Shown piece by piece: positions 1 through 64,000 of a DNA stretch of 64,000 nucleotides (position 1 is its first letter; every line of letters starts with the position of its first letter). The notes below the pieces were generated by a model. It had not been told where the DNA came from. It made no database searches and saw only the letters and a program-made list of their open reading frames with translations. The DNA lies in contig LGFI01000011.1 in the NCBI GenBank assembly GCA_001508155.1, positions 1-64,000 on the forward strand. Direction: 5' to 3'. The stretch comes from Acetothermia bacterium 64_32 (GTDB taxonomy: Bacteria > Bipolaricaulota > Bipolaricaulia > Bipolaricaulales > Bipolaricaulaceae). Position numbers and translations under genes: made by a program.

Positions 1-18
1 GCACCGGTATACCGGTGC
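1..18. repeat. 18-bp perfect palindrome at window edge
   Basis: GCACCGGTA/TACCGGTGC reads the same on both strands and ends 10 bases before the tRNA. The bases after it (ACCA at 19-22) resemble a tRNA 3' end, but the preceding bases lack a recognisable T-arm. No T-run follows, so it is not an obvious terminator. It could be a protein-binding site, or a processing hairpin between tandem RNAs whose upstream part is outside the window. Confidence 0.5.
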
Positions 19-28
19 ACCAAAGTTC

Positions 29-104
29 GGGTGGTTAGCTCAGCTGGTAGAGCGCATGCTTGACGTGCATGAGGCCGCAGGTTCGAGTCCTGCACCACCC
101 ACCA
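29..104 (+). tRNA. tRNA-Val (anticodon GAC), CCA encoded
   Basis: A complete cloverleaf is visible. The acceptor stem GGGTGGT (29-35) pairs with ACCACCC (94-100). The D-arm is GCTC/GAGC. The anticodon stem CATGC/GCATG holds the loop TTGACGT, giving anticodon GAC, which reads GUC/GUU valine codons. The T-arm is GCAGG-TTCGAGT-CCTGC, followed by discriminator A and a genome-encoded CCA. The convergent MoaD-like gene ends only 2 bases downstream. Confidence 0.95.
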
Positions 105-106
105 AC

Positions 107-388
107 TTATCCGCCCCCAACCGGGGGAAGCAGGGTAAGCTCGTCTCCATCGGAAAGCCTGGTTGAATAGCCCTGGAGAGACTGGACCGAGGTCCTGTTT
201 ACCAAAGCCGAGACGAAGCGCTGAAGGCGTCCCTGTGCATCGTACAATCTCCCTTTAAGGGTGGGGAATCGGTCGACAAGCGCCCTGATAGCAGCCTCCA
301 CATCCGCCCCGGGAGGGAGCTCAAGCTCGATCCGCCCCTCGGGGAGCTCCCTCCGGAACGGGAAGAAAAGCTCTACCGAAATCCTCAT
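107..388 (-). CDS. MoaD/ThiS-family ubiquitin-like sulfur carrier protein
   Basis: This 93-residue protein has the length and ending of the MoaD/ThiS beta-grasp family. Its C-terminus is PPVGGG; family members carry a terminal Gly-Gly that is adenylated and thiocarboxylated to donate sulfur, for example to the molybdopterin precursor. A hydrophobic strand with VELFFPFRREL opens the protein, and the middle has the ubiquitin-like ADVEAAIRALVDRFP helix. The start ATG overlaps the stop of the upstream DUF3467 gene by 4 bases, so the two are co-transcribed and probably translationally coupled. No MoaE, MoeB or ThiF is nearby, so the acceptor pathway (molybdopterin, thiamine, cysteine or tungsten cofactor) cannot be settled here. 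The molybdenum hydroxylase gene at 31063 shows the genome does use a Mo cofactor. Confidence 0.8.
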   Translation of the reverse strand: MRISVELFFPFRRELPEGRIELELPPGADVEAAIRALVDRFPTLKGRLYDAQGRLQRFVSALVNRTSVQSLQGYSTRLSDGDELTLLPPVGGG

Positions 389-663
389 TTCAGCTTCGGC
401 GGAAGGACGATCTTCCCGAAGTTGCGCTCGTATTTCTCGATGTTCTCCCCAATCGCTTGGTACAGCCTCTTCATGTGCCCCGGGGAAAGGATCACCCGCG
501 AAACCAAAAGCGCCTGCCCCCCCTGCGGGGTTTGGGTCCTGGGATCGACGAACAGGAAATCGACCACGAATTCCTCTTTCTGGTGAGAGATGATCGCCAG
601 ATTGGCGTATGTGCCCTTACGGGTTTCGGGGGCGGCGACCACCTGCATCTCTCGTTCCGCCAT
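385..663 (-). CDS. DUF3467 family protein
   Basis: The 92-residue protein matches the DUF3467 pattern: an N-terminal YANLAIISHQKEEFVVDFLF strand pair, then QALLVSRVILSPGHMKRLYQAI, and a C-terminal helix NIEKYERNFG. The family is widespread and small, and its function is not established. A strong Shine-Dalgarno GGAGGTGA precedes the ATG. It is the first gene of a two-gene unit with the MoaD-like gene. A promoter TTGTAA-18-TATCAT lies at 680-709. Confidence 0.8.
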   Translation of the reverse strand: MAEREMQVVAAPETRKGTYANLAIISHQKEEFVVDFLFVDPRTQTPQGGQALLVSRVILSPGHMKRLYQAIGENIEKYERNFGKIVLPPKLK

Positions 664-679
664 GTTTCACCTCCGGGCC

Positions 680-709
680 ATGATAGCCCCGTGGGCGGGC
701 TTTTTACAA
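680..709 (-). promoter_or_regulatory. Promoter of the DUF3467-moaD pair
   Basis: On the minus strand, TTGTAA (704-709) and TATCAT (680-685) are separated by 18 bases. The downstream leader has a Shine-Dalgarno site. The overlap with the divergent promoter region of the ABC exporter is short. Confidence 0.45.
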
Positions 710-741
710 GGAAAACGTGTGGGGATCAGCACTTAACCGGC

Positions 742-747
742 TATAAT
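742..747 (+). promoter_or_regulatory. -10 element TATAAT placed for leaderless start of ABC exporter gene
   Basis: A consensus TATAAT ends 9 bases before the ATG at 757. Transcription would then begin at or within a few bases of the start codon. No Shine-Dalgarno site is present in the gap. The -35 position (about 719-724) is poor. Confidence 0.6.
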
Positions 748-756
748 GCCCCCGGC

Positions 757-2472
757 ATGCGTGGGATCCTCCGTGAACTCTGGCGCTACCGGCTGTGGCT
801 TGTCTTGGGGGTGTTGGCCCTCCTCGTCGTGGATGCGGCTCAGCTTGTAAGCCCGCTCATCGTCAGGGCGGCGGTGGACGACCTCGTCCTCGGGCTTGGA
901 GGGAACCTCCCCCGCTACGCCCTATACCTTGTGGGCATCGCGGCGGTGGTGCTGGCATTCCGATTCCTGTGGCGTTTCTTCCTTTTCGGGGCCGGGCGGC
1001 GCATCGAGCAGGACCTGCGGGCCCGTTTGTACGGGCACCTGCTCACGCTCTCCCCCTCGTTTTATGCCCTTCACCCCACCGGGGACCTCATGGCCCATGC
1101 CACCAACGACCTTGAGGCGGTACGGCGGGCCTGTGGTATGGGGGTATTGCTTGGCGCCGACACGCTGATCATGGTTTCCTTCGCGCTTCTTGCCATGGTG
1201 AGCATCTCGCCCCGGCTCACCCTGCAGGCGTTCGTGCCGCTCCCTTTCATAACCCTGGTGGTGCTAGGGTTCGGGCGGCTCATCCACCGCAGGTTCGAGC
1301 GGGTGCAGGAGTCCTTTGCCCGGCTGACGGAGAGGGTGAGGGAGGCGGTGTCAGGAATCCGCATCCTGCGGGCATTTGCCAGGGAAGAGGGGATGGGCAG
1401 GGCCTTCGAGGGCGACAACCGCGAGTTCATCAACCTTAACATGGCCCTGGTCCGGGTGTGGGGGGTGTTCCACCCCCTGATCGGGCTTTTGGCCGGTTTG
1501 AGCTCGGGGATCGTCCTTTGGTTTGGGTCCCGCGGGGTGCTGGCAGGGGGGCTTTCTTTGGGTGACTTCGTCGCCTTCACCAGCTACCTTGGGATGCTGG
1601 TCTGGCCGATGATGGCTTTGGGATGGATTGTAAACTTGCTGCAGCGTGGGGCAGCATCCATGGCCAGGATCCAAAGACTTCTTGCGGCAGAGCCCGAGAT
1701 CAAAGACCCGCTTGCCCCCAAGCCGTTTCCCTCTTCTTCCAGGATCGAGTTCCGCCGCCTTACCTTCGCCTATCCGGGGGAAAAAAGGCCCGCCCTTAGG
1801 GAAATCGAGCTGGCCCTGGATGAGGGGATGACCCTGGGGGTGGTGGGGCTCACCGGTTCCGGGAAATCCACCTTGGTGCGGCTCATCCCCCGGCTCTACG
1901 ACCCGCCCCCGGGGACGCTCTTTCTGGGCGGTGTGGACGTGCGGGAGCTCTCCCTCCCCAAGCTCCGCAGCGTGATAGGGATGGTCCCGCAAGACGTGTT
2001 CCTCTTTTCAACCACTATCAGGGAGAACATCGTCTTCGGCCGGCCCGAGGCCACCGACGAGGAGGTATGGGAGGCGGCCCGGTTGGCGGGCCTCGCCGAG
2101 GAGATCGCCTCCTTCCCGGACGGGCTTGACACCATGGTGGGGGAGCGGGGGATCTCCCTTTCCGGAGGGCAGCGCCAGCGGGTGGGGATCGCCCGGGCCC
2201 TGATCCTGGACCCACCCATCCTCATCCTGGACGACGCCCTGTCCTCGGTGGACGCCCAGGTGGAGGAGGAGATCCTGGGGAACCTCAAGGGGGTGCTGGC
2301 CAACCGCACCGCCATCGTGGTGGCCCACCGCATCTCCGCGGTGCGGGAGGCGGACTGGATCATCGTGCTTGAGGATGGGCGCATTGTGGAGCAGGGGGAC
2401 CACCGGCGCCTGGTCGCCCGCGGGGGGCTGTATGCCCGCCTTCACGAGCTCCAGCAGGCCTTGGTGAGCTGA
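757..2472 (+). CDS. ABC exporter subunit 1 (TMD-NBD, degenerate catalytic site)
   Basis: This 571-residue half-transporter fuses an N-terminal six-helix exporter domain with a C-terminal ATPase. Visible motifs are Walker A GLTGSGKST (about residue 363), signature LSGGQRQ (about 465) and Walker B ILILDDALSSVD (about 488). The usual catalytic Glu after Walker B is Asp here, as in the non-catalytic subunit of heterodimeric exporters such as BmrC or TM287. A longer reading frame runs upstream to 457, but it crosses the divergent DUF3467 gene. I chose ATG 757 because it gives a normal N-terminus (MRGILRELWRYRLWLVLG) and follows TATAAT. It ends one base before the partner gene. The likely role is export of lipid, peptide or drug-like compounds. 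Confidence 0.88.
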   Translation: MRGILRELWRYRLWLVLGVLALLVVDAAQLVSPLIVRAAVDDLVLGLGGNLPRYALYLVGIAAVVLAFRFLWRFFLFGAGRRIEQDLRARLYGHLLTLSPSFYALHPTGDLMAHATNDLEAVRRACGMGVLLGADTLIMVSFALLAMVSISPRLTLQAFVPLPFITLVVLGFGRLIHRRFERVQESFARLTERVREAVSGIRILRAFAREEGMGRAFEGDNREFINLNMALVRVWGVFHPLIGLLAGLSSGIVLWFGSRGVLAGGLSLGDFVAFTSYLGMLVWPMMALGWIVNLLQRGAASMARIQRLLAAEPEIKDPLAPKPFPSSSRIEFRRLTFAYPGEKRPALREIELALDEGMTLGVVGLTGSGKSTLVRLIPRLYDPPPGTLFLGGVDVRELSLPKLRSVIGMVPQDVFLFSTTIRENIVFGRPEATDEEVWEAARLAGLAEEIASFPDGLDTMVGERGISLSGGQRQRVGIARALILDPPILILDDALSSVDAQVEEEILGNLKGVLANRTAIVVAHRISAVREADWIIVLEDGRIVEQGDHRRLVARGGLYARLHELQQALVS

Positions 2473-2473
2473 C

Positions 2474-4573
2474 ATGCACTCCCGCCACGACTACCTGGAA
2501 GAGGAACGCCTGGGGAAGGCACTGGACATAAGGCTACTCAGCCGGCTCCTTAGGTACGTGCGCCCGCAGGCGGGGCTTTTCTTAGCGGCATTCCTCCTGG
2601 CTGGAGGTATAACGCTGGTGGAACTTGCCCTGCCCTACATCACCAAGACGGCCATCGACTCCGTGCTCACGCTGCCCTGGATCGCGGTGCGGGCTGCCGA
2701 CCCGCCCATCCCGGAGGCGATCCCCCTTGGGGAGGGGAGGTTCCTGGTCAAGGAGGGGGCCCTTCCCCAAGGGATACGGGAGGAACTGGAGAGGGCCGGG
2801 GCGGTGGAGGGGCGCTACCTCCTCATCCCCCCTGACGGGCCCGGGGCGGAGATAGCGGCCCGCCATCCGGACCTCTTCCGCACCACCCCCGGGGGGTACG
2901 TGGTGGCCGAGGGGGAACTGGGAAAGCTTTCGACGGATGAACGCCTGGCCTTGCGGGCACCTGCTGTACGAACGCTCCTTTACCTCGTGCTGGGGCTTCT
3001 TGCCCTGCTCCTTCTCAGGTTCGCCCTCTCCTACGGGCAGGTGTACCTCCTCCAGTACGCCGGCCAGCGGATCATGTTCGCCATGCGGCGGGACATCTTC
3101 CGGCACGTGTTGCGCCTTCCCATGTCGTTTTTGGACCGCGAGCCGGTGGGAAGGCTGGTCACCCGGGCCACCAACGACGTGGCGGCCATCAACGAGATGT
3201 ACACCCAGGTGGTGGTGTACTTGGTGCAGGACGCCCTGATGATGGCCGGGGTCCTGGCAATCATGTTCCGGCTGAATGCACGCCTGGCCTTGCTCCTCCT
3301 CACATTCGGGCCGCCGCTCCTTGTCCTCACGTTCTGGTTCCGGAAGCGCGCCCGGGACGCCTACCGGGAGGCACGGAGGAAGCTCGCCCGCCTCAACGCC
3401 TACCTCGCCGAGTCCATCTCAGGGATGCCCATCATCCAGCTTTTCCGCCAAGAGCTGCGTTCCTTCCGCGCTTTCCAGGAAATCAACCAGGGCTACTACC
3501 AAGCCCAGATGCGGTCAATTATCGTGTACGGCATCTTCGGCCCGGCCATCTCGGTGATGCGCAACCTCGCCTTGGCCTTGCTCATCTGGTTCGGTGGACG
3601 GGGGGTGCTATCGGGTGTCTTTAGCCTGGGGGCATTGGTGGCCTTCACCAGCTACGTGAGGATGCTCTTCCAGCCCCTTTCGGACCTTTCCGACAAGTAC
3701 AACATCCTCCAGTCGGCCATGGCCGCCTCCGAACGCATCTTCAAGCTCCTGGACGAGAAGGAAGAGCCAACCGGAAGCCGCCCCCTGGCAAGCCTCCAAG
3801 GGGAGATCGAGTTCAAGGACGTGTGGTTTGCCTATCGAGACGAGGACTGGGTGCTCAAGGGGATCTCGTTCCACATCGCCCCCGGGGAGCGGGTGGCACT
3901 GGTGGGCCCCACCGGCTCGGGCAAATCCACCATCGTGAACCTGCTTTTCGGTTTCTACCGGCCGCAACGGGGGAAGATCCTGGTGGACGGCAATGACATC
4001 GGGGAACTAGACCTTTCACAGCTGCGGCGTAGGCTGGCGGTGGTGCCCCAAGATGCGTTCCTGTTTTCCGGGAACGTGGAAGAGAACATCCGTTTATGGG
4101 AGGAGAAACTCTCCCCGGACGGTGTGAGGCAGGCGGCGGAGGCCGCCGGGGTGCATGGGATGGTAAAGCGTCTTCCCGAGGGCTATTCCACCGACGTGCG
4201 GGAGCGGGGTGGGCGACTTTCCGTGGGGGAGAGGCAGCTTCTCTCCATCGCCCGGGCGGTGGCGGCCGATCCCAAGCTCATCGTTCTCGATGAGGCCACG
4301 GCCAATGTGGACTCCCACACCGAGGCCCAGGTACAAGAGGCGCTCGAACGCTTGATGGCTGGCCGGACCGTGCTGGCCATTGCCCATCGTCTGTCCACCA
4401 TCCGGAACGTGGATCGGGTGTTGGTGCTTTCCCAGGGGAGGTTGGTGGAGGAGGGCACGGTGGAGGAGCTACTGGCCAGGCGGGGCCTTTTCTGGGCCCT
4501 GTGGCAGCTTCAGTTCGCCTCCCCGGCAAGGAACCCCGAAGGGGCGGACAGGCGGCCTTTCCCCAAGGGGTGA
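2474..4573 (+). CDS. ABC exporter subunit 2 (TMD-NBD with extracellular insert)
   Basis: This 699-residue partner starts one base after the stop of subunit 1. It has a canonical Walker A GPTGSGKST (about residue 476) and Walker B LIVLDEATANVD with catalytic Glu (about 602). Its signature is degenerate, LSVGERQ (about 580). In the NBD dimer, its weak signature faces the weak Walker B of subunit 1, while its good Walker B faces the consensus LSGGQ of subunit 1. That leaves one consensus and one degenerate ATP site, as in BmrCD or TM287/288. About 95 residues (roughly 70-165), charged and soluble-looking, lie between TM1 and TM2; BmrD-type subunits carry a comparable extracellular insertion. Substrate is not deducible. 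Confidence 0.88.
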   Translation: MHSRHDYLEEERLGKALDIRLLSRLLRYVRPQAGLFLAAFLLAGGITLVELALPYITKTAIDSVLTLPWIAVRAADPPIPEAIPLGEGRFLVKEGALPQGIREELERAGAVEGRYLLIPPDGPGAEIAARHPDLFRTTPGGYVVAEGELGKLSTDERLALRAPAVRTLLYLVLGLLALLLLRFALSYGQVYLLQYAGQRIMFAMRRDIFRHVLRLPMSFLDREPVGRLVTRATNDVAAINEMYTQVVVYLVQDALMMAGVLAIMFRLNARLALLLLTFGPPLLVLTFWFRKRARDAYREARRKLARLNAYLAESISGMPIIQLFRQELRSFRAFQEINQGYYQAQMRSIIVYGIFGPAISVMRNLALALLIWFGGRGVLSGVFSLGALVAFTSYVRMLFQPLSDLSDKYNILQSAMAASERIFKLLDEKEEPTGSRPLASLQGEIEFKDVWFAYRDEDWVLKGISFHIAPGERVALVGPTGSGKSTIVNLLFGFYRPQRGKILVDGNDIGELDLSQLRRRLAVVPQDAFLFSGNVEENIRLWEEKLSPDGVRQAAEAAGVHGMVKRLPEGYSTDVRERGGRLSVGERQLLSIARAVAADPKLIVLDEATANVDSHTEAQVQEALERLMAGRTVLAIAHRLSTIRNVDRVLVLSQGRLVEEGTVEELLARRGLFWALWQLQFASPARNPEGADRRPFPKG

Positions 4574-4615
4574 GTGGGCTTGTGCCCCCTTCCCTCGTCC
4601 TTAATCTGGGCTTTG

Positions 4616-4789
4616 ATGATGGCGCTGCGACGGTGGACACTGGCCGTATGGGGATTGGTGTGGGCGGTCCTCATACTGGGGGCGGTGGATGTCCTCCGTC
4701 GCAGGTCGGCAAGAGGAGGGAAGGATCATGAGGAGAGCGTATGTTCTCATACTTCCCCTGCTTCTTTCCTGCGGGGTCGCTTTCGCTGA
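4616..4789 (+). CDS. Possible small single-pass membrane protein
   Basis: The frame starts ATG-ATG at 4616/4619 and encodes about 57 residues with one convincing transmembrane helix (LAVWGLVWAVLILGAV) followed by an Arg-rich stretch. TAATCT (4602-4607) lies 8 bases before the ATG, the same geometry as other leaderless starts in this window, with TTGTGC 16 bases further up. Against it, the reading frame overlaps the next, more convincing gene (4728) by 62 bases and its tail looks non-coding. Treat as tentative. Confidence 0.3.
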   Translation: MMALRRWTLAVWGLVWAVLILGAVDVLRRRSARGGKDHEESVCSHTSPASFLRGRFR

Positions 4790-5231
4790 CACCCTCTTTC
4801 TGACCGATGGGACGGCGATCCAGGGGGAACTGGTGGGGGTGGACGCCTTCAAAGTTCGCTTCGTCCCAGAGGCCGGTGGCGAACGGGCGGTGCCCCTTTC
4901 CCGGGTGCGGTCCGTGGAGATCGACTGGGAGGAGGATCCCGAACCCAGGGTTCCGTACGATGAGTGGGTTTCCGCCATGGCTGAGGCAAGGCTTAGTCTC
5001 ACGAGCTGCCGTCGGGCAAAGCAGGGGACCGTGGTGGGGGGGCTGCTCTTCATCGCCGGTGGATACTGGCTCGCCGGCCAAGGGCAGGAAGCCTTTGGGA
5101 ACCTGGTCATGGGCCTGGGGGCGGTGGTCACCCTGCTTGGGGTTGCCTCCCCTCAGCCGGCCTGCGCGGAGCCCCTGCACAGGGTGGAGATCCTGACCCG
5201 CATCGGGCTCGACCACGGCTGGGTCTACTGA
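4728..5231 (+). CDS. Secreted hypothetical protein with Sm-like N-terminus and membrane segment
   Basis: The 167-residue product begins with a signal peptide (MRRAYVLILPLLLSCGVAFA, likely cut before DTLF). A short beta-rich segment follows (TAIQGELVGVDAFKVRF...VPLSRVRSVEI), of the type seen in many small exported proteins that resemble Sm folds. Near residues 100-140 there are one or two hydrophobic segments (GGLLFIAGGYWLAG, VMGLGAVVTLLGVA). I chose ATG 4728 because GAGGAGGGAAGG precedes it and it gives a clean signal peptide. It lies downstream of the ABC exporter and abuts the convergent sugar ATPase gene with no spacer. Function unknown. Confidence 0.65.
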   Translation: MRRAYVLILPLLLSCGVAFADTLFLTDGTAIQGELVGVDAFKVRFVPEAGGERAVPLSRVRSVEIDWEEDPEPRVPYDEWVSAMAEARLSLTSCRRAKQGTVVGGLLFIAGGYWLAGQGQEAFGNLVMGLGAVVTLLGVASPQPACAEPLHRVEILTRIGLDHGWVY

Positions 5232-6326
5232 CTAAATGCGGGCTCCGGAGCCGGGGTCGAACAGGTGCAGTTTCTCCGGGTTCAAGACGAACTTCACCCG
5301 GTCGCTTTCCTGGATCTCCGGGAGCGCCCATTTGGCGGTGAGCCCGATACTTCCCAGGGAGCCGTGCACGATGACGCTGTCCCCCATGGGCTCAACCCCC
5401 TCCAGGGCGACCTCTAAGGGTATCCCCTCCCCCTCCCAGGCGATGTCGGCCGGCCGGATCCCCACGACGAGCCGCATCCCGGGGGAGAGCTTTTCCCGTT
5501 TCGTTTCCGGGGCTGGGAGCTTGATCTCCCCGGCGTCGAGCAGGAGCCCATCGGCCGAGGAGACAACCGTGCAGTGGAGCAGGTTGATGGGGGGCATGCC
5601 CACGAACCCGGCCACGAAAAGGTTACGGGGCTCCTCGTAGAGCTCACGGGGCGGACCCACCTGTACCAGTTTTCCATCCTTCATAAGCACGATCCGGTCC
5701 CCCATGGTCATGGCTTCAGTCTGATCGTGGGTCACGTAGATCATGGTGGCCTTGAGCTGCTTCTGGATCCTCTTAAGTTCGAACCGTACCTGGACCCGAA
5801 GCTTGGCGTCCAGGTTTCCCAAGGGCTCATCCAAAAGGAACACGCTGGGGTCCCGGACGAGGGCCCTTCCCAGGGCAACCCGCTGTCTTTGCCCCCCGGA
5901 AAGCTGGGCCGGCCTTCGCTTGAGGAGCTCGGTTATCCCAAGGAGCTCGGCCACCTCGCTTACCTTCTTTCTTACCTCGGCCTTCCTCATCCCCCTGGCC
6001 TCAAGGGGAAAGGCCAGGTTCCCCCAAACGGTTAGGTTTGGGTAAAGGGCGTACTCCTGGAACACCATGGCCACGTTCCTATCCTGAGGCCGCACGTACA
6101 CCCCTCCCTCCACCGAGGTGACCACCTGGTCCCCTATCCTCACCTCGCCCCGGTCCGGGCGGATCAGGCCGGCTATGGAGTGGAGGACAGTGGTCTTTCC
6201 ACACCCGGAGGGCCCAAGCAGTATGCAAAACTCCCCATCTGTCACCTCAAAGGAGACGTCGTCCGCCGCCACCGTGCGGCCCCGGTTGTAGGTCACCCGT
6301 AGGTCAGCTACCTTGACTTCCGCCAT
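5232..6326 (-). CDS. ugpC: Sugar ABC transporter ATPase, UgpC/MsmK/MalK type
   Basis: This 364-residue ATPase energises the CUT1-type importer encoded just upstream. The N-terminal ABC domain has Walker A GPSGCGKTT (about residue 38), signature LSGGQRQRVALGRAL (about 142), Walker B VFLLDEPLGNLD (about 161) and the switch His in YVTHDQTEA. The C-terminal third is an OB/TOBE regulatory domain typical of MalK-like proteins. A GGTGATGA sequence precedes the ATG, 24 bases after the permease stop. It is the last gene of the ROK-CBM9-SBP-GH3-permease operon. Single MalK-type ATPases often serve several importers. The symbol reflects the family; substrate specificity is not shown. Confidence 0.9.
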   Translation of the reverse strand: MAEVKVADLRVTYNRGRTVAADDVSFEVTDGEFCILLGPSGCGKTTVLHSIAGLIRPDRGEVRIGDQVVTSVEGGVYVRPQDRNVAMVFQEYALYPNLTVWGNLAFPLEARGMRKAEVRKKVSEVAELLGITELLKRRPAQLSGGQRQRVALGRALVRDPSVFLLDEPLGNLDAKLRVQVRFELKRIQKQLKATMIYVTHDQTEAMTMGDRIVLMKDGKLVQVGPPRELYEEPRNLFVAGFVGMPPINLLHCTVVSSADGLLLDAGEIKLPAPETKREKLSPGMRLVVGIRPADIAWEGEGIPLEVALEGVEPMGDSVIVHGSLGSIGLTAKWALPEIQESDRVKFVLNPEKLHLFDPGSGARI

Positions 6327-6350
6327 CGGTCATCACCTGTTGTTTTAAAT

Positions 6351-7175
6351 TTATGTCGCGGTCACCGAGCCCGCCATGTAGCCCCGGATCAAGTAGCGCC
6401 CCAGGAATATGTAAAGCAGGAGTACCGGGATCGCCAGGAGCATAGAGCCCGCCATCTGCACGTTCCACTGGGCGGCCAAGGTCCCCGCCAGGTTGTTCAA
6501 GGCCACGGTGGCCGGCATGGAACGCGGCCCCCCGATCACCAACCCGAACAGAAGCTCATTCCAGATGGAGGTGAACTGAAAGATGAGCACGGTCACCGTG
6601 GCGATCTTGGTGCTGGGGAGCACCACCTTAAGATAGGTCCGCCACGGGCCGCTTCCATCGGTGAGCGCCTGCTTGACCAGGCTGGAGGGGAGTTCCCCGT
6701 AGAAGACCCTGAACATCAGGGTGCACATGGGGATCCCATAGGCCGTGTGGGCTAGGATCAACCCCAAAACGGAGTCATAAAGCCCCAGACTCCTGATGGT
6801 CTGAAAAAGCGGGATGAGGATCGCCTGGAACGGAAGGAAGATCCCAACAGTTATCAAAAGGAACACCAGGTTATCGTACTTGAACCTAAAGTTAGCCAGC
6901 ACGTAGCCGCACATGGCCCCCAGGGCCACGGAGCCCAAGGTGCCCCCCAGGGTGATCAGGAGGCTGTTTAGCAGAGGGCGGCGCAGGTAGGAGAAGGCCG
7001 CCCCGTACGGCTCGAAGGTAGGTCTTTGTGGAAAGGACAGGGGGTTTGTGGTGTCCACCTCGGCGTCGGTCTTGAGGGAGGTGGTGAGGGCCCCCCACAG
7101 GGGCAGGAGATAGAACACGGTCAAGAGCAAAAGCCCCAGGTAAAGAAGACCTCGCACCAGAGCCGACCTTCTCAT
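6351..7175 (-). CDS. Sugar ABC transporter permease, MalG/LacG type
   Basis: The 274-residue inner-membrane protein has six predicted helices and the importer EAA loop (VKQALTDGSGPWRTYLKVVLPSTK) that docks on the ATPase. The C-terminus GRYLIRGYMAGSVTAT is typical of the MalG-like partner of CUT1 systems. I used ATG 7175 (MRRSALVRGLL), which overlaps the preceding permease stop by 4 bases; the longer upstream frame is out-of-frame sequence of that gene. It should form a heterodimer with the 7172-8050 product. Confidence 0.9.
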   Translation of the reverse strand: MRRSALVRGLLYLGLLLLTVFYLLPLWGALTTSLKTDAEVDTTNPLSFPQRPTFEPYGAAFSYLRRPLLNSLLITLGGTLGSVALGAMCGYVLANFRFKYDNLVFLLITVGIFLPFQAILIPLFQTIRSLGLYDSVLGLILAHTAYGIPMCTLMFRVFYGELPSSLVKQALTDGSGPWRTYLKVVLPSTKIATVTVLIFQFTSIWNELLFGLVIGGPRSMPATVALNNLAGTLAAQWNVQMAGSMLLAIPVLLLYIFLGRYLIRGYMAGSVTAT

Positions 7176-8050
7176 TTCCCCCTCCTGTAGGTGCGGTAAA
7201 GATAGGGCACGAGTATAAGAAGCACCAGAACAAGCAATACGCTTGCGATGGCCGAGCCGTAGGCGAACCTGGTGGCCTGAAACGCCTCCTTGTACATCAT
7301 GATGGGGAGCGTGTGGGAGGCGTAACCAGGCCCGCCCCCGGTCAGGACCCAGATGAAGTCGAAGGATCGGAGGGCATACATCATCACCACCACGATGGTG
7401 GTGGCAATCGCCCCCCTGAGCTGGGGGAACACGATCTTCCTGTAGATCCTGAACTTGGAGGCCCCTTCCAGCATGGCCGCCTTTATCTGCACCTCCGGCA
7501 CGGATCTGATCCCGGCAAGCAGCACCAGGGCGGCGTAGCCTGAAAACTGCCACACCAGGGCTAGGATGATGGATCCCATCACCGTACGTTGACTCGTGTG
7601 CCAGGTGCCCTGCAGGGCCCCCAGGCCAATCGAGCGTAGGAGCGTGTTGATGATCCCGCTCGTCGGGTTATACATCCAGGCCCATATCGTCCCCGTGACC
7701 ACGAACGACAGGGCGAAGGGCAAAAGGTACAGGTTACGGAAGACCGTGCTCCCCAAAAGCCCTTGGTCAAGGAGCACCGCCACCCCCAGCCCAAGCAGGA
7801 TACACAAGGGGATGGTGAAAAAAAGGATGGCCGTGTTCTTGAGCGACGTCCAGAACACCGGATCTGAGAAAAGCCTTGCATAGTGGTCAAAGCCTCGGAA
7901 GCTGTAGCTTGGCACTAAGCCCCGCCAGTCGGAGACGGACACCCAGAAGTTCCAAAGGAGCCCCCCGTACACGAAGTAGGCCACAAGCCCAAGAGGGATA
8001 ACAAGCACCCACAGGGGGTGTCTGGTAAACCAGCCGGAAAGCCTTGCCAT
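7172..8050 (-). CDS. Sugar ABC transporter permease, MalF/LacF type
   Basis: A 292-residue CUT1 permease with six helices and an EAA loop (IKAAMLEGASKFRIYRKIVFPQLRGAI). The N-terminus (RHPLWVLVIPLGLVAYFVYG) is the usual first helix. It starts 6 bases after the GH3 stop and overlaps the second permease by 4 bases. Its position between the GH3 glycosidase and partner permease suggests import of the glycosidase products, probably short gluco-oligosaccharides or glucose-like sugars; this is inferred from context only. Confidence 0.9.
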   Translation of the reverse strand: MARLSGWFTRHPLWVLVIPLGLVAYFVYGGLLWNFWVSVSDWRGLVPSYSFRGFDHYARLFSDPVFWTSLKNTAILFFTIPLCILLGLGVAVLLDQGLLGSTVFRNLYLLPFALSFVVTGTIWAWMYNPTSGIINTLLRSIGLGALQGTWHTSQRTVMGSIILALVWQFSGYAALVLLAGIRSVPEVQIKAAMLEGASKFRIYRKIVFPQLRGAIATTIVVVMMYALRSFDFIWVLTGGGPGYASHTLPIMMYKEAFQATRFAYGSAIASVLLVLVLLILVPYLYRTYRRGK

Positions 8051-8056
8051 CCCCGC

Positions 8057-9973
8057 CTACCCCTCGTAAGTGAGGCCGAACCCGTGCTCGTACAGGGGGT
8101 CCACGATGTCGAAAGGAAGGTCACCCCGCTGCTGAAGCACTTGGTCCATGGACCGGGGGAGCTGTACCGGCAGTTTCCCCTGGGGGTTCACCTTGCCAAA
8201 CAGGACGTCCGCGATGGCTATCCCCCCCTGGGTGCCCGGCAAGTACGCTACCAGGATGGCGGCGGCGTTCTCCGCGCACCAGGTGAGGATGTAGGGTCGG
8301 GCCAGGAGGACCACCACCACGATTGGGGTCCCGGTCTCGTGGATTGCCTCCAGCATCTCCTGCTGGGAGCTCGTCAGTTCCAGGGTGCTAGCCCCCCACG
8401 GGGGGTTATGTTGGTAGGCCGGCTCCCCCACCACCACGATGGCCACATCCACCTCCTGGGCCACCCTCTTTGCCTCCTGGGGGTCGTCCGGCACGTAGTA
8501 CACCTCGCCCTGGGCGGCGGCCTCAACCGCCTGGACGATCGTCACCCCGTCCTGCTTTGAGGTCCACCCACCGGTTAGGCTGTCCATATCCCCGGCCCGC
8601 AGCCCCGCCACCAGGATCCGCTCCATCCCCTTCAAAGGCAGGATGCCGTCGTTCTTGATGAGCGTCATCGACCGCCTGGCCGCCTCAAGGGAGAGGGCCT
8701 GGTGTTCAGGGCTCCCAACGATCTCCCCTGCGAGGTCGGGGTCCACATAGGGATCCTCGAACACCCCGAGCTTGAACTTGGCCTCCAGGATCCGCCGCAC
8801 CGCATCGTCGATCCGTTCCACGGGGATTTTTCCCTCTTCCACCAGCCTCACGGTGTCCTTGATATCCCGGGGGGAGGCCCCGCCGATCACATCCACCCCG
8901 GCGTCGGCGATCCCGATCACCAGGGCCTCATCGTTGGAGATCTCCCTCCCGATGAAGTCACCGCTTTGGCGGATGCCGAACTGCATGCCCCAGTCGGTGG
9001 TGATGATCCCGGTGAAGCCGAGTTTTTCCCGGAGGAGGTCCTGGAGGGTGGCCCGGGAGCCCAGGGCGGCCATCATGTCCAGGGCCAGGGGGATGCTGTA
9101 GTAGGGCATGACGGAGCCCGTCCCGGCCTTGATGGCGGCTACAAACGGCTTCAGGTGGTAGTCCAGGGTCTCAAGGGTGGAGACTATCGGGGCCATGTCC
9201 ACCCCGTCCATCTGGGGGCCGGCCCCGGGGAAGTGCTTGACACAAGTGATGATGGACTCAGGATTAAGACCTTTCCCGTTCTGATATGTCTCAACTTGTG
9301 TCCGCACCAGGGCGGCGGCCAGCTCGGCGTCCTCCCCCTGGCACTCGTAAACCCTGCCCCACCTGGGCTCGGTGGCCAGGTCCGCGTTGGGGGAAAGGGT
9401 CATCCGTACTCCAACCGCCAGGTGCTCCTCCCGGGAGGCCGCAACAAGCTCCCTTACAAGCTCCACGTCGCCTATCGCCGCCAGCCCCAGGTTGTGGGGG
9501 TAGACGAGCCCCCCGTTCACGTAGCTCAGGCCGTGGATGGAGTCCATGCTTATCACCACCGGGATCCCAAGGCGGGAGGCCTCGCACCACTCCTGGAGTT
9601 GATTCATGCACTCGGCGGCCGCCCTAGCGCCGGGAAGGTCCCGCACCAAGACGAACCCGATCCCCAGATCCCGCATCCACTTCTCCATGAACGGGGGAGG
9701 GGACCCATCCGGCCGGGGGATGAAGGTGGGATGCAACATCTGCCCCACCTTCTCCTCCAGGGTCATCCGGGAGAGGAGATCCTCCACCCGCTGGGCGACG
9801 GGAAGCCGCCAGTCCTCGTAAGGGTCCAGGGCCCCGTTTCCGTTCAGGTCGCGGAAGAGGAGGCCGTCCACCTCCAGGATCGGCTTGGCCTTCGACTCGA
9901 CAGCCGGCTGAGCCCCGGCCACCGCAAAGGCCGCAATCGCCAAAGCGAAAAGCAGACCCAAATGCCTGCGCAT
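8057..9973 (-). CDS. Secreted glycoside hydrolase family 3 (beta-glucosidase-like)
   Basis: The 638-residue enzyme starts with a signal peptide (MRRHLGLLFALAIAAFAVAGA). A calcium-loop-like motif DLNGNGALDPYEDW follows, then the GH3 TIM barrel. TTDWG contains the expected nucleophile Asp (about residue 327), and KHFPGAG is the conserved Lys-His substrate motif. The C-terminal alpha/beta sandwich includes LIKNDGILPLKG. Such enzymes remove non-reducing terminal glucose or related sugars from oligosaccharides. ATG 9973 follows GGAGGACAC. The gene is embedded between the binding protein and permeases, so hydrolysis and uptake are genetically coupled. The 13662 gene encodes a paralogue with the same N-terminal layout. 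Confidence 0.92.
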   Translation of the reverse strand: MRRHLGLLFALAIAAFAVAGAQPAVESKAKPILEVDGLLFRDLNGNGALDPYEDWRLPVAQRVEDLLSRMTLEEKVGQMLHPTFIPRPDGSPPPFMEKWMRDLGIGFVLVRDLPGARAAAECMNQLQEWCEASRLGIPVVISMDSIHGLSYVNGGLVYPHNLGLAAIGDVELVRELVAASREEHLAVGVRMTLSPNADLATEPRWGRVYECQGEDAELAAALVRTQVETYQNGKGLNPESIITCVKHFPGAGPQMDGVDMAPIVSTLETLDYHLKPFVAAIKAGTGSVMPYYSIPLALDMMAALGSRATLQDLLREKLGFTGIITTDWGMQFGIRQSGDFIGREISNDEALVIGIADAGVDVIGGASPRDIKDTVRLVEEGKIPVERIDDAVRRILEAKFKLGVFEDPYVDPDLAGEIVGSPEHQALSLEAARRSMTLIKNDGILPLKGMERILVAGLRAGDMDSLTGGWTSKQDGVTIVQAVEAAAQGEVYYVPDDPQEAKRVAQEVDVAIVVVGEPAYQHNPPWGASTLELTSSQQEMLEAIHETGTPIVVVVLLARPYILTWCAENAAAILVAYLPGTQGGIAIADVLFGKVNPQGKLPVQLPRSMDQVLQQRGDLPFDIVDPLYEHGFGLTYEG

Positions 9974-9990
9974 GTGTCCTCCTGTTCTAA

Positions 9991-11313
9991 TCAATCAACG
10001 ATGTCCCAGGTAGGCTGGACCCCGGCCTCGTGCAGCGACTGGGAGAGGAGCCGGGCGTACCGGGAAACATCCGGATCGGAGCTGGTGGCAAAATCGCTGA
10101 TCCGGCTATGGAGGTCCATGAGCACCTCCCAAGGCAGGGCGATCCCGTGGGTGAAGCTTGGGTAGGCCAGGGTGTTGGGATCGAGGAGCTCGTCCAGGAA
10201 GGCCCTGCTGAGCTCGTCATACACCTCCAAGGGGGTGTCGCGGTAGGGGGAGATCGACCCCTTTTGCGAGGTGAAAAGCCTCTGCAGCTCGGGGTCTGAA
10301 CAGAGATATGCCCAGCGGGCGCCGTTCTCTGGGTCGGCCGAGCCCCGGGGAACCACGAAAGCATCTATACACAGCCCGAACTTCCCCGAAGTGCCCGGCG
10401 CGGGAAACGCCCCATAGTCCTCCCCATACACCCAACCCCGGGAGGCGAAGTAAGCCTTTATCCAGTCCCCGTGGAGGTACATGGCGATGTCCCCCGCATA
10501 TACCCGGCCAGCCGCCTCATACCACAGCCTCGCCGGATGATCCGGGGCAACATAGCCCAAGAACCGCTTGAACCGCGAGAGGACGAGCTCCAGGTCCTCT
10601 TGGCTGACCACCCCGTTAATAAAGTCCTCATATATCTGAGGATCTGTTCCCATCATGATGGTCTCAAACACGTGGGTGGCCGGCCAGCCCCTCCTATCCC
10701 CCAGGTCCAGCACGTACTTCCCTTTAGGGAGCTTGGCGGAGAGCTCCTCACAGAGAGCCCAGAAGTCCTCCCAGGTTACAGGTTCCTCAGGGGGCTCAAC
10801 CCCGTATTCCGCAAACAGGTGCTTGTTGTACCAGATCATGTTGGTGCGGTGAACGCCTATGGGGACCAGGAAGTAGTCCTCCCCCACCCGGCACCACTCC
10901 TCTATCCCCGGGAGAAGCCGGTCAGCTATGCCCGCGTACTCCCACACCCCGTTGAGGGGATAAAGGAGCCCCGCATCGTAGTAGGGCTGGATCTCAAACC
11001 CCGGGTGGGCCTGAAAGCTCTCTGGGGAGTTCCCGGTCACCATGAGGATCTTCACCTTCATCACCATGGCGCCACCGGCCCCGCCGGGGATGGCGTTGGA
11101 AAGGACCCTTACATTGGGATAACGCTCCTGGAACACCTGCAGGGCGGCCTCTATGGCCTCCTTCTCCCCTCCGGCCGTCCACCAATGGTATACGTTGAGC
11201 ACGCCAGATGCGCCCGTGTTCTCCACTACGGTCGCTATGTCACCAAGCCCGTCGGCGGCAGCTGCCCCAAGGGTAAGGATGGCCGTGAGGATTGCTATTG
11301 ATAATGATCTCAT
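9991..11313 (-). CDS. Sugar ABC transporter substrate-binding protein
   Basis: The 440-residue protein has a signal peptide (MRSLSIAILTAILTLGAAAADG) with no lipobox cysteine, so it is a periplasmic or otherwise released form. The body matches family 1 solute-binding proteins: LNVYHWWTAGGEKEAIEAAL, an aromatic-rich binding cleft, and MIWYNKHLFAEYGVEPPEEPVTWEDFWALCEEL, the hallmark hinge-lobe motif. I chose ATG 11313 (preceded by GGAGGTGA, spacing 11); an in-frame GTG and TTG lie 12-15 bases upstream. It delivers sugar to the two permeases encoded after the GH3 gene. Confidence 0.9.
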   Translation of the reverse strand: MRSLSIAILTAILTLGAAAADGLGDIATVVENTGASGVLNVYHWWTAGGEKEAIEAALQVFQERYPNVRVLSNAIPGGAGGAMVMKVKILMVTGNSPESFQAHPGFEIQPYYDAGLLYPLNGVWEYAGIADRLLPGIEEWCRVGEDYFLVPIGVHRTNMIWYNKHLFAEYGVEPPEEPVTWEDFWALCEELSAKLPKGKYVLDLGDRRGWPATHVFETIMMGTDPQIYEDFINGVVSQEDLELVLSRFKRFLGYVAPDHPARLWYEAAGRVYAGDIAMYLHGDWIKAYFASRGWVYGEDYGAFPAPGTSGKFGLCIDAFVVPRGSADPENGARWAYLCSDPELQRLFTSQKGSISPYRDTPLEVYDELSRAFLDELLDPNTLAYPSFTHGIALPWEVLMDLHSRISDFATSSDPDVSRYARLLSQSLHEAGVQPTWDIVD

Positions 11314-11335
11314 CGCGTTTTTCACCTCCAAGGGG

Positions 11336-12115
11336 TTATTCAGCAGCCTGGAAGACAAGCACTCCCCACTCCGCAGGGCTGGTCCTGATCGCGGAGGAGC
11401 CCGTCCAGGCCATGGACTTGGCGCCGACTCCGGGGCAGGGCATGTCTATGTCGTTGAGCTCCAGGTCAAACCCCACCTTCACCCCGGGCTCGGGTGTGAA
11501 CTTGGGGATGAGGTCGTTGGCCAGGGCAGCGAAGGGGATCTTGGCCTCAAACACACAGCCCCTCCTTGTCTCCACCACCGCCGCCTCGTATCCCTCAATC
11601 ACCTGCTCATCCCCGTACATGCCACCCGTCTCGATCCCCATGGGGTCCTGGAGCATGTCCCGGTCGATGGCGGTGTAGAAGTCGTAGCCATCGGTCATGA
11701 GCAGGATGCGGAAGTCGGTGGGCTCATACGCCTCACGGGTGGGGTCTGCACCGGGATTTGTGCTCAGGTAGATGCCGATGCTGTCGGCCTCGTCGGGCTT
11801 GAAACCGGGGCGCGCGGTGAACGGGACATCATCCTGGATCTCCGCCCCGATGTAGAGGTTGTCCGCGTCCCACATAAGGTAGATCGTGGCGCTGAGGTCA
11901 TAGGAACCGCCCCACAGGTACCCTCCCAAGACAGCCTGGGAGGCCTTGGAGATCGTAACTGGGGTGGATTTGTTCCACTCCTCCAAAGACCCGTCGATGG
12001 TGACGGGCTCCGTGACCTGCCAGGCGATGGCCTCAGGGGTATCCTGGGCCAACCCTGCCAAACCCAAGGCCAACATCAGCCCTGCCATTCCGAACCACTT
12101 CACCCACGCTGCCAT
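11336..12115 (-). CDS. Secreted CBM9-like carbohydrate-binding protein
   Basis: The 259-residue product has a signal peptide ending at GLAGLA-QD. The remainder is a single beta-sandwich resembling the CBM9/DOMON-like group: VTIDGSLEEWNKSTPVTIS, ATIYLMWDADNLYIGAEIQDDVPF, and VFEAKIPFAAL...VGFDLELND. Family 9 modules bind ends of plant polysaccharides in xylanases; here the module stands alone without a catalytic domain. It sits between the ROK regulator and the binding protein, so it may capture or anchor the oligosaccharide processed by the GH3 enzyme. ATG 12115 follows AGGAGG with 9-base spacing; GTG 12124 is an alternative. Confidence 0.75.
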   Translation of the reverse strand: MAAWVKWFGMAGLMLALGLAGLAQDTPEAIAWQVTEPVTIDGSLEEWNKSTPVTISKASQAVLGGYLWGGSYDLSATIYLMWDADNLYIGAEIQDDVPFTARPGFKPDEADSIGIYLSTNPGADPTREAYEPTDFRILLMTDGYDFYTAIDRDMLQDPMGIETGGMYGDEQVIEGYEAAVVETRRGCVFEAKIPFAALANDLIPKFTPEPGVKVGFDLELNDIDMPCPGVGAKSMAWTGSSAIRTSPAEWGVLVFQAAE

Positions 12116-12132
12116 CGGTACCACCCTCCTTT

Positions 12133-13305
12133 TTACCCCCTGATAGGGGAGCTTAAGAACTCTTCTTCAATCAGGCCAGCGGCCCCGACCAGGAAGCCCG
12201 TCTCGCCCACCTGCCAGGGCAACACCGCTGGTGCGGTCCTCCCCGGTGGGAAGGAGTGCTTTTGGATGACCTCGGTAGTGGTCTTGAGGAAGAGGTCACT
12301 TGCCTCCATGAGTTCCCCCCCGATGATCACGGCCTGGGGGTTGACGATGTTCACCACGTTTCTGATCCCCAGGCCGAGGAGGTGGCCGAACCTGTGGAAG
12401 ACAGACCTGGCTTTGAGATCGCCTTTCCGGGCGGCGGCGGCCAAGGCACGCCAATCGGGATAACCCAGGGCCTCAGCCTGACGGTTTAGTGCTCGGTTGG
12501 AGCAGAACTCCTCCAGGCACCCCCGCTCCCCACACCGGCAGAGGGGGGCATCCTCATCGATGGTGATCGAGGTATGTCCCAGTTCCCCGGCCCCGCCGAA
12601 CGCCCCCCGGTGAAGCCTTCCTCCGATCACGATCCCGCTTCCCAAACCCTCCCCCACCATCACACACATGAAGTCGGAGAAGTTTCGGGCAGCCCCGTGC
12701 AGGAGCTCCGCCATCGCCAGGGCGTTGGCGTCGTTTTCCACATGCACCGGGAGGCCGCAGTTTTCCTCGATGAACCCCTTTAAGGCCACCTCACGCCACT
12801 CCAGCACCGGTGAGAACACGTCTTCCCCGGTCTGCAGGTCCACAAGGCCGGAGACGGCTATGCCTACCCCCAGGGTGTTATCCTGGCGCAGGGCGTTTAC
12901 GGCCTGGGCCAGCCTGGGGAGCACATCCTCCGGGTGGGGACGGGCCGGGAAGGGGAGCTCCCACCGGCTGAGGATATCCCCGCCCATGTTGACCAGAGCG
13001 CACTCGGCCTTGTGCCGCTGCAGGTGGGCGCCGATGGCGGTGCCGTAGTTGGGGTTGAACTCGAGGAGGACGGGGCGCCGGCCGGCGCTGGTCTTCGCCC
13101 TTGCGGTCTCCACCAGGCACCCGTCCAAAAGGAGCTCGCGGACGAACCGGCTCACCACCGACGGGGCCAGGCCCAGGGTGCGGGCGATCTCCGCCCGGGA
13201 CATGGGGCCGTGCTTTTGGATGAGCCTGAGGATGAGGGAGCGGTGATGGTCCCCCATCAGGCTGGCATTTATCGGCCGGGCTCCCCCCTCTTTGTTCCTT
13301 CGCAT
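12133..13305 (-). CDS. ROK-family transcriptional repressor (XylR/NagC type)
   Basis: The 390-residue protein combines an N-terminal winged helix (ILRLIQKHGPMSRAEIARTLGLAPSVVSRFVRELLLDGCL) with a sugar-kinase-like ROK domain. The zinc motif CRCGERGCLEEFCS is intact. HxxxGxGxGxG-type motifs include VGEGLGSGIVIGG and GAFGGAGELGH. These regulators usually release DNA on binding the inducing sugar. It is the first gene of the sugar operon and would therefore be autoregulated, and could also control the divergent GH3 gene at 13662. Start ATG 13305 follows TTGACC-17-TATAAT with only 10 bases to the start codon and no Shine-Dalgarno site. Confidence 0.88.
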   Translation of the reverse strand: MRRNKEGGARPINASLMGDHHRSLILRLIQKHGPMSRAEIARTLGLAPSVVSRFVRELLLDGCLVETARAKTSAGRRPVLLEFNPNYGTAIGAHLQRHKAECALVNMGGDILSRWELPFPARPHPEDVLPRLAQAVNALRQDNTLGVGIAVSGLVDLQTGEDVFSPVLEWREVALKGFIEENCGLPVHVENDANALAMAELLHGAARNFSDFMCVMVGEGLGSGIVIGGRLHRGAFGGAGELGHTSITIDEDAPLCRCGERGCLEEFCSNRALNRQAEALGYPDWRALAAAARKGDLKARSVFHRFGHLLGLGIRNVVNIVNPQAVIIGGELMEASDLFLKTTTEVIQKHSFPPGRTAPAVLPWQVGETGFLVGAAGLIEEEFLSSPIRG

Positions 13306-13315
13306 TACAAAATTA

Positions 13316-13344
13316 ATTATAGGCCCCCTCCCGGGGACGGTCAA
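13316..13344 (-). promoter_or_regulatory. Promoter of the ROK-led sugar operon (leaderless type)
   Basis: TTGACC (13339-13344), 17-base spacer and TATAAT (13316-13321) on the minus strand. The ATG at 13305 lies 10 bases after the -10 hexamer. An AATTAATT palindrome (13311-13318) overlaps the -10 and could be an autoregulatory site. Confidence 0.7.
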
Positions 13345-13442
13345 CCCTTCCCAGCCCGCGAAAGGCCCTCCCAAATTCCCCAATTTTTAACTTTTAGCCG
13401 AACAAAAAATGGCCACGCAATGCCGTCTCAAGGGAAAAATTT

Positions 13443-13458
13443 GGGTCCCATGGGACCC
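13443..13458. promoter_or_regulatory. 16-bp palindrome abutting the -35 of the GH3 promoter
   Basis: GGGTCCCATGGGACCC is a perfect palindrome that ends 1 base before the TTGACG -35 element. This position fits an operator, either for activation or repression. The stretch 13306-13661 between the divergent genes otherwise holds only the two promoters and the candidate small ORF at 13497. Confidence 0.5.
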
Positions 13459-13459
13459 C

Positions 13460-13488
13460 TTGACGCCCCCTCCCAACCCCACTATAAT
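13460..13488 (+). promoter_or_regulatory. Promoter for the GH3 gene at 13662
   Basis: TTGACG (13460-13465), exactly 17 bases, then consensus TATAAT (13483-13488). It is the best sigma-70-like promoter on the plus strand of the window. Transcription should start near 13495-13497, about 165 bases before the GH3 ATG. Confidence 0.75.
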
Positions 13489-13496
13489 GGGCCTTG

Positions 13497-13646
13497 ATGC
13501 GATATAGTTCTTTCGGAGAAGGAATTCTCAAAGGGGGAAGTGGCCTTCCTTTGCTTTCTGTTCGTCGCCTGCTTCTTGGGATGAAGCCCCGGAAGGGAGG
13601 TGGGAGCCGAGGGCACTCAGGGCATTACCTTGTAAGAAAAACCTAA
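13497..13646 (+). CDS. Candidate leaderless small ORF upstream of GH3
   Basis: An ATG stands 8 bases after the TATAAT at 13483 and opens a 49-residue frame ending at TAA 13644-13646, immediately before the GH3 Shine-Dalgarno AAAGGAGGGTGA. The peptide begins MRYSSFGEGILKGGSG and its second half is rich in Arg, Lys and Gly. The -10 to ATG spacing matches other first genes here, which argues it is translated. It has no recognisable domain. It may be a leader that couples translation to GH3, or simply a chance frame in the 165-base leader. Confidence 0.4.
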   Translation: MRYSSFGEGILKGGSGLPLLSVRRLLLGMKPRKGGGSRGHSGHYLVRKT

Positions 13647-13661
13647 AAGGAGGGTGACTCT

Positions 13662-15596
13662 ATGCATCGCAGAGTTCTTTTGGTATTGACGATGTTGGCG
13701 GCGGCCCTGGTGGCCTTGCCGGCCCTTGCCCAGGAGCAACCGGAGATCGAGGCCCGGGTGGCCCCGATCCTGGAGGTCGACGGCCTTCAGTTCAAGGACC
13801 TCAACAAGAACGGGGTCCTCGATCCCTATGAAGACTGGCGCCTCCCGGTAGACGTGCGGGTGGAGGACCTCCTCTCCCAGATGACCCTGGAGGAGAAGGT
13901 CGGCCAGATGTTCCACCCCATCCTGTCCATGCCGGCGGACGGTCGGGTAACCGACACCCCTTACCTTGCCCCGTTCTTCGGTAGACTTCGTGAGATGCCC
14001 GCCCCGGCCACCTATGTGGTGGAGCGGCACATCGGCTTCCTCCTCAACAACGGCATTGCCCAGCCGGCCGCCTTCGCCTCCTGGTCGAACGGGGTCCAGG
14101 AGATCGCCGAGGGCACAAGGCTCGGGATCCCGGTGGTGTTCAGCTCCGACCCCAGACACGGTGCCGTGCTCATAGGACATGTGGCGGGCGTCCAGTATTT
14201 CTCCGGCTGGCCCAAGCGGGAGGGGTTCCTGGGCATGGGTGCCACCCGCGACGTCGAGCTCACCCAGAAATACGGGGAGGTGGTGGCCGCCGAGTACCGG
14301 GCGGTGGGCCTGCACATGCTCCTTGGGCCCATCGTGGACCTCATGACCGAGCCCCGCTGGGGCAGGAACGGCGAGACCTGGGGTGAGGACGCTGAGCTCA
14401 CGGCCACCTTGGCCTCCGCCTTCATTCGCGGCGCGCAAGGGGAGGAGCTCGGCCCCACCAGCATCGCCACCATGCCCAAGCACTGGCCCGGCTCTGGCCC
14501 GCACGACGACGGATCCGGCAGGTGGTTTGCCTATCCAGGCGACAACTTCGAGTACCACCTCAAGCCCTTCATCGCCGCCTTTGAGGCCGGCGCCCCCTCC
14601 ACCATGTGCTACTACAGCGGCATCCCGTTCGCCGATAACTGCGCCGTCTGCTACTCCGAGTACCTCAATAACCTCCTTCGCAACGAGCTCGGGTTCAGTG
14701 ACATCATCAACTGCACCGACTGGGGCGTCATCTCCCGGGTCGGCCCCCTGCGGGAGGACCTGGCCGAGCTCGAGGTCAAGGACCGGTATCTCCTTGCCAT
14801 CAACGCCGGGGTCGACCAGTTCGGCGGAGAGTCCGATCCTTCCCTTGTGATCGAGCTCGTGAACGAAGGCAAGGTGTCCGAGGAGCGGATCGACCAGTCC
14901 GTGCGCCGGCTCCTCAAGCTGAAGTTCCAGCTCGGCCTGTTTGAGGACCCCTATGTGGATCCCTATCAGGCTCAGGAGATCGTAGGTAGCGCGGAGTTCA
15001 AAGCCCTGGGGTATCAGGCCCAGCTCGAGTCCGTAGTGCTCCTCAAGAACGACGGGGTGCTTCCACTTCCCGAGGCGGTGCTCGACATCTCCGCCGGCCA
15101 GATCTCGGCCCGCAGGCCCAGGATCTACTCGCCTTATGTTGTTTACCAGGAGCAGACCTTCTTTGGGACCCAGGAGCGCACCATGGGCATCGATCCAAAG
15201 ATCGCAGGTCAGTACGCCACGGTGGTGGATGATCCCGAAGACGCCGATTTCGCTGTGATCGAGATCGATGTGGGTGGAATTGAGATCCCACCCGAGAGGC
15301 TGGAGACAGTCGAGCTCGCTAAGGCCGCCGGGTTGCCCATAGTGTTGGTCCTGAACTTCGACCGCGCGCCAACTGTGCTCACCCCTGAACTCGTGGAAAG
15401 CGTTGACGCCATCGTCGCCGAGTTCGATATCACGGACAACGCACTGCTGGACGTATTGTTCGGACGTTTCAACCCAGTAGGAAAGCTCCCGTTCCAGATC
15501 CCGTCCAGCATTGAGTCGGTGGAAGCGCAGCTCGAGGACGTGCCCTTCGACCTTGCGGACCCCGCCTTCGACTACGGGTTTGGCCTGAGCTACTGA
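13662..15596 (+). CDS. Secreted glycoside hydrolase family 3 (second paralogue)
   Basis: The 644-residue GH3 enzyme has a signal peptide (MHRRVLLVLTMLAAALVALPALA) and the same start of the mature protein as the 8057 gene (ILEVDGLQFKDLNKNGVLDPYEDW). The barrel has the KHWPGSG substrate motif and CTDWG with the likely nucleophile Asp353. The C-terminal sandwich carries VVLLKNDGVLPL. Compared with the operon paralogue it has an insertion around residues 80-130 and a different second domain, so substrate preference may differ. AAAGGAGGGTGA precedes the ATG. Its last 61 bases are repeated at 17307-17367, downstream of the esterase insertion. Confidence 0.92.
   Translation: MHRRVLLVLTMLAAALVALPALAQEQPEIEARVAPILEVDGLQFKDLNKNGVLDPYEDWRLPVDVRVEDLLSQMTLEEKVGQMFHPILSMPADGRVTDTPYLAPFFGRLREMPAPATYVVERHIGFLLNNGIAQPAAFASWSNGVQEIAEGTRLGIPVVFSSDPRHGAVLIGHVAGVQYFSGWPKREGFLGMGATRDVELTQKYGEVVAAEYRAVGLHMLLGPIVDLMTEPRWGRNGETWGEDAELTATLASAFIRGAQGEELGPTSIATMPKHWPGSGPHDDGSGRWFAYPGDNFEYHLKPFIAAFEAGAPSTMCYYSGIPFADNCAVCYSEYLNNLLRNELGFSDIINCTDWGVISRVGPLREDLAELEVKDRYLLAINAGVDQFGGESDPSLVIELVNEGKVSEERIDQSVRRLLKLKFQLGLFEDPYVDPYQAQEIVGSAEFKALGYQAQLESVVLLKNDGVLPLPEAVLDISAGQISARRPRIYSPYVVYQEQTFFGTQERTMGIDPKIAGQYATVVDDPEDADFAVIEIDVGGIEIPPERLETVELAKAAGLPIVLVLNFDRAPTVLTPELVESVDAIVAEFDITDNALLDVLFGRFNPVGKLPFQIPSSIESVEAQLEDVPFDLADPAFDYGFGLSY
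15536..15596 (+). repeat. 61-bp direct repeat, copy 1 (3' end of GH3 gene)
   Basis: These 61 bases, running from GGACGTGCCC through the GH3 stop codon TGA, recur without a visible mismatch at 17307-17367. Copy 1 forms the authentic end of the GH3 gene (ending ...FGLSY). The two copies bracket the carboxylesterase segment. Confidence 0.95.
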
Positions 15597-15599
15597 GCA

Positions 15600-15639
15600 A
15601 TAAGGGGGATTGCCGGCATTTTCCGGCAATCCCCCTTAT
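15600..15639 (+). terminator. Strong hairpin after GH3 gene
   Basis: A perfect 16-bp stem (15601-15616 with 15623-15638) and six-base loop CATTTT start 5 bases after the GH3 stop. No T-run follows, so it may act as a transcript-stabilising hairpin or a weak terminator. It lies just inside the inserted segment and its core (GCCGG/CCGGC) resembles the terminator at 17377. Confidence 0.6.
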
Positions 15640-15672
15640 CAGTATACAACTCTAGATGGAAAGGGGGATGAG

Positions 15673-17286
15673 ATGCGAGGCAAGCAGGCTAAGCGAGGCA
15701 AATTAGTGGTCTTGGTTTTGACAACGTCTGTTCTTCTAAGCTATGCACTATTAGCTGATACTTTTGCTGAAATTGACGCTTCTTTAGACTCAGCGATAGT
15801 GACTGTTGAAAGCGGCAAAATCCGTGGATACGTTGAAGACGGGATCTACGTTTTTCGTGGTATTCCGTATGCCAAGGCTACCCGTTTTATGTTACCCGAA
15901 AAAGTTGAACGGTGGGACGGTGTCCTCGACACGAGGGTTTACGGTGAGTGTTGTCCCACGCCACCAATAGAAGCGGTGTTCGATCCCGTTGAATTGGTTA
16001 TCCCACACGTGTATTGGCCACAAAACGAAAACTGCCTATTTTTGAATATCTGGACCCCTGGTATTGAGGACGGGAGAAAAAGGCCAGTAATGGTTTGGCT
16101 TCACGGTGGCGGTTTCTCTACTGGCTCCTCGATCGAACAGAAAGCGTATGACGGCAAAAACCTGAGCGAAAATGGGGATGTCGTCGTAGTAAGTATAAAC
16201 CATAGGTTAAATGTCTTGGGATTCCTTGATTTGTCCGCCTATGGAGAGAAGTACAGGTACTCCGGTAACGTGGGTATGGCCGACATCGTAGCCGCTTTAG
16301 AGTGGATCAAGAGCAACATTGAGCATTTCGGTGGAGACCCGGAAAACATCACCCTGTTCGGACAGTCAGGCGGTGGTGGGAAAATTCTGACTTTGATGGC
16401 CATGCCCGCAGCTAAAGGTTTGTTCCAAAAAGCTATCGTCCAGAGTGGGCTCTTTAGTACGTTCTCTCCTGTGCTACCGCAAAATATCAGCCGGCGAGTA
16501 GCTGCGCTAACCCTCGAAAATCTGGGAGTAAGCCCTACCGAAGTAGACGATCTACAATCCATACCGTACCAAACGCTACTCACTGCGGCAAGTAAAGCAC
16601 AGGCACAGGTTGCTGAGGAGACAGGACAGCGTGTGAGTTGGGCTCCAGTGCTTGATGGAGAGTATATAACGGTCAATGTTGGAATGGAAACGTCCCCTTT
16701 ATCAAGAGATGTTCCTGTAATGCTCGGGACAACTTTCGGTGAGATGGACGCTAACTTATTCGCCGGTTTTGGGAAAAATTCCTGGAGTCCAGAAGAAATA
16801 GCAGCAAGAATGGCAGATAAGTATGGCGATAAAGCCGAGGCAATTGCTCAAGCTTTTCGCAAGGCATATCCTAGGAAACCCCTTGTTGATGCATTATTCA
16901 TCGATACTACGGGACGACCTGCAACTTTGGCCTGGGCCCGGCTAAAGTGCCAAGATCCTGCGCCTGTATACGTCTATATCTTCGCATACGAAATACCAGT
17001 CAATGGGGGGATGGTTGCCTTCCATTGTGCGGAAATACCCTTTGTATTTCATAACACCGACCTTGTTCCAATGGCCACGGGTGGGGGCGTAGATGCGTTT
17101 ATCATGGCAGAAGTAGTAAGTCGTGCGTGGGTCAACTTCGCTCGCTATGGCGATCCAAACCATGATTTGCTCCCAGAGTGGCCGGCTTTCACAATAAAGA
17201 ACGGGGCAACAATGGTCTTTGACAAGACCTCATGGGTCGGATACGAGCATGACGATGAACTCTACAATCTACTGAGCACTAAGTGA
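15673..17286 (+). CDS. Secreted type-B carboxylesterase
   Basis: The 537-residue serine esterase has a signal peptide (KLVVLVLTTSVLLSYALLA). It carries the hallmarks of the carboxylesterase/cholinesterase family: GIPYAKATRF near the start, the oxyanion loop HGGGFSTGS, the nucleophile elbow GQSGGGGK (instead of the usual GESAGG), and the C-terminal HCAEIPFVFHN with the catalytic His. ATG 15673 follows AAGGGGGATGAG. Codon and base use differ sharply from neighbours (many A/T-ending codons), pointing to horizontal transfer. It could deacylate plant-derived esters alongside the GH3 enzymes. A TATACA hexamer at 15643 may serve as its -10. Confidence 0.9.
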   Translation: MRGKQAKRGKLVVLVLTTSVLLSYALLADTFAEIDASLDSAIVTVESGKIRGYVEDGIYVFRGIPYAKATRFMLPEKVERWDGVLDTRVYGECCPTPPIEAVFDPVELVIPHVYWPQNENCLFLNIWTPGIEDGRKRPVMVWLHGGGFSTGSSIEQKAYDGKNLSENGDVVVVSINHRLNVLGFLDLSAYGEKYRYSGNVGMADIVAALEWIKSNIEHFGGDPENITLFGQSGGGGKILTLMAMPAAKGLFQKAIVQSGLFSTFSPVLPQNISRRVAALTLENLGVSPTEVDDLQSIPYQTLLTAASKAQAQVAEETGQRVSWAPVLDGEYITVNVGMETSPLSRDVPVMLGTTFGEMDANLFAGFGKNSWSPEEIAARMADKYGDKAEAIAQAFRKAYPRKPLVDALFIDTTGRPATLAWARLKCQDPAPVYVYIFAYEIPVNGGMVAFHCAEIPFVFHNTDLVPMATGGGVDAFIMAEVVSRAWVNFARYGDPNHDLLPEWPAFTIKNGATMVFDKTSWVGYEHDDELYNLLSTK

Positions 17287-17306
17287 AAAGGCTTGCCGAC
17301 TCACGC

Positions 17307-17367
17307 GGACGTGCCCTTCGACCTTGCGGACCCCGCCTTCGACTACGGGTTTGGCCTGAGCTACTGA
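17307..17367 (+). repeat. 61-bp direct repeat, copy 2 (orphan GH3 3' end)
   Basis: Exact duplicate of 15536-15596, now detached from any GH3 gene and ending in the same TGA. It begins 20 bases after the esterase stop. A true terminator follows at 17377, which may be the original GH3 terminator displaced by the insertion. Confidence 0.95.
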
Positions 17368-17376
17368 TCGAAAGTT

Positions 17377-17409
17377 GGGGCTGCCGGACGCTTGTCCGGC
17401 AGCCCCTTT
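17377..17409 (+). terminator. Rho-independent terminator
   Basis: A perfect 13-bp GC-rich stem (17377-17389 with 17394-17406), loop GCTT, then TTTC. It lies 9 bases after repeat copy 2 and before the beta-helix gene. Confidence 0.75.
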
Positions 17410-17421
17410 CATTTACCGCCC

Positions 17422-19017
17422 ATGTTCGGTAAAGCCGTAGGCCGTATCTTTTTCAAGTGGCTATTCTTTAGCGCGGTCTCCGCCATGTCCTTTTGGGGTG
17501 GGGCAGGGGAGGTGCTCATAGTTGACCCTAGCCTGGCTGCCCCAAGCGATCATCCCTCTTCATGCTTCAGCAGCCTTTCCGAGGCGCTCCTTTCCACAAG
17601 CCCCGGGGATACGATCCTCCTTGCGCCGGGCCGCTACGATTCGGCCGTGGAGCGGTTCCCCATAACCATCGATAAGCCCGTCACGATCCGCTCCCTCAAC
17701 GGCCCAGGGGAAACCGTGTTCGTAGGCCCCCAAAGGGAGGAGGTCTTCCTTATCACGGCCCCCGGGGCGGAGTTAAGGGGTATTACCATTCAACACATGG
17801 GAACAGGGATAGCAGTGATGGCAGACGGTGTCAGGATCATCGAAAACCGCATTGAACTCCTTCCCTCCCTCCCCTGGGTCTTCACCTGCGGGGTATGGCT
17901 GGTGGGCGCCCACCATGCCCAGATCACAGGAAACGAGTTCATCGATTGTGGACTTGCCATCGCCGGCCCCCGGCCTTCCCCCGGGGACATCGACAAGCCT
18001 TCCCTCACCGGGATCTTCTTGGTCGGAGAGGACAGGCGGTGGTTTACCACCCACCTGATCGAGGGCAACCTGGTAAACGGAAGGCCGCTTTTCTACCTTG
18101 CCGATTCCACAGGCGTTATCGTCCCCGAGACGGCTGGCCAAGTGATAATCGCAGGCTGTTCGGATCTCACCATCTCCAACCTCAAGATCACCGACGCCAG
18201 CGTAGGGGTGCAGATCGTACACTCCCGCGATATCCGAGTAAGAGATTCCGAACTTGCGGAAAACAGCCTGTTTGGGCTTTACATCGCCTACACCAGCGGC
18301 TGCCAGGCCAGTGGGGTTCAGGCGCTCCGGAATAACCACGGGATCGATCTCCGGGCGTCGACTAGGAGCCTCGTCTCAGGCTGCACCCTCGCGGGAAACG
18401 AGCAGGGCCTTTTCCTCTCCCACACCGAGGACTGTCTCGTTTCGAACTGCACGATCTCCGAGAACGGGGTAGGGATCTTCTCGGGAAGCTCCACTGGCGA
18501 CGTACTTTTCGGGAACAGCATCGGGGGCAACCGGCACGGGGTGCTTGCTCAAGAGGCTAACGGGCTTCAGCTAGTCGAAAACCACATAGTAGGAAACGGG
18601 ATAAGCGGCGTTCGCCTGTCCGCCGGCTGCCGGGATAGTGCCATTGTGGGCAACCACTTCGAGGAAAACGCCACAAACGTCCTTTTGGCGGGCACAAACA
18701 ATATCGTCTTGTGGGAGAACGCGATAATCGGTGCGGGGCTTACAGGGGTTTACCTTTGGGACTCGGTGGGGGTAAACGTCCGTGGTAATCGCTTCAGCGG
18801 AAACGCACTCGACCTCGATGCCGTGGGGGCCACCCGAGGGGTTGTCCTGCGGCTGAACCGGTTCGTGGGGGATGGCGTTTCCGTCATGAACGAGGCCGAG
18901 GGGGAACTCGACGCCAGGTTCAACTGGTGGGGGACGGACGGGATCGAACGGGCAGCGGCTAGGGCCGAGGGGAAGGTGGCCCTCACGCCCATCCTGGCTG
19001 AAGGAAGCCGATTCTAG
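17422..19017 (+). CDS. Secreted parallel beta-helix (NosD-like) protein
   Basis: The 531-residue protein has a hydrophobic export signal (GRIFFKWLFFSAVSAMSFWGGAG), then PGDTILLAPGRYDSAVERFPITIDKPVTIRS, the standard opening of NosD/pectate-lyase-like right-handed beta-helices. Many 20-25-residue rungs of the form xxxxI.xN.I..N..GI follow. It ends with the FNWWGTDG motif seen at the C-terminus of such proteins. No lyase catalytic set is evident. Given the neighbouring glycosidases it may bind or act on polysaccharide. I chose ATG 17422; there is no Shine-Dalgarno site and TTCATT sits 8 bases upstream. Confidence 0.8.
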   Translation: MFGKAVGRIFFKWLFFSAVSAMSFWGGAGEVLIVDPSLAAPSDHPSSCFSSLSEALLSTSPGDTILLAPGRYDSAVERFPITIDKPVTIRSLNGPGETVFVGPQREEVFLITAPGAELRGITIQHMGTGIAVMADGVRIIENRIELLPSLPWVFTCGVWLVGAHHAQITGNEFIDCGLAIAGPRPSPGDIDKPSLTGIFLVGEDRRWFTTHLIEGNLVNGRPLFYLADSTGVIVPETAGQVIIAGCSDLTISNLKITDASVGVQIVHSRDIRVRDSELAENSLFGLYIAYTSGCQASGVQALRNNHGIDLRASTRSLVSGCTLAGNEQGLFLSHTEDCLVSNCTISENGVGIFSGSSTGDVLFGNSIGGNRHGVLAQEANGLQLVENHIVGNGISGVRLSAGCRDSAIVGNHFEENATNVLLAGTNNIVLWENAIIGAGLTGVYLWDSVGVNVRGNRFSGNALDLDAVGATRGVVLRLNRFVGDGVSVMNEAEGELDARFNWWGTDGIERAAARAEGKVALTPILAEGSRF

Positions 19018-19048
19018 GGAAGGGGCTACCTGGGGGCAGCCCCTTCCC
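19017..19048. terminator. Bidirectional hairpin between convergent genes
   Basis: A perfect 11-bp stem GGGAAGGGGCT/AGCCCCTTCCC (19017-19027 with 19038-19048) fills the short gap between the beta-helix gene and ilvE. T-runs are weak on both sides, so it may need Rho or act mainly as a 3'-end stabiliser. Confidence 0.6.
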
Positions 19049-19052
19049 CTCT

Positions 19053-19976
19053 TCATCCCACCGGGGTGAGCCAGCCGTGCCGGTCCGGGATTTTTCCCGT
19101 GACGATCCCGAAGAACTCCTCCTGGAGCCTTTTGGTTATGGGGCCGCGCCTTCCCGCCCCGATGGGGATCCCGTCCACCGACCGGATGGGGGTGATCTCG
19201 GCCGCCGTCCCGGTAAAGAAGAGCTCGTCCGCTATATAGAGCGCTTCCCTGGGGATGAGCTGCTCCCGCACCTCGTACCCAAGATCCCGGGCCAGCCGGA
19301 TGACACACGCCCGGGTCACCCCTCCCAGGATGGAGGCCCCCAAGGGCGGGGTGTAGATGATCCCGTCCCGGACCAGGAATACGTTCTCCCCGCTCCCCTC
19401 GCTCACGTACCCGAACACGTCCAGGGCGATCCCCTCGGTGAACCCCCGGTCCTTGGCCTCCATGGCCACGAGCTGGGAGTTGGTGTAATGCCCCCCCACC
19501 TTGGCCAGGGCGGGGTAGGTGTTGGGGGCCATCCGCGCCCAGCTCGCCACCCCCACATCCACCCCCCGCTCCAGGGCCTCCTCCCCCAGGTACGCCCCCC
19601 ACTGGAAGGTGATGATCGCAACCTCCACCGGGCAGTCCTCCCGGGGATCCAGGCTGAAGCTCCCTACCCCCCGGAACACGATGGGCCGGATGTAACAGGC
19701 CCGGTGGCCGTTGGCCTTCACGGTGGCCAGGATCGCCTCCCGCAACACATCCGGGGGATAGGGAACGGAGATGCGATACACCTTGCACGACTCGTAAAGC
19801 CGCCTGAGGTGCTGGTCCAGACAGAAGACCTGAGGCCCGGCCTCCGTCTTGTAGCAGCGGATCCCCTCGAACACGCTGGAGCCATAGTGCAGGGCATGGG
19901 CCGCCACGTGCACCTTCGCCTCATCCCAAGCTACCAGCTCCCCATTCAGCCAAATTTTCTCTGCCTTGAGCATCAT
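19053..19976 (-). CDS. ilvE: Branched-chain amino acid aminotransferase
   Basis: The 307-residue class IV PLP enzyme transaminates 2-oxoisocaproate, 2-oxoisovalerate and 3-methyl-2-oxovalerate to Leu, Val and Ile, the last step of the operon's pathway. Family motifs are clear: [27 protein letters not shown], the PLP lysine region [25 protein letters not shown] and [12 protein letters not shown]. The start ATG 19976 overlaps the leuD stop and follows GGAAGGAG. It is the last gene of the ten-gene operon. Confidence 0.95.
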
Positions 19977-20461
19977 GCCTCCTTCCCCCTCGCCCAGGGG
20001 ATGAGCCCCCCACAGGAGAGGATCTCGCGGATGAACTTCGGATAGGGGGCGATCGGGTATTCCTCCCCCCTGGTTAGGTTTTTGATAAGACCGGAATCCA
20101 AGTCCACCTTGATGACGTCCCCCTCCCGGATCCTCTTTGCCTTGGCGCACTCCACCACCGGGAGGCCCTGGTTGATGGCGTTGCGGAAGAAGATGCGGGC
20201 AAAGCTTTCCGCCACCACGCAGGCTATCCCGCAGCCCTTGATGGCCAGGGGGGCGTGCTCCCGGGAGGAGCCGCAGCCGAAGTTCCTCCCGGCCACCAGG
20301 ATGTCCCCGGGGGCCACCTTCCCCGCGAAGCTCGGGTCGAGGCCTGAAAGGCAGTGGCGCCCGAGCTCCTCCGGGGAGGTGGTGACAAGGAACCTAGCGG
20401 GGATGATGAGGTCGGTATCGATGTTGTCCCCTACCGCCCAGGCCCTGCCCTCGTAGATCAT
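19973..20461 (-). CDS. leuD: 3-isopropylmalate/citramalate dehydratase small subunit
   Basis: The 162-residue small subunit has the short form typical of archaeal-type and thermophile LeuD. It shows the swivelling-domain motifs [34 protein letters not shown] and [12 protein letters not shown]. With LeuC it isomerises 2-isopropylmalate to 3-isopropylmalate. Because CimA is present, the same pair probably also handles (R)-citramalate in isoleucine synthesis. Start and stop overlap neighbours by 4 bases. Confidence 0.93.
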
Positions 20462-21726
20462 CTTCCCCCCCTCAGCTCCTCCGGGGAGGCGATCCTCCCC
20501 AGGACCGCACTAGCCGCGGCCACGGCGGGGCTCGCCAGGTACACCTCGCTCTCCGGGTGCCCCATCCTGCCCCGGAAGTTGCGGTTGGTGGTGGACACGG
20601 CCCGCTCCCCGGCCGCCAGCACCCCCATGTGCCCCCCCAGGCACGGCCCGCAGGTGGGCGGGCTCACCACCGCCCCCGCCGCAAGGAAGGTCTCCACCAG
20701 GCCCTCCTCCACCGCCCGCCGGAAGAGCCGCTGGCTCCCCGGGATCACGATGCAGCGCACCTCGGGATGCACCTTGCGCCCCCGCAGGATCTGGGCGGCC
20801 ACAGATAGGTCCCGCCAGCGCCCGCCCGTGCAGCTTCCGATCACCACCTGATCGATGGGGATCTTTTCCAGCTCCGCCACTGGGACCACGTTCTCCGGGA
20901 GGTGAGGTCGGGCCACCAGGGGGGTGATCCCCCCCACATCTATCTCCAGCACCTGGTGATAGGCGGCATCCGGGGACGGGGCGGCGGGCTGAAAAGGCCG
21001 CACGGCCCGCCCGGAAACGTAGGAGAGCACCGCCTCGTCCGCCGGGAAAAGGCCACAGCTCGCCCCGGCCTCCACCGCCATGTTGGCTATCGCCAGCCGG
21101 TCGTCCAAGGGGAGGGCGGGGAGGAGGTCCCCGGCGAACTCCAGGGCACACCAGTTCGCCCCGGACACCCCGATCCTTCCGATGAGGTCCAGGATCAGGT
21201 CCTTCCCCATCACCCAAGGACGGAGCCTTCCCCTCCAGATCACCTTGATGGTGTGGGGGACCCTGAGCCAGGTCCTCCCGGTGGCCATGGCGTAGCCGAT
21301 GTCGGTGGAGCCAAGCCCGGTGGCGAAGGCGGAAAGCGCCCCGTAGGTACAGGTGTGGGAGTCCGCCCCCACGACCAGCTCCCCGGGGAGGACAAGGCCC
21401 TCCTCCGGGAGGAGCACGTGTTCAATGCCGCCCCTTCCCACCTCGAAGTAGTGGACGATCCCCTGCTCGCGGGAAAATTCGCGCATGATCCGGCACTGCT
21501 CGGCGCTCTTTACGTCCTTGTTTGGGGTGAAGTGGTCCGGGACGAGGTACACCCTGGCTGGGTCAAACACCTTTTGGGCGCCCAGGGCGCGGAAGGCCTG
21601 GATGGCCAAGGGGGCGGTGATGTCGTTTGCCAACACCCCGTCCACCTTGACCTCCACGAACTCTCCTGGGGCCACCTCCCTTTCGGCGTGCCGGGCGATG
21701 ATGGCCTCGGCCAGCGTCATCCCCAT
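20458..21726 (-). CDS. leuC: 3-isopropylmalate/citramalate dehydratase large subunit
   Basis: The 422-residue aconitase-family protein carries the [4Fe-4S] cluster. Cysteine ligands are seen in GSCTGGRWRD and SPPTCGPCLGGHMG, with VGADSHTCTYGALSAFATGLGSTD upstream. Its length (about 420) matches the shorter archaeal-type LeuC rather than the 460-residue E. coli form, consistent with a role in both leucine and citramalate routes. ATG 21726 has AAGGAG five bases upstream; ATG 21720 is an alternative. It overlaps the leuB end by 10 bases. Confidence 0.93.
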   Translation of the reverse strand: MGMTLAEAIIARHAEREVAPGEFVEVKVDGVLANDITAPLAIQAFRALGAQKVFDPARVYLVPDHFTPNKDVKSAEQCRIMREFSREQGIVHYFEVGRGGIEHVLLPEEGLVLPGELVVGADSHTCTYGALSAFATGLGSTDIGYAMATGRTWLRVPHTIKVIWRGRLRPWVMGKDLILDLIGRIGVSGANWCALEFAGDLLPALPLDDRLAIANMAVEAGASCGLFPADEAVLSYVSGRAVRPFQPAAPSPDAAYHQVLEIDVGGITPLVARPHLPENVVPVAELEKIPIDQVVIGSCTGGRWRDLSVAAQILRGRKVHPEVRCIVIPGSQRLFRRAVEEGLVETFLAAGAVVSPPTCGPCLGGHMGVLAAGERAVSTTNRNFRGRMGHPESEVYLASPAVAAASAVLGRIASPEELRGGR

Positions 21727-22802
21727 GTCAGCTCCTTTAGCCTTGTAAGGAGGGCTCGGCCCAGCTCCTCTGTCCTTACCGGGGGCCTATCGCCGGGGAG
21801 GTCCGGGGTGCGCAGGCCCTCGGCCAAGACCCTTCGGACCGCCTCCTCCACCAAGGCCGCCTCCTCCTCCCTCCCCAGGTGGTAGCGGAGGAGCATGGCC
21901 CCGGAGAGCACCGCCCCGATGGGGTTGGCGATGCCTTTCCCCGCGATGTCCGGGGCCGAGCCGTGCACCGGCTCCGCCAGGGCCACCCCCTCCCCCAGGT
22001 TCAGGGAGGGGGCCATCCCCAGCCCCCCGGCCCATACGCTGGCCTCATCGGACAGGATGTCGCCGAACAGGTTCGGGGTGAGCACGACATCGAACCGCTC
22101 CGGCGACTTGGCCAGCCACATGGCCATGGCATCTACCAGCATCTCCTCGACTTCCACCCCCGGGTAGTCGGCCGCCGCGGAAAAGGCGGCCCCCCGGAAC
22201 AGCCCGCAGGTCTTGGGAAGGACGTTCGCCTTGTGCACCACTGTGACCTTCCTTCGCCTCTTCTGGGCGAGCCTGAAGGCGAGGTGGGCGATCCTCTCCG
22301 AGGCGGCCCGGGTGATGATCCTCTCTGCCACGGCCACCTCCCCATCGCTCCTTTCCTTCCCTACGTACAGGCCCTCCGTGTTCTCCCGCACGATGAGGAG
22401 GTCCACCCCCTGGCGGAAGCCCGGGATGGGGGGGGAGGCGGCCGGCCTGAGGTTGGCGAACAGGTTAAGCCTTTGTCGCAGGGTGATGATGACCGCCCGG
22501 TATCCGGGAGGGGGCTCAGGGGGGGCGGAGATGGCCCCAAACAGGATCCCATCCGCCCTTTCGATGACCTCCCAGGTCTCCTCGGGGATGGGCACCCCCC
22601 GGCGGAGGAAGCACTCCCAGCCCGCCTCCGCGCTGATGAACTCCAGGTCCGGGGCGGTCGCCTGCAGCACCTCCACCGCCACCGGGGTCACCTCGTGGCC
22701 GATCCCATCCCCCTCGATCACGCAGATCCTCCCGTGACGCGTGACGCGTGACGGTTGACTGGGGTTTTCGTGACGGATCACGGGTGACGGATCACGGATC
22801 AC
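21717..22802 (-). CDS. leuB: 3-isopropylmalate dehydrogenase with repeat-encoded N-terminus
   Basis: This NAD-dependent beta-decarboxylating dehydrogenase shows [34 protein letters not shown], the [31 protein letters not shown] metal/substrate block and [18 protein letters not shown]. It oxidises 3-isopropylmalate and probably also erythro-3-methylmalate on the citramalate route. The only plausible start is GTG 22802, with AAAGGAGG six bases upstream and a 4-base overlap with the leuA stop. That gives an unusual extension of about 24 residues before the normal N-terminus, encoded by the 7-bp tandem repeats at 22734-22804. No other start codon exists close to the conserved region except GTG 22781, also in the repeat. 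Confidence 0.9.
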
Positions 22803-22804
22803 GG
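22734..22804. repeat. 7-bp tandem repeat array at the leuA-leuB junction
   Basis: Plus-strand units are GTGACGC x2 and GTGACGG (22734-22754), a 15-base spacer, then GTGACGG, ATCACGG, GTGACGG, ATCACGG, ATCACGG (22770-22804). Seen from the coding strand, the array starts at the leuA CCG-TGA stop and runs into leuB. A related array lies at 60567-60594. Confidence 0.9.
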
Positions 22805-24331
22805 GTTTCCTCCTTTCGCTGCGAGCAGCTTGTTCAGGGCGTTGAGGTACGCCTTGGCGCTGGCCACCACGATGTCGGTGGAGGCCCCCTGGCCGCTGAA
22901 GTGGCGGGGGCGGCCATTCGGCCCCGCGAGCTCGGGCGCCTCCACGGTGATGGTCACCTCGCCGATGGCGTCAAGCCCTCCGGTGATGGCCTTGATGGAG
23001 AACTCAATGAGCTTGGGGGACTCCCCCACGATGCGGTTTATGGCCCGGTAGACGGCGTCCACCGGCCCGGTGCCGTGGTCGGCGTCCACCAGTTCCTCCC
23101 CACTTGGGCCCCGCAATCGCACCGTGGCCGTGGGGATGCCCCGGTCGCCGCACACCACCTGCACCTGCTCGAGGTGGTAGATCTCCGGCGGCCGGTAAAG
23201 TTCGTCGGCCACGATGGCCTCCAGGTCCGCCTCGGTAACCTCCTTCTTTTCGGCAAGCTCCTTGAAACGCGCGAACACCCTCCCCAGCTCCTCCTCCGAA
23301 AGCCGCCAGCCAAGCCCCTGGAGCCGCTCCTTGAGGGCGTGCCGGCCGGAGAGTTTCCCCAGGACGAGCTTGCTTTCTGCAAGGCCGATCGTCTTTGGGT
23401 CGATGATCTCGTACGTCCTCCGCTCCTTCAGCACCCCGTCCTGGTGGACCCCGGACTCGTGGGCGAAGGCGTTGGCCCCCACGATGGCCTTGTTGGGGGG
23501 GACCGGGACCCCGGTGATGGTGCTCACCATGCGGCTGGTGCGGGCGATGTTTTCGGTCTTCACCCCGCAGGAAAGGCCGAGGAGGTCCCGCCGCACAAGG
23601 AGGGCCATCACGATCTCCTCCAGGGCGGCGTTCCCGGCCCGCTCCCCCAGCCCGTTCACCGTGCACTCCACCTGCCTGGCCCCGGCCGCCACCCCGGCCA
23701 GGGAGTTGGCCACCGCAAGCCCTAGGTCATCGTGGCAGTGCACCGAGATGGTCGCCCGCTCGATCCCCGGGACGTTCTTTCTGATCCCCCGGATCAGGGA
23801 AGCGAACTCCTCCGGCAGGGCATAGCCCACCGTGTCCGGGATGTTCACCGTGCTCGCCCCGGCCTCGATGGCTGCCTCCAGGATCTCGTAGAGGAAGCCC
23901 GGCTCGGTGCGGCTCGCGTCCTCCGGGGAGAACTCCACGTCCTGACACAGGGAGCTGGCGAGGGCCACCATCTCCCGGGTACGGGCGAGCACCTCCTCCC
24001 GGGTCATCCTGAGCTTGTGCTCAAGGTGGATCCTGGAGGTGGCGATGAAAACGTGAATCCGGGGTTTTTCCGCGTAGCGGACGGCCTCCCAGGCGGCGCG
24101 GATGTCCTCCTCCCTGGCCCGGGCCAGGGCACAGATCCTGGGGCCCTCCACCTCCAGGGCGATGCGCCGTACCGCCTCAAGGTCCCCCCGGGAGGCGGCC
24201 GGGAACCCCGCCTCGATCACATCCACCCCCAGGCGCGCAAGTTGTCTGGCAAGCTGCAGCTTCTCCTCCCCGGTGAGGGAAACCCCCGGGGTCTGCTCCC
24301 CGTCCCTGAGTGTGGTGTCGAAGATCAGCAC
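22799..24331 (-). CDS. leuA: 2-isopropylmalate synthase
   Basis: The 510-residue enzyme condenses 2-oxoisovalerate with acetyl-CoA. The N-terminal TIM barrel shows [16 protein letters not shown], the [15 protein letters not shown] metal-ligand region and [16 protein letters not shown]-terminal regulatory domain ([33 protein letters not shown]) binds leucine in the family. The start is awkward: GTG 24331 gives only one residue before LIFDTT and lies 25 bases from the good AAAAGGAGGTGG at 24354-24365. No closer in-frame start is visible. The stop TGA lies inside the 7-bp repeat array. Confidence 0.92.
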
Positions 24332-24363
24332 CCGATCGCAAGTCCCACCTAAACCACCTCCTT

Positions 24364-25920
24364 TTAGTCGTTCACAAGCGGGAACTCCAAGCTGTCGGCC
24401 AGGGCCTGCCAGCTGGCCTCGATGATGTTGGGGGAGCTGCCCACGGTGGCCCACTGGCGCCTCCCGTCCGAGGCCAGGATCAGGACCCGCACGGTGGCCT
24501 CCGTCCCCGCCTGGCCGTTGAGGATGCGCACCTTGTAGTCGGTGAGCCGTACGTGGGCGAGCTGGGGCCAGAAGGGGATCAAGGCTTTTCTTATGGCTCG
24601 GTCCAGGGCGTTCACCGGGCCGTTCCCCTCGGCGGCGGTGTGGATGACCTCCTCCCCCACCTTTACCTTCACCGTGGCCTCCGACAGGATCTCCTTCCCG
24701 GTGCGTTTTTCCACCAGCACCAGGAAATCCAGGAGCTCAAAGGGGGGGCGCCAGTCCGGCCTGGCCCGCCGGATGAGAAGGGAAAGGGAGCCTTCCGCCG
24801 CCTCGAACTGAAAGCCCTTTTTCTCAAGGGCCTTCACCTCCTCTAGCAGGCGGGCGGCCTCCTCCCGGGACAGGGCCTCCCCGAGCTCCCTCGCCTTGAC
24901 GAGGATGCTCGTCCTGCCCGAGAGCTCGGAGACGAGCACCCGGTCGGAGTTCCCCACCAGCTCCGGGTCGATGTGCCGATAGCTCCGGGGGGCCTTGGCC
25001 AGGGCGTCGACGTGGATCCCCCCCTTGTGGGCAAAGGCAGCCCGCCCCACATAGGGCTGATAGGGGTTGGGGGCTAGGTTGGCAAGTTCTGCTACAAAAT
25101 AGGATAGATGAGTAAGCTCCCTCAGCTTTTCTTTCGGAAGCACCTCCAGCCCCAGCTTGAGCTGGAGGTTGGGGATGACCGAGCACAGGTTGGCGTTGCC
25201 GCAGCGCTCGCCGTAGCCGTTTATGGTGCCTTGGACAAGGGACGCCCCGGCCTGGACCGCAACCAGGGTGTTTGCCACCGCAAGCTCGCAGTCGTTGTGG
25301 GCGTGGATGCCCAAGGACACATAGGGAAACTCCCTTCGCACTTCTCGGACGACCTTTTCCACCTGCCAGGGGAGGGTCCCGCCGTTTGTGTCGCACAAGA
25401 CGAGCCAGTCCGCCCCGGCGTCGGCCGCCACTTCGAGGGTCGCCAGGGCATATTCCGGATCCTCGGAGAAGCCGTCGAAGAAGTGTTCTGCGTCGAAGAT
25501 CACCTCTTTTTCCCTTTCCTTCAGGAAGGCCACCGAGTCGGCGATCATGCGCAGGTTCTCCTTGCGGGAGGTGCGCAGGACCTGGTCCACGTGCAGGGTC
25601 CAGGACTTCCCCACCACGGCCACCGCCGGGGTGTCGGCGGCAAGGAGGGCGGAAAGACAGGGGTCCTTTTCGGGGGGGAGCCCGGCCCGGCGGGTGCTCC
25701 CGAAGGCGACCAGCTTGGCCTCCCCCAGGTCCAGGTCGCGGGCGCGGGCGAAAAGCTCCGTGTCCTTGGGGTTGGCCCCAGGCCATCCCCCCTCGATGTA
25801 GTGCACCCCCAGCTCCGAAAGCCGCCGGGCGATCCGGAGCTTGTCCGCAAGAGAAAAGGAAACCCCCTCCCCTTGGGCCCCGTCCCGCAGGGTGGTGTCG
25901 TAGAGCTTTACCCCCTTCAG
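24364..25920 (-). CDS. cimA: (R)-citramalate synthase, CTG start
   Basis: The 518-residue homologue of LeuA belongs to the bacterial citramalate synthase group: [81 protein letters not shown] and [13 protein letters not shown]. It makes citramalate from pyruvate and acetyl-CoA, bypassing threonine deaminase. No ATG, GTG or TTG precedes the conserved start; CTG 25920 does, with AAGGAGG six bases upstream and 1 base after the ilvC stop. Starting at the next GTG (25806) would delete the first active-site motif. So CTG is the likely start. Confidence 0.92.
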
Positions 25921-25921
25921 C

Positions 25922-26923
<1,002 letters not shown>

Positions 26924-26931
26924 CCTTCCTC

Positions 26932-27441
26932 CTATTTGAACACGGTGGTCTTGTACTCCTTGGCCTGGGCGCCCCGGACCATCGCCACCCGGCCGGTGCG
27001 CACCACCTCCTCCACCCCGAACGGCTCAAGCAAGGTGATGAGCCCGTTCACCTTCTCCTCCGGCCCGGTGACCTCGATCATCAGGGAGTTGTGGTCCACG
27101 TCCACCACCCTGGCCCGGAACAGGTCAACGATCTGGGTGATCTCCCCCCGGCGGGCCGGGGGGGCCTTCACCCGGATGAGGGCCAGCTCCCGGATCACAG
27201 CAGCCCTTCCGGTCACGTCCACCACCTCGATCACGTTCACCAGCTTCTCCAGCTGCTTTTTCACCTGGTCGATCACCCGGTCGTCCCCCGTCACCACCAG
27301 GGTCATGCGGGAGATGCCCGGCCTTTCGGAGTGCCCCACCGCCAGGGACTCGATGTTGTACCGGCGCCTGCGGAACAGGCTCACCATGCGGTTGAGCACC
27401 CCGGGCTTGTCCTCCACCATCGCCACCAGGGTGTGCCTCAT
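26932..27441 (-). CDS. ilvN: Acetolactate synthase regulatory (small) subunit
   Basis: The 169-residue protein has an N-terminal ACT domain ([34 protein letters not shown]) and the C-terminal half typical of long IlvN/IlvH forms. The ACT domain binds valine for feedback control of the catalytic subunit. ATG 27441 overlaps the ilvB stop by 4 bases. It is encoded in the usual order after ilvB. Confidence 0.94.
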
Positions 27442-29123
27442 CCCTTCCTCCTTGCCTGTGCGGGGAAGATCATGTCCGAAAGGCTTTTCCCCGGTGCCAC
27501 CATGGGGAACACGTTCTCCTCCTTCTCCACCAAGAAATCGATGAGGATGGGGCCCCGGTGTTCCAGGGCCCGGGAGATGGCCCCCTCCACCTCCTGGGGG
27601 CGGCGCACGGTGAGGCCGGGGATCCCGTAAGCGGAAGCGAGGCGGGAAAAGTCGGGCCCGGAAAGCGGGGTGGCCGCATAATTGCGGGAGAAGAAAAGCT
27701 CCTGCCACTGCCGTACCATCCCCAGGTAGCCGTTATTGATGACGGCGATCTTTATGGGAAGGTTTTCTTGGACCACGGTGGCGAGTTCCTGAACCGTCAT
27801 CTGAAGCCCCCCGTCCCCGGTCACCACCCATACGAGCTCCTCCGGCCGGCCGATCTGGGCCCCGATGGCCGCCGGGAGGGAATAGCCCATGGTCCCAAGG
27901 CCCCCGGAGGTGATGAGGGTGGGCCGTTCGTGCCGGTAGTACTGGGCCTCCCACATCTGGTTCTGGCCCACGTCGGAGACCACCAGCGCCCTCCCCTCGG
28001 TGGCCTGCCAGATGGCGTGGATCACCTTTTGGGGGCGGAGGTGGGACTGATCACGCAAGGGCTCCTCCCAGTCGAACTCTTCCCTCCAAGGGTCGATCTC
28101 CTTCCACCAGCCAGTACGGGAAGCCGGCTCCACCAAAGGAAGCAGGGCGGAAAGGAGCTCCTTTGCATCCCCGAGGAGGGGGAGGTCCACCCGCACGTTC
28201 TTCCCTATCTCCGCCGGGTCGATGTCAAGGTGCACGATCGCGGCCCCTGGGGCGAAGGCCTTTGGGTCCCCGGTGACCCGGTCGTCGAACCTCATCCCCA
28301 CGGCGAAGAGCAGGTCGCAGGCCTGGATGGCCCGGTTGGCCTGGGGGGTGCCGTGCATCCCGGCCATGCCCAAAGAGAGGGGGTGGGAGCCGGGGATGGC
28401 CCCGATCCCAAGCAAGGTGGTGGCCACCGGGATGTCCGCCCGCTCGGCCAAGGCCCGGAGCTCGGCGCACGCCCCGGAGAGGATCACCCCGTGCCCGGCC
28501 AGGATCAGGGGCCGCTGGGCCTTCTGGATGAGCTCCGCAGCCTTTCGCAGTGCCTCCTCCGGGACTGGGTAGCCCTCCCGGTAGCCCGGAAGTTTCACCT
28601 CTTCGGGGTAGGAAAACTCCTCCCGCGCGGCCTGGACGTCTTTGGCGATGTCGACCAGCACCGGCCCGGGCCTGCCGGTCCGGGCCAGGTAGAACGCCTC
28701 CCGGATGGTGGGGGCCAGGTCCCCGACCTCGGTGACCAGGTAATTGTGCTTGGTCACGGGCAGGGTGCTCCCGGTGATGTCCGTCTCCTGGAAGGCGTCG
28801 GTACCGATGACCGGGGTGGGGACCTGTCCGGTGATGGCCACAAGCGGCACCGAGTCCATGTAGGCGGTGGCAAGGCCGGTGACCAGGTTGGTGGCCCCGG
28901 GGCCGGAGGTGGCCAGGCACACCCCCACCTTCCCGGTGGCACGGGCGTAACCGTCGGCCGCGTGGGCCGCCCCCTGCTCGTGCCGCGTGAGCACGAACCG
29001 CACCGGATATCGGGGGAGGGCGTCGGTGATGTGGATCACTGCCCCGCCGGGGACCCCGAAGGCCACCTCCACCCCCTCCCGGACGAGGGATTCCCACAGG
29101 ATCTCCGCCCCGGTGAGCTTCAT
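27438..29123 (-). CDS. ilvB: Acetolactate synthase catalytic (large) subunit
   Basis: The 561-residue thiamine diphosphate enzyme makes acetolactate from pyruvate and acetohydroxybutyrate from pyruvate plus 2-oxobutyrate. Visible motifs are [54 protein letters not shown] with the catalytic Glu, and the ThDP fold [39 protein letters not shown]. It overlaps ilvD by 4 bases. Confidence 0.95.
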
Positions 29124-30784
29124 CCTTCCTCCTTTTCAAGCACCGCCCCGCCCGCCGCCGAGCCCACCTGTTCCGCGTAGCGCGCAAGGTACCCCCGGGG
29201 GGGCCGAGGCCTCCAGGGGGGCAGGGCCGCAAGCCGCCGGGCCAGCTCCCCCTCGGGCACGAGGAGCTCAAGCCTCTTTTGGGGGATATCGATTTCGATC
29301 TCATCGCCATCCTGGACGGCGGCGATGGGGCCACGGGCGGCCGCCTCCGGGGCCACATGGCCGATCGCTGCCCCCCGCGTGGCCCCGGAGAAGCGCCCGT
29401 CGGTGATCAGGGCCACCCGGTCGTCCATCCCCATCCCGGTGAGGAGGGAGGTGGGGGTGAGCATCTCCGGCATCCCAGGGCCGCCCTTGGGGCCCTCGTA
29501 GCGGATCACGATCACCTCCCCTTCCTGGAACTCCCCAGCAAGGAGGGCACGGGTGGCCTCCTCTTCGGACTCAAAGACCCTGGCCGGGCCCCGGTGCCGG
29601 AGCATCCTCTCTGCCACCGCGCCCCTTTTCACCACCGCCCCTTGTGGGGCCAGGCTCCCAAACAGGACGGCGATCCCCCCTTGAGGGGAATGAGGGTCGC
29701 TCGCCGGGCGGATCACGTCCCGGGCCCGGACCTGGCAAAGGGAGTCCCCAAGCGGCCGGCCGGTCACCGTGAGGGCCTCGAGGTGGAGGAGGCCTGCGGC
29801 CCCAAGCTCCCCTAAGACGGCGGGGATCCCCCCGGCCCGGTGCAGGTCCTCCATGTGATGGGGGCCGGCCGGGGATAGGCGACAAAGCTGGGGGGTGCGA
29901 CCGCTGATCTCGTTCACCAACGACAAAGGAAGGTGGAGCCCAAGCTCCCCAGCGATGGCCATAAGGTGCAAGATCGAGTTCGTGGACCCCCCCAGGGCTA
30001 CATCCAGGGAAAAGGCGTTCTCGAACGCCTCCGGGGTGAGGATGCTGGAAGGCCGCAGCCCCTCCGCGAGGAGCTCCACTGCCCTGGCGCCGGCCCGCTT
30101 GGCCAGGCGGACTCTATCGGCTGAGGTGGCCGGGGCGGTGCCGTTTCCCGGGAGGGCCAGCCCCAGGGCCTCGGCCAGGCACCCCATGGTGTTGGCGGTG
30201 AACATGCCGGCACAGGAACCGCACCCTGGGCAGGCGGAGAGCTCAAGCTCGGAGAGCTCCTCCGGGCTGAGCTCCCCCTTGGCCGCCCGGCCCACCGCGG
30301 CGAAGACGCTCGCCAGGTCCACCGGCTCCCCCTGGAAGTCCCCGGCGAGCATCGGCCCCCCGCTTACGAACACGGCCGGGATGTCCAGGCGGGCGGCGGC
30401 CATAAGCATCCCGGGCACGATCTTGTCGCAGCTTGCCAGCAAAACCAGGGCGTCGAACGCGTGCGCCCGCGCCAGGGCCTCCACCGAGTCGGCCACAAGC
30501 TCCCGGCTGGGCAGGGAGTATCGCATCCCCAGGTGGTTCATGGCGATCCCGTCGCAGATGGCCGGGGTGTGGCACACGAACGGCACCCCGCCCGCCATCC
30601 TCACCCCGTCGCAAACGGCCTGGGAAAGCTCCGAAAGGTGCTTGTGTCCGGGGACGATGTCGCTTTGGGCGGTGATCACCCCCACGAAAGGACGGGCGAG
30701 CTCCTCGGGCGTAAGCCCCAGGGCGAAAAGGAGCGCCCGGTGTGGAGCCCGCTCCAACCCTTCCTTCACCACACTGCTTCCCAT
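29120..30784 (-). CDS. ilvD: Dihydroxy-acid dehydratase
   Basis: The 554-residue Fe-S dehydratase yields 2-oxoisovalerate and 3-methyl-2-oxovalerate. Cluster and substrate motifs include [54 protein letters not shown] and [24 protein letters not shown] 30784 has AAAGGAGAGGG directly upstream, downstream of the attenuator hairpin at 30798-30828. It is the first structural gene of the ilv-leu operon. Confidence 0.95.
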
Positions 30785-30797
30785 CCCTCTCCTTTCC

Positions 30798-30828
30798 AAA
30801 AAAGGACCAGGGCCTCTCGGCCCTGGTC
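30798..30828 (-). terminator. Attenuator terminator before ilvD
   Basis: A perfect 10-bp GC stem (30805-30814 with 30819-30828), 4-base loop and, on the minus strand, six consecutive T (30798-30803) lie 14 bases before the ilvD start. A strong intrinsic terminator in front of the first gene makes sense only if read-through is regulated. Confidence 0.88.
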
Positions 30829-30832
30829 GCAC

Positions 30833-30869
30833 CCGGGTTATGTAGCCCTTTTAGGCTACACTAACCCGG
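30833..30869 (-). promoter_or_regulatory. Attenuator pause hairpin with alternative antiterminator pairing
   Basis: Strand 1 and 2 form a long stem: CCGGGTTA/TAACCCGG (30833-30840 with 30862-30869) and 7 bp above it, with one bulged base. Its 5' strand overlaps the Pro-Gly-stop end of the leader peptide. The freed 3' strand, CCCGGGT, could pair with ACCAGGG of the terminator stem (6 of 7 positions, 3-base loop), which would block the terminator. A ribosome stalled on the upstream Leu/Val/Ile codons would cover strand 1 and favour this. Confidence 0.7.
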
Positions 30870-30890
30870 AATCCTAATAACTAGAAGCAT
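30861..30890 (-). CDS. ilv-leu leader (attenuation) peptide MLLVIRIPG
   Basis: A 9-codon frame ATG-CTT-CTA-GTT-ATT-AGG-ATT-CCG-GGT-TAG encodes Leu-Leu-Val-Ile-Arg-Ile, so five of nine residues are the operon's end products. It is followed at once by the pause hairpin and terminator, the arrangement of enterobacterial ilv/leu attenuators. No clear Shine-Dalgarno site precedes it; CCCCTTCGG does not match. The codons and position are too specific to be casual. Confidence 0.75.
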   Translation of the reverse strand: MLLVIRIPG

Positions 30891-30978
30891 AAAACCGAAG
30901 GGGAGCGGAGCGCCCGAGCGGAAGCAGCCAAACCCCTTGTCGCTCACTTCTCTCCCCCTTTCGGCTGGTGCTGCTTTT

Positions 30979-31007
30979 TACTTACGCAATTCAGGCGGTC
31001 AAGTCAA
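30979..31007 (-). promoter_or_regulatory. Promoter of the ilv-leu operon
   Basis: Minus-strand TTGACT (31002-31007), 17 bases, TAAGTA (30979-30984). An overlapping TTGACC (30997-31002) paired with TAAAAA is an alternative. The transcript would have a leader of about 190 bases containing the peptide and attenuator; an AAGGGG/CCCCTT-closed stem-loop lies in the first part. Confidence 0.55.
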
Positions 31008-31062
31008 GGGGAACTGCCGCGGCTTTCCCTTTGGCGGTAAAATCCCAGCTAAAGGAGTCGTG

Positions 31063-33378
31063 ATGCCAGAAAAGGTTTTGGAAAAGGAAGAGCGTGTGGT
31101 GGGGCAGGGGGCAAGGCGACTGGATGCCGAAGCCAAGGTGAGGGGAGAGGCCCGCTACGCAGACGACCTTTCCTTCCCAGGGATGCTCCATGTAAGGGCG
31201 ATCCGCTCCGAAAAGCCACATGCCCGTATCCTGTGCCTAGACCTCTCGCGGGTGGAGGCCCATCCACAGGTGGTCTGCATCGTTACCCCGGAGGACATCC
31301 CGGGGGAGAACATCGTGCCCATCATCTACCGGGACATGCCCCTCCTGGCCGAGGACGTGGTCCGCTATGTGGGCGAGCCGGTGGCATTGATCGGCGCCAC
31401 CTCCAGGGAGGCAGCCGAGGAGGCAGCTGCCCTGGCGAAGATCGCCTACGAAGAACTTCCGGCCGTGTTCGACCCACTGGAGGCCGCAGGCCCCGAGGCC
31501 CCGCAGGTGGCCGTGCCCGAGGCGGCAGAAGAAGGGAACGTCTTTAACCACATGGTGATCAGGAAGGGGGACGTCTCGGAGGGCTTTGCCCAGGCGGACG
31601 TGGTCGTGGAGGGGGAATACCGCGTAGGCTACCAGGAACACGCCTACCTTGAGCCCCAGGGGGTGATCGCCGTCCCCGAGGAGGGGGGGATCGCCATCTA
31701 CGGGACCATGCAGTGTCCTTATTACGTGCAGAACGCGGTGGCAAACGTCCTGGGGCTTCCCCTATCCAAGGTGAGGGTGGTGCAAGTCGCAACCGGAGGG
31801 GGCTTTGGGGGGAAGGAGGACGTGCCCTCCCACCTGGCGGCCATGGCGGCCGTGGTGGCTTGGAAGTCCGGCCGGCCGGCGAAATTGGTCTACGATCGGG
31901 CAGAGGACATGGCCACCACCTCCAAGCGCCACCCTGGCCTTATCCGTTACCGGACCGGGGCCAGGCGCGATGGAACCTTGGTCGCCGTGGAGGTGGAGTT
32001 TTACTACAACGCCGGGGCCTATCAGACCCTGTCCTCGGCGGTCCTGTGGCGGGGGCTGGTGCACGCCGCCGGGCCCTACCGGATCCCGCACGTGAAGGTG
32101 GACGCGTATTCGGTGGCCACCAACACCGTCCCCTGCGGGGCCTTCCGGGGGTTCGGCTCGCCGCAAGTGATCTTCGCCCACGAATCCCAGATGGACGAGC
32201 TCGCCGGAAGGCTCGGGATGGATCCGCTTGAGCTACGGCGGAGGAACGCCCTGCGGGTGGGGGATGAGACCGCTACCGGGCAGCTCCTCACCGAGTCGGT
32301 AGGGCTTCCTCAGGCCATCGAGCGGGCGGCCGAGCTCTCCCGGTGGGAAGAACTCAAGGCAGAGGTGGAGGAGTTCAACCGAAGGGAGCCGTTTAAGCGG
32401 CGGGGGATTGGGGTGTCCACGGTGATGTACGGGGTAGGGATGGGGGCCAAGGCCCCGTCCCTGGACAAGGCCGGGGCATATGTGAAGCTCGAGGCGGATG
32501 GATCGGTCACGGTGGCGGTGGGGAACACGGAGATGGGCCAGGGCGCGATCACGGTCTTGGCCCAGATCGCCGCCGAGGCCTTGGGGGCTAGCCTATTCGA
32601 TGTTCAGCTTGCCCCGGTGGACACCTCACGGGTTCCCGACTCCGGCCCCACCGTGGCCTCCCGCACCACCACCGTGGCCGGGATGGCCGTGCTGGATGCG
32701 GCAAGGAAACTCCGGGCCCGGGTGGAGAGCGCCGCCCGGGAGCTCTTTTCCTGTGATGAGGTGGAGCTTTCCGGTTCACGGGTTTGGCCGGCCAGGGCCC
32801 CGGAAAAGGCCGTGCCCCTGGCGGAGGTGGCCCGCTGGATGTGGGCCCACAACTGGGACATGGGGGCCACGGGCTGGGCGGAAGGGGCGCCGGTTGATTG
32901 GGACCCCAAGACCGGCCAGGGGAAGGCCTACTTCGTCTACTCCTATGCCTGCCACATCGCCGAGGTGGAGGTGGATCTCCTCACCGGGGAGGCATGCGTG
33001 CGGCGGTTCTGGGCGGTACACGACTCGGGCAAGATCGTAAACCCGGAGACCGCCCGGGGGCAGGTGGCCGGCGGGATCGCCCAGGGGATCGGTTACGCCC
33101 TCATGGAGGAGCTTAGAAGCGAAGGCGGCCGCCTCGTCGCCCCTTCCTTCACCGCCTACCACATACCTACGACCATGGACGTCCCCGAGGGGTACGTGAT
33201 CGACTTCGTGGAGGCCCCCTACTCCGGCGGGCCGTTTGGGGCCAAGGGGTTGGGGGAGGTACCGCTTATGGCCTCGCACGCCGCGGTGGCGAACGCGATA
33301 TCCGCGGCCACGAGAGGAAGGCTGAGGGAGTACCCGGCGATCCCCGAGCGGGTGCTGGCGCTTGTGGAAGGGAAGTAG
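31063..33378 (+). CDS. Xanthine dehydrogenase-family molybdenum-binding subunit
   Basis: The 771-residue protein is the large (molybdopterin) subunit of the xanthine dehydrogenase/aldehyde oxidase/CO dehydrogenase family. Motifs include GEARYADDLSFPGMLHVRAIRS, EGEYRVGYQEHAYLEPQGVIA, the cofactor loops GGGFGGKED, FRGFGSPQ and GQGAITVLAQIAAEALG, and the catalytic-Glu region GAKGLGEVPL near the C-terminus. The CO dehydrogenase active-site Cys loop is not seen, so a purine or aldehyde substrate is likelier. ATG 31063 follows AAAGGAG; TAAAAT at 31038 may be its -10. The FAD and 2Fe-2S subunits are not encoded beside it, which is unusual. An MFS gene follows directly. Confidence 0.88.
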   Translation: MPEKVLEKEERVVGQGARRLDAEAKVRGEARYADDLSFPGMLHVRAIRSEKPHARILCLDLSRVEAHPQVVCIVTPEDIPGENIVPIIYRDMPLLAEDVVRYVGEPVALIGATSREAAEEAAALAKIAYEELPAVFDPLEAAGPEAPQVAVPEAAEEGNVFNHMVIRKGDVSEGFAQADVVVEGEYRVGYQEHAYLEPQGVIAVPEEGGIAIYGTMQCPYYVQNAVANVLGLPLSKVRVVQVATGGGFGGKEDVPSHLAAMAAVVAWKSGRPAKLVYDRAEDMATTSKRHPGLIRYRTGARRDGTLVAVEVEFYYNAGAYQTLSSAVLWRGLVHAAGPYRIPHVKVDAYSVATNTVPCGAFRGFGSPQVIFAHESQMDELAGRLGMDPLELRRRNALRVGDETATGQLLTESVGLPQAIERAAELSRWEELKAEVEEFNRREPFKRRGIGVSTVMYGVGMGAKAPSLDKAGAYVKLEADGSVTVAVGNTEMGQGAITVLAQIAAEALGASLFDVQLAPVDTSRVPDSGPTVASRTTTVAGMAVLDAARKLRARVESAARELFSCDEVELSGSRVWPARAPEKAVPLAEVARWMWAHNWDMGATGWAEGAPVDWDPKTGQGKAYFVYSYACHIAEVEVDLLTGEACVRRFWAVHDSGKIVNPETARGQVAGGIAQGIGYALMEELRSEGGRLVAPSFTAYHIPTTMDVPEGYVIDFVEAPYSGGPFGAKGLGEVPLMASHAAVANAISAATRGRLREYPAIPERVLALVEGK

Positions 33379-34515
33379 ATGCCGAAGCGCCGGCCCTCTT
33401 TGCTTCTACTTTCGGCCGCCCATGCCCTAAACGACGGCTACGGCTCGTTCCTTGCGGCCCTGATGCCGCTCCTCATCGATCGGTTCGGGCTTTCCCTTGC
33501 CATGGCCGGGCTCCTTTCCTCCATCAGGACGTCCGCCGCCTCCTTCACCCAGCCGGTGGTGGGGCACCTAGCGGACCGGCTTGGCCCGAGGTGGCTCGTG
33601 CTCCTGGGGCCAGCCGTGACCTGCACCGTGATGTCCCTCCTCGGAGTGTTGCCCAACTACACGGCCCTGGCAGTGGCACTTGTGTTCGCCGGCCTGGGCA
33701 CGGCGGCCTTTCATCCAGCGGCCGCCTCCCTGGCTGGGAGCTTCCGGGAGGAGCGCCGGGGGCTAGCGGTGTCCATCTTCTCAGCCGGCGGGACGGTGGG
33801 GGTGGCCATGGGCCCCGTGCTCATCGCCGCCCTGGTGGGGAGGTTTGGCCTTTCGGTGACCCCGGCCTTGCTCCTTCCGGCTTGGATCCTGGTGGGGCTC
33901 CTGGTCTGGCGGATGCCCCAGGTGGCGCGGGGCCCTCAGGAAGCCAGGCTCAGGCTACGGACTCACCCCAACGCAAGGCAGCTAGCACACCTTTGGGCCA
34001 TCGCGGTGCTCCGCGAGTTCGTGGGGGCGTCCTACACGAGCTTTTTGAGTGTGCTGTGGGTGGAAAGGGGGGCGTCGGTCACCGTGGGCGGGCTCTCCCT
34101 CACCCTGTTCTCCCTGGCCGGGGCGGTGGGCGGGGTTATTGGGGGGAGGCTGTCCGACCACCTGGGCCGCCGGAAGGTGATCGTGGGGGCGCTCCTTATG
34201 ACGATCCCCTTCCTTTACCTTTTCCTCCTCACCGATGGCCTGGTCTCCATGATATTCTTGGGACTGGGAGGGATGTTGCTTTTGGCCTCCAACCCGGTGT
34301 CCGTGATCTTTGCCCAGGAACTCTTCCCCGAGCACCGGGGCGTGGTCTCCGGGCTGGTCATGGGCTTTGCCTGGGGCGTGGGGGCGCTGTTGATAACGGC
34401 TTTGGGGTGGCTAGGAGACCGGCTGGGGCTGGAAGCTGCCCTGGGGATAGCCACCGGGGTCCTGGTCCCCGCCGCCGGGATCGCCGCCGGCCTGCGAGAA
34501 CCCAACCCCTCCTAA
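33379..34515 (+). CDS. MFS transporter, fosmidomycin-resistance-like
   Basis: The 378-residue protein has 11-12 membrane helices and the MFS motif GHLADRLGPRW after TM2 (repeated as GGRLSDHLGRRK in the second half). The opening LLLSAAHALNDGYGSFLAALMPLL resembles the Fsr-type efflux group. It starts immediately after the molybdenum hydroxylase stop with no spacer, so the two are co-expressed; it may import the hydroxylase substrate or export its product. Its 3' end overlaps the convergent 34512 gene by 4 bases. Confidence 0.85.
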   Translation: MPKRRPSLLLLSAAHALNDGYGSFLAALMPLLIDRFGLSLAMAGLLSSIRTSAASFTQPVVGHLADRLGPRWLVLLGPAVTCTVMSLLGVLPNYTALAVALVFAGLGTAAFHPAAASLAGSFREERRGLAVSIFSAGGTVGVAMGPVLIAALVGRFGLSVTPALLLPAWILVGLLVWRMPQVARGPQEARLRLRTHPNARQLAHLWAIAVLREFVGASYTSFLSVLWVERGASVTVGGLSLTLFSLAGAVGGVIGGRLSDHLGRRKVIVGALLMTIPFLYLFLLTDGLVSMIFLGLGGMLLLASNPVSVIFAQELFPEHRGVVSGLVMGFAWGVGALLITALGWLGDRLGLEAALGIATGVLVPAAGIAAGLREPNPS

Positions 34516-35183
34516 AGGCCCAGGCCCTGAAGAAGGGGTTCCAGGTCCAGCGCCGCCTGGAAGTCCTCTAGGGTCTTTATCCCAAACCCCTCCACCAGCG
34601 TGGAAAGCAGGTTCATGATCCCCTCCGTCGGCGCGGTCAAAAGCGAGGAGATGAGCATATCGGTCGGGATACCTGCGTCAGCTAAAGTCGCCACAAGGTC
34701 CGGATTGACTTCGAAGAACCCTTGCAGGAGCGCCGTGAACTGGTCCGGGGACCGCTCCCTGAGTGCCACCAGCCCCTGCACCAATACCTTGAAGAAGGCG
34801 GGCAGGGTGGCGTAGTAGGGGGACCCTACCGGTTTCCCATCGGAAAACCACTGGAACAGGGTCACCTTGGCGGTGGCCGGCTGCCAGTCGAGCTCCACCA
34901 GGCCATAAGGCACCAGCTCCCCGGCGAAATCGAACTCAGCTCCCTCACTGGCCCCGGTTGCGCTTTCCACTAGCCCGCCGATCTCCACCTTGTACAGGAT
35001 GGTCACCGCCTGATCGAACTCCACGTGGAAGCCGCCCACGGCCGCGCCGGTGAGGTTGGTGAACCAACCGATCGCCCGGTCACCCACCACGAACTCCCGC
35101 ACCTGCTCCCCTCCCGCCAGGGCCATCCCCCCAAGGGCCAGGAAGCCACACACAAGGACCGCCACTTTTGCCTTCACCACCAC
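34512..35183 (-). CDS. Secreted protein of unknown function
   Basis: The roughly 223-residue product has a signal peptide (VKAKVAVLVCGFLALGGMALAGG) and no lipobox. The N-terminal half is beta-rich (VREFVVGDRAIGWFTNLTGAAVGGFHVEFDQAVTILYKVEI...). The C-terminal half is helical and Leu/Phe-rich (FFKVLVQGLVALRERSPDQFTALLQGFFEVNPDLVATL). A GGAGGTGA site precedes three tandem GTG codons; GTG 35183 has the best spacing (5), with 35180 or 35177 possible. TAGAAT lies further upstream. I do not recognise the family. Confidence 0.6.
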   Translation of the reverse strand: MVVKAKVAVLVCGFLALGGMALAGGEQVREFVVGDRAIGWFTNLTGAAVGGFHVEFDQAVTILYKVEIGGLVESATGASEGAEFDFAGELVPYGLVELDWQPATAKVTLFQWFSDGKPVGSPYYATLPAFFKVLVQGLVALRERSPDQFTALLQGFFEVNPDLVATLADAGIPTDMLISSLLTAPTEGIMNLLSTLVEGFGIKTLEDFQAALDLEPLLQGLGL

Positions 35184-35236
35184 AATCACCTCCAAGAGAT
35201 GGCAGATTCTAGGGGATCAGCGGGAGGAAAACCAAA

Positions 35237-35959
35237 TCACTCAAGGGCGTCGAACAGGCCCAAGGGTTCCTCGTCTTCGATTGGTCTTGTGGGGGCACGC
35301 GGCCTTGCCCCGGGCAGCGCGGCCAGGTTCTGGGAGCAGAACTCCACATATGGGCAGTAGCGGCATTGATCGTACTCCCAATCGGATTTGTCCGGGAGGG
35401 GAGGGAGCCTCCCCTCGAGGAAAATCGTCCGCCTCAGGCGCTCGAAGGTGGAAAGGACGCGCTGGATCTCCTCCTCGTCCCTCGTCACCACGAACTCCCT
35501 GAGCTCCTGGTTGGCCTTGTTCTCGGCCAGGATCACCCCTTGGGGGATGTCGAAGTAGTGGAGGTAAAGCTGGAGCTGGAGGTAATGGTCGCGCCGGGGG
35601 GCGGCCACCATCTGCTCGAAGTTGTAGGGGTGCACCGTCTTGATCTCCACCACGTAGTTCTTGCCGTCCAGGGATACGATGACGTCGGCCCGGCCGTGGA
35701 ACAGGGGGTTCTCCGGGATGGGCGCCTCGGCCGCCACCACGATGCCCATCCCATATAGGGCCTGGACAATCCTTTGGTGGGCGGCATCCCCCACGGCGAG
35801 CTTCCTGGCGGTCTGGCCGTCCAGGGGTGGACGAGGAAAACCCTTGGCGGAGTAGAAGATCTGCCGGGGGCACTTCGCCACCTCGGTTACATAGAAGTAA
35901 TCGCGGACGCGAACACGTTCCTCGCGCTGGAAGTACTCCTCAAGCCGCTCAACCAGCAT
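35237..35959 (-). CDS. Cas4-like PD-(D/E)XK nuclease with Fe-S cysteines
   Basis: The 240-residue protein has the layout of the Cas4/RecB-like exonuclease family. An N-terminal Cys sits in VTEVAKCPRQIFYSAKG. The nuclease core is GRADVIVSLDGKNYVVEIKTV, giving the Asp and Glu-x-Lys catalytic residues, followed by the QLQLYLHYF motif. Three C-terminal cysteines (YDQCRYCPYVEFCSQ) complete a probable [4Fe-4S] cluster. A longer frame exists upstream, but ATG 35959 sits 8 bases after TAGACT and aligns with family N-termini. No cas1, cas2 or CRISPR repeats occur in the window, so this is a solo Cas4-like enzyme, perhaps in repair or defence. Confidence 0.82.
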   Translation of the reverse strand: MLVERLEEYFQREERVRVRDYFYVTEVAKCPRQIFYSAKGFPRPPLDGQTARKLAVGDAAHQRIVQALYGMGIVVAAEAPIPENPLFHGRADVIVSLDGKNYVVEIKTVHPYNFEQMVAAPRRDHYLQLQLYLHYFDIPQGVILAENKANQELREFVVTRDEEEIQRVLSTFERLRRTIFLEGRLPPLPDKSDWEYDQCRYCPYVEFCSQNLAALPGARPRAPTRPIEDEEPLGLFDALE

Positions 35960-35967
35960 GACGACAC

Positions 35968-35996
35968 AGTCTATCCGCACAACCGGAACCGGGCAA
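35968..35996 (-). promoter_or_regulatory. Promoter of the Cas4-like gene (leaderless type)
   Basis: Minus-strand TTGCCC (35991-35996), 17 bases, TAGACT (35968-35973), then 8 bases to the ATG. It overlaps the divergent promoter for the metallopeptidase, so the two genes share a compact 58-base control region. Confidence 0.65.
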
Positions 35997-36003
35997 TACT
36001 CGA

Positions 36004-36009
36004 TAAAAT
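36004..36009 (+). promoter_or_regulatory. -10 element TAAAAT for the metallopeptidase gene
   Basis: TAAAAT lies 8 bases before GTG 36018, the same spacing as other leaderless starts here. The -35 region is weak. Confidence 0.5.
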
Positions 36010-36017
36010 CTTGCTTT

Positions 36018-36941
36018 GTGACACACGAAAGATGCGAGGGGAACAAGGAGCTACTTGTGTACAAGATCTGCGATCTGTACTTGAGATTCCAAGCCCGTTG
36101 GGATGAACTCTCCGAAAAGGGGTTGGGAGAACAGCTTAAGCTTTGGCAAAGGTATCTCTCACATTGTCCGGAGCTTTGGGAGAAGCAGGTTTCCTGCTAC
36201 GCGGAGGAGGGGTTCGATTGGCGGGCGATCGCGAAGGAACGTGTCCTTCCCCACCTTGCTGAAAGGCGCCCAGCCATGGAGAGGGCCAGGGAGGTATTGC
36301 ACCGACTGATCGGTCCAGTTTGCCTGAAAGCCCAGGAAAGACTGGGGCTCGATTTTGAAGTGCTCTTTGTGATCTACGTGGGGATGGGCTGCGGGGCGGG
36401 TTGGGCAACAGAGCTTTGCGAAAAACCTGCTTGCCTTTTAGGGCTGGAGAACATCGCTGAACTTGGGTGGCTGGAGGAGGACATGCTATCCGCTCTCTTG
36501 GCTCATGAGCTCGGGCATCTTCTCCACGGGATGTGGCGCAAACGTGCCGGACTCGAGGGGCTCGAAGAGCACACCGATCCGTTCTGGCAGCTCTACATCG
36601 AGGGCTTTGCCCAAAGGTGCGAACACCTGATAGGCGGGAAGGAGACCTGGCATGAGGCAGGGGGGCAGCCGGGCTGGCTCGATTGGTGCAGGAAGAGCAA
36701 AGGCCGCTTGGCCGCCCTGTTCCTGGAGAAGACAGGGAAGGGGGATGCAAGGGACTTTTTCGGCTCCTGGTCTGCAATCGAGGGGCGGAGCCAGACGGGC
36801 TATTTCCTGGGGCACGAGATGATCAAGGGTTGGGAGAAGGGCGCCACCCTCCGGGAGATTGCGGTCTTACCAGCGGAGGAGGTGAGAAGGCGGGCCAAGA
36901 AGTGCCTGGCGCGACTCGCTGCCGAAGACGCCCTCCCTTGA
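36018..36941 (+). CDS. Predicted zinc metallopeptidase (HExxH)
   Basis: The 307-residue protein contains LLAHELGHLLHG, a HExxH zinc/catalytic motif, with a downstream Glu in YIEGFAQRCEHLIGG as a plausible third ligand. This resembles predicted Zn-dependent proteases of the DUF2268 type. No signal peptide or membrane helix is seen, so it should be cytoplasmic. The frame is open upstream to 35958, but that region is the divergent promoter. GTG 36018 follows TAAAAT by 8 bases and is the most economical start. It is divergent from the Cas4-like nuclease, and the shared control region suggests a joint role. Confidence 0.7.
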   Translation: MTHERCEGNKELLVYKICDLYLRFQARWDELSEKGLGEQLKLWQRYLSHCPELWEKQVSCYAEEGFDWRAIAKERVLPHLAERRPAMERAREVLHRLIGPVCLKAQERLGLDFEVLFVIYVGMGCGAGWATELCEKPACLLGLENIAELGWLEEDMLSALLAHELGHLLHGMWRKRAGLEGLEEHTDPFWQLYIEGFAQRCEHLIGGKETWHEAGGQPGWLDWCRKSKGRLAALFLEKTGKGDARDFFGSWSAIEGRSQTGYFLGHEMIKGWEKGATLREIAVLPAEEVRRRAKKCLARLAAEDALP

Positions 36942-36945
36942 GGGG

Positions 36946-38457
36946 CTATTCCCATTCGATGGTGGCGGGGGGTTTGCTGGTGATGTCGTAGACCACCCGT
37001 CCCACCTCGGGCACCTGGCGGGTGATCCGGCGGGCCACCTCGTCCAGGAACCCGTGGGGGAGGGGGGCCCAGTCCGCGGTCATCCCGTCCACGCTTGTAA
37101 CCGCCCTTAAGGCGACGACGTGCCCGTAGACCCGCTCGTCACCGGCTACCCCCACGCTGCGCACCGGAAGCAGCACACAAAAAGCCTGCCAGACTTCCTC
37201 GTAGAGGCCGCGTTCCTTGAGGGCCTGGATGAAGACGGCGTCCGCCCGCCGCAGGATCTCAAGCCGCTCCTCGGTCACTTCCCCGAGGATGCGTACGGCA
37301 AGCCCCGGCCCGGGGAAGGGGTGGCGCAGCCGAAGCCCTTCCGGAAGGCCAAGCAGCCGGGCGAGCCTTCTTACCTCGTCCTTGAACAGGTATCGGAAGG
37401 GCTCAAGGAGCTCAAAACCGAGCTCCTTGGGAAGCCCCCCCACGTTGTGGTGACTCTTGATGTTGGCCGCCCCATGCCCCCCGGCGGACTCGATCACGTC
37501 CGGATACAACGTCCCTTGAGCCAGGTACTTGAAAGGTCCCAGTTTCCGGGCCACCTCCTCGAAGACGCGGATGAACTCGCGGCCGATGATGCGCCTTTTC
37601 TCCTCGGGGTCGACCACCCCGCGGAGTGCCGAGAGGAACCTCTGTTTTGTCTCCACCACATGCAGGTTCACCCCCAAAGGGCGCAGGGCCCCTTCTACCT
37701 CCTCCCGCTCCCCCAGCCGCAGAAGGCCGTGATCGACGAACACCGCCAGGTGGTCCACCCCGGCCCGGGCGAGGAGCAGGGCCAAGGTGGTGGAATCCAC
37801 CCCGCCCGAGACCCCCAAGAGCACCCGTCCCCCTTGGGCACGAGCTCGCACCTCCGAGATGAGGCTCTCCAGGGCGTGCCTGGGGGTCCAGTCACGCCGC
37901 ACCCCGGCAAGGTAGAGGAAGTTCTCAAGGATCGACTTCCCCTGGGGAGTATGGACCACCTCGGGGTGGAACTGAAGGCCGTGGAGGCACCCGTCCGGGG
38001 AGGAGATGGCAGCGATGGGGCAGGTGTCCGTGGCGGCCACCACCTGCCAGCCCCGGGGGGGCTCCGTCACCACGTCGGAGTGGGACATCCAGACCTGGAT
38101 TTCGCCCTCCAGCCCTTGGAAAAGAGGACCTTCATGGCGGATGAGGACGGCTTTGCCGTACTCACGCTGCACGCTTCGGCTGACCTGGCCGCCGAAGCTG
38201 CGGGCCAAAAGCTGCATCCCGTAACAGATCCCCAGGATGGGGATGCCAGAGGAAAAGAGCCCTGGATCGGGCTGGGGTGCGTTTGGGTCGCGGACCGAGG
38301 CCGGCCCCCCGGAGAGGATCACGGCTTGGGGCTTCCGAGCCTTGATCTTCTCCCAGGGCGTGGTCCCGGGGAGGATCTCGCACCAGACGCCCAGCTCCCG
38401 CAGGCGCCTGGCTATGAGCAGGGTGTACTGAGAGCCGAAATCCAGTACCACCACCAT
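36946..38457 (-). CDS. guaA: GMP synthase (glutamine-hydrolysing)
   Basis: The 503-residue two-domain enzyme makes GMP from XMP. The N-terminal glutaminase shows [16 protein letters not shown], the nucleophile loop [12 protein letters not shown] with Cys, and [10 protein letters not shown] with the His-Glu pair. The ATP-pyrophosphatase P-loop is [17 protein letters not shown]. The C-terminal dimer domain ends in [11 protein letters not shown], the family's invariant end. It starts 6 bases after xpt, so purine salvage and GMP synthesis are linked. Confidence 0.95.
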
Positions 38458-38463
38458 CGGGGC

Positions 38464-39048
38464 TCATTCCGCAAACACGATCCGGCCGCTTTTTGGGTCC
38501 ATGCTGGCTATGGAGACCAAGGCCACGATGGGCACCCCGAAGCGCGACAGGAACTCCCGTCCTCCCCCGAAACGTTTTTCGATCACGAACCCGAACCCCA
38601 CCAGCTCGGCCCCCGCCTCCCTGGCCATCTCCGCCAGGGCGGCGCTGGTAAGCCCTCGATATAGGAAATCGTCCACCACCAGCACCCTTTCCCCCGGCCT
38701 CAGGTAGTCGGCCGACACGGCCAGCTCCACCTCCCCCCCCTTGGTGGGGGAGGGGACCCTGCGGATCACAGGGCGGGCCATGGTGGCGGCCCGGCCCTTC
38801 TTGGCGTACAGGGCCTTCGCCTTGAGCCTCCGGGCCGCCTCGTAGGCGATCACGTTCCCCGCCGCCTCCGCGGTGAGGACGCAGGTCACCTCCGCCCCAT
38901 CGAAGGCGGCGGCCAACCCCTCCCCGGCCCGCTCCACGAACTCGGGATCTATCCGGTGGTTCAGGAACCCGTCCACCCGCAGGAACTCCGGGCCCACCAC
39001 CGTCCCTTCACGACTAACCCATTCCCTAAGCGCGTCTTGTCCCTGCAT
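38464..39048 (-). CDS. xpt: Xanthine phosphoribosyltransferase
   Basis: The 194-residue enzyme converts xanthine and PRPP to XMP, the substrate of the GuaA encoded next. It matches Xpt in length and motifs: FLRVDGFLNHRIDP near the N-terminus, the PRPP-binding VLVVDDFLYRGLTSAAL, and the C-terminal VSIASMD. GGGGAGGAGG precedes the ATG. A purine riboswitch, common before xpt elsewhere, cannot fit: mutL ends only 56 bases upstream. Confidence 0.92.
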   Translation of the reverse strand: MQGQDALREWVSREGTVVGPEFLRVDGFLNHRIDPEFVERAGEGLAAAFDGAEVTCVLTAEAAGNVIAYEAARRLKAKALYAKKGRAATMARPVIRRVPSPTKGGEVELAVSADYLRPGERVLVVDDFLYRGLTSAALAEMAREAGAELVGFGFVIEKRFGGGREFLSRFGVPIVALVSIASMDPKSGRIVFAE

Positions 39049-39104
39049 CCGCTTGCCTCCTCCCCAGGAAGGTTAACCTGGGCCAGGCCTTGTCACCATC
39101 CCCT

Positions 39105-40751
39105 TCAAGGTCGGCGGCCGAGCTTGCGGGCCAGGTCCTCCCAGCCGAGGAAGAGAGAAGTCGGCCGCCCATGAGGGCAGCGGGCCGGCTCCTGGGTGCC
39201 CTTCCATTGGATTATCAGTTCCTCCTGCTCCTTTGGGGACAAGGCCTCCCCGGCCCGGATGGCCGCGGCACAGGCCACCTCCCGCCACAGCTCGTGAAGC
39301 GGTGGCTCCCCGGAAATGAGCCGGTCGGCCAGGGCCAGGATCGGGGCCGCAAACCCCAGCCTGGCCTGGCGGTCCACCAGGGGGGCAGGCCACCCCCGCA
39401 GGAGGAAGTGGCCCCCCCCAAAGGGCTCCAGAATCACCCCCAGCTCCCGCAGGCGGGGGATGGCGCGCGCCAGGGCCTGGGCCCGGTCAAACGGCACCTC
39501 CACCCGAACCGGGACCAGGAGCACCTGGGCCGGGATCTTGGCATCAGCGCGCCACTTTTCGAAGAGCACGCGCTCGTGGGCCGCGTGTTGGTCCACGATC
39601 TCCAGGCCCTCCTGGGTTTCCAGCACCAGGTAGGCACGCTGGGCCTGGCCCAAAAGCCGCCAGGGGCGCGGGCGGCCCTCGGTGGTGGAGAAGAGCGGGG
39701 CCTCCTTCCCGACCTCGGCCGGCTCCGGCCGCGGTGGGGGCTGGAATCCTCTCCCGATGGCCACCGTACGGCCCCCCAGGGCACGCATGGCCGCCCGTCG
39801 GACGAGGTCCTGGGCCAGTCGCTCAGCCCGGAACCTAACCTCCTCCTTCTTCGGATGCACGTTCACGTCCACAAGCTCGGGGTCGACGTCCAGATACAGG
39901 AAGAAGGCGGGGTGCAACCCCCGGGGTAGATATCGGGAGAAGGTCTGGTAGACAGGGGAGGCGAGGTTGCCCGGGCGGACCGGCCGGCCGGAGAGGAAGA
40001 GATGCTGGTCCACCCGGGTGGGGCGGGCGGCCTCCGGGGGGGCGAAGAAGGCGACCAGCTCGTACCCGGGTTCAGAGAGTTCCACCGGGATGAGCCGGCG
40101 GGCGAACTCCGCCCCGTAAACCTGGCCGATGCGGGCCTGGGGGCCTTCCACCGGGGGGGCGTCCAACACCTCTCTCCCCTCGGAAAACACTACGAACCCC
40201 ACCGCCGGCTGGGCCAGGACGAGCCTCCGGACGGCGGCCAGGGCCGCCCGGGCCTCAGCCGCTGGGCTCTTGAGGAATTTCCTCCTCGCCGGGACGCCGG
40301 CAAACAGGCCATTGACCTCCACCGTGGTGCCCACCGGGCGGGCCGCAGGGCGATCCCTTACCACCCTGCCCTCCTCCACCACCAGCTCATGGGCGGCCTC
40401 ACCCCCCTTGGGCCGGGAGAGGAGCCGCACCCGGGCCACCGCACAGATGGCCGCCAACGCCTCCCCTCGAAACCCCAAGGTGCGGATGCGGCGCAGGTCC
40501 TGCTCGGAGGACAGCTTGCTCGTGGTATGCCGCTCCACCGCCAGGCGCAGCTCCTCCGGCGTCATCCCCACCCCGTCATCGGCCACCGAGACGAGCTCTA
40601 TCCCCCCTCCCCGTAGTTCCACCTCCACCCGGGTGGCCTGGGCATCCAAAGCATTTTCCACGAGCTCCTTCAACACCGAGGCCGGCCGGTCCACCACCTC
40701 CCCCGCGGCTATCTTCCTAACCAGCGCCTCCTCCAACCTATGGATCCGCAT
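39105..40751 (-). CDS. mutL: DNA mismatch repair protein MutL (endonuclease type)
   Basis: The 548-residue protein has the GHKL ATPase N-terminus (AAGEVVDRPASVLKELVENALDA, VADDGVGM, TLGFRGEALAAI, PVGTTVEVNGLFAGVPARRKFL). Its C-terminal domain carries DQHAAHERVLFE (about residue 386), matching the DQHA(X)2E(X)4E metal site of nicking MutL proteins. No mutS lies in the window. TAGGCT lies 7 bases before the ATG, without a Shine-Dalgarno site. The xpt and guaA genes follow on the same strand. Confidence 0.94.
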   Translation of the reverse strand: MRIHRLEEALVRKIAAGEVVDRPASVLKELVENALDAQATRVEVELRGGGIELVSVADDGVGMTPEELRLAVERHTTSKLSSEQDLRRIRTLGFRGEALAAICAVARVRLLSRPKGGEAAHELVVEEGRVVRDRPAARPVGTTVEVNGLFAGVPARRKFLKSPAAEARAALAAVRRLVLAQPAVGFVVFSEGREVLDAPPVEGPQARIGQVYGAEFARRLIPVELSEPGYELVAFFAPPEAARPTRVDQHLFLSGRPVRPGNLASPVYQTFSRYLPRGLHPAFFLYLDVDPELVDVNVHPKKEEVRFRAERLAQDLVRRAAMRALGGRTVAIGRGFQPPPRPEPAEVGKEAPLFSTTEGRPRPWRLLGQAQRAYLVLETQEGLEIVDQHAAHERVLFEKWRADAKIPAQVLLVPVRVEVPFDRAQALARAIPRLRELGVILEPFGGGHFLLRGWPAPLVDRQARLGFAAPILALADRLISGEPPLHELWREVACAAAIRAGEALSPKEQEELIIQWKGTQEPARCPHGRPTSLFLGWEDLARKLGRRP

Positions 40752-40788
40752 CCTCGGGAGCCTACCCCACCCGGCCCGGCCCTGCCAC

Positions 40789-40817
40789 TTGTCAACCCCC
40801 CCGGGAATCCCTACCCT
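40789..40817 (+). promoter_or_regulatory. Promoter of the MerR-like/HD gene pair
   Basis: TTGTCA (40789-40794), 17 bases, TACCCT (40812-40817). The transcript has a short leader with AAAGGAGG before the ATG, so this unit uses a normal Shine-Dalgarno start. Confidence 0.6.
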
Positions 40818-40846
40818 AGCACGAAACCAGACGAAAGGAGGCCAGC

Positions 40847-41269
40847 ATGTATAGCGTGCCGGAGCTCGTGAGGATCCTAGGCCTTTCCACGGAGAACCAG
40901 GTGCGGAACAGGATCGAGGCCGTGCGGGATCTCCTGGCCGCCGACATCCGCCGGGGCGCCAACAACCAGCTCCTCATCACCGAACGCGGCCTGGATACCC
41001 TCAAGGCCCTTCAGGCTTTGTGCGAAAGCGGACATACCCTAAAAGAAGCGTCAAATATCTTGCGCCATAACATTGAACAAAAAGAAAAAAACTTCGAAAG
41101 GGATTTGTATAAAACCGAACAAAAGCAGGATAGGGGGTGGTGGGAGCTGGTGGTGCATTTGGCGGAGCAGGTGCGGGCGTTGGAGGGGAGGGTGGCTGCC
41201 CTGGAGGCGCGGGTGGCCGGGGCGGGCCAGCAGGTCCCCTGGTGGACCCGTTGGCTGGGGGCACAATGA
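40847..41269 (+). CDS. MerR-like DNA-binding protein with coiled coil
   Basis: The 140-residue protein starts YSVPELVRILGLSTENQVRNRIEAVRDLLAADIRRGANNQLLITERGLDTLKALQALCESGHTLKEASNIL, which reads as a MerR-like winged helix including the wing and the short helix pair. A charged coiled coil follows (LAEQVRALEGRVAALEARVAG) and should drive dimerisation. There is no ligand-binding domain. The middle (41040-41130) is AT-rich with long A-runs. It precedes the HD-domain gene by 4 bases, so the pair is probably functional. Confidence 0.6.
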   Translation: MYSVPELVRILGLSTENQVRNRIEAVRDLLAADIRRGANNQLLITERGLDTLKALQALCESGHTLKEASNILRHNIEQKEKNFERDLYKTEQKQDRGWWELVVHLAEQVRALEGRVAALEARVAGAGQQVPWWTRWLGAQ

Positions 41270-41273
41270 GGCC

Positions 41274-42026
41274 ATGAAAAAGAACTACAAGCTGGCGCAG
41301 GTGCAGGAGCGCATCCAGGGCTCCCAGCGGCTCAGGGCCCTGTGGGCCGCCTCCAACGTGACCGCTATCAACCGGCTCCACATAAACGACCACGGCCCCA
41401 CCCACGTACGCATCGTGATGCGTTTGGGGCTAAAACTTCTGCGCCTCCTCATGGCGGCGGGCGTGTCGCCCGGGGTGGTGGACCACGGCCTCCCCCCGGA
41501 GGAGGCCGAGGTGGTGGTGGCCCTGGCCGCCGCCCTGCACGACATCGGACACGCCGTCCACCGGGAGGAACACGAGCTCCTATCCCTTGTCCTGGCCCGC
41601 CCACTGGTCGAGGAGCTGATCGCCGGGCTCTACGATGAGCCGGCTCGTACCGTGATCTTGGCCGAGACCTTGCACGCCATCTACGCCCACCGGCGGGAGG
41701 CGATACCCCTGACCGTGGAGGCGGGGATCATCAAGGTGGCCGATGCCCTGGACATGGAGAAGGGACGGGCCCGCATCCCCTTCCGGGTGGGGGAGCCCAC
41801 CATCCACTCCGTGTCCGCCCTGGCCATCGAGAAGGTGGAGATCAAGAAGGGGAAGGAAAAGCCGGTGCTGATCTTCGTTAGGATGTCGAACTCCGCCGGC
41901 ATCTTCCAGCTGGATAACCTCCTCAAGGAGAAGCTCAACCGCTCCGGGCTTAAGGACTACATCGAGGTGGCAGCCGAGATCGAAGGGGAGGAGAAGAAGA
42001 TCATCGAGCGCTACTCCATCGACTGA
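41274..42026 (+). CDS. HD-domain metal-dependent phosphohydrolase
   Basis: The 250-residue protein shows the HD superfamily set: INDHGPTHVRIVM (first His), AAALHDIGHAVHREEHELL (His-Asp pair), a later His in ETLHAIYAHRR and Asp in KVADALDMEKGRARIPF. Such proteins hydrolyse phosphodiesters or nucleotide phosphates; the substrate here is unknown. The C-terminal 80 residues form an additional alpha/beta part (VEIKKGKEKPVLIFVRMSNSAGIFQ). I chose ATG 41274, preceded by TGAGG, which overlaps no coding sequence. Confidence 0.75.
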   Translation: MKKNYKLAQVQERIQGSQRLRALWAASNVTAINRLHINDHGPTHVRIVMRLGLKLLRLLMAAGVSPGVVDHGLPPEEAEVVVALAAALHDIGHAVHREEHELLSLVLARPLVEELIAGLYDEPARTVILAETLHAIYAHRREAIPLTVEAGIIKVADALDMEKGRARIPFRVGEPTIHSVSALAIEKVEIKKGKEKPVLIFVRMSNSAGIFQLDNLLKEKLNRSGLKDYIEVAAEIEGEEKKIIERYSID

Positions 42027-42033
42027 GCCGGGG

Positions 42034-42061
42034 AATTAACAAAAGCGCCCTTTTGTTAAAT
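42034..42061. other. dif-like recombination site candidate (11-6-11)
   Basis: AATTAACAAAA (42034-42044), centre GCGCCC (42045-42050), TTTTGTTAAAT (42051-42061). The arms are inverted repeats identical at 10 of 11 positions. The right arm differs at one base from the XerD arm TTATGTTAAAT of E. coli dif. The site ends 102 bases before a tyrosine recombinase gene, as single-Xer systems place their sites. A transcription terminator is a possible alternative, but the stem is A/T-rich and no T-run follows. Confidence 0.5.
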
Positions 42062-42110
42062 CGCCGCTGTCCGAATTTGCCATCCCATCTGTCTTTCCGA
42101 AGCCGGCCGA

Positions 42111-42125
42111 TCTTTTGTAAAAAGA
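42111..42125. promoter_or_regulatory. Second AT-rich palindrome before recombinase gene
   Basis: TCTTTT-GTA-AAAAGA lies 38 bases upstream of the recombinase ATG. Its CTTTTGT core is shared with the arms of the dif-like site, so it may be an extra recombinase-binding site or autoregulatory operator. Confidence 0.35.
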
Positions 42126-42162
42126 GGCGTATCCAAAGTTAAACGGATGCGGGAGGTGACAG

Positions 42163-42780
42163 ATGCCGCTTCAGCTCACGCGGGAGGACTTCATGACGCC
42201 CGAGCAGGTCAGGCGCCTTAAGGGGGTGCTGAGGCAGGCGGCCCAGGAGGCGCTCAAGACGGGGAAGAAGGGGCCGGTGAGGGACTGGGCCATCATCCAT
42301 GTGGCCCTGGATGCCGGGCTCCGGGTATCGGAGATCGTCTCCCTCCGGGTGGGGGACCTGATCCTGGACCCGGGGCACTCGGCCATCATCGTCCGGCAGG
42401 GGAAGGGGGGGAAGAAAAGGGGGGTGGACATAGGGAGCCCATTGCGGGATCACCTCCTCCAATACCTTGAGTGGAAGCAGGCGGTGGGGGAACCCACCTC
42501 CCCGGAGGCGCTCCTTTTTCCTTCCCCCCGAGGCGGGCCCTTGACCAGGCAGGCGGTGTACCAGGCCTTCAAGCGCTATGCGCGCCTGGCCGGACTCCCG
42601 GAGCGGTTCACCATCCACTCCTGCCGCCATACCTACGCCTCCATGCTGTACAAGGCGTCCCGCTACAACCTGCGCCTTGTCCAGAAACAACTCGGACACT
42701 CCTCCATCCGCACCACCCAGGTGTACGCCGACGTCCTCTCCCAGGACGCCCTCGAGGCGGTAGAGGGGCTTCCGCAATAA
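42163..42780 (+). CDS. Short tyrosine recombinase (Xer/Fim-like, catalytic domain only)
   Basis: The 205-residue protein has all catalytic positions: Arg54 in GLRVSEI, Lys in the beta-hairpin GKGGKKR, His152-x-x-Arg155 in HSCRHTYAS, His in KQLGHSSI and Tyr188 in TQVYADV. The SAM-like N-terminal core-binding domain of normal Xer proteins (about 295 residues) is missing, giving a size like FimB/FimE inversion recombinases (about 200). The Shine-Dalgarno GGGAGGTGA is strong. The nearby dif-like palindrome suggests either chromosome dimer resolution by a minimal Xer or local site-specific inversion. Confidence 0.88.
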   Translation: MPLQLTREDFMTPEQVRRLKGVLRQAAQEALKTGKKGPVRDWAIIHVALDAGLRVSEIVSLRVGDLILDPGHSAIIVRQGKGGKKRGVDIGSPLRDHLLQYLEWKQAVGEPTSPEALLFPSPRGGPLTRQAVYQAFKRYARLAGLPERFTIHSCRHTYASMLYKASRYNLRLVQKQLGHSSIRTTQVYADVLSQDALEAVEGLPQ

Positions 42781-42802
42781 GCGCGATCCGGGGGAGTGGG
42801 TG

Positions 42803-42808
42803 TACCAT
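42803..42808 (+). promoter_or_regulatory. -10 element TACCAT for the MoxR/vWA operon
   Basis: TACCAT stands 8 bases before ATG 42817 with no Shine-Dalgarno site between; no good -35 is visible. The same TACCAT element precedes the leaderless start at 56221. Confidence 0.45.
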
Positions 42809-42816
42809 CGGGGGCG

Positions 42817-44073
42817 ATGGCCTTTCTCATCGCGTTGGCTTTGGCCTTGCCCGCCCTGGGAGAGATCAGCGTGGATGCCTCCTTGGGGTGGGGTGGCGTG
42901 GCGGTCTTGGGGAGGGTGAACCCCCTGTGGGTAACGGTGAAAAACCCCTCAGGAGCGTCCGTGGTGGGGACCCTCGAGGTGGAGTGGCAGATAGGGTCTC
43001 CCTGGCGGGGAAGGGCGGAAAGGTGCCTCTCCGCCCCCGTGGTCCTGGCCCCCCGGGGGCAGGCCAAGCTCCTCTTTCCATGTCCAGTTGAACGGGGCAC
43101 AAGAGAACTCTCGATCAAGGTCCTATCCGGTTCCACCCCCCTGGCTACGGCTTCCCTCCCGGTCTCCCCAGCCGCGGCCCCCCTTTCCGGGTCGGCAGGG
43201 GGCATGGCCCAGGGGGTGATCCTTGCACCACAAGACCTGACCGATCCCCTCCTCCTCCATCCGTTTGGAAAAATAAAGGCAACCACGCCCTTACCCGCCG
43301 AGGCACAAGAGGCATTGCTTTCCTGGGCCGCGTTCCTGGGCGGCGAGCTCTCCGGACTCCCCCCACCCACTCCCTGGGAATGGCCCGACAGAGACGATCT
43401 TTCCCAGGCCTTTTCCCGGCTTTCTCTGCCCCACCCCCCCTTGGCCCCCCTGGCCCTAGCCGTCGCCACCTACCTCTTGGGGATCGGGTTCTTCCTCCCC
43501 CCCGCGGCCCACGGCCGGTTTCGACCACTTACAATCTCCCTGACCGTAACTTGGGGTTTATCCCTGTTTAGTTCGGTTTTGTACGAACCAGTTTCTGGAA
43601 CTATTTCGTGTCGTTGGATACTTCGTGACGATACCGTCGGGCGGTTCGGTCTGGAATTTACCACCTTGACTAGCATTAGGGTTGGGGAGTGGCGGGGGGA
43701 GGGGGTGTGGGTGGAGTTCCTGCCGGGGGAGGAGGGGGGCTGGGAGGGGCGGGACCTGTGGTGGGAGTGGGGTGGGGAGGGGGTGGAGACGGTGGTCTCG
43801 CTGCAGCCTGGGGCAGTGCGGGTCCTGTGGCGGCTGTCGAAGGGGGAGCCGGAAGGGGGGGAGGAGTTCCGCTGGCAGAACGAGCTGGTGCGGCTCCGCG
43901 ACGGAAGGAGGGGAGAGCTTACCACCCTGATTTCTCCCACCTTTCAACCGTTGTGGGAGGTCGTCTATCCGCGGCTTTCACCGGGGGAACGGCTCTGGGC
44001 CCGGGCGGAGAGGGTGCAGAGGAATGGCGAGCTTGAGTGGGAGCTCATGCTGGAGGTGGAAGGTGCCGAGTGA
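42817..44073 (+). CDS. Exported/membrane protein of the MoxR-vWA operon
   Basis: The 418-residue protein has a signal peptide (MAFLIALALALPALG) and a beta-rich domain of about 110 residues (LGWGGVAVLGRVNPLWVTVKNPSGASVVGTLEVEWQ...). Two probable membrane helices follow in the middle (LAPLALAVATYLLGIGFFL and LTISLTVTWGLSLFSSVLY), then a second soluble domain rich in Trp and Glu. First genes of MoxR operons often encode such sensor-like envelope proteins, but I do not recognise the family. About 43520-43680 is locally AT-richer. It overlaps the next gene by 11 bases. Confidence 0.65.
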   Translation: MAFLIALALALPALGEISVDASLGWGGVAVLGRVNPLWVTVKNPSGASVVGTLEVEWQIGSPWRGRAERCLSAPVVLAPRGQAKLLFPCPVERGTRELSIKVLSGSTPLATASLPVSPAAAPLSGSAGGMAQGVILAPQDLTDPLLLHPFGKIKATTPLPAEAQEALLSWAAFLGGELSGLPPPTPWEWPDRDDLSQAFSRLSLPHPPLAPLALAVATYLLGIGFFLPPAAHGRFRPLTISLTVTWGLSLFSSVLYEPVSGTISCRWILRDDTVGRFGLEFTTLTSIRVGEWRGEGVWVEFLPGEEGGWEGRDLWWEWGGEGVETVVSLQPGAVRVLWRLSKGEPEGGEEFRWQNELVRLRDGRRGELTTLISPTFQPLWEVVYPRLSPGERLWARAERVQRNGELEWELMLEVEGAE

Positions 44074-44710
44074 CTTCCGCTTCCCCCCAGGGCTCATCAA
44101 CTCCTATCATGCGCTTGCCATCCTGGCGGGGGTGGCGTTCCTGGTGGCGCTCCTCTCCCCCGCGACGGTGGGGGGGCTGGGGAGATATGCCGGTTTCTTG
44201 GGTCCCCCACTTTTCTTGTCCACCCTGGCGCTTCTTTCCGGGCTTTTGGGGGTGCACGTGGGGGGAGCGGAGGCCGAGTGGTGGGAACAGCGGCCACTTC
44301 CCCCGGCCCGCGCCCTCGGGAGGCTCGCCGCCCTGGTGGGCCTGGGGCTCGGGCTCTTCCTGCCCTTTGTCATCGCGTTCCGGGCCCTGGTGGGGGGGAG
44401 CTGGGGCGGGATGGCAGCGGTGCTGGGGATGTCCCTGATGACCGGGCTTGCCTGGGCCGGGGCTGGCTTTCTCGCAAGCTCGGCCATAAAATCCGGCGGG
44501 ATCAGGTTCATCGGTGTTTATGGGTTCATGATTGCTGTCTACTTCGTCCCGCTTGTCGCCGCCCTCCCCATCAGCCCGATCCCCACCGTCACCAGCCTGT
44601 GGAGGGGGGATTTGAAACCGGGGCTCGTTGGCCTTGCCTTTTGGTGTGGGTTGGCGGCACTTTCCCTGGGGGGTGTGTGGCTATGGACCCGCAGCCGCTT
44701 TTGGCGCTAG
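44063..44710 (+). CDS. Polytopic membrane protein, ABC-2 permease-like
   Basis: The 215-residue protein has six hydrophobic segments with short loops and an AEAEWWEQRPLPPARALGRL motif after helix 2 that resembles the cytosolic loop of ABC-2 type permeases. Such permeases are common in MoxR clusters, but the partner ATP-binding subunit is absent here. I used GTG 44063, which has GGAGG six bases upstream; an earlier ATG (44024) lies inside the previous gene without a site. It overlaps the next gene by 28 bases. Confidence 0.6.
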   Translation: MPSDFRFPPGLINSYHALAILAGVAFLVALLSPATVGGLGRYAGFLGPPLFLSTLALLSGLLGVHVGGAEAEWWEQRPLPPARALGRLAALVGLGLGLFLPFVIAFRALVGGSWGGMAAVLGMSLMTGLAWAGAGFLASSAIKSGGIRFIGVYGFMIAVYFVPLVAALPISPIPTVTSLWRGDLKPGLVGLAFWCGLAALSLGGVWLWTRSRFWR

Positions 44711-46014
44711 CCCTGGGTCTACTCCGCCTGCGGCGGGCCTTGGGTGGAGCATGCTTTGCTGGAACGGTTTTGTTACTTGCGGGGGCGGTTTTGAGGGCTT
44801 TCTCGCTTGTGCTGCCTGCACCGGCGTGGGCCTTTATCCCCCTAGGGGCCATAACGGGAGCGTTTTTCCCAAGGGAGCCGGAGCGAGAACTCCTCTGGGC
44901 CGGGCGCCGGCTGGGGGCGGGAGGGCGCCTCGCCGCCCTGTGGTTGCTCCTCGCCCGGGGGGAGGAGGAGCTGGCCGGGCTTCTCCTGGGAGAGCTGGAA
45001 ACCCGTAAACACGGTTGGATCGGGTTGTTCTCGGGAAGGGGCGCTTACCTTACGATTTTGATAACCGGGCTTTCACTTGTGGCCTTCTTGCTCGTCCCCA
45101 ACCCCTCTACCTCGGGGCCTGCGCCCTTCCTCCAGCCTCCCGAGGAGTCAGTGACCGCTCAAGCCGAGTTGCCCCCGGAGGTGGAAGCTCAAGCCGGGAT
45201 GCCCTCCCCGCCGGCGGCCCCCGAGAGGATGGAGTTCCCCGATGACTTTGCGTCGGTACCCCTTCAGGACCTCCTGGCGGAGATCTACGGCCTAGCACCG
45301 GGGGAGGCCCCCGGGGCCACCGGGCAACTGGAAGGCGAGATCGAGGCCCAGCGGGGGCTGCTGCGGAAGCTTTCTCAGACGCTCTTTCGCCTTGCCCCCG
45401 GCGGGCTCTCCCCTGAGGAGAGGAAGGCGGTCCTCCCGCTCATCCAGCAGGTGGCCCGGAAGGATCTACGGGAGGAGCTCTTGCGCCTGGTGGAGCGGGG
45501 AGACCAGGGGGCGGCGGAGGAAGCCGCTCAGGCGGTGGAGGCGGTGCGCCGGGCCGGTGAGGAGGTGGCCAAGAGGGGTGCTTCCTCGGCCGAGGCCTCC
45601 CGCGGCCCGAGCGAGGAGGACAGCAAGGGAGAGACAGCCCCTCCGCCGACGGCAGTGGAAGGCGGCGCTCCCTCGGGCGTGGACCTGGACCACTGGCTGT
45701 GGGGGGAGGAGCGGAAAGAGGGGGAACTCGCCGGACTTGCCCCCGGGGAAGATGAAATCGAGACCACAGAAAGGTCACCCGAGGGTGTCCAAGCCCACCC
45801 CATCTCCCCCGAGGTTCGCCCGGGGGAGGGCCCGGCCCGGGGGTACCTGGCGATGGGGGTGCCGGTGGAATCGGGGGGTGAAGTTCCCTCAGCAGGCGGG
45901 ACCTATTCACCTGAACGGGCGGAGCTCGTCCTCAGGGAACGGGGGGTGCCCTTGGAACTGCGGGGTGTGGTGAGGCAGTACTTTGAGCTCTTGGCGCAAG
46001 GAGGCAGCCGGTGA
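44683..46014 (+). CDS. Membrane-anchored protein with long acidic coiled region
   Basis: The 443-residue protein has two or three N-terminal membrane helices (LALGLLRLRRALGGACFAGTV, LAPAWAFIPLGAITGAFF-like segment) and another at LTILITGLSLVAFLLVPN. The rest is Pro- and Glu-rich with helical coiled stretches (VARKDLREELLRLVERGDQGAAEEAAQAVEAV). The C-terminus (LVLRERGVPLELRGVVRQYFELLAQGGSR) resembles the short helical tail seen on MoxR-linked DUF4175-like proteins, though this is not certain. It ends overlapping the MoxR GTG start by 4 bases. ATG 44683 is inside the preceding gene's 3' end. Confidence 0.6.
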   Translation: MDPQPLLALALGLLRLRRALGGACFAGTVLLLAGAVLRAFSLVLPAPAWAFIPLGAITGAFFPREPERELLWAGRRLGAGGRLAALWLLLARGEEELAGLLLGELETRKHGWIGLFSGRGAYLTILITGLSLVAFLLVPNPSTSGPAPFLQPPEESVTAQAELPPEVEAQAGMPSPPAAPERMEFPDDFASVPLQDLLAEIYGLAPGEAPGATGQLEGEIEAQRGLLRKLSQTLFRLAPGGLSPEERKAVLPLIQQVARKDLREELLRLVERGDQGAAEEAAQAVEAVRRAGEEVAKRGASSAEASRGPSEEDSKGETAPPPTAVEGGAPSGVDLDHWLWGEERKEGELAGLAPGEDEIETTERSPEGVQAHPISPEVRPGEGPARGYLAMGVPVESGGEVPSAGGTYSPERAELVLRERGVPLELRGVVRQYFELLAQGGSR

Positions 46015-46982
46015 TAACCCAAGCCGACGTTGCCAGGGCAGAGGAGGCCTTCTCCCAGCTGAGGACGGCCATTGCCAGGGTGATCGTGGGCCAGTCCCGG
46101 GTGGTGGAGGTGGCCCTGTGGGGCCTCCTTTCCGGGGGGCACGTTCTTTTGGAGGGGGTGCCCGGCCTGGGAAAGACCCTGCTTGTACGGACCCTCGCCC
46201 ATGCCCTGGGGCTTTCCTTCTCCCGCATCCAGTTCACCCCGGACCTCATGCCGGCCGACATCGTGGGCACGAACGTGTTCGCAGAAGGAGAAGGGTTCCG
46301 GTTTCTCCCCGGGCCAGTCTTCGCCCACATCGTGCTGGCCGACGAGGTCAATCGGGCCACCCCTAAGACCCAGTCCGCTCTGCTTGAGGCCATGCAGGAG
46401 CGACAGGTTACCGTCGCGGGTACCACCCACCCCCTGGAGGAGCCGTTCATGGTCCTGGCCACCCAGAACCCCATCGAGATGGAGGGGACCTATCCCCTGC
46501 CCGAGGCACAGCTTGATCGGTTCCTGTTCAAGGCCGAGGTGAGCTATCCCAGCCAAGAGGAGTTGGTGGATATCATCCGGCGCAACACCGAGGGAGGGGG
46601 GATAACCCTACCGGAGCCGGTGATGTCCCGGGAGGAGGTGTTGGCGGCGCGAGCGGTGGTGGCGGCCTACCCAGTGCCCGGGCCGCTTTTGGAGTACGCG
46701 GCCAGACTAGTGCTCGCCACCCACCCCCGTCCCGGCGCCCTGGAGGCGGTGAAGAGGTACGTCCGGTACGGTGCCAGCCCCCGAGGAGGGCTGGCCCTCA
46801 TCTGGGGGGCGAAGGCCCAAGCGTTCCTGGCCGGGCGCCACCACGTGGAGGTCGACGACATCCGGGCTGCTGCCCTGCCGGCTTTGGTACATCGATTGGT
46901 ACTGAGCTTTCGCGCAGAGGCCGAAGGGGTCACTCCCCATCGGATCATCGAGCAAGTGCTGAGGGAGGTGCGGGCGCCATGA
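46011..46982 (+). CDS. moxR: MoxR family AAA+ ATPase
   Basis: The 323-residue AAA+ protein shows Walker A GVPGLGKT (about residue 50), sensor region MPADIVGTNVF, Walker B HIVLADEVNRATPKTQSALLEAMQERQVTV and FMVLATQNPIEMEGTYPLPEAQLDRFLFK, the MoxR-specific hallmark. The lid domain ends with EVDDIRAAALPALVHRLVLSF. MoxR ATPases act as chaperones for vWA-domain partners such as those encoded next. GTG 46011 overlaps the preceding stop (GTGA). Confidence 0.93.
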   Translation: MITQADVARAEEAFSQLRTAIARVIVGQSRVVEVALWGLLSGGHVLLEGVPGLGKTLLVRTLAHALGLSFSRIQFTPDLMPADIVGTNVFAEGEGFRFLPGPVFAHIVLADEVNRATPKTQSALLEAMQERQVTVAGTTHPLEEPFMVLATQNPIEMEGTYPLPEAQLDRFLFKAEVSYPSQEELVDIIRRNTEGGGITLPEPVMSREEVLAARAVVAAYPVPGPLLEYAARLVLATHPRPGALEAVKRYVRYGASPRGGLALIWGAKAQAFLAGRHHVEVDDIRAAALPALVHRLVLSFRAEAEGVTPHRIIEQVLREVRAP

Positions 46983-47848
46983 CCCCAGGGGAGCTACTCC
47001 CAGAACGGGCCATGGCCGCCCTCGCCCGGTGCAGGCTATCGCTACGCCGGCCCCGCGGGGTGACCGTGGGCGGCCACAGCTCCCCGCGGCTCGGCCTTTC
47101 GCTGGAGTTCGCCGACCACCGCCCCTACCAGCCCGGGGATGACTTCCGTCAGATCGACTGGGCGGTCTACGCCCGCCAGCGAAAGCTTGTGACCAAAGTC
47201 TATTCCCGGGAGGTGGAGGCACCGTTGTACCTGCTTTTGGACGTGAGCCGATCGATGGGCTACGGCAGGCCCGAGAAGCTCGCGTTCGCCGTTCGCCTGG
47301 CCGCCGCGCTGGCTTTCATCGCCCATCGGGGGCTGGACAGGTTCGGCCTCCAGCCCTTTTCAAGCAAGCTCCTTCCTGCCGTCCCGCCAGCCAGGGGCAA
47401 GGGACAGCTTTCGCGCGTTCTCTCGTGGCTTTCCAAGCTTTCCCCAGGAGGGGAGACCTCCTTTTCCGCCCTGTGGGATTGGGCCGAGGCAGGCCACGAA
47501 CCGGGCCTTGTGGTGGTGATCTCCGATTTCCTCGCCCCGGACGGGGCGATCCAGGGCCTTGAGGCCCTCCTGCTTGCCCGACACCAGGTGGTGGCGCTGC
47601 AGGTCCTCTCTCCGGAAGAGCTCTCCCCGCGTCTGAAGGGCCTTCTGCGGCTGGTGGACGTGGAGACCGGCCGAGCCCGGGTGGTGGCCCTGGGGACCAA
47701 TGCCATACGTGCTTACCGGGCGGCTTTAGCTGCCCATAACCGGGCCCTCGCGAACTTCTGTCTGGCCAGGGGCATATCCTTTCGGCTCCTTTCCTCGGCC
47801 GCCGACCCAGTGGAGGAGGTGCTGGCGCTCCTTTCCCGGAGGGGATGA
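46979..47848 (+). CDS. DUF58 domain protein
   Basis: The 289-residue protein carries the DUF58 block: EFADHRPYQPGDDFRQIDWAVYARQRKLVTKVYSREVEAPLYLLLDVSRSMGYGRPEKLAFAVRLAAALAFIAHRGLDRFGL. It includes a vWA-like metal-site Asp-x-Ser-x-Ser (DVSRSM). DUF58 proteins are regular partners of MoxR; their molecular role is not settled. Start and stop both overlap neighbours by 4 bases. Confidence 0.9.
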   Translation: MTPGELLPERAMAALARCRLSLRRPRGVTVGGHSSPRLGLSLEFADHRPYQPGDDFRQIDWAVYARQRKLVTKVYSREVEAPLYLLLDVSRSMGYGRPEKLAFAVRLAAALAFIAHRGLDRFGLQPFSSKLLPAVPPARGKGQLSRVLSWLSKLSPGGETSFSALWDWAEAGHEPGLVVVISDFLAPDGAIQGLEALLLARHQVVALQVLSPEELSPRLKGLLRLVDVETGRARVVALGTNAIRAYRAALAAHNRALANFCLARGISFRLLSSAADPVEEVLALLSRRG

Positions 47849-49497
47849 TGTTCCTCCAGTGGCCGGCGGGGCTTTTCTTTCTCTCCTCCGCCCTGCTCGT
47901 CGTCCTCCTCTACTTCCTGCGGCGGCGGGCGCGGGAAGTCCCGGTACCGGCCCTGTTCCTGTGGGAGCGGCTTCCCCGTGGGGAGGTGGCGCGCCTGGAA
48001 CGGCTTTGGCCGCGGGTGGATCTCCTGCTTCTCCTGCAGCTCCTGATCGTGGGGCTGTTCGCCCTGGCCGTTGCCGGGCCCACCCTGGTGCGGATTCGCC
48101 CTGCCGGGGCCACCCTGGTGGTGGTCGATGCCTCCGCCTCCATGTCCGCCGACGATCTCGTCGAAGAGGCGAAGGCCGCCGCCCGCCAGGCCATCCAGGG
48201 GTCCGCCGGACCATGGGCGGTGGTCGCCTGGAGTAAACCGGTGGAGGTCCTCTGTCCCCCTACCTCACGGCGTGAGGAGGCCCTGGCCTCCCTGGGGCGC
48301 TACCGGCCCGGCCTGGCCGGAAGGCCCCCCCTGGGCGAGGCACTGGCCCCCTTCCCCCGTAGCTGGGATCGGGTGGTGGTGATAAGCGACGATCCCTCCT
48401 CCGGACAGGGCTTCGAGGCCGTCCGGCTTCCCTTCCCGGCAAACTACGCCCTGCGGGCGTTTTCGCTACGGCCCCAGCCGGATGGGGGCGGCTACGAGCT
48501 CCTGGTGCGGGCCGCCAACGAAACCGATTCCTACGCCGATCTCTCCCTGACCGTTCGGGCAGGGGGCACGGAATACATGAAAAACCTCCTTGTGCCCCCC
48601 GGGGAAGAGGAGACGTTCGTCCTCCCCTATCAGGGACCGGTGGCCCAGGGCCTGGTGGCGGAGCTATCACCCCAGGACGGCTTCCCCTGGGACAACGTGC
48701 GCTACTTCGCCCCCGGGCTGGGGGAGGTGCGACTGCGGTGGGTGGGAGAAGAAGACCCTTACCTCCTTTCCGCCCTGCGGGCGGCGGCGCCGGTCATGCT
48801 CTCGAAAGAGGAGCCGTGGGACCTCACGGTGGCGGTGGGGACGAGGCTCGAGGATGACCCCACCGGGCCGGCTCTGCTTGTGGCTGCCGGCACGCCTGAG
48901 GCGCCGCTGGGGGAGCGACTTCCGGCGGGCGACTGGTGGGCAGAGGACGATCCACTCCTTGCCCACCTCCGCCCCTGGGAATGGAGGGCCGAGGCAGTGC
49001 TGGAAGCACGGCTTCCTGCGGGGGCGAAGGTGGCCCTCTGGTCCGGGGAGATCCCGGCCCTGGCCCGGTGGGAGACCCCCAGCGGGAGGCGGGTTCTCCT
49101 GACACTCGACCTTTCCGGCACGGATCTCCCGCTCAGCGTGGACTTCCCCATCCTGGTGAGAAACGCCCTGGTGTGGCTCCTCCCCTGGCAGGAGGGGGAA
49201 GAACACTACGTGGGGGAGGCGGTGGAGCTGCCGCCCGGGGCCCGGGTGGTGACCGAGGGGCGCGAGATATCGGGGATCTGGATACCCGATGCTCCAGGCC
49301 TCTACCGGGTCTTAGATGCGGAGCGGGAGTGGTGGATGGCGGTGAACCTGCCTTCCGAGGAGGATGCGGAGGGGGCCGTCCAAGCGAGGGCCGAGAGCTC
49401 CCCTGCCAGGGAGAGGCGACCCCTTTGGCCCGTGGCGGCCTGGCTTGCCCTGGGGCTCCTTTTCCTGGAGGGGGCGCTGGCCGTGCGGAGGGCGTAG
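47845..49497 (+). CDS. BatA-like membrane protein with vWA domain
   Basis: The 550-residue protein begins with the BatA N-terminal pattern (two helices around LLVVLLYFLRRRAREVPVPALFLWERL and LLLLLQLLIVGLFALAVAGP). A vWA domain with MIDAS DASASMS follows. A long extracytoplasmic beta-rich region and a C-terminal helix (PVAAWLALGLLFLEGALAV) complete it. The layout suits a membrane-tethered adhesion or complex-assembly protein acted on by MoxR. It is coupled to the DUF58 gene by ATGA. Confidence 0.82.
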   Translation: MMFLQWPAGLFFLSSALLVVLLYFLRRRAREVPVPALFLWERLPRGEVARLERLWPRVDLLLLLQLLIVGLFALAVAGPTLVRIRPAGATLVVVDASASMSADDLVEEAKAAARQAIQGSAGPWAVVAWSKPVEVLCPPTSRREEALASLGRYRPGLAGRPPLGEALAPFPRSWDRVVVISDDPSSGQGFEAVRLPFPANYALRAFSLRPQPDGGGYELLVRAANETDSYADLSLTVRAGGTEYMKNLLVPPGEEETFVLPYQGPVAQGLVAELSPQDGFPWDNVRYFAPGLGEVRLRWVGEEDPYLLSALRAAAPVMLSKEEPWDLTVAVGTRLEDDPTGPALLVAAGTPEAPLGERLPAGDWWAEDDPLLAHLRPWEWRAEAVLEARLPAGAKVALWSGEIPALARWETPSGRRVLLTLDLSGTDLPLSVDFPILVRNALVWLLPWQEGEEHYVGEAVELPPGARVVTEGREISGIWIPDAPGLYRVLDAEREWWMAVNLPSEEDAEGAVQARAESSPARERRPLWPVAAWLALGLLFLEGALAVRRA

Positions 49498-51936
49498 ATG
49501 CGATTTCAGGCGCCGCTTGCACTCCTTCTGCTCCTGCCCTTGATGGCTGGGTTTATCCTCTCCCTGCGGCGGTACCGCTCGGTTTCCGGACGGGCGCTCA
49601 CCCTGGCCTTGCTCGTCCTGGCCCTGTCCGGCCCTGAGCTCGTCACCCACGAGCCGGTGGAGACCGTGTACATCCTCGTCGACCTCTCGGCCAGCGTGGG
49701 CGGGGAGGCCGAGGCCGCCTTGCCCCAGGCCCTGGAGCTCCTGGCGGGGAGGCCGGCCCGGGTGGGGGTGATCGGGTTTGCCGAAACGGCCCAGGTTCTG
49801 GTACCGGCGGCACCCCCTCCCCTGGGAGAACTTTCCGCCGCTTTGCTTTCACCTTGGGGGACGGACATCGCCGCGGCCGTAGACCTCGCGCTGGCGCTGC
49901 TCCCCGAAGGCCCTGGGGAACTGATGCTCCTAACCGACGGCCGGGCCACGGGGGGGGACCTCAAAGGGGCCCTGGCCCGGGCCAGGGCCAGGGGGGTGCC
50001 GGTCCATGTCCTTCCAGTGGGACGCGAGGACCCGGTGCGATTTGTCCGGTTTTCCTCCCCGGACAAGGTGCCCCCAGGAGAAGTGCAGCTGTCGGTAGAG
50101 ATCCTCTCCCTGGGCGAGGTGCGGGCGGAGGTGGTGCTCGCTCGAGCCGGGGTGGAGCTGGAGCGGCGCGAGCTGGGCCTTTCGCCCGGGGTTACCGCCC
50201 TGGGGTTCTCTGACCGACCTCCAGGGGAAGGGGTTTACGACTACACGGTTCTCCTGTCCGGGGTGGAGGACCCGGTCCCTGAGAACGACGTCTTGCATCG
50301 GGTTGTGATGGTAGGCACCCCGCCCCCTGTGCTTCTGGTAGGGCCATCCCCTTCGGCCCTGGATGCATGGCTCTCCAGCGCGGGAATCCCCGCCCGCCGG
50401 GTGGAGGCGATCTCCCCCACGGACCTCGCCGGGGCCCGGCTCGTGGTGCTGGACGATCTGCCGCTGGCCGGGCTCTCCCAAAACGTCCTCTCCGCCCTGC
50501 GGGACTGGGTAGCGGGCGGAGGCGGGCTCCTTGCGATCTTGGGCCGGCGGGCCACCGAGGGCTACCTCGGCCCAGCAGAGGACCTTCTTCCGGTATCGTT
50601 TTCCGTGCCCGAGGGGGTGCAGGAAGCCACGGTGGCCATCGCCTTCGTGCTCGACCGGTCCTCGTCCATGGCCGGCCGGGCCGGGGCCCTGCAGAAGATC
50701 GACCTCCTCAAGGAGGCTGTGGCCCAGGCAGTGGAGGTGATGCGCCCCCAGGACCTGGTGGCGGCGGTGGCCTTCGATCGCGACCCCCATTGGCTGGTGG
50801 GCCCGGCCCCGGTAGAGGAAGTGGAAGAGGAACTTTATGCAGGGCTGAAGGAGCTCTCCCCCAGTGGGGGCACCGACCTCTACCCCGCCGTGGAGGAGGC
50901 CCTGGCCGCCCTGGCCTCGGTGAAAGCTAGGTTAAAACACATTATCCTCGTCTCCGACGGCCGCACCGTAAGGGAGGGCCGTGACTTCTCCGTGCTTTAC
51001 GGGGAGGTGGCCGCCTCCGGGGTGGGCCTTACAGCCATCGCCGTGGGCCAGGCACCGGACACCGAGGTCTTGGCCGGGCTTTCCAGGGCGGCGGGAGGGA
51101 GCCTGCTCCTCCTTCCGGACATCCGGGAGCTCCCCCAGGTGCTGATCCGGGAGACCCAGCGGGCGGTTCGTCCCCGGTACGTGGAGGGGAAGAAAAGCGT
51201 AAAGCCCGGGCCAGCTGCCCCCGCCCTTGGCATTGCGGGAATAACGCTCCCGCCGCTTTCCGGCTACACCCTAACCTTCCCCAAGCCCAACGCGCAGGTG
51301 GCGTTGGTATCGGAAAAGGCGGACCCGGTGCTCGCCCTGGCAGGGCTCGGCCTGGGGCAGGTGGCCGCCCTGGCCTGCGACCTATCGGGTGGCTGGTCTG
51401 CCGAGTGGCTGTCGTCTCCGGCCCTGGACCTGTTCCTCTCCCGGCTCTTCTCCTACCTGTGGCCGCAAGTCGAGCCGGTGGCTGCGAGCTGGAAACAGGA
51501 TGATGGGGAGCTTTTGGTGACGGTGGACGTGGCTGCGGCCGGCCGCTGGGTGAACGGCCTCGATCTCACCGGAGTCCTTACGGGACCGGAGGAGCGGGAA
51601 CTTTCCTTCTCCCAGGTGGCCCCGGGGCGGTATGTGGTGCGGACCCCGGCGCCCCCGCCTGGGGGGTACCTCCTCGTCCTATCCGAGCCCGGAGGCCGGT
51701 ATGGCGGGAGTTTCCCCCTATCGCTCCCCTACCCACCGGAGCTTCTCGCCTTTGGGCCGGATGTAGATCTCCTGCGTTGGGCGGCTGAGTTCACCGGGGG
51801 GAGCTACGCCCCGGACGAGCTTCTGCCCCCACCCCCGGGTGCCACCGCCCGGGGGCGGCCCTTGGCCCGGGGGCTCCTATGGGCGGCGGCTGGGGCGTTC
51901 CTCGCGGACCTGGTCCTCCGGAAACTGCTTGCCTGA
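49498..51936 (+). CDS. Large membrane protein with two vWA domains
   Basis: The 812-residue protein starts with two helices (LALLLLLPLMAGFIL, ALTLALLVLALSG). A first vWA domain has MIDAS DLSASVG. A flavodoxin-like glutamine-amidotransferase-like fold follows (VLLVGPSPSALDAWLSSAGI...ALRDWVAGGGGLLAILG). A second vWA domain has MIDAS DRSSSMAG, and a single helix closes the C-terminus (GLLWAAAGAFLADLVLRKLLA). This matches large vWA/GATase-like proteins that close MoxR-DUF58 operons. It starts directly after the previous stop. Its last 60 bases overlap the end of the antisense glycosyltransferase gene. Confidence 0.82.
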   Translation: MRFQAPLALLLLLPLMAGFILSLRRYRSVSGRALTLALLVLALSGPELVTHEPVETVYILVDLSASVGGEAEAALPQALELLAGRPARVGVIGFAETAQVLVPAAPPPLGELSAALLSPWGTDIAAAVDLALALLPEGPGELMLLTDGRATGGDLKGALARARARGVPVHVLPVGREDPVRFVRFSSPDKVPPGEVQLSVEILSLGEVRAEVVLARAGVELERRELGLSPGVTALGFSDRPPGEGVYDYTVLLSGVEDPVPENDVLHRVVMVGTPPPVLLVGPSPSALDAWLSSAGIPARRVEAISPTDLAGARLVVLDDLPLAGLSQNVLSALRDWVAGGGGLLAILGRRATEGYLGPAEDLLPVSFSVPEGVQEATVAIAFVLDRSSSMAGRAGALQKIDLLKEAVAQAVEVMRPQDLVAAVAFDRDPHWLVGPAPVEEVEEELYAGLKELSPSGGTDLYPAVEEALAALASVKARLKHIILVSDGRTVREGRDFSVLYGEVAASGVGLTAIAVGQAPDTEVLAGLSRAAGGSLLLLPDIRELPQVLIRETQRAVRPRYVEGKKSVKPGPAAPALGIAGITLPPLSGYTLTFPKPNAQVALVSEKADPVLALAGLGLGQVAALACDLSGGWSAEWLSSPALDLFLSRLFSYLWPQVEPVAASWKQDDGELLVTVDVAAAGRWVNGLDLTGVLTGPEERELSFSQVAPGRYVVRTPAPPPGGYLLVLSEPGGRYGGSFPLSLPYPPELLAFGPDVDLLRWAAEFTGGSYAPDELLPPPPGATARGRPLARGLLWAAAGAFLADLVLRKLLA

Positions 51937-53205
51937 GCCGGGCCGGAGGGGGGCCACCTCCGCCCGCTCCAGGACCTCCGAGAGTAGGATCTCCAAGGTG
52001 AGGGGGGAGAAATAACGCCGCACCACCTCGGCATTGTGCGCCAGGACCCTGCGGGCGGTCCTGACGGTGAGGAGCTCTATCGCCCGGTCCACCACCTCGT
52101 TCGTAAGGCCGTCCTTCAGGAGCACGAACCTGAAGCCCTTCTCCAGCATGTCGTCCAGAACAGGGTAATGCCGCACCACTAAGGGCAGGTGGTTGGCCGC
52201 CGCCTCGATCACCGGGTTCCCAAACCCCTCGATGCGAGAGGGGAAGGTAACCAGGTCCGCGTGGGCGTAGGCGTCGGCCATGGAGTAGACCTTTCCCCCT
52301 TCACCGTGCCCCCGGCGGATGAAGATCCGCCGCCAGCCCAGCACCACCGGCACCGATAGCTCCTCTGCCAAACCCAGGACCCGCTGACAGTAGGGGTCGT
52401 CCTCCCGGCCGTTCCCGGGAGGGCCGGTGACGAGGAGCCACACCGGGCGCCTGAGGCGAGCTTGCACCGCGGCGGCAAGCCTCACCGAGTCCTCAATGCA
52501 CTTACGCTCTATGATCCGCGAGGGCTGGAGGAACAGGACCGCGTCCCTGGGAACGCCAAAGGCCTCCCGGAAGTCGGAGTTGAACTCGTCCAGAGCCCCC
52601 ACCATGGCCGGATCCAATACGTTGGGGATGCGGGTGGCCAGGATCCCGTGTCGCAGGCGGAGCTCCCTTTGGGCACGCCGGTTGATGACGACATGTATGG
52701 TCTCATCGTCGTGGGGTGGGAAGTTCTCGTCCAGGAACTTCCGGAGTCGGGACCGGGAGAGCTCGTCCCGTTCCCAGTAGAAGTCGTGGTGCCGGCAGAT
52801 AAAGGGGATTTCGGTCTTTCTGATGATCTCCACCAGGGCGATCCCGGCCGCAAGATTAAGCGGGAGGCTTATCAGGTTCTCCACGTCCACCAGCTCTATC
52901 CCCTCCCGTTCCATGGCAGACAGGAGGGCGGCCTCTATCCGACGGGCTTGGTCGAGCACCTCTTCCTCCTGGTAGGGGTCGAAGGGGGCGGGTCGGGCCA
53001 GGATGTCGGGGAGCTTCACCACCTCGGGATCAGCGAAGTCGAGGGCGGGGATGCGCAGATGGGGCCCGCCGGGGTCGTCCCCGAAGGTACCGGCGATGAG
53101 GACCACCTGGTGGCCGAGCCTTTCGAAGGCCTTTCGCCACTTCTCCGCCTCCACCGAAACGCCGTCTATGGAGGCGAGCCTGGCTGAAATCAGGGCGATC
53201 CTCAT
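51877..53205 (-). CDS. Glycosyltransferase family 4-like
   Basis: The 442-residue GT-B enzyme has the N-terminal LISARLASIDGVSVEAEKWRKAFERLGHQVVLIAG (donor/acceptor lobe) and the C-terminal catalytic lobe with LFLQPSRIIERKCIEDSVRLAAAVQ and TFPSRIEGFGNPVIEAAANHLPLVVRHYPV, the E-x7-E motif of retaining GT4 enzymes. RHHDFYWERDELSR resembles the acceptor region of mannosylglycerate-type and sucrose-type transferases, but the acceptor is not identifiable. Its last 20 codons lie antisense to the vWA gene's end. It is coupled by ATGA to the HEAT-repeat gene upstream. Confidence 0.82.
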   Translation of the reverse strand: MRIALISARLASIDGVSVEAEKWRKAFERLGHQVVLIAGTFGDDPGGPHLRIPALDFADPEVVKLPDILARPAPFDPYQEEEVLDQARRIEAALLSAMEREGIELVDVENLISLPLNLAAGIALVEIIRKTEIPFICRHHDFYWERDELSRSRLRKFLDENFPPHDDETIHVVINRRAQRELRLRHGILATRIPNVLDPAMVGALDEFNSDFREAFGVPRDAVLFLQPSRIIERKCIEDSVRLAAAVQARLRRPVWLLVTGPPGNGREDDPYCQRVLGLAEELSVPVVLGWRRIFIRRGHGEGGKVYSMADAYAHADLVTFPSRIEGFGNPVIEAAANHLPLVVRHYPVLDDMLEKGFRFVLLKDGLTNEVVDRAIELLTVRTARRVLAHNAEVVRRYFSPLTLEILLSEVLERAEVAPLRPGSGKQFPEDQVREERPSRRP

Positions 53206-54014
53206 GGTGTGAGTGCCCTAAGGGCAGCGCGGGCGATGGCGGCCCGGTCCTCATCGGCCAGCCACCTTTTGAGCTCGCTTAACACCGGATCCGGGGCCAA
53301 CTTCCCCAGACGCCTCAGGGCTGCAGCCACCGCCCCCCTGACGTATCGCCGTGGGTCCAGTGCCAGCCGCCGCAGGATTATGAGGGCCTTGCGGGGATAG
53401 CGCCCCGCCAGGGGGCCCGACAGGGCCATGGCCACATGCCACAGGACCTGTTCATCGTAGGAGGTGGACCAGAAGGTCAGGTACTCGAAGGTGTCGTCCG
53501 GGTACGCTGTGGCCAGCTCGCGAGCCAGGACCCGGGGGCCAAGGATCCCCTTGAGCTCCGGGCTGCGGTCGAAGAGCAACGGTTCGATGAGCTCAAGCAA
53601 GGGGGCGGCCCAATCCAGGCGCTCGGGCCGGGCACAGGTGGCGGCCGCAATGGGCACCGCACGTCGCACCCAAGGCTCGGGATCTCCTCTCCAGACCCCC
53701 AGCACAGGATACACCTCGGCGAACCGCCGGGCTAGCTGTTGTCCGGCGGCCTGGGCTGCCAGGTTGCGGGTATGAGGGTCGGGGTCCGCCGAGAGGGCAT
53801 GGAGGAGTTCCAGGATCCGCTCCAAGTCCCCTTCACATTCCCCCAGCGCGGTGGCCATAAGGCGCCTCGTCTCCAGGGTGCCCTCCGCCAGGGAGCCCAC
53901 CCAGCTCTCCAATCCCTCCCGGGCCAGGGCCAGTACCGCACGTCTCCTGGCCTCCCCGCCCTGCCGCCAGGCGGAGACAAGCGGCTCCAACCCCCCCTCG
54001 CCGAGCCTCGTCAT
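53202..54014 (-). CDS. HEAT-repeat protein
   Basis: The 270-residue protein is all helical with tandem HEAT-like units (DPDPHTRNLAAQAAGQQLARRF, DPEPWVRRAVPIAAATC, DPRRYVRGAVAAALRRLGKLAPD). The sequence recalls AlkD-type DNA alkylation repair proteins, but no catalytic residues can be assigned and it may be only a scaffold. I chose ATG 54014; TAACCT lies 10 bases upstream and there is no Shine-Dalgarno site. A longer frame to 54104 lacks support. It is followed by the glycosyltransferase gene with a 4-base overlap. Confidence 0.65.
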   Translation of the reverse strand: MTRLGEGGLEPLVSAWRQGGEARRRAVLALAREGLESWVGSLAEGTLETRRLMATALGECEGDLERILELLHALSADPDPHTRNLAAQAAGQQLARRFAEVYPVLGVWRGDPEPWVRRAVPIAAATCARPERLDWAAPLLELIEPLLFDRSPELKGILGPRVLARELATAYPDDTFEYLTFWSTSYDEQVLWHVAMALSGPLAGRYPRKALIILRRLALDPRRYVRGAVAAALRRLGKLAPDPVLSELKRWLADEDRAAIARAALRALTP

Positions 54015-54166
54015 ATCGCCCTGCAGGTTACCGGGGGACACGGCCCCTGGCAAATCCCGGCCGTGGGGGTGCACCATTGCAGCTGCGGAAGGGCTAGGGA
54101 TCACCAGGGCGTTCGGGACTGGAGTCCATTACTGACGAGCCCTCCCATTGTGTAAAATCCCAGGCT

Positions 54167-54250
54167 ATGGATCTGCACCTAAAGGTCGTAGCCGGTCCGG
54201 AAGCCGGCGCCATGTGCCGAGCTTGTAACGCTGAGGCATGCCCATCCTAG
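54167..54250 (+). CDS. Candidate leaderless 27-residue Cys-rich peptide
   Basis: TAAAAT (54153-54158) stands 8 bases before this ATG. The 27-codon frame begins MDLHLKVVAGPEAGAMCRAC and contains three cysteines (C17, C20, C25), the first two as a CxxC pair. It ends 13 bases inside the permease gene, so reinitiation or coupling at ATG 54238 is plausible. It could be a regulatory leader peptide, or metal-binding. No homology is claimed. Confidence 0.4.
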   Translation: MDLHLKVVAGPEAGAMCRACNAEACPS

Positions 54251-55419
54251 TCTGGTCCGGTTTTCTGGTTTCGCTCCTCCTTTTGATGGGCCTGGCCCGG
54301 CTTAGCCTGTGGGGGGCGATGTTCGCCGGGGCGGCCGTGCTGGGGCTGTTCAGCCTGCCCTTGAGTCGGATGGGGATGGCGCTTTTTTCGGTCATTTCTG
54401 ATCCTTCGGTTTTGCTTTTGGGATTGGTGGTGGGGTTGATCCCGCTTATCGGGGCGGCCATGGAGGAGCGGGGGCACATGGAATCGTTGGTGGAGAACCT
54501 GAGGATCGGCCGGCGGGCCTTTTTCGGGGTCGGGCCTGCCCTACTAGGCCTGCTTCCCATGCCAGGGGGGGCGCTCCTTTCGGCGCCGCTTTTGGAGCGG
54601 AGTGGGGGGGCTCCACCCCCATTGCGGGCGGCCGCCAACGTGTGGTTCAGGCATGCCTTGCTCTTGGTCTACCCCATCTCCTCCTCCCTCATCGCCACCG
54701 CGAAGCTCGCCGGCCTCGATGTCTGGCAGGTCATCCCCTACCAGCTCCCTGCCCTGGCACTGACCCTGGTGCTGGGCCATATTTTCCTGCTTCGCAAGGT
54801 GGAAGGAGGATGGGACTACAAGGGAGGGTTCTCCCCCCGGGGGCTCTTGGTCCCGCTGGGCATAATCCTCGTGGCCCCGGCCATGGACCTGGCGCTGAAA
54901 CAGCTGACGGCCCTGCCAGTCCCGGAGCTGGCCACGGTAGCCGGGGTGGGGACGAGCTTGGCCCTGGCCGGGAGGGGTATCCCCCTGCGGGGGTGGGGAC
55001 CCCTGATCTGGGGGGCCAAGCCGTGGCGTTACGCGCTCATCGTGCTGGGGATGTTCACCTACCTTGAGGTGTTCGAGGCCTCCGGGGCACCAGGGCTCCT
55101 CGCCGGGCTCAACCTCCCCCCTCTGGCCCTGGGGGTGGGGGTCGGCGCGGCTCTGGGGCTGGCCACCGGGCGCATCCAGGCCCCGGCCGCCATCGTCGTC
55201 CCCATCTACCTGGCCCAGCACAAAAGCCTTTCCCCGTGGGGGTTTGCGGTCATCTACTTCGCAGTTTACCTGGGATACATCATGTCCCCGGTCCACCCTT
55301 GTCTGGCCGTGTCGGTGGAATACGCGGGGACCACCCTGCAAAAGGTTCTGAAAAGCCTGCTTTTCCCCGCTGCCATCGCCCTGGCCTTGGTGGCCGTGGC
55401 AGGGATTTGGTTACTCTGA
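54238..55419 (+). CDS. DUF401 family membrane permease
   Basis: The 393-residue protein has 10-11 membrane helices and the DUF401 signature PMPGGALLSAPLLERSG in the first half, with AANVWFRHALLLVYPISSSLIATAKLAG next and YLGYIMSPVHPCLAVSVEYAG near the C-terminus, as in gluconate/C4-type permeases. The transported anion is unknown. ATG 54238 lacks its own Shine-Dalgarno site; expression may depend on the overlapping small frame at 54167. Its end overlaps the convergent HAD gene by 9 bases. Confidence 0.85.
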   Translation: MPILVWSGFLVSLLLLMGLARLSLWGAMFAGAAVLGLFSLPLSRMGMALFSVISDPSVLLLGLVVGLIPLIGAAMEERGHMESLVENLRIGRRAFFGVGPALLGLLPMPGGALLSAPLLERSGGAPPPLRAAANVWFRHALLLVYPISSSLIATAKLAGLDVWQVIPYQLPALALTLVLGHIFLLRKVEGGWDYKGGFSPRGLLVPLGIILVAPAMDLALKQLTALPVPELATVAGVGTSLALAGRGIPLRGWGPLIWGAKPWRYALIVLGMFTYLEVFEASGAPGLLAGLNLPPLALGVGVGAALGLATGRIQAPAAIVVPIYLAQHKSLSPWGFAVIYFAVYLGYIMSPVHPCLAVSVEYAGTTLQKVLKSLLFPAAIALALVAVAGIWLL

Positions 55420-56121
55420 GAGCCGGATTGCCGAGAGATCAGGCACCAGGGCGTCGGCCAGGGGCAGGAGCTCCTCGGGCCTTCCCAGTCCGGTGAGGAC
55501 CCCGATGGCGGGGCAGCCGGCCCCCCGGGCGGCCGCAAGGTCCGCCGGGGAGTCACCGAACATCACCGCCCGCTCCGGGGGCAGGCCAAGGAGGTCCAGT
55601 GCTTGGAGGACGGGCTCCGGGGAGGGCTTGGGGGTCGGGCAGGTGTCCGTGCCCACTACCACGTCCACCCATGCCTCCCACCCCAGGGCCGCCAGGTTCC
55701 GGCGGGTGGCCGCGGCCGAGTCACCGGTCACTATCCCTGTCCGCCCCCCGGCCCCCTTGACCGCCGCCAGAAGCCCCTCTGCCCCCGGGGCTGGCTTCAT
55801 GTGTTTTTCGAACGGGAATTCCCGATCCACCTTGCCGAACACCTCCCTGACCAGCCCCAGCGGCCGCGATACGCCCAGCCTCCCCAAGTGCTCGGCCACC
55901 TGGACTTCCGCCTCGCCCCGGGGGAGGGATATTATCCCCTGCATCAGCTCAAGCAGCCGCCTTTCCTCCCGGGCCGAAAGCCCAAGGCGTTCCCGCAGCC
56001 GCCGGGCCCGCTCCACCATGACAAGCGGCCAGTGGTCAAACAGGACCAGCGTCCCGTCCTTGTCAAACAAAAAGGCCTCGGCCTCAAAGGCCCGGCCCCC
56101 CGCGACGAATCCCACCAGCAT
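55411..56121 (-). CDS. HAD-family phosphatase
   Basis: The 236-residue protein carries HAD motif I FLFDKDGTLV, motif II IVTGDS, motif III Lys in PTPKPSPEP and motif IV MFGDSPADLAAARGAG. The cap helix domain (RARRLRERLGLSAREERRLLELMQ) gives it the phosphoglycolate phosphatase-like C1 type. The substrate is unknown. TTGTCC-17-TAGCAT lies upstream with 6 bases to the ATG. Confidence 0.85.
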   Translation of the reverse strand: MLVGFVAGGRAFEAEAFLFDKDGTLVLFDHWPLVMVERARRLRERLGLSAREERRLLELMQGIISLPRGEAEVQVAEHLGRLGVSRPLGLVREVFGKVDREFPFEKHMKPAPGAEGLLAAVKGAGGRTGIVTGDSAAATRRNLAALGWEAWVDVVVGTDTCPTPKPSPEPVLQALDLLGLPPERAVMFGDSPADLAAARGAGCPAIGVLTGLGRPEELLPLADALVPDLSAIRLSE

Positions 56122-56127
56122 GCCATC

Positions 56128-56156
56128 ATGCTAACGTGATCCAGGGCACAGGACAA
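56128..56156 (-). promoter_or_regulatory. Promoter of the HAD phosphatase (leaderless type)
   Basis: Minus-strand TTGTCC (56151-56156), 17 bases, TAGCAT (56128-56133), then 6 bases to the ATG at 56121. Confidence 0.55.
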
Positions 56157-56207
56157 GCTCCTTGTCCCTCCATGACCAATCTCACCGCCGGCCCTGCCCC
56201 TACCGGG

Positions 56208-56213
56208 TACCAT
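56208..56213 (+). promoter_or_regulatory. -10 element TACCAT before the DUF4015 gene
   Basis: TACCAT lies 7 bases before ATG 56221, without a Shine-Dalgarno site. No good -35 is visible. Confidence 0.4.
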
Positions 56214-56220
56214 CCCTTCG

Positions 56221-57237
56221 ATGGACAGGAAGAGGGGACTGGGGGTCCTGGCGCTGATGGTTTTCCTTGTGGCAATCGGTTGGGAGGGGCAGGCCCCTGT
56301 CCCTCAGGCCATCCCCCCTGCCCCCCGGCCGGAGCAGCCCTTTCACCAGCGCCGCGGCGTTTACCTCACCTCCTACGCCCTGAGTCGGCCTGGGTTCCTG
56401 GAGGGGGTCCTGGAGAAACTTTTCGCCTTCGGCCTGGATACGATCGTGGTAAACGTGAAGAACATGCACGGGGAGGTTTGCTACGAAAGCACAGTGCCCC
56501 TGGCCCACACCATCGGGGCGGTGAAGCCCCGCCTTTTCCTCCCCGAGATCATCGAGCGGGCCCACGCCCGGGGTATATACGTCATCGCAAGACAGGTGGT
56601 TTTCTACGACCCGCTGCTCGCCCAGCACTTGGGCTCCCCGGCCGCCCCGTGGGTCCTGCCTACGGATGAGCGGGCCGTGGCCTACAACCTGGCCATTTCC
56701 GAGGAGCTGGCCACGTTCGGCTTCGACGAGGTACAGCTTGACTACGTGCGGTTCCCGGACGATGGTACCATAGGAGAAGACTACTCCGCCCGGTGTCTGG
56801 CCGTGGAGGCGTTCCTGGCCCGGGTTCGCAAGGCTATACCCGTCCCCCTCTCGGTGGACGTGTTCGGCCGGGTCCTATGGCCCTGGAACGCCCGCAGGAT
56901 CGACCCCATCGGTCAACAGCTCGAGGGGGTGGCAAAGCACGTTGATCTGGTATCACCCATGGTTTACCCCTCCCACTACGTGGAGCAATCCTTAAAGGAC
57001 GATCCTTATGGGACGGTGAAGCGGGCCCTGGAGCAGGGGATGGCAAGGGTGGACATCCCCTTGCGGCCTTATCTACAGGCGTTCGACCTGGATATCCCCC
57101 AGGGGATGACCCTCGCCGAGTACATCGCGGCCCAGGTCCAGGCCGCCCAGGAGGCCGGGGCGGACGGTTTCCTTTTTTGGAACCCCCGGGCCGACTACTC
57201 CGCCCTCTGGCAGGCACTGGGGATGATGGGCGATTGA
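56221..57237 (+). CDS. Exported DUF4015 putative glycoside hydrolase
   Basis: The 338-residue protein has an N-terminal hydrophobic segment (LGVLALMVFLVAIGWEG), a signal or anchor. The domain matches DUF4015, a TIM-barrel group: RRGVYLTSYALSRPGFLEGVLEKL, DTIVVNVKNMHGEV, EIIERAHARGIYVIARQVVFYD, FDEVQLDYVRFPDD and VDLVSPMVYPSHY. The Asp/Glu residues at strand ends suggest a glycosidase, but activity is not established for the family. It may act on cell-wall or exopolysaccharide. The SH3-type lipoprotein gene follows 78 bases on. Confidence 0.85.
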   Translation: MDRKRGLGVLALMVFLVAIGWEGQAPVPQAIPPAPRPEQPFHQRRGVYLTSYALSRPGFLEGVLEKLFAFGLDTIVVNVKNMHGEVCYESTVPLAHTIGAVKPRLFLPEIIERAHARGIYVIARQVVFYDPLLAQHLGSPAAPWVLPTDERAVAYNLAISEELATFGFDEVQLDYVRFPDDGTIGEDYSARCLAVEAFLARVRKAIPVPLSVDVFGRVLWPWNARRIDPIGQQLEGVAKHVDLVSPMVYPSHYVEQSLKDDPYGTVKRALEQGMARVDIPLRPYLQAFDLDIPQGMTLAEYIAAQVQAAQEAGADGFLFWNPRADYSALWQALGMMGD

Positions 57238-57315
57238 GCCCTGTACAAAGCTCACCTGGTGGGGGGACCAATGTAATGGCCATCACGGCCTTGGGTCCGG
57301 TTTACTGGTGTTGCG

Positions 57316-58023
57316 ATGTCGAGGGTGTCTGTCAAGAAGCTGGCCCGGTTGATCCTGTTTTTTGGGGTGGCCCTCCTCCTGGGCGGCTGTGCCCACATTG
57401 AGGCCACCGTGCGGGGCCATTCCCCCAGCGAGCCCGTTCAGGTCAAGCCCGGGGAGGCGGTGAGCCTGAGCGTTACCGTAGCCAACACTGGGAACAGGGC
57501 CCGGTCCTTCATCGTACGGGCCAGTGTATGGCGCAAGGGAGGGCCGCTGGAGAAGCGCTACGAGACGGTGCTCGAGCCACCCCTGAAGCCAGGGGAGGAG
57601 CGCACGATAAGCTGGACCCACACGGCAGGCCAGGAAGGGGAATATTCCATCCAGTTCAGCGTTTGGAAGGACGAGGACACCCCTTTGGCCCAAGCCCCTC
57701 AGACCGCCCAGCCCCTGATCGTGGTGGTAGGGGCCCCGGAGCCGGTCCCCGGCAAGTTCTCCCTGGGGGAACGCGTCCGGGTGATGCAGAACCTGAACGT
57801 GAGGGAAGGCCCGGGCCTGGAGCAGCCCGAGGTGACCGATCCGGAATACCCGGGTTACCTGCCCGAGGGGAGCCTGGGGAACATCCTGGAGGGGCCGGTG
57901 GAGGCGGATGGCTACCGCTGGTGGAAGGTGGACTTCGACCGAGGGGTCACCGGCTGGTGCGTGGAGGACGGCATAGAGAGCCTGGATGTCTTGCTCGGCC
58001 GCAAGGACCGATCAGGCGAATAG
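57316..58023 (+). CDS. Lipoprotein with CARDB-like and SH3-like domains
   Basis: The 235-residue protein begins with a lipoprotein signal (ARLILFFGVALLLGGC), with Cys as the likely lipidation site. A CARDB-like beta sandwich follows (VKPGEAVSLSVTVANTGNRARSF...PPLKPGEERTISWTHT). A C-terminal SH3-like region contains LNVREGPGLEQPEV...WWKVDFDRGVTGWCVEDGI, typical of bacterial SH3 peptidoglycan-binding modules. With the DUF4015 neighbour it suggests a cell-envelope function. It ends overlapping the convergent epimerase gene by 12 bases. Confidence 0.75.
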   Translation: MSRVSVKKLARLILFFGVALLLGGCAHIEATVRGHSPSEPVQVKPGEAVSLSVTVANTGNRARSFIVRASVWRKGGPLEKRYETVLEPPLKPGEERTISWTHTAGQEGEYSIQFSVWKDEDTPLAQAPQTAQPLIVVVGAPEPVPGKFSLGERVRVMQNLNVREGPGLEQPEVTDPEYPGYLPEGSLGNILEGPVEADGYRWWKVDFDRGVTGWCVEDGIESLDVLLGRKDRSGE

Positions 58024-58812
58024 GACCCCCGCCTGGCCGGGGAAGGAAAGCAGGACCGTGGGGCTTGGCCTGGGGAGGGCCTCCACCACCAGCGCCCCCC
58101 GATAGCCCACCTCCTCAAGGGCCGTAGTTATCTTGCGAAAGCGAAGGTGGCCGTAGCCGGGGACCCAGCGGTTGGAGTCGGCAAGATGTACGTGAAACAG
58201 CCTGTCTTTTGCCAAAAGGATCGCTTCGCTTAAGCTTCGTTCCTCGATGTTGGCGTGGAAGGTATCGAAGAGGACCCCCAGGTTCTCTGCCCCCACCCGC
58301 TCCACCACCTCCAAGGCCTCTCCCACGGTGTTTATGAGGCGGGACTCGTAGCGGTTAAGGGGCTCCAGGGCGAGCTTAACGGACGGGTCGAACCGAGCGC
58401 ATTCCCGCAGCGAGTCCGCCAGAAGGTCCGGGGAGCCGTCCGCGCCCCGCAGGAGGCCCACGATCACCACTGCCCCGTGGGGCCGCGCAAGACGCATGTG
58501 GTCCTGAATCCTTCGGATGGCCCGCTCGCGGACTGTGTCTTCCCGGGTGGAAAGGGACAGGCCTTCTTTCGCCGCTGCCTGGCCGGTGGTAAGGGATGAC
58601 AGGCGGAGGCCCGCTTCCCGCAAGGCCTCCGCCATCTCCTCGTGATCTACCTTCGTGGGGTCGGTGACCGCAAGCTCCACGGCCGAGTACCCGGCCTTGG
58701 CGACCTCCCGCAGGGCCTTTCGCCACTGGCCAGGCGGAAAGGGGGAAAATGGGGTCGGGTCCTGCACGGGCACGATCATCCCCAGCGGCCACCTTTTGGT
58801 CATCTGAACCAT
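58012..58812 (-). CDS. TIM-barrel sugar epimerase, IolO-like paralogue
   Basis: The 266-residue protein belongs to the xylose isomerase-like TIM-barrel family. It shares with the 61814 gene the block LALEPLNRYESRLINTVGEALEVVERVGAENLGVLFDTFHANIEE and HVHLADSNRWVPGYGH, including the Glu, Asp, His and Glu metal ligands expected in IolO/tagatose-3-epimerase-like enzymes. The N-terminal segment differs (GMIVPVQDPTPFSPFPPGQWRKALREVAKAGYSAVEL). I chose ATG 58812; ATG 58803 is equally possible. It lies 4 bases after the PIN gene, at the end of the inositol gene group. Confidence 0.78.
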   Translation of the reverse strand: MVQMTKRWPLGMIVPVQDPTPFSPFPPGQWRKALREVAKAGYSAVELAVTDPTKVDHEEMAEALREAGLRLSSLTTGQAAAKEGLSLSTREDTVRERAIRRIQDHMRLARPHGAVVIVGLLRGADGSPDLLADSLRECARFDPSVKLALEPLNRYESRLINTVGEALEVVERVGAENLGVLFDTFHANIEERSLSEAILLAKDRLFHVHLADSNRWVPGYGHLRFRKITTALEEVGYRGALVVEALPRPSPTVLLSFPGQAGVLFA

Positions 58813-58816
58813 GGCG

Positions 58817-59209
58817 CTACCACACCACCTTTGGGCGATCGAGCTTTTGGAGCTCCCGATCCTTGGTGATGAGGGCGGCGTCGTACACCAAGGCCGTGGC
58901 CGCCAAGGCGCGGTCATGAAGCTCGAGGTCCTGGGATAGCTTTTGCATCTCCTGGAGAACCGCGAGGTCGAAGTCCACTATCTGGTAACCCCTTCCAGCA
59001 CGTATCCGGCCTAGTAGTTCCGGGAACTCGACAGGCACACGCTTGTTTTCGGCTATGTAAAGCACTTCGGCGAGCACGATGGTGGACACCAGGACGATGG
59101 CTTCGCCCGATTGGGCACTCCGAAGCACCTGTCGGGCCTGCGGCGAAAGGCGGCGGTCCTTGGTGAGGTACCATACCAAGGCATGCGTGTCCACCACGTA
59201 TCTAGGCAA
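58817..59209 (-). CDS. PIN-domain protein (VapC-like toxin)
   Basis: The 130-residue protein has the PIN fold of VapC ribonucleases: VVDTHALVWYLTKD (first Asp), STIVLAEVLYIAENKRV (Glu), ELHDRALAATALVYDAALITKDREL (Asp-rich metal site). TTG 59209 gives the typical MPRYVVDTH start and overlaps the upstream small gene by 8 bases; GTG 59197 is a fallback. A toxin-antitoxin role is inferred from the family and the paired small gene. Confidence 0.82.
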   Translation of the reverse strand: MPRYVVDTHALVWYLTKDRRLSPQARQVLRSAQSGEAIVLVSTIVLAEVLYIAENKRVPVEFPELLGRIRAGRGYQIVDFDLAVLQEMQKLSQDLELHDRALAATALVYDAALITKDRELQKLDRPKVVW

Positions 59210-59396
59210 GAGTGTACCCCTGCCTAAAGAGGGAGGCCTTGGCTTTGGAGAAGAGCTCCTCCTCCACCTCGATCCCCTCCCAAAGCCCCTCAAGCTCGCA
59301 TGCCTGCGGCTCCCGGCCCTCTGCCAGGGACTTTAGCTCCTCAAGCTCTTTTCTGATGTGCTCGATGAGCACAAGCAGCTTTCCTCGGTTTTCCAT
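59202..59396 (-). CDS. Probable antitoxin partner of the PIN-domain protein
   Basis: The 64-residue acidic, helical protein (GKLLVLIEHIRKELEELKSLAEG...VEEELFSKAKASLFRQ) precedes the PIN gene with overlapping ends, the usual antitoxin position. No AbrB or ribbon-helix-helix DNA-binding motif is clear, so the assignment rests on position. GGAGGG precedes the ATG. Confidence 0.5.
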   Translation of the reverse strand: MENRGKLLVLIEHIRKELEELKSLAEGREPQACELEGLWEGIEVEEELFSKAKASLFRQGYTLA

Positions 59397-59435
59397 AAGC
59401 CCTCCGGCTCATGTTACCCCGTCCGGCGGATGAAG

Positions 59436-60545
59436 TCAGGCGTAGCGGGAGAATCCCCGGCGGGGCAGGGCATAAACCGGCCTCCAGCCCGGCTCCTCCG
59501 GCCACTTGAGGTAGGGGGCCATCTCCTCCGCCGTGCGCAACGTGACTTCCTCCACCGGCGGGAGCACTCCCGGCGGGAAGGCTTCCAGGATCTGATCGAT
59601 GACAAGGGTTAGGTAACGCAGGATGGCAGCCACCGGCCTTTTCGCCTTTTCGGCCTTGGCCAGGGTGGGCTTTCCCACCGACCCGTGCGGAGTAGCGGCA
59701 AGCTCGATGGCAGAATGCCCCTCCCCCTCCGACCAGCGGTGCGGCCGCCTGTAAGGGTCCACCGAGGTGTCGAAGTGCCCTCCGGGAAGGTAGGACCTCC
59801 CCTCCTCATCGATGGCCTTGGACATGTCGATCATCCCCTCGGGGAAGAGCAAAAGCCCCAGGGAGGTCTCGTGCTCGGCCGAGTGGACGAAGTCGGTCTC
59901 CCAGCCTGTTTTCTCACAAGGGGTAAAAAACTCCCGCACGCAGCGGTGCCAGTCGAAGATCTGGTAGATCCCTGGGAGCTGATACCGGTACATGAACTCG
60001 TGGAGCGCCGACTCCAGCACCCAAAGCTGCCCGTGGTTGTTTATGATGAGCTGCTTACGGAACCCGTCGTTCCACAGGCCCAACATCACGTGGATCAGGG
60101 TCTCCCGCACCACCTCCTCGGGCATGATGATCGTCCCGGGCATGCCGATGTGGTGGTAGGGATGTGCCCCGTAGATGACGGGGGGGAGGACGAGGTTCAC
60201 CGGCCGCCCTTGCTTTTCCGTGTAGCGCCTCAGGGCTTCGATGAGCTGGGTGACCTGGAAGATGTCGTGCCCGGAGCAGGAGTGTTCCCCGTGCCTTTCC
60301 GTGGAGGCCACCGGGATGACGACGATGTCGTTCTTCTTTCGGTTCTCCACCACCTTGGCGCGCGGGGTCGTTTGGATGTAGGTCCCCGGCTTTCCCAGCT
60401 CCGGGGGGGAGGGAATCCCGTACTCAGCGATGATCCGGTCGATCTCCTCCTCGGAGGCGTCCCAGATCTCCTTCTTCAGCCGCCCCACCTCCGTGTCCTC
60501 AAACACGATGGCGGGGTGCTCCGTAGTTATCCACATTCTTTCCAT
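59436..60545 (-). CDS. iolN: Creatininase-family hydrolase, IolN-like (3-dehydro-scyllo-inosose hydrolase)
   Basis: The 369-residue protein shows creatininase-family features: VVIPVASTERHGEHSCSGHDIFQ (Glu and His metal ligands), PPVIYGAHPYHHIGMPGTIIM, LIINNHGQLWVLESALHEFM and DFVHSAEHETSLGLLLFPE. Creatininases are usually about 250 residues; this longer form with a 60-residue N-terminal extension resembles the Thermotoga hydrolase that opens 3-dehydro-scyllo-inosose. It lies next to IolM- and IolG-like genes, which supports this. GGAGG stands six bases before the ATG. Confidence 0.75.
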   Translation of the reverse strand: MERMWITTEHPAIVFEDTEVGRLKKEIWDASEEEIDRIIAEYGIPSPPELGKPGTYIQTTPRAKVVENRKKNDIVVIPVASTERHGEHSCSGHDIFQVTQLIEALRRYTEKQGRPVNLVLPPVIYGAHPYHHIGMPGTIIMPEEVVRETLIHVMLGLWNDGFRKQLIINNHGQLWVLESALHEFMYRYQLPGIYQIFDWHRCVREFFTPCEKTGWETDFVHSAEHETSLGLLLFPEGMIDMSKAIDEEGRSYLPGGHFDTSVDPYRRPHRWSEGEGHSAIELAATPHGSVGKPTLAKAEKAKRPVAAILRYLTLVIDQILEAFPPGVLPPVEEVTLRTAEEMAPYLKWPEEPGWRPVYALPRRGFSRYA

Positions 60546-60566
60546 ACTTTGCCTCCTTGACCACCG

Positions 60567-60594
60567 ATCACGGATTACGGATCACGGTTCACGG
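60567..60594. repeat. 7-bp tandem repeat array at the iolM stop
   Basis: Plus-strand units ATCACGG, ATTACGG, ATCACGG, TTCACGG (60567-60594) are of the same family as the array at 22734. The iolM stop codon (CCG-TGA on the coding strand) lies within the last unit, as does the leuA stop at the other site. Confidence 0.85.
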
Positions 60595-61749
60595 CTTAAT
60601 GATGATCTTCCCGTCCTCGCGCCGGGTGGCCTTCCCCAGGGCGTCCACCGCCTGGGAGAGGGAGAAGCGCGAGGTGATGATCTTGGAGTTATCGATGAGC
60701 CCGGCCCCCATCATGCGGATCACGGAGGGGAAGATGCCGTGGCCGGAGTGCCCCTGGGCGCCGAAGAGCTGCGATCTCCTTACCTGAAAGCGCTCCAGGA
60801 ACATGGGGACCCGCTTGGCGGCCCGGCCCACCACCGCGATCTTGCCGTTTATGGCCAGGGTCTTTTCCATCTCGGGGATGGTCTTCTCCGGCGCCCCGGC
60901 CGCCTCCACCGAAAGGTCCACCCCCTCGCCGCCGGTGATCTCCATCAGGACCTCGGAGGGGGTGACCTCGCGGGGGTCGTAGACGTAGTCCGCCCCCACC
61001 TCTTTGGCGAGCTTCTTTCGCACCTCCGAGACCTCGAAGGCGATCACCTTGGCCGCCCCGGCGGCCTTGGAGAGCTGGATCGCCGCAAGGCCGATGGGGC
61101 CGGCCCCGTACACGGCCACGTATGCCCCGGGGCGGAAGCCCCCCGCCCGCTCGAAGATGGTGTTATAGGCCACACAGGTAGGTTCGGTGGTGGCGGCCAC
61201 CTCCCAGGCGAGCTCCTCATCGGAATAGCGCTCGAAGACGGCGTCCACCTTCCAGCAGAGCTTGGCCGGAACCACGATGTACTCGGCCATGGCCCCGTCG
61301 ATGGTGAACCCGATCTCCTCCAGGTTTTCGCAATGGTTTGGGAAGCCGTCCCGGCAGGGGCGGCAGTGGCCACACCAAACCATCTCCTCCACGGTGACCC
61401 GGTCCCCGGGCTTGAAGCCGGCCCCCTCCGGGCCGGGGCCGACCTCCACGATCTCCCCGGAGAACTCGTGGCCGATGATCACCGGGAACTTGGTGAGCCC
61501 GGGGTAAAGGATGTAGTCTTCCTGGTCGGTTTCGTAGAAGTGGACGTCGCTTCCGCAAACCCCGCATGCCTTTACCCTAAGGAGCACCTGCCCCGGGCCG
61601 GGCTTTGGGTTGGGAACCTCCTTTAGCTCCAGCTTGGGATGGCGCCAAACCTGCGCCCCCTCAATCGCCTTTCCGGTTTCCCTTTCGAACTCCGAGACCC
61701 GGTAGGTGGGCCTCGGCTCCCACTTGGCCGAAAGAACTAGCCCCTTCAT
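60589..61749 (-). CDS. iolM: Zinc-dependent dehydrogenase, IolM-like (scyllo-inosose 3-dehydrogenase)
   Basis: The 386-residue medium-chain dehydrogenase binds catalytic zinc (VKACGVCGSDVHFYE and GHEFSGEIVEVG) and structural zinc (VWCGHCRPCRDGFPNHCEN), with the NAD motif VAVYGAGPIGLAAIQLSK. The N-terminus has an extra 20-30 residues before the GroES-like fold (REVSEFERETGKAI-like region), as in the inositol enzyme of Thermotoga. It is flanked by IolN and IolO. AAAGGAGG precedes the ATG. A CAAACGTTTG operator lies just upstream. Confidence 0.78.
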   Translation of the reverse strand: MKGLVLSAKWEPRPTYRVSEFERETGKAIEGAQVWRHPKLELKEVPNPKPGPGQVLLRVKACGVCGSDVHFYETDQEDYILYPGLTKFPVIIGHEFSGEIVEVGPGPEGAGFKPGDRVTVEEMVWCGHCRPCRDGFPNHCENLEEIGFTIDGAMAEYIVVPAKLCWKVDAVFERYSDEELAWEVAATTEPTCVAYNTIFERAGGFRPGAYVAVYGAGPIGLAAIQLSKAAGAAKVIAFEVSEVRKKLAKEVGADYVYDPREVTPSEVLMEITGGEGVDLSVEAAGAPEKTIPEMEKTLAINGKIAVVGRAAKRVPMFLERFQVRRSQLFGAQGHSGHGIFPSVIRMMGAGLIDNSKIITSRFSLSQAVDALGKATRREDGKIIIKP

Positions 61750-61763
61750 CCTGCCTCCTTTCG

Positions 61764-61773
61764 CAAACGTTTG
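61764..61773. promoter_or_regulatory. LacI-type operator CAAACGTTTG before iolM
   Basis: CAAACGTTTG is a 10-bp palindrome centred on CG, as in operators of LacI-family repressors. It sits between the -10 at 61787 and the Shine-Dalgarno site, where bound repressor would block elongation or initiation. A related half-site (CCGTTTGC on the minus strand) lies at 61795-61802. Confidence 0.5.
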
Positions 61774-61786
61774 TAAGGCATGGCTA

Positions 61787-61817
61787 AGTATACCGCAAAC
61801 GGCTCGCTTAAGTTCAA
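61787..61817 (-). promoter_or_regulatory. Internal promoter for iolM-iolN
   Basis: Minus-strand TATACT (61787-61792) with TTGAAC (61812-61817) 19 bases upstream; the spacing is long, so the call is moderate. It overlaps the end of the iolO-like gene. Confidence 0.45.
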
Positions 61818-62626
61818 AGCCCTCGCAGGAAAGAAACTGCCGCCCGCACCTCGTCCCAAACCGCCTTCTCCCAACCCGGGCCCTTGACCGGGGTGAACGG
61901 GTCCGGCCCTGGGGCGGTGCACTCCAGGATCACAGGGCCTCCGTAGCCGATCCCATCTAGGGCGGAGAAGACCCGATCAAAGGGGATGTGACCCCGGCCA
62001 GGTGCCCGCCGGTTTGAGTCAGCAACGTGGAAGAGGAAGAGCTTGTCCCCCGCCCTATGGATTGCCCCGGGGATGTCCGCCTCCTCGATGTTCATGTGGT
62101 AGGTATCTAGGAGCACCCCCAAGGAAGGCGAGTCCACCTCCTCCACCAGGGACAGGGCCTGGGAACAGGTGTTCACAAGGTGCGACTCGTACCGGTTGAG
62201 CGCCTCCAGTGCCAGCCTAATCCCGAGCTCCTCCGCCCGTTCCGCCAGGGCTGCTACCTCTTCCTGGAGGAGCTTTTCCTCCTCCGCTTGGGAGGAAATG
62301 GGTCGGATCCTGCCCACCTTCCCGTGGCAGGAGACGATCCCTGCCGCAAGTTCGGCTGCGCAGTCAAGGAGCTCTTTGTAGTAGTCGAGTGCCTGGCGGC
62401 GTACTTTAGGATCGGGGTGGGCCAGGTCCACGTCAAGCGGGGTAAGGGAGAAAACCTCAAGGCCTTCGCCGGCCAGGATCTTTTGGGCTTCTTTGGGGGG
62501 GTACCGTCCCGGGTCGCCGAGAAGCTCTATGCCGCTGTAGCCGAGGCGGGAGAGGCCCTGGGCCACCTCCTTCAAAGGGGTATCGCCGAATATCCAGGTG
62601 CAGGCCCCAAGTTTTCTTGGCGTCAT
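61814..62626 (-). CDS. iolO: TIM-barrel epimerase, IolO-like (5-dehydro-L-gluconate epimerase)
   Basis: The 270-residue xylose isomerase-like barrel begins KLGACTWIFGDTPLKEVAQGLSRLGYSGIELLG. Metal ligands are expected in LALEALNRYESHLVNT (Glu), GVLLDTYHMNIEEADI (Asp/His) and LFLFHVADSNRRAPGRGHIPF (His), with a final Glu in VILECTAPGPD. In the Thermotoga route IolO epimerises the keto acid formed by IolN. It overlaps iolG by 4 bases (ATGA). Confidence 0.78.
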   Translation of the reverse strand: MTPRKLGACTWIFGDTPLKEVAQGLSRLGYSGIELLGDPGRYPPKEAQKILAGEGLEVFSLTPLDVDLAHPDPKVRRQALDYYKELLDCAAELAAGIVSCHGKVGRIRPISSQAEEEKLLQEEVAALAERAEELGIRLALEALNRYESHLVNTCSQALSLVEEVDSPSLGVLLDTYHMNIEEADIPGAIHRAGDKLFLFHVADSNRRAPGRGHIPFDRVFSALDGIGYGGPVILECTAPGPDPFTPVKGPGWEKAVWDEVRAAVSFLRGL

Positions 62627-63648
62627 GCGAGGGACGGATCTATCTCAGAGAGCCGCACCGGTCGCCCTTCCGCGAGGGACCTTTTGGCGGCGTATCCCAT
62701 CACCACCGGGATCTTCCCGTCCCGGCCGGTCACGGGCGGCTCTTTTCCTTTCTGGATCGCCTCGACGAAGGCAGAAAGCTCACGCACGTAGGAGTCGGTG
62801 TAGCGCTCCACGAAGAAGTGGAGGAGGGGTGGGCCGTGATCGCCATCTGCATTCGAAACCAGCGCCTGGTGTGGCCTGGGGTTTTCCACCCTCACCATCC
62901 CGCGGTCCCCGAACACCTCCACCCGCTGGTCGTAGCCGTAGACCGCCCGGCGGGAGTTGTCGATCACCCCCAGGGCCCCGCTTTCGAACCGCAAGGTTAC
63001 GATGGCAGTGTCGATGTCCCCAACCTCGCCGATCCTTTCGTCCACGAGCACGGTCCCGGCCGCGTAGACCTCCACCACCTCTTCCCCCATGAGGAAGCGG
63101 GCCATATCGAAGTCGTGGATGGTCATGTCAAGGAAAATCCCCCCGGAGACCTTTATGTACTCGATGGGGGGTGGGGCCGGATCCCGGGAGGTGATCTTGA
63201 GGATATGGGGCCGACCGATCCTCCCGGCGGCCACCGCTTCCCTTGCGGCGGAGAAGCTGGGATCGAAGCGTCGGTTGAACCCCACCTGGAGGACCACCCC
63301 GGCTCTCTCAACAGCGGCCAAAGCGCGATCGATGGAGTCCAGGTCCAGGGCGATGGGCTTCTCGCAGAATATGTGCTTTCCCGCCTCGGCCGCCTGCTCG
63401 ATTAAATCCGCGTGGGTGTCGGTGCTGGAGCAGATGAGGACGGCCTCTATCTCCGGGTCTTTGAGGATGGAGGCGGGGTCGCCGTAGGCCCGGGGGATGC
63501 CGAGTTCCCGAGCGCAGATCCGGGCAGCCTCCTCCACCACATCGGCGATTGCCACAAGCTCGGCTCCGGGCAACCGGCGTACGAGGTTTTCGGCGTGGAG
63601 CCTGCCGATCCTCCCAGCCCCGATTATCCCAACCTTTAGACGCTTCAT
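62623..63648 (-). CDS. iolG: myo-inositol 2-dehydrogenase-like oxidoreductase
   Basis: The 341-residue Gfo/Idh/MocA protein has the NAD motif VGIIGAGRIGRLHAENL, the catalytic EKPIALD, and DMTIHDFDMARFLMGEEVVEVYA, the classic inositol-2-dehydrogenase block with catalytic Asp and His. It oxidises myo-inositol (or a related polyol or sugar) to scyllo-inosose as the first step. It is coupled by ATGA to the ABC ATPase upstream and to iolO downstream. Confidence 0.85.
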   Translation of the reverse strand: MKRLKVGIIGAGRIGRLHAENLVRRLPGAELVAIADVVEEAARICARELGIPRAYGDPASILKDPEIEAVLICSSTDTHADLIEQAAEAGKHIFCEKPIALDLDSIDRALAAVERAGVVLQVGFNRRFDPSFSAAREAVAAGRIGRPHILKITSRDPAPPPIEYIKVSGGIFLDMTIHDFDMARFLMGEEVVEVYAAGTVLVDERIGEVGDIDTAIVTLRFESGALGVIDNSRRAVYGYDQRVEVFGDRGMVRVENPRPHQALVSNADGDHGPPLLHFFVERYTDSYVRELSAFVEAIQKGKEPPVTGRDGKIPVVMGYAAKRSLAEGRPVRLSEIDPSLA

Positions 63649-64000
63649 CCCTCCCCCTTGCGGGCCGCGTGCCCCGAGCGGATGATCTCGATGATCTCCT
63701 CGGGGGACACCTCCCCTTTGGCGAACTCAGCCACCTTACGCCCATGCTCCAGGATGGTGAACCGGTCCGCCACCGAATAGACATGGTAGATGTTGTGAGT
63801 GATGAAGATGATGGACAACCCCCGTTCTTTTGCCTCAAGCACGAAGTCAAGCACTTTCTGAGACTCCTTGATGGAAAGCGCAGCCGTCGGCTCGTCCAGG
63901 ATGAGGAGCTTCGCGCCAAAGTGCATTGCCCGGCCGATGGCCACCGATTGCCTCTCGCCCCCGGAGAGTATCGCCACCGGCTCATCCGGAGACCTAACCT
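63645..64000 (-). CDS. Sugar ABC transporter ATPase, CUT2 type (5' end beyond window)
   Basis: The C-terminal 117 residues are present: VAILSGGERQSVAIGRAMHF (signature), LLILDEPTAALSIKESQKVL (Walker B and D-loop) and IIFITHNIYHVYSVADRFTILEHG (switch His). The frame is open to the window end, where VRSPDEP precedes the signature. The short end (EEIIEIIRSG) marks a single-domain FrcA-like ATPase rather than a double RbsA. Position ahead of iolG suggests an inositol importer. Confidence 0.85.
   Translation of the reverse strand, partial: VRSPDEPVAILSGGERQSVAIGRAMHFGAKLLILDEPTAALSIKESQKVLDFVLEAKERGLSIIFITHNIYHVYSVADRFTILEHGRKVAEFAKGEVSPEEIIEIIRSGHAARKGEG

Follow-up and report, generated by a model that had tools for sequence, protein, structure and literature searches.

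Leader peptides that control branched-chain amino acid (BCAA) synthesis are known from Proteobacteria and Actinobacteria (PMC1262725) and from Staphylococcus (PMC5794164), and the ilvB-OMG motif is known from various phyla (PMC10272879). As of 2010, leader-peptide systems had been demonstrated only in Proteobacteria and Actinobacteria, together with the finding in Firmicutes reported in the same paper (PMC2965389). In Staphylococcus aureus, the ilvD gene of an ilv-leu operon is directly preceded by a 26-codon Ile/Leu leader with a ribosome-binding site and a terminator 52 nt past the stop codon; a T-box was considered there first, and the antiterminator proposed frees a motif pairing with the poly-U (PMC5794164). 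The Corynebacterium ilvB-II and ilvB-OMG motifs combine a BCAA-rich uORF with a terminator before an ilv operon (PMC10272879). In the ilvB leaders of Streptomyces and Mycobacterium, runs of Ile/Val/Leu codons lie near terminator hairpins (PMC1262725). Mutating candidate control codons of the Streptomyces coelicolor ilvB leader was without effect, and the unsettled mechanism there is a warning for the case described here (PMC1262725). Of the papers listed by a literature search on attenuation or leader peptides in Bipolaricaulota, which covered subscription papers thinly and is therefore weak evidence, none mentions this phylum.

The DNA analyzed here (the window) is a stretch of 64,000 nucleotides from Acetothermia bacterium 64_32, a member of this phylum. 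A preliminary description, made from the sequence alone, had proposed that a Leu/Val/Ile leader peptide controls a terminator before ilvD, at the head of a ten-gene ilv-leu operon. The operon was confirmed on the minus strand by NCBIfam matches to all ten genes, in the order ilvD-ilvB-ilvN-ilvC-cimA-leuA-leuB-leuC-leuD-ilvE. The first structural gene, ilvD (29123..30784; TIGR00110, E 6.6e-223), starts with an ATG at 30784 behind the Shine-Dalgarno (SD) sequence GGAAAGGAG (30797-30789). The remaining nine genes lie within 19053..29123, which are the outer limits of the rest of the operon, several true starts being inside the listed ORFs. The core of the proposal gained support from orthologous leaders in six other genomes, and the leader is quite probably a ribosome-mediated transcription attenuator that responds to the charging state of the tRNAs for Leu, Val, and Ile.

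As in the E. coli ilvL-ilvXGMEDA and leuL-leuABCD systems, the window has a leader with BCAA codons, a 1:2 hairpin, and, ahead of the first structural gene, a terminator with a U-tract; the leader peptides have no sequence similarity. Its position directly before ilvD is that of the S. aureus leader; no antiterminator of the S. aureus kind is proposed here, the two being compared by description. The frame lengths of the window's orthologs are divisible by three, as are those of ilvB-II and ilvB-OMG, which differ in lying before ilvB and in having a shorter peptide and another structure (PMC10272879). In the broad sense of a predicted uORF and a premature terminator before ilv/leu genes, both conserved in relatives, the locus belongs, as judged from sequence, to BCAA leader-peptide attenuation.

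The window's genome (1.81 Mb, 33 contigs) was searched together with 99 others of its class. Of these 100 genomes, 24 contain ilvD; the sole other genome of the window's genus does not. Within the window's family, orthologous leaders upstream of ilvD were of two types with the same order of parts and different sequences. Type T1 comprises the window, G003, and G014, whose complete leader was pieced together from two overlapping contigs (L110 and L005), and type T2 comprises four leaders from one genus (G019, G031, G013, and G028). Pairwise DNA identity over the whole leader is 65–70% within T1 and 70–84% within T2. All seven leaders keep the start codon, the frame (28–31 codons), the terminal BCAA codons, a hairpin (H1) at the stop codon, and a terminator ending in a U-tract.

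The frame read in the preliminary description, ATG CTT CTA GTT ATT AGG ATT CCG GGT TAG, is present at 30890-30861 on the minus strand, and its control codons CTT CTA GTT ATT (AGG) ATT, for Leu Leu Val Ile (Arg) Ile, occupy 30870..30887. An alignment of leaders from related genomes, which that description had suggested, showed these residues to be identical among the T1 orthologs except for an Arg/Gly exchange, with two of three nucleotide changes synonymous. The nine-codon peptide MLLVIRIPG did not survive the comparison. An ATG does exist at 30890 in the window, where it has no SD; G003 has GCG at this place and G014 has GCA, and the ATG was rejected as a start because it is not conserved. 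The start is instead predicted at a GTG (30947), 19 codons upstream and conserved in place with the sequence GGGGGAG (30958-30952), so that initiation at the ATG is very improbable. The supposed absence of a leader SD, which had seemed odd, is thereby explained away. A GTG behind a good SD is found in all three T1 leaders (GGGGGAG in the window, AGAGGAGG in G003, AGAGGAGGG in G014). The predicted window frame (30861..30947, minus strand) has 28 codons and encodes MSDKGFGCFRSGAPLPFGFMLLVIRIPG; the peptides of G003 and G014 are MSANKIAVWMHFLARSSIGRALLVIRIPG and MNAASIAERKCVGAYSPSGFALLVIGIPG, of 29 codons each. The leader thus offers a translatable frame, as predicted from its sequence, with a start, a ribosome-binding site, and control codons for the operon's products.

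Conservation among the T1 peptides is confined to the C-terminal end, LLVI[R/G]IPG. The T2 peptides end in FISVIVLIS, LSVILIS, FSVVLVLIS, and LSVVLVLIS, and changes near these ends are synonymous, within Leu/Val/Ile, or whole-codon insertions and deletions. The T2 start codon lies 6–10 nt downstream of a TATATA/TATATG box, so near that the message may be almost leaderless. The window peptide by itself is not significantly enriched, with Leu, Val, or Ile at 5 of its last 12 positions (P = 0.14, given the composition of the operon); the case rests on the orthologs. A reading of the conserved PG or IS end as an arrest peptide was set aside as the less likely one, since the Pro-Gly codons double as the H1 5' arm and the Leu/Val/Ile codons give a simpler account of the conservation.

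The 196-nt window leader folds at -93.8 kcal/mol, compared with -71.3 ± 4.5 for shuffled sequences (z -5.0), and three hairpins were folded in each of the seven leaders: H0, H1, and the terminator. The long hairpin whose 5' strand overlaps the end of the frame is present as first described. Its 5' arm (strand 1, CCGGGTTAGTGTAGCC, 30854..30869, minus strand) includes the TAG stop codon of the leader (30863-30861) and pairs with the 3' arm (strand 2, GGCTACATAACCCGG, 30833..30847, minus strand), giving -27.0 kcal/mol in the window. H1 ranges from -24 to -31 kcal/mol in the seven leaders and starts at the stop codon or in its immediate vicinity, and the models place such a 1:2 hairpin beside the control codons in every one. 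In all seven, only a few bases separate H1 from the terminator on its 3' side. In the window, its 5' arm (strand 3, GACCAGGGCC, 30819..30828, minus strand) and its 3' arm with the following C and six T (GGCCCTGGTC, 30798..30814, minus strand) make up the sequence GACCAGGGCC-GAGA-GGCCCTGGTC-C-TTTTTT at 30828-30798. This is the perfect 10-bp stem with six T just before the ilvD SD that had been noted from the sequence, and it would place an intrinsic terminator between the leader and the first structural gene. In G014, a G to A change in the terminator 5' arm is matched by a paired change in its own 3' arm.

The antiterminator and the promoter held up only in part. The proposed antiterminator strand, CCCGGGT in the outer part of the H1 3' arm (30837-30831, minus strand), can pair with ACCAGGG of the terminator (6 of 7 pairs, one G.A). 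The pairing is weak, however, at -6.8 kcal/mol in the window and -6.2 in G003, and it is lost in G014, where strand 2 shows no compensating change while the terminator stem does; 2:3 pairing is thus possible, without support from covariation. In T2 it amounts to -8.2 kcal/mol and is invariant, hence uninformative. For comparison, the value is -13.4 kcal/mol in an unrelated BCAA leader of the class (L138) and -15.6 kcal/mol in E. coli trp. As for the putative promoter, a -35 box TTGACT (31007-31002) is present and is separated by a 17-nt spacer from a poor -10 box, TAAGTA (30984-30979). A scan with consensus promoters detected none at 30979..31007, although a TTGAC[T/G] box with a 17–18-nt spacer recurs in all seven leaders. 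A divergent gene resembling xanthine dehydrogenase/aldehyde oxidase lies on the plus strand, and its listed ORF (window positions 30937-33378) overlaps the leader. A start with an SD near 31062 would leave about 280 bases common to both promoters.

Ribosome stalling was modelled by placing a ribosome at each codon and reading out the upstream pairing of the terminator 5' arm; the E. coli leaders leu, ilv, thr, and trp served for comparison. These gave the expected picture: pairing was about 0.67–0.83 over most of their control codons and dropped to 0.04 or less with the ribosome at the stop codon. The window gave about 0.2–0.55 over the control codons, the antiterminator appearing at just the last few of them, and still 0.43–0.55 with the ribosome at the stop codon, so that the modelled antiterminator stayed on there, unlike in the E. 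coli leaders. In the T2 leaders, pairing did not rise until the last Leu/Ile codons, and it was still up at the stop codon. Compared with the E. coli ilv and leu leaders, whose antiterminator is strong at the control codons and vanishes at the stop, the window has a weak one that persists. The classical enterobacterial logic that had been proposed for this locus applies in part, to the predicted peptide, its codons, H1, and the terminator, but not to the modelled off-state at the stop codon; the antiterminator itself is weak and of doubtful conservation.

The third conserved hairpin, H0, was absent from the preliminary description. Its 5' arm (CCGAAAGGGGGAG, 30952..30964, minus strand) holds the leader SD GGGGGAG, and an equivalent arm is found in all seven leaders; its 3' arm (CTCCCCTTCGG, 30895..30905, minus strand) lies just 5' of the control codons. 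The 5' arm corresponds to the leader SD in T1 and to the start-codon region in T2, and the 3' arm directly precedes the control codons in T1 and overlaps them in T2. When duplex energies were compared with dinucleotide shuffles, H0 of the window alone was not significant (P = 0.33), and the other T1 leaders gave P = 0.10 and 0.002; the T2 leaders gave P = 0.002, 0.018, 0.066, and 0.010. When arms were permuted, the cognate pairing came out best in both types, among 6 permutations in T1 and among 24 in T2. The H0 helix covaries, with changes on both sides, read by hand from the arms, at five T1 positions and at two T2 positions, the latter representing few independent events owing to the relatedness of the T2 sequences. 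Elsewhere in the class, H0 was unsupported by the shuffle test in the leaders of families f2 and f8 and in the trp leaders, and it was significant in one of four f5 leaders. The corresponding pairing of the start region with the late leader in E. coli gave P = 0.024 for leu and 0.13 for ilv, which is not clear. With H0 open, the T1 leaders showed long-range pairing between the H0 3' arm and the 5' arm of the terminator. It was set aside because it took a different form in each sequence and because a ribosome stalled at the control codons covers or adjoins the H0 3' arm.

These parts suggest how the leader may work. A ribosome would load at GTG 30947 while the leader emerges. With charged tRNAs in ample supply, the 28-codon peptide would be finished and the ribosome would leave, allowing H1 to form over the stop codon; with H1 formed, the terminator would form and RNA polymerase would halt before ilvD. 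Upon a stall on the last Leu/Val/Ile codons, the ribosome would occupy the outer part of the H1 5' arm and free the outer 3' arm, ACCCGGGT, which could pair with the terminator 5' arm and so allow transcription to continue into the ten genes. Once the sequence before the control codons is made, H0 would bury the ribosome-binding site of the peptide, probably allowing none but the first ribosome to translate the leader; each transcript would then be judged once. Quick release at the stop codon, letting H1 re-form, would be a workable design. A stronger form of this idea is double gating, in which H0 shuts the ribosome-binding site or start, only the pioneer ribosome reads the sensor, and release at the stop codon decides the outcome in place of a strong antiterminator; this can be offered only tentatively.

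How far the switch depends on strands 2 and 3 is the point on which the readings differ most. The peptide may be translated and the terminator regulated without competition between these strands, the antiterminator being a chance complementarity of GC-rich arms; readthrough might then depend on a ribosome trailing the polymerase closely, or on a protein or ligand that binds H1. The weak, uncompensated T1 pairing, the uninformative T2 pairing, the missing off-state in the stall model, and the Streptomyces ilvB precedent (PMC1262725) are all consistent with such a mechanism. However, the freed outer part of strand 2 lies a few bases 5' of the terminator and is partly complementary to it in both types, and a stall at the last Ile codon raised 2:3 pairing in all four T2 leaders. 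Regulation without this competition is accordingly a real possibility, though a doubtful one.

Two further readings do without the peptide as a sensor. A constitutive or leaky terminator behind a structured leader with a fortuitous frame would fit the chance-level composition of the window peptide (P = 0.14) and the poorly formed E. coli-like antiterminator. It is improbable, since the frame, the start with its SD, the length, and the BCAA residues have been kept despite 16–35% divergence, and BCAA and Trp leaders recur at the matching operons across the class. T-boxes serve in this way in many Firmicutes, and the leader is long enough to contain one or a metabolite riboswitch. Yet the T-box covariance model (RF00230) had no match in the window or in any of 40 relatives, and the same search was positive in five control genomes, Bacillus subtilis among them. 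Against the Rfam 15 families, a tRNA was the only match in the window, with none to a leader or riboswitch family; the leader had no match at the gathering score, and a relaxed threshold added nothing credible. On the leader strand, the highest of the weak scores, 17.5 bits for a molybdenum riboswitch whose gathering score is 36, is probably a chance match. Control by a T-box or riboswitch is therefore extremely unlikely. The best reading is that the leader works like a classical switch with an added conserved hairpin over its own ribosome-binding site, a compact variant of a well-known type of mechanism.

Other leaders in the class are of different designs. Unrelated BCAA leaders of the type MVKKFSVVSVLLVLVITLVIIGGGP (family f2) precede ilvB in five genomes; in L133, L138, L140, L141, and L143 the stop codon lies 92–96 bases before the ilvB match, and the BCAA leader MSINPSRVLRTSALLSVLVIIVVLLFGGP at L145 was grouped with them. 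Their antiterminator, GUUGGACG:CGUCCAAC, is stronger than that of the window in the single leader folded (L138, the value given above), and modelled pairing was here also not fully gone at the stop codon. In families f5 and f8, leaders ending LVVILPL or SIILPR precede ilvD, from which they are separated by a small cysteine-rich ORF. At L008-L012, such leaders of 35–47 codons lie about 370 bases upstream of ilvD, with the stop codon within GCCCCTTTAGGGGC or a similar sequence and no clear intrinsic terminator 3' of it. The ORF before ilvD there has about 88 residues, is zinc-ribbon-like, and had no Pfam match above the cut-off. The mode of control at these loci is possibly a different one. Upstream of trpE, 29-codon Trp leaders (..ISWPWLN, ..IFWPWFN) were seen at L119, L120, L121, and L127 (f5), with a hairpin and a U-tract terminator before trpE; no description of this trp attenuator was found in the literature.

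A stricter BCAA scan of 75 regions upstream of ilvD from other phyla gave three matches, and its reversed control also gave three. Chance frames thus occur at a low rate, and the argument rests on conservation, not on the scan. The BCAA-rich short frames NIILGIIIIILGLLGLSVLVG (L083) and NIVILRGLILLSLIVLIIG (L090) upstream of ilvD, from a Bacteroidetes and a Calditrichaceae genome bin, are leads only, given the equal number of control matches.

In the window's family, two single-contig genomes of one genus (1.7 and 1.3 Mb) have neither ilvD nor ilvB, and Candidatus Bipolaricaulis strain Ran1, with a closed genome, is reported to be limited in amino-acid synthesis (PMC6092417). A broken ilvD remnant, with the N-terminal part gone and a frame change, was seen in G002 (L016, contig C26), which is congeneric with the operon-bearing G014. 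This remnant and the presence of ilvD in just 24 of 100 genomes suggest that BCAA synthesis has been lost repeatedly in the class. The leader described here would extend leader-peptide attenuation to a little-studied, uncultivated class, and H0 provides a testable idea for limiting leader translation to one ribosome per transcript. With several unrelated BCAA leader designs alongside Trp leaders, the class offers a natural experiment in the origin of such switches.
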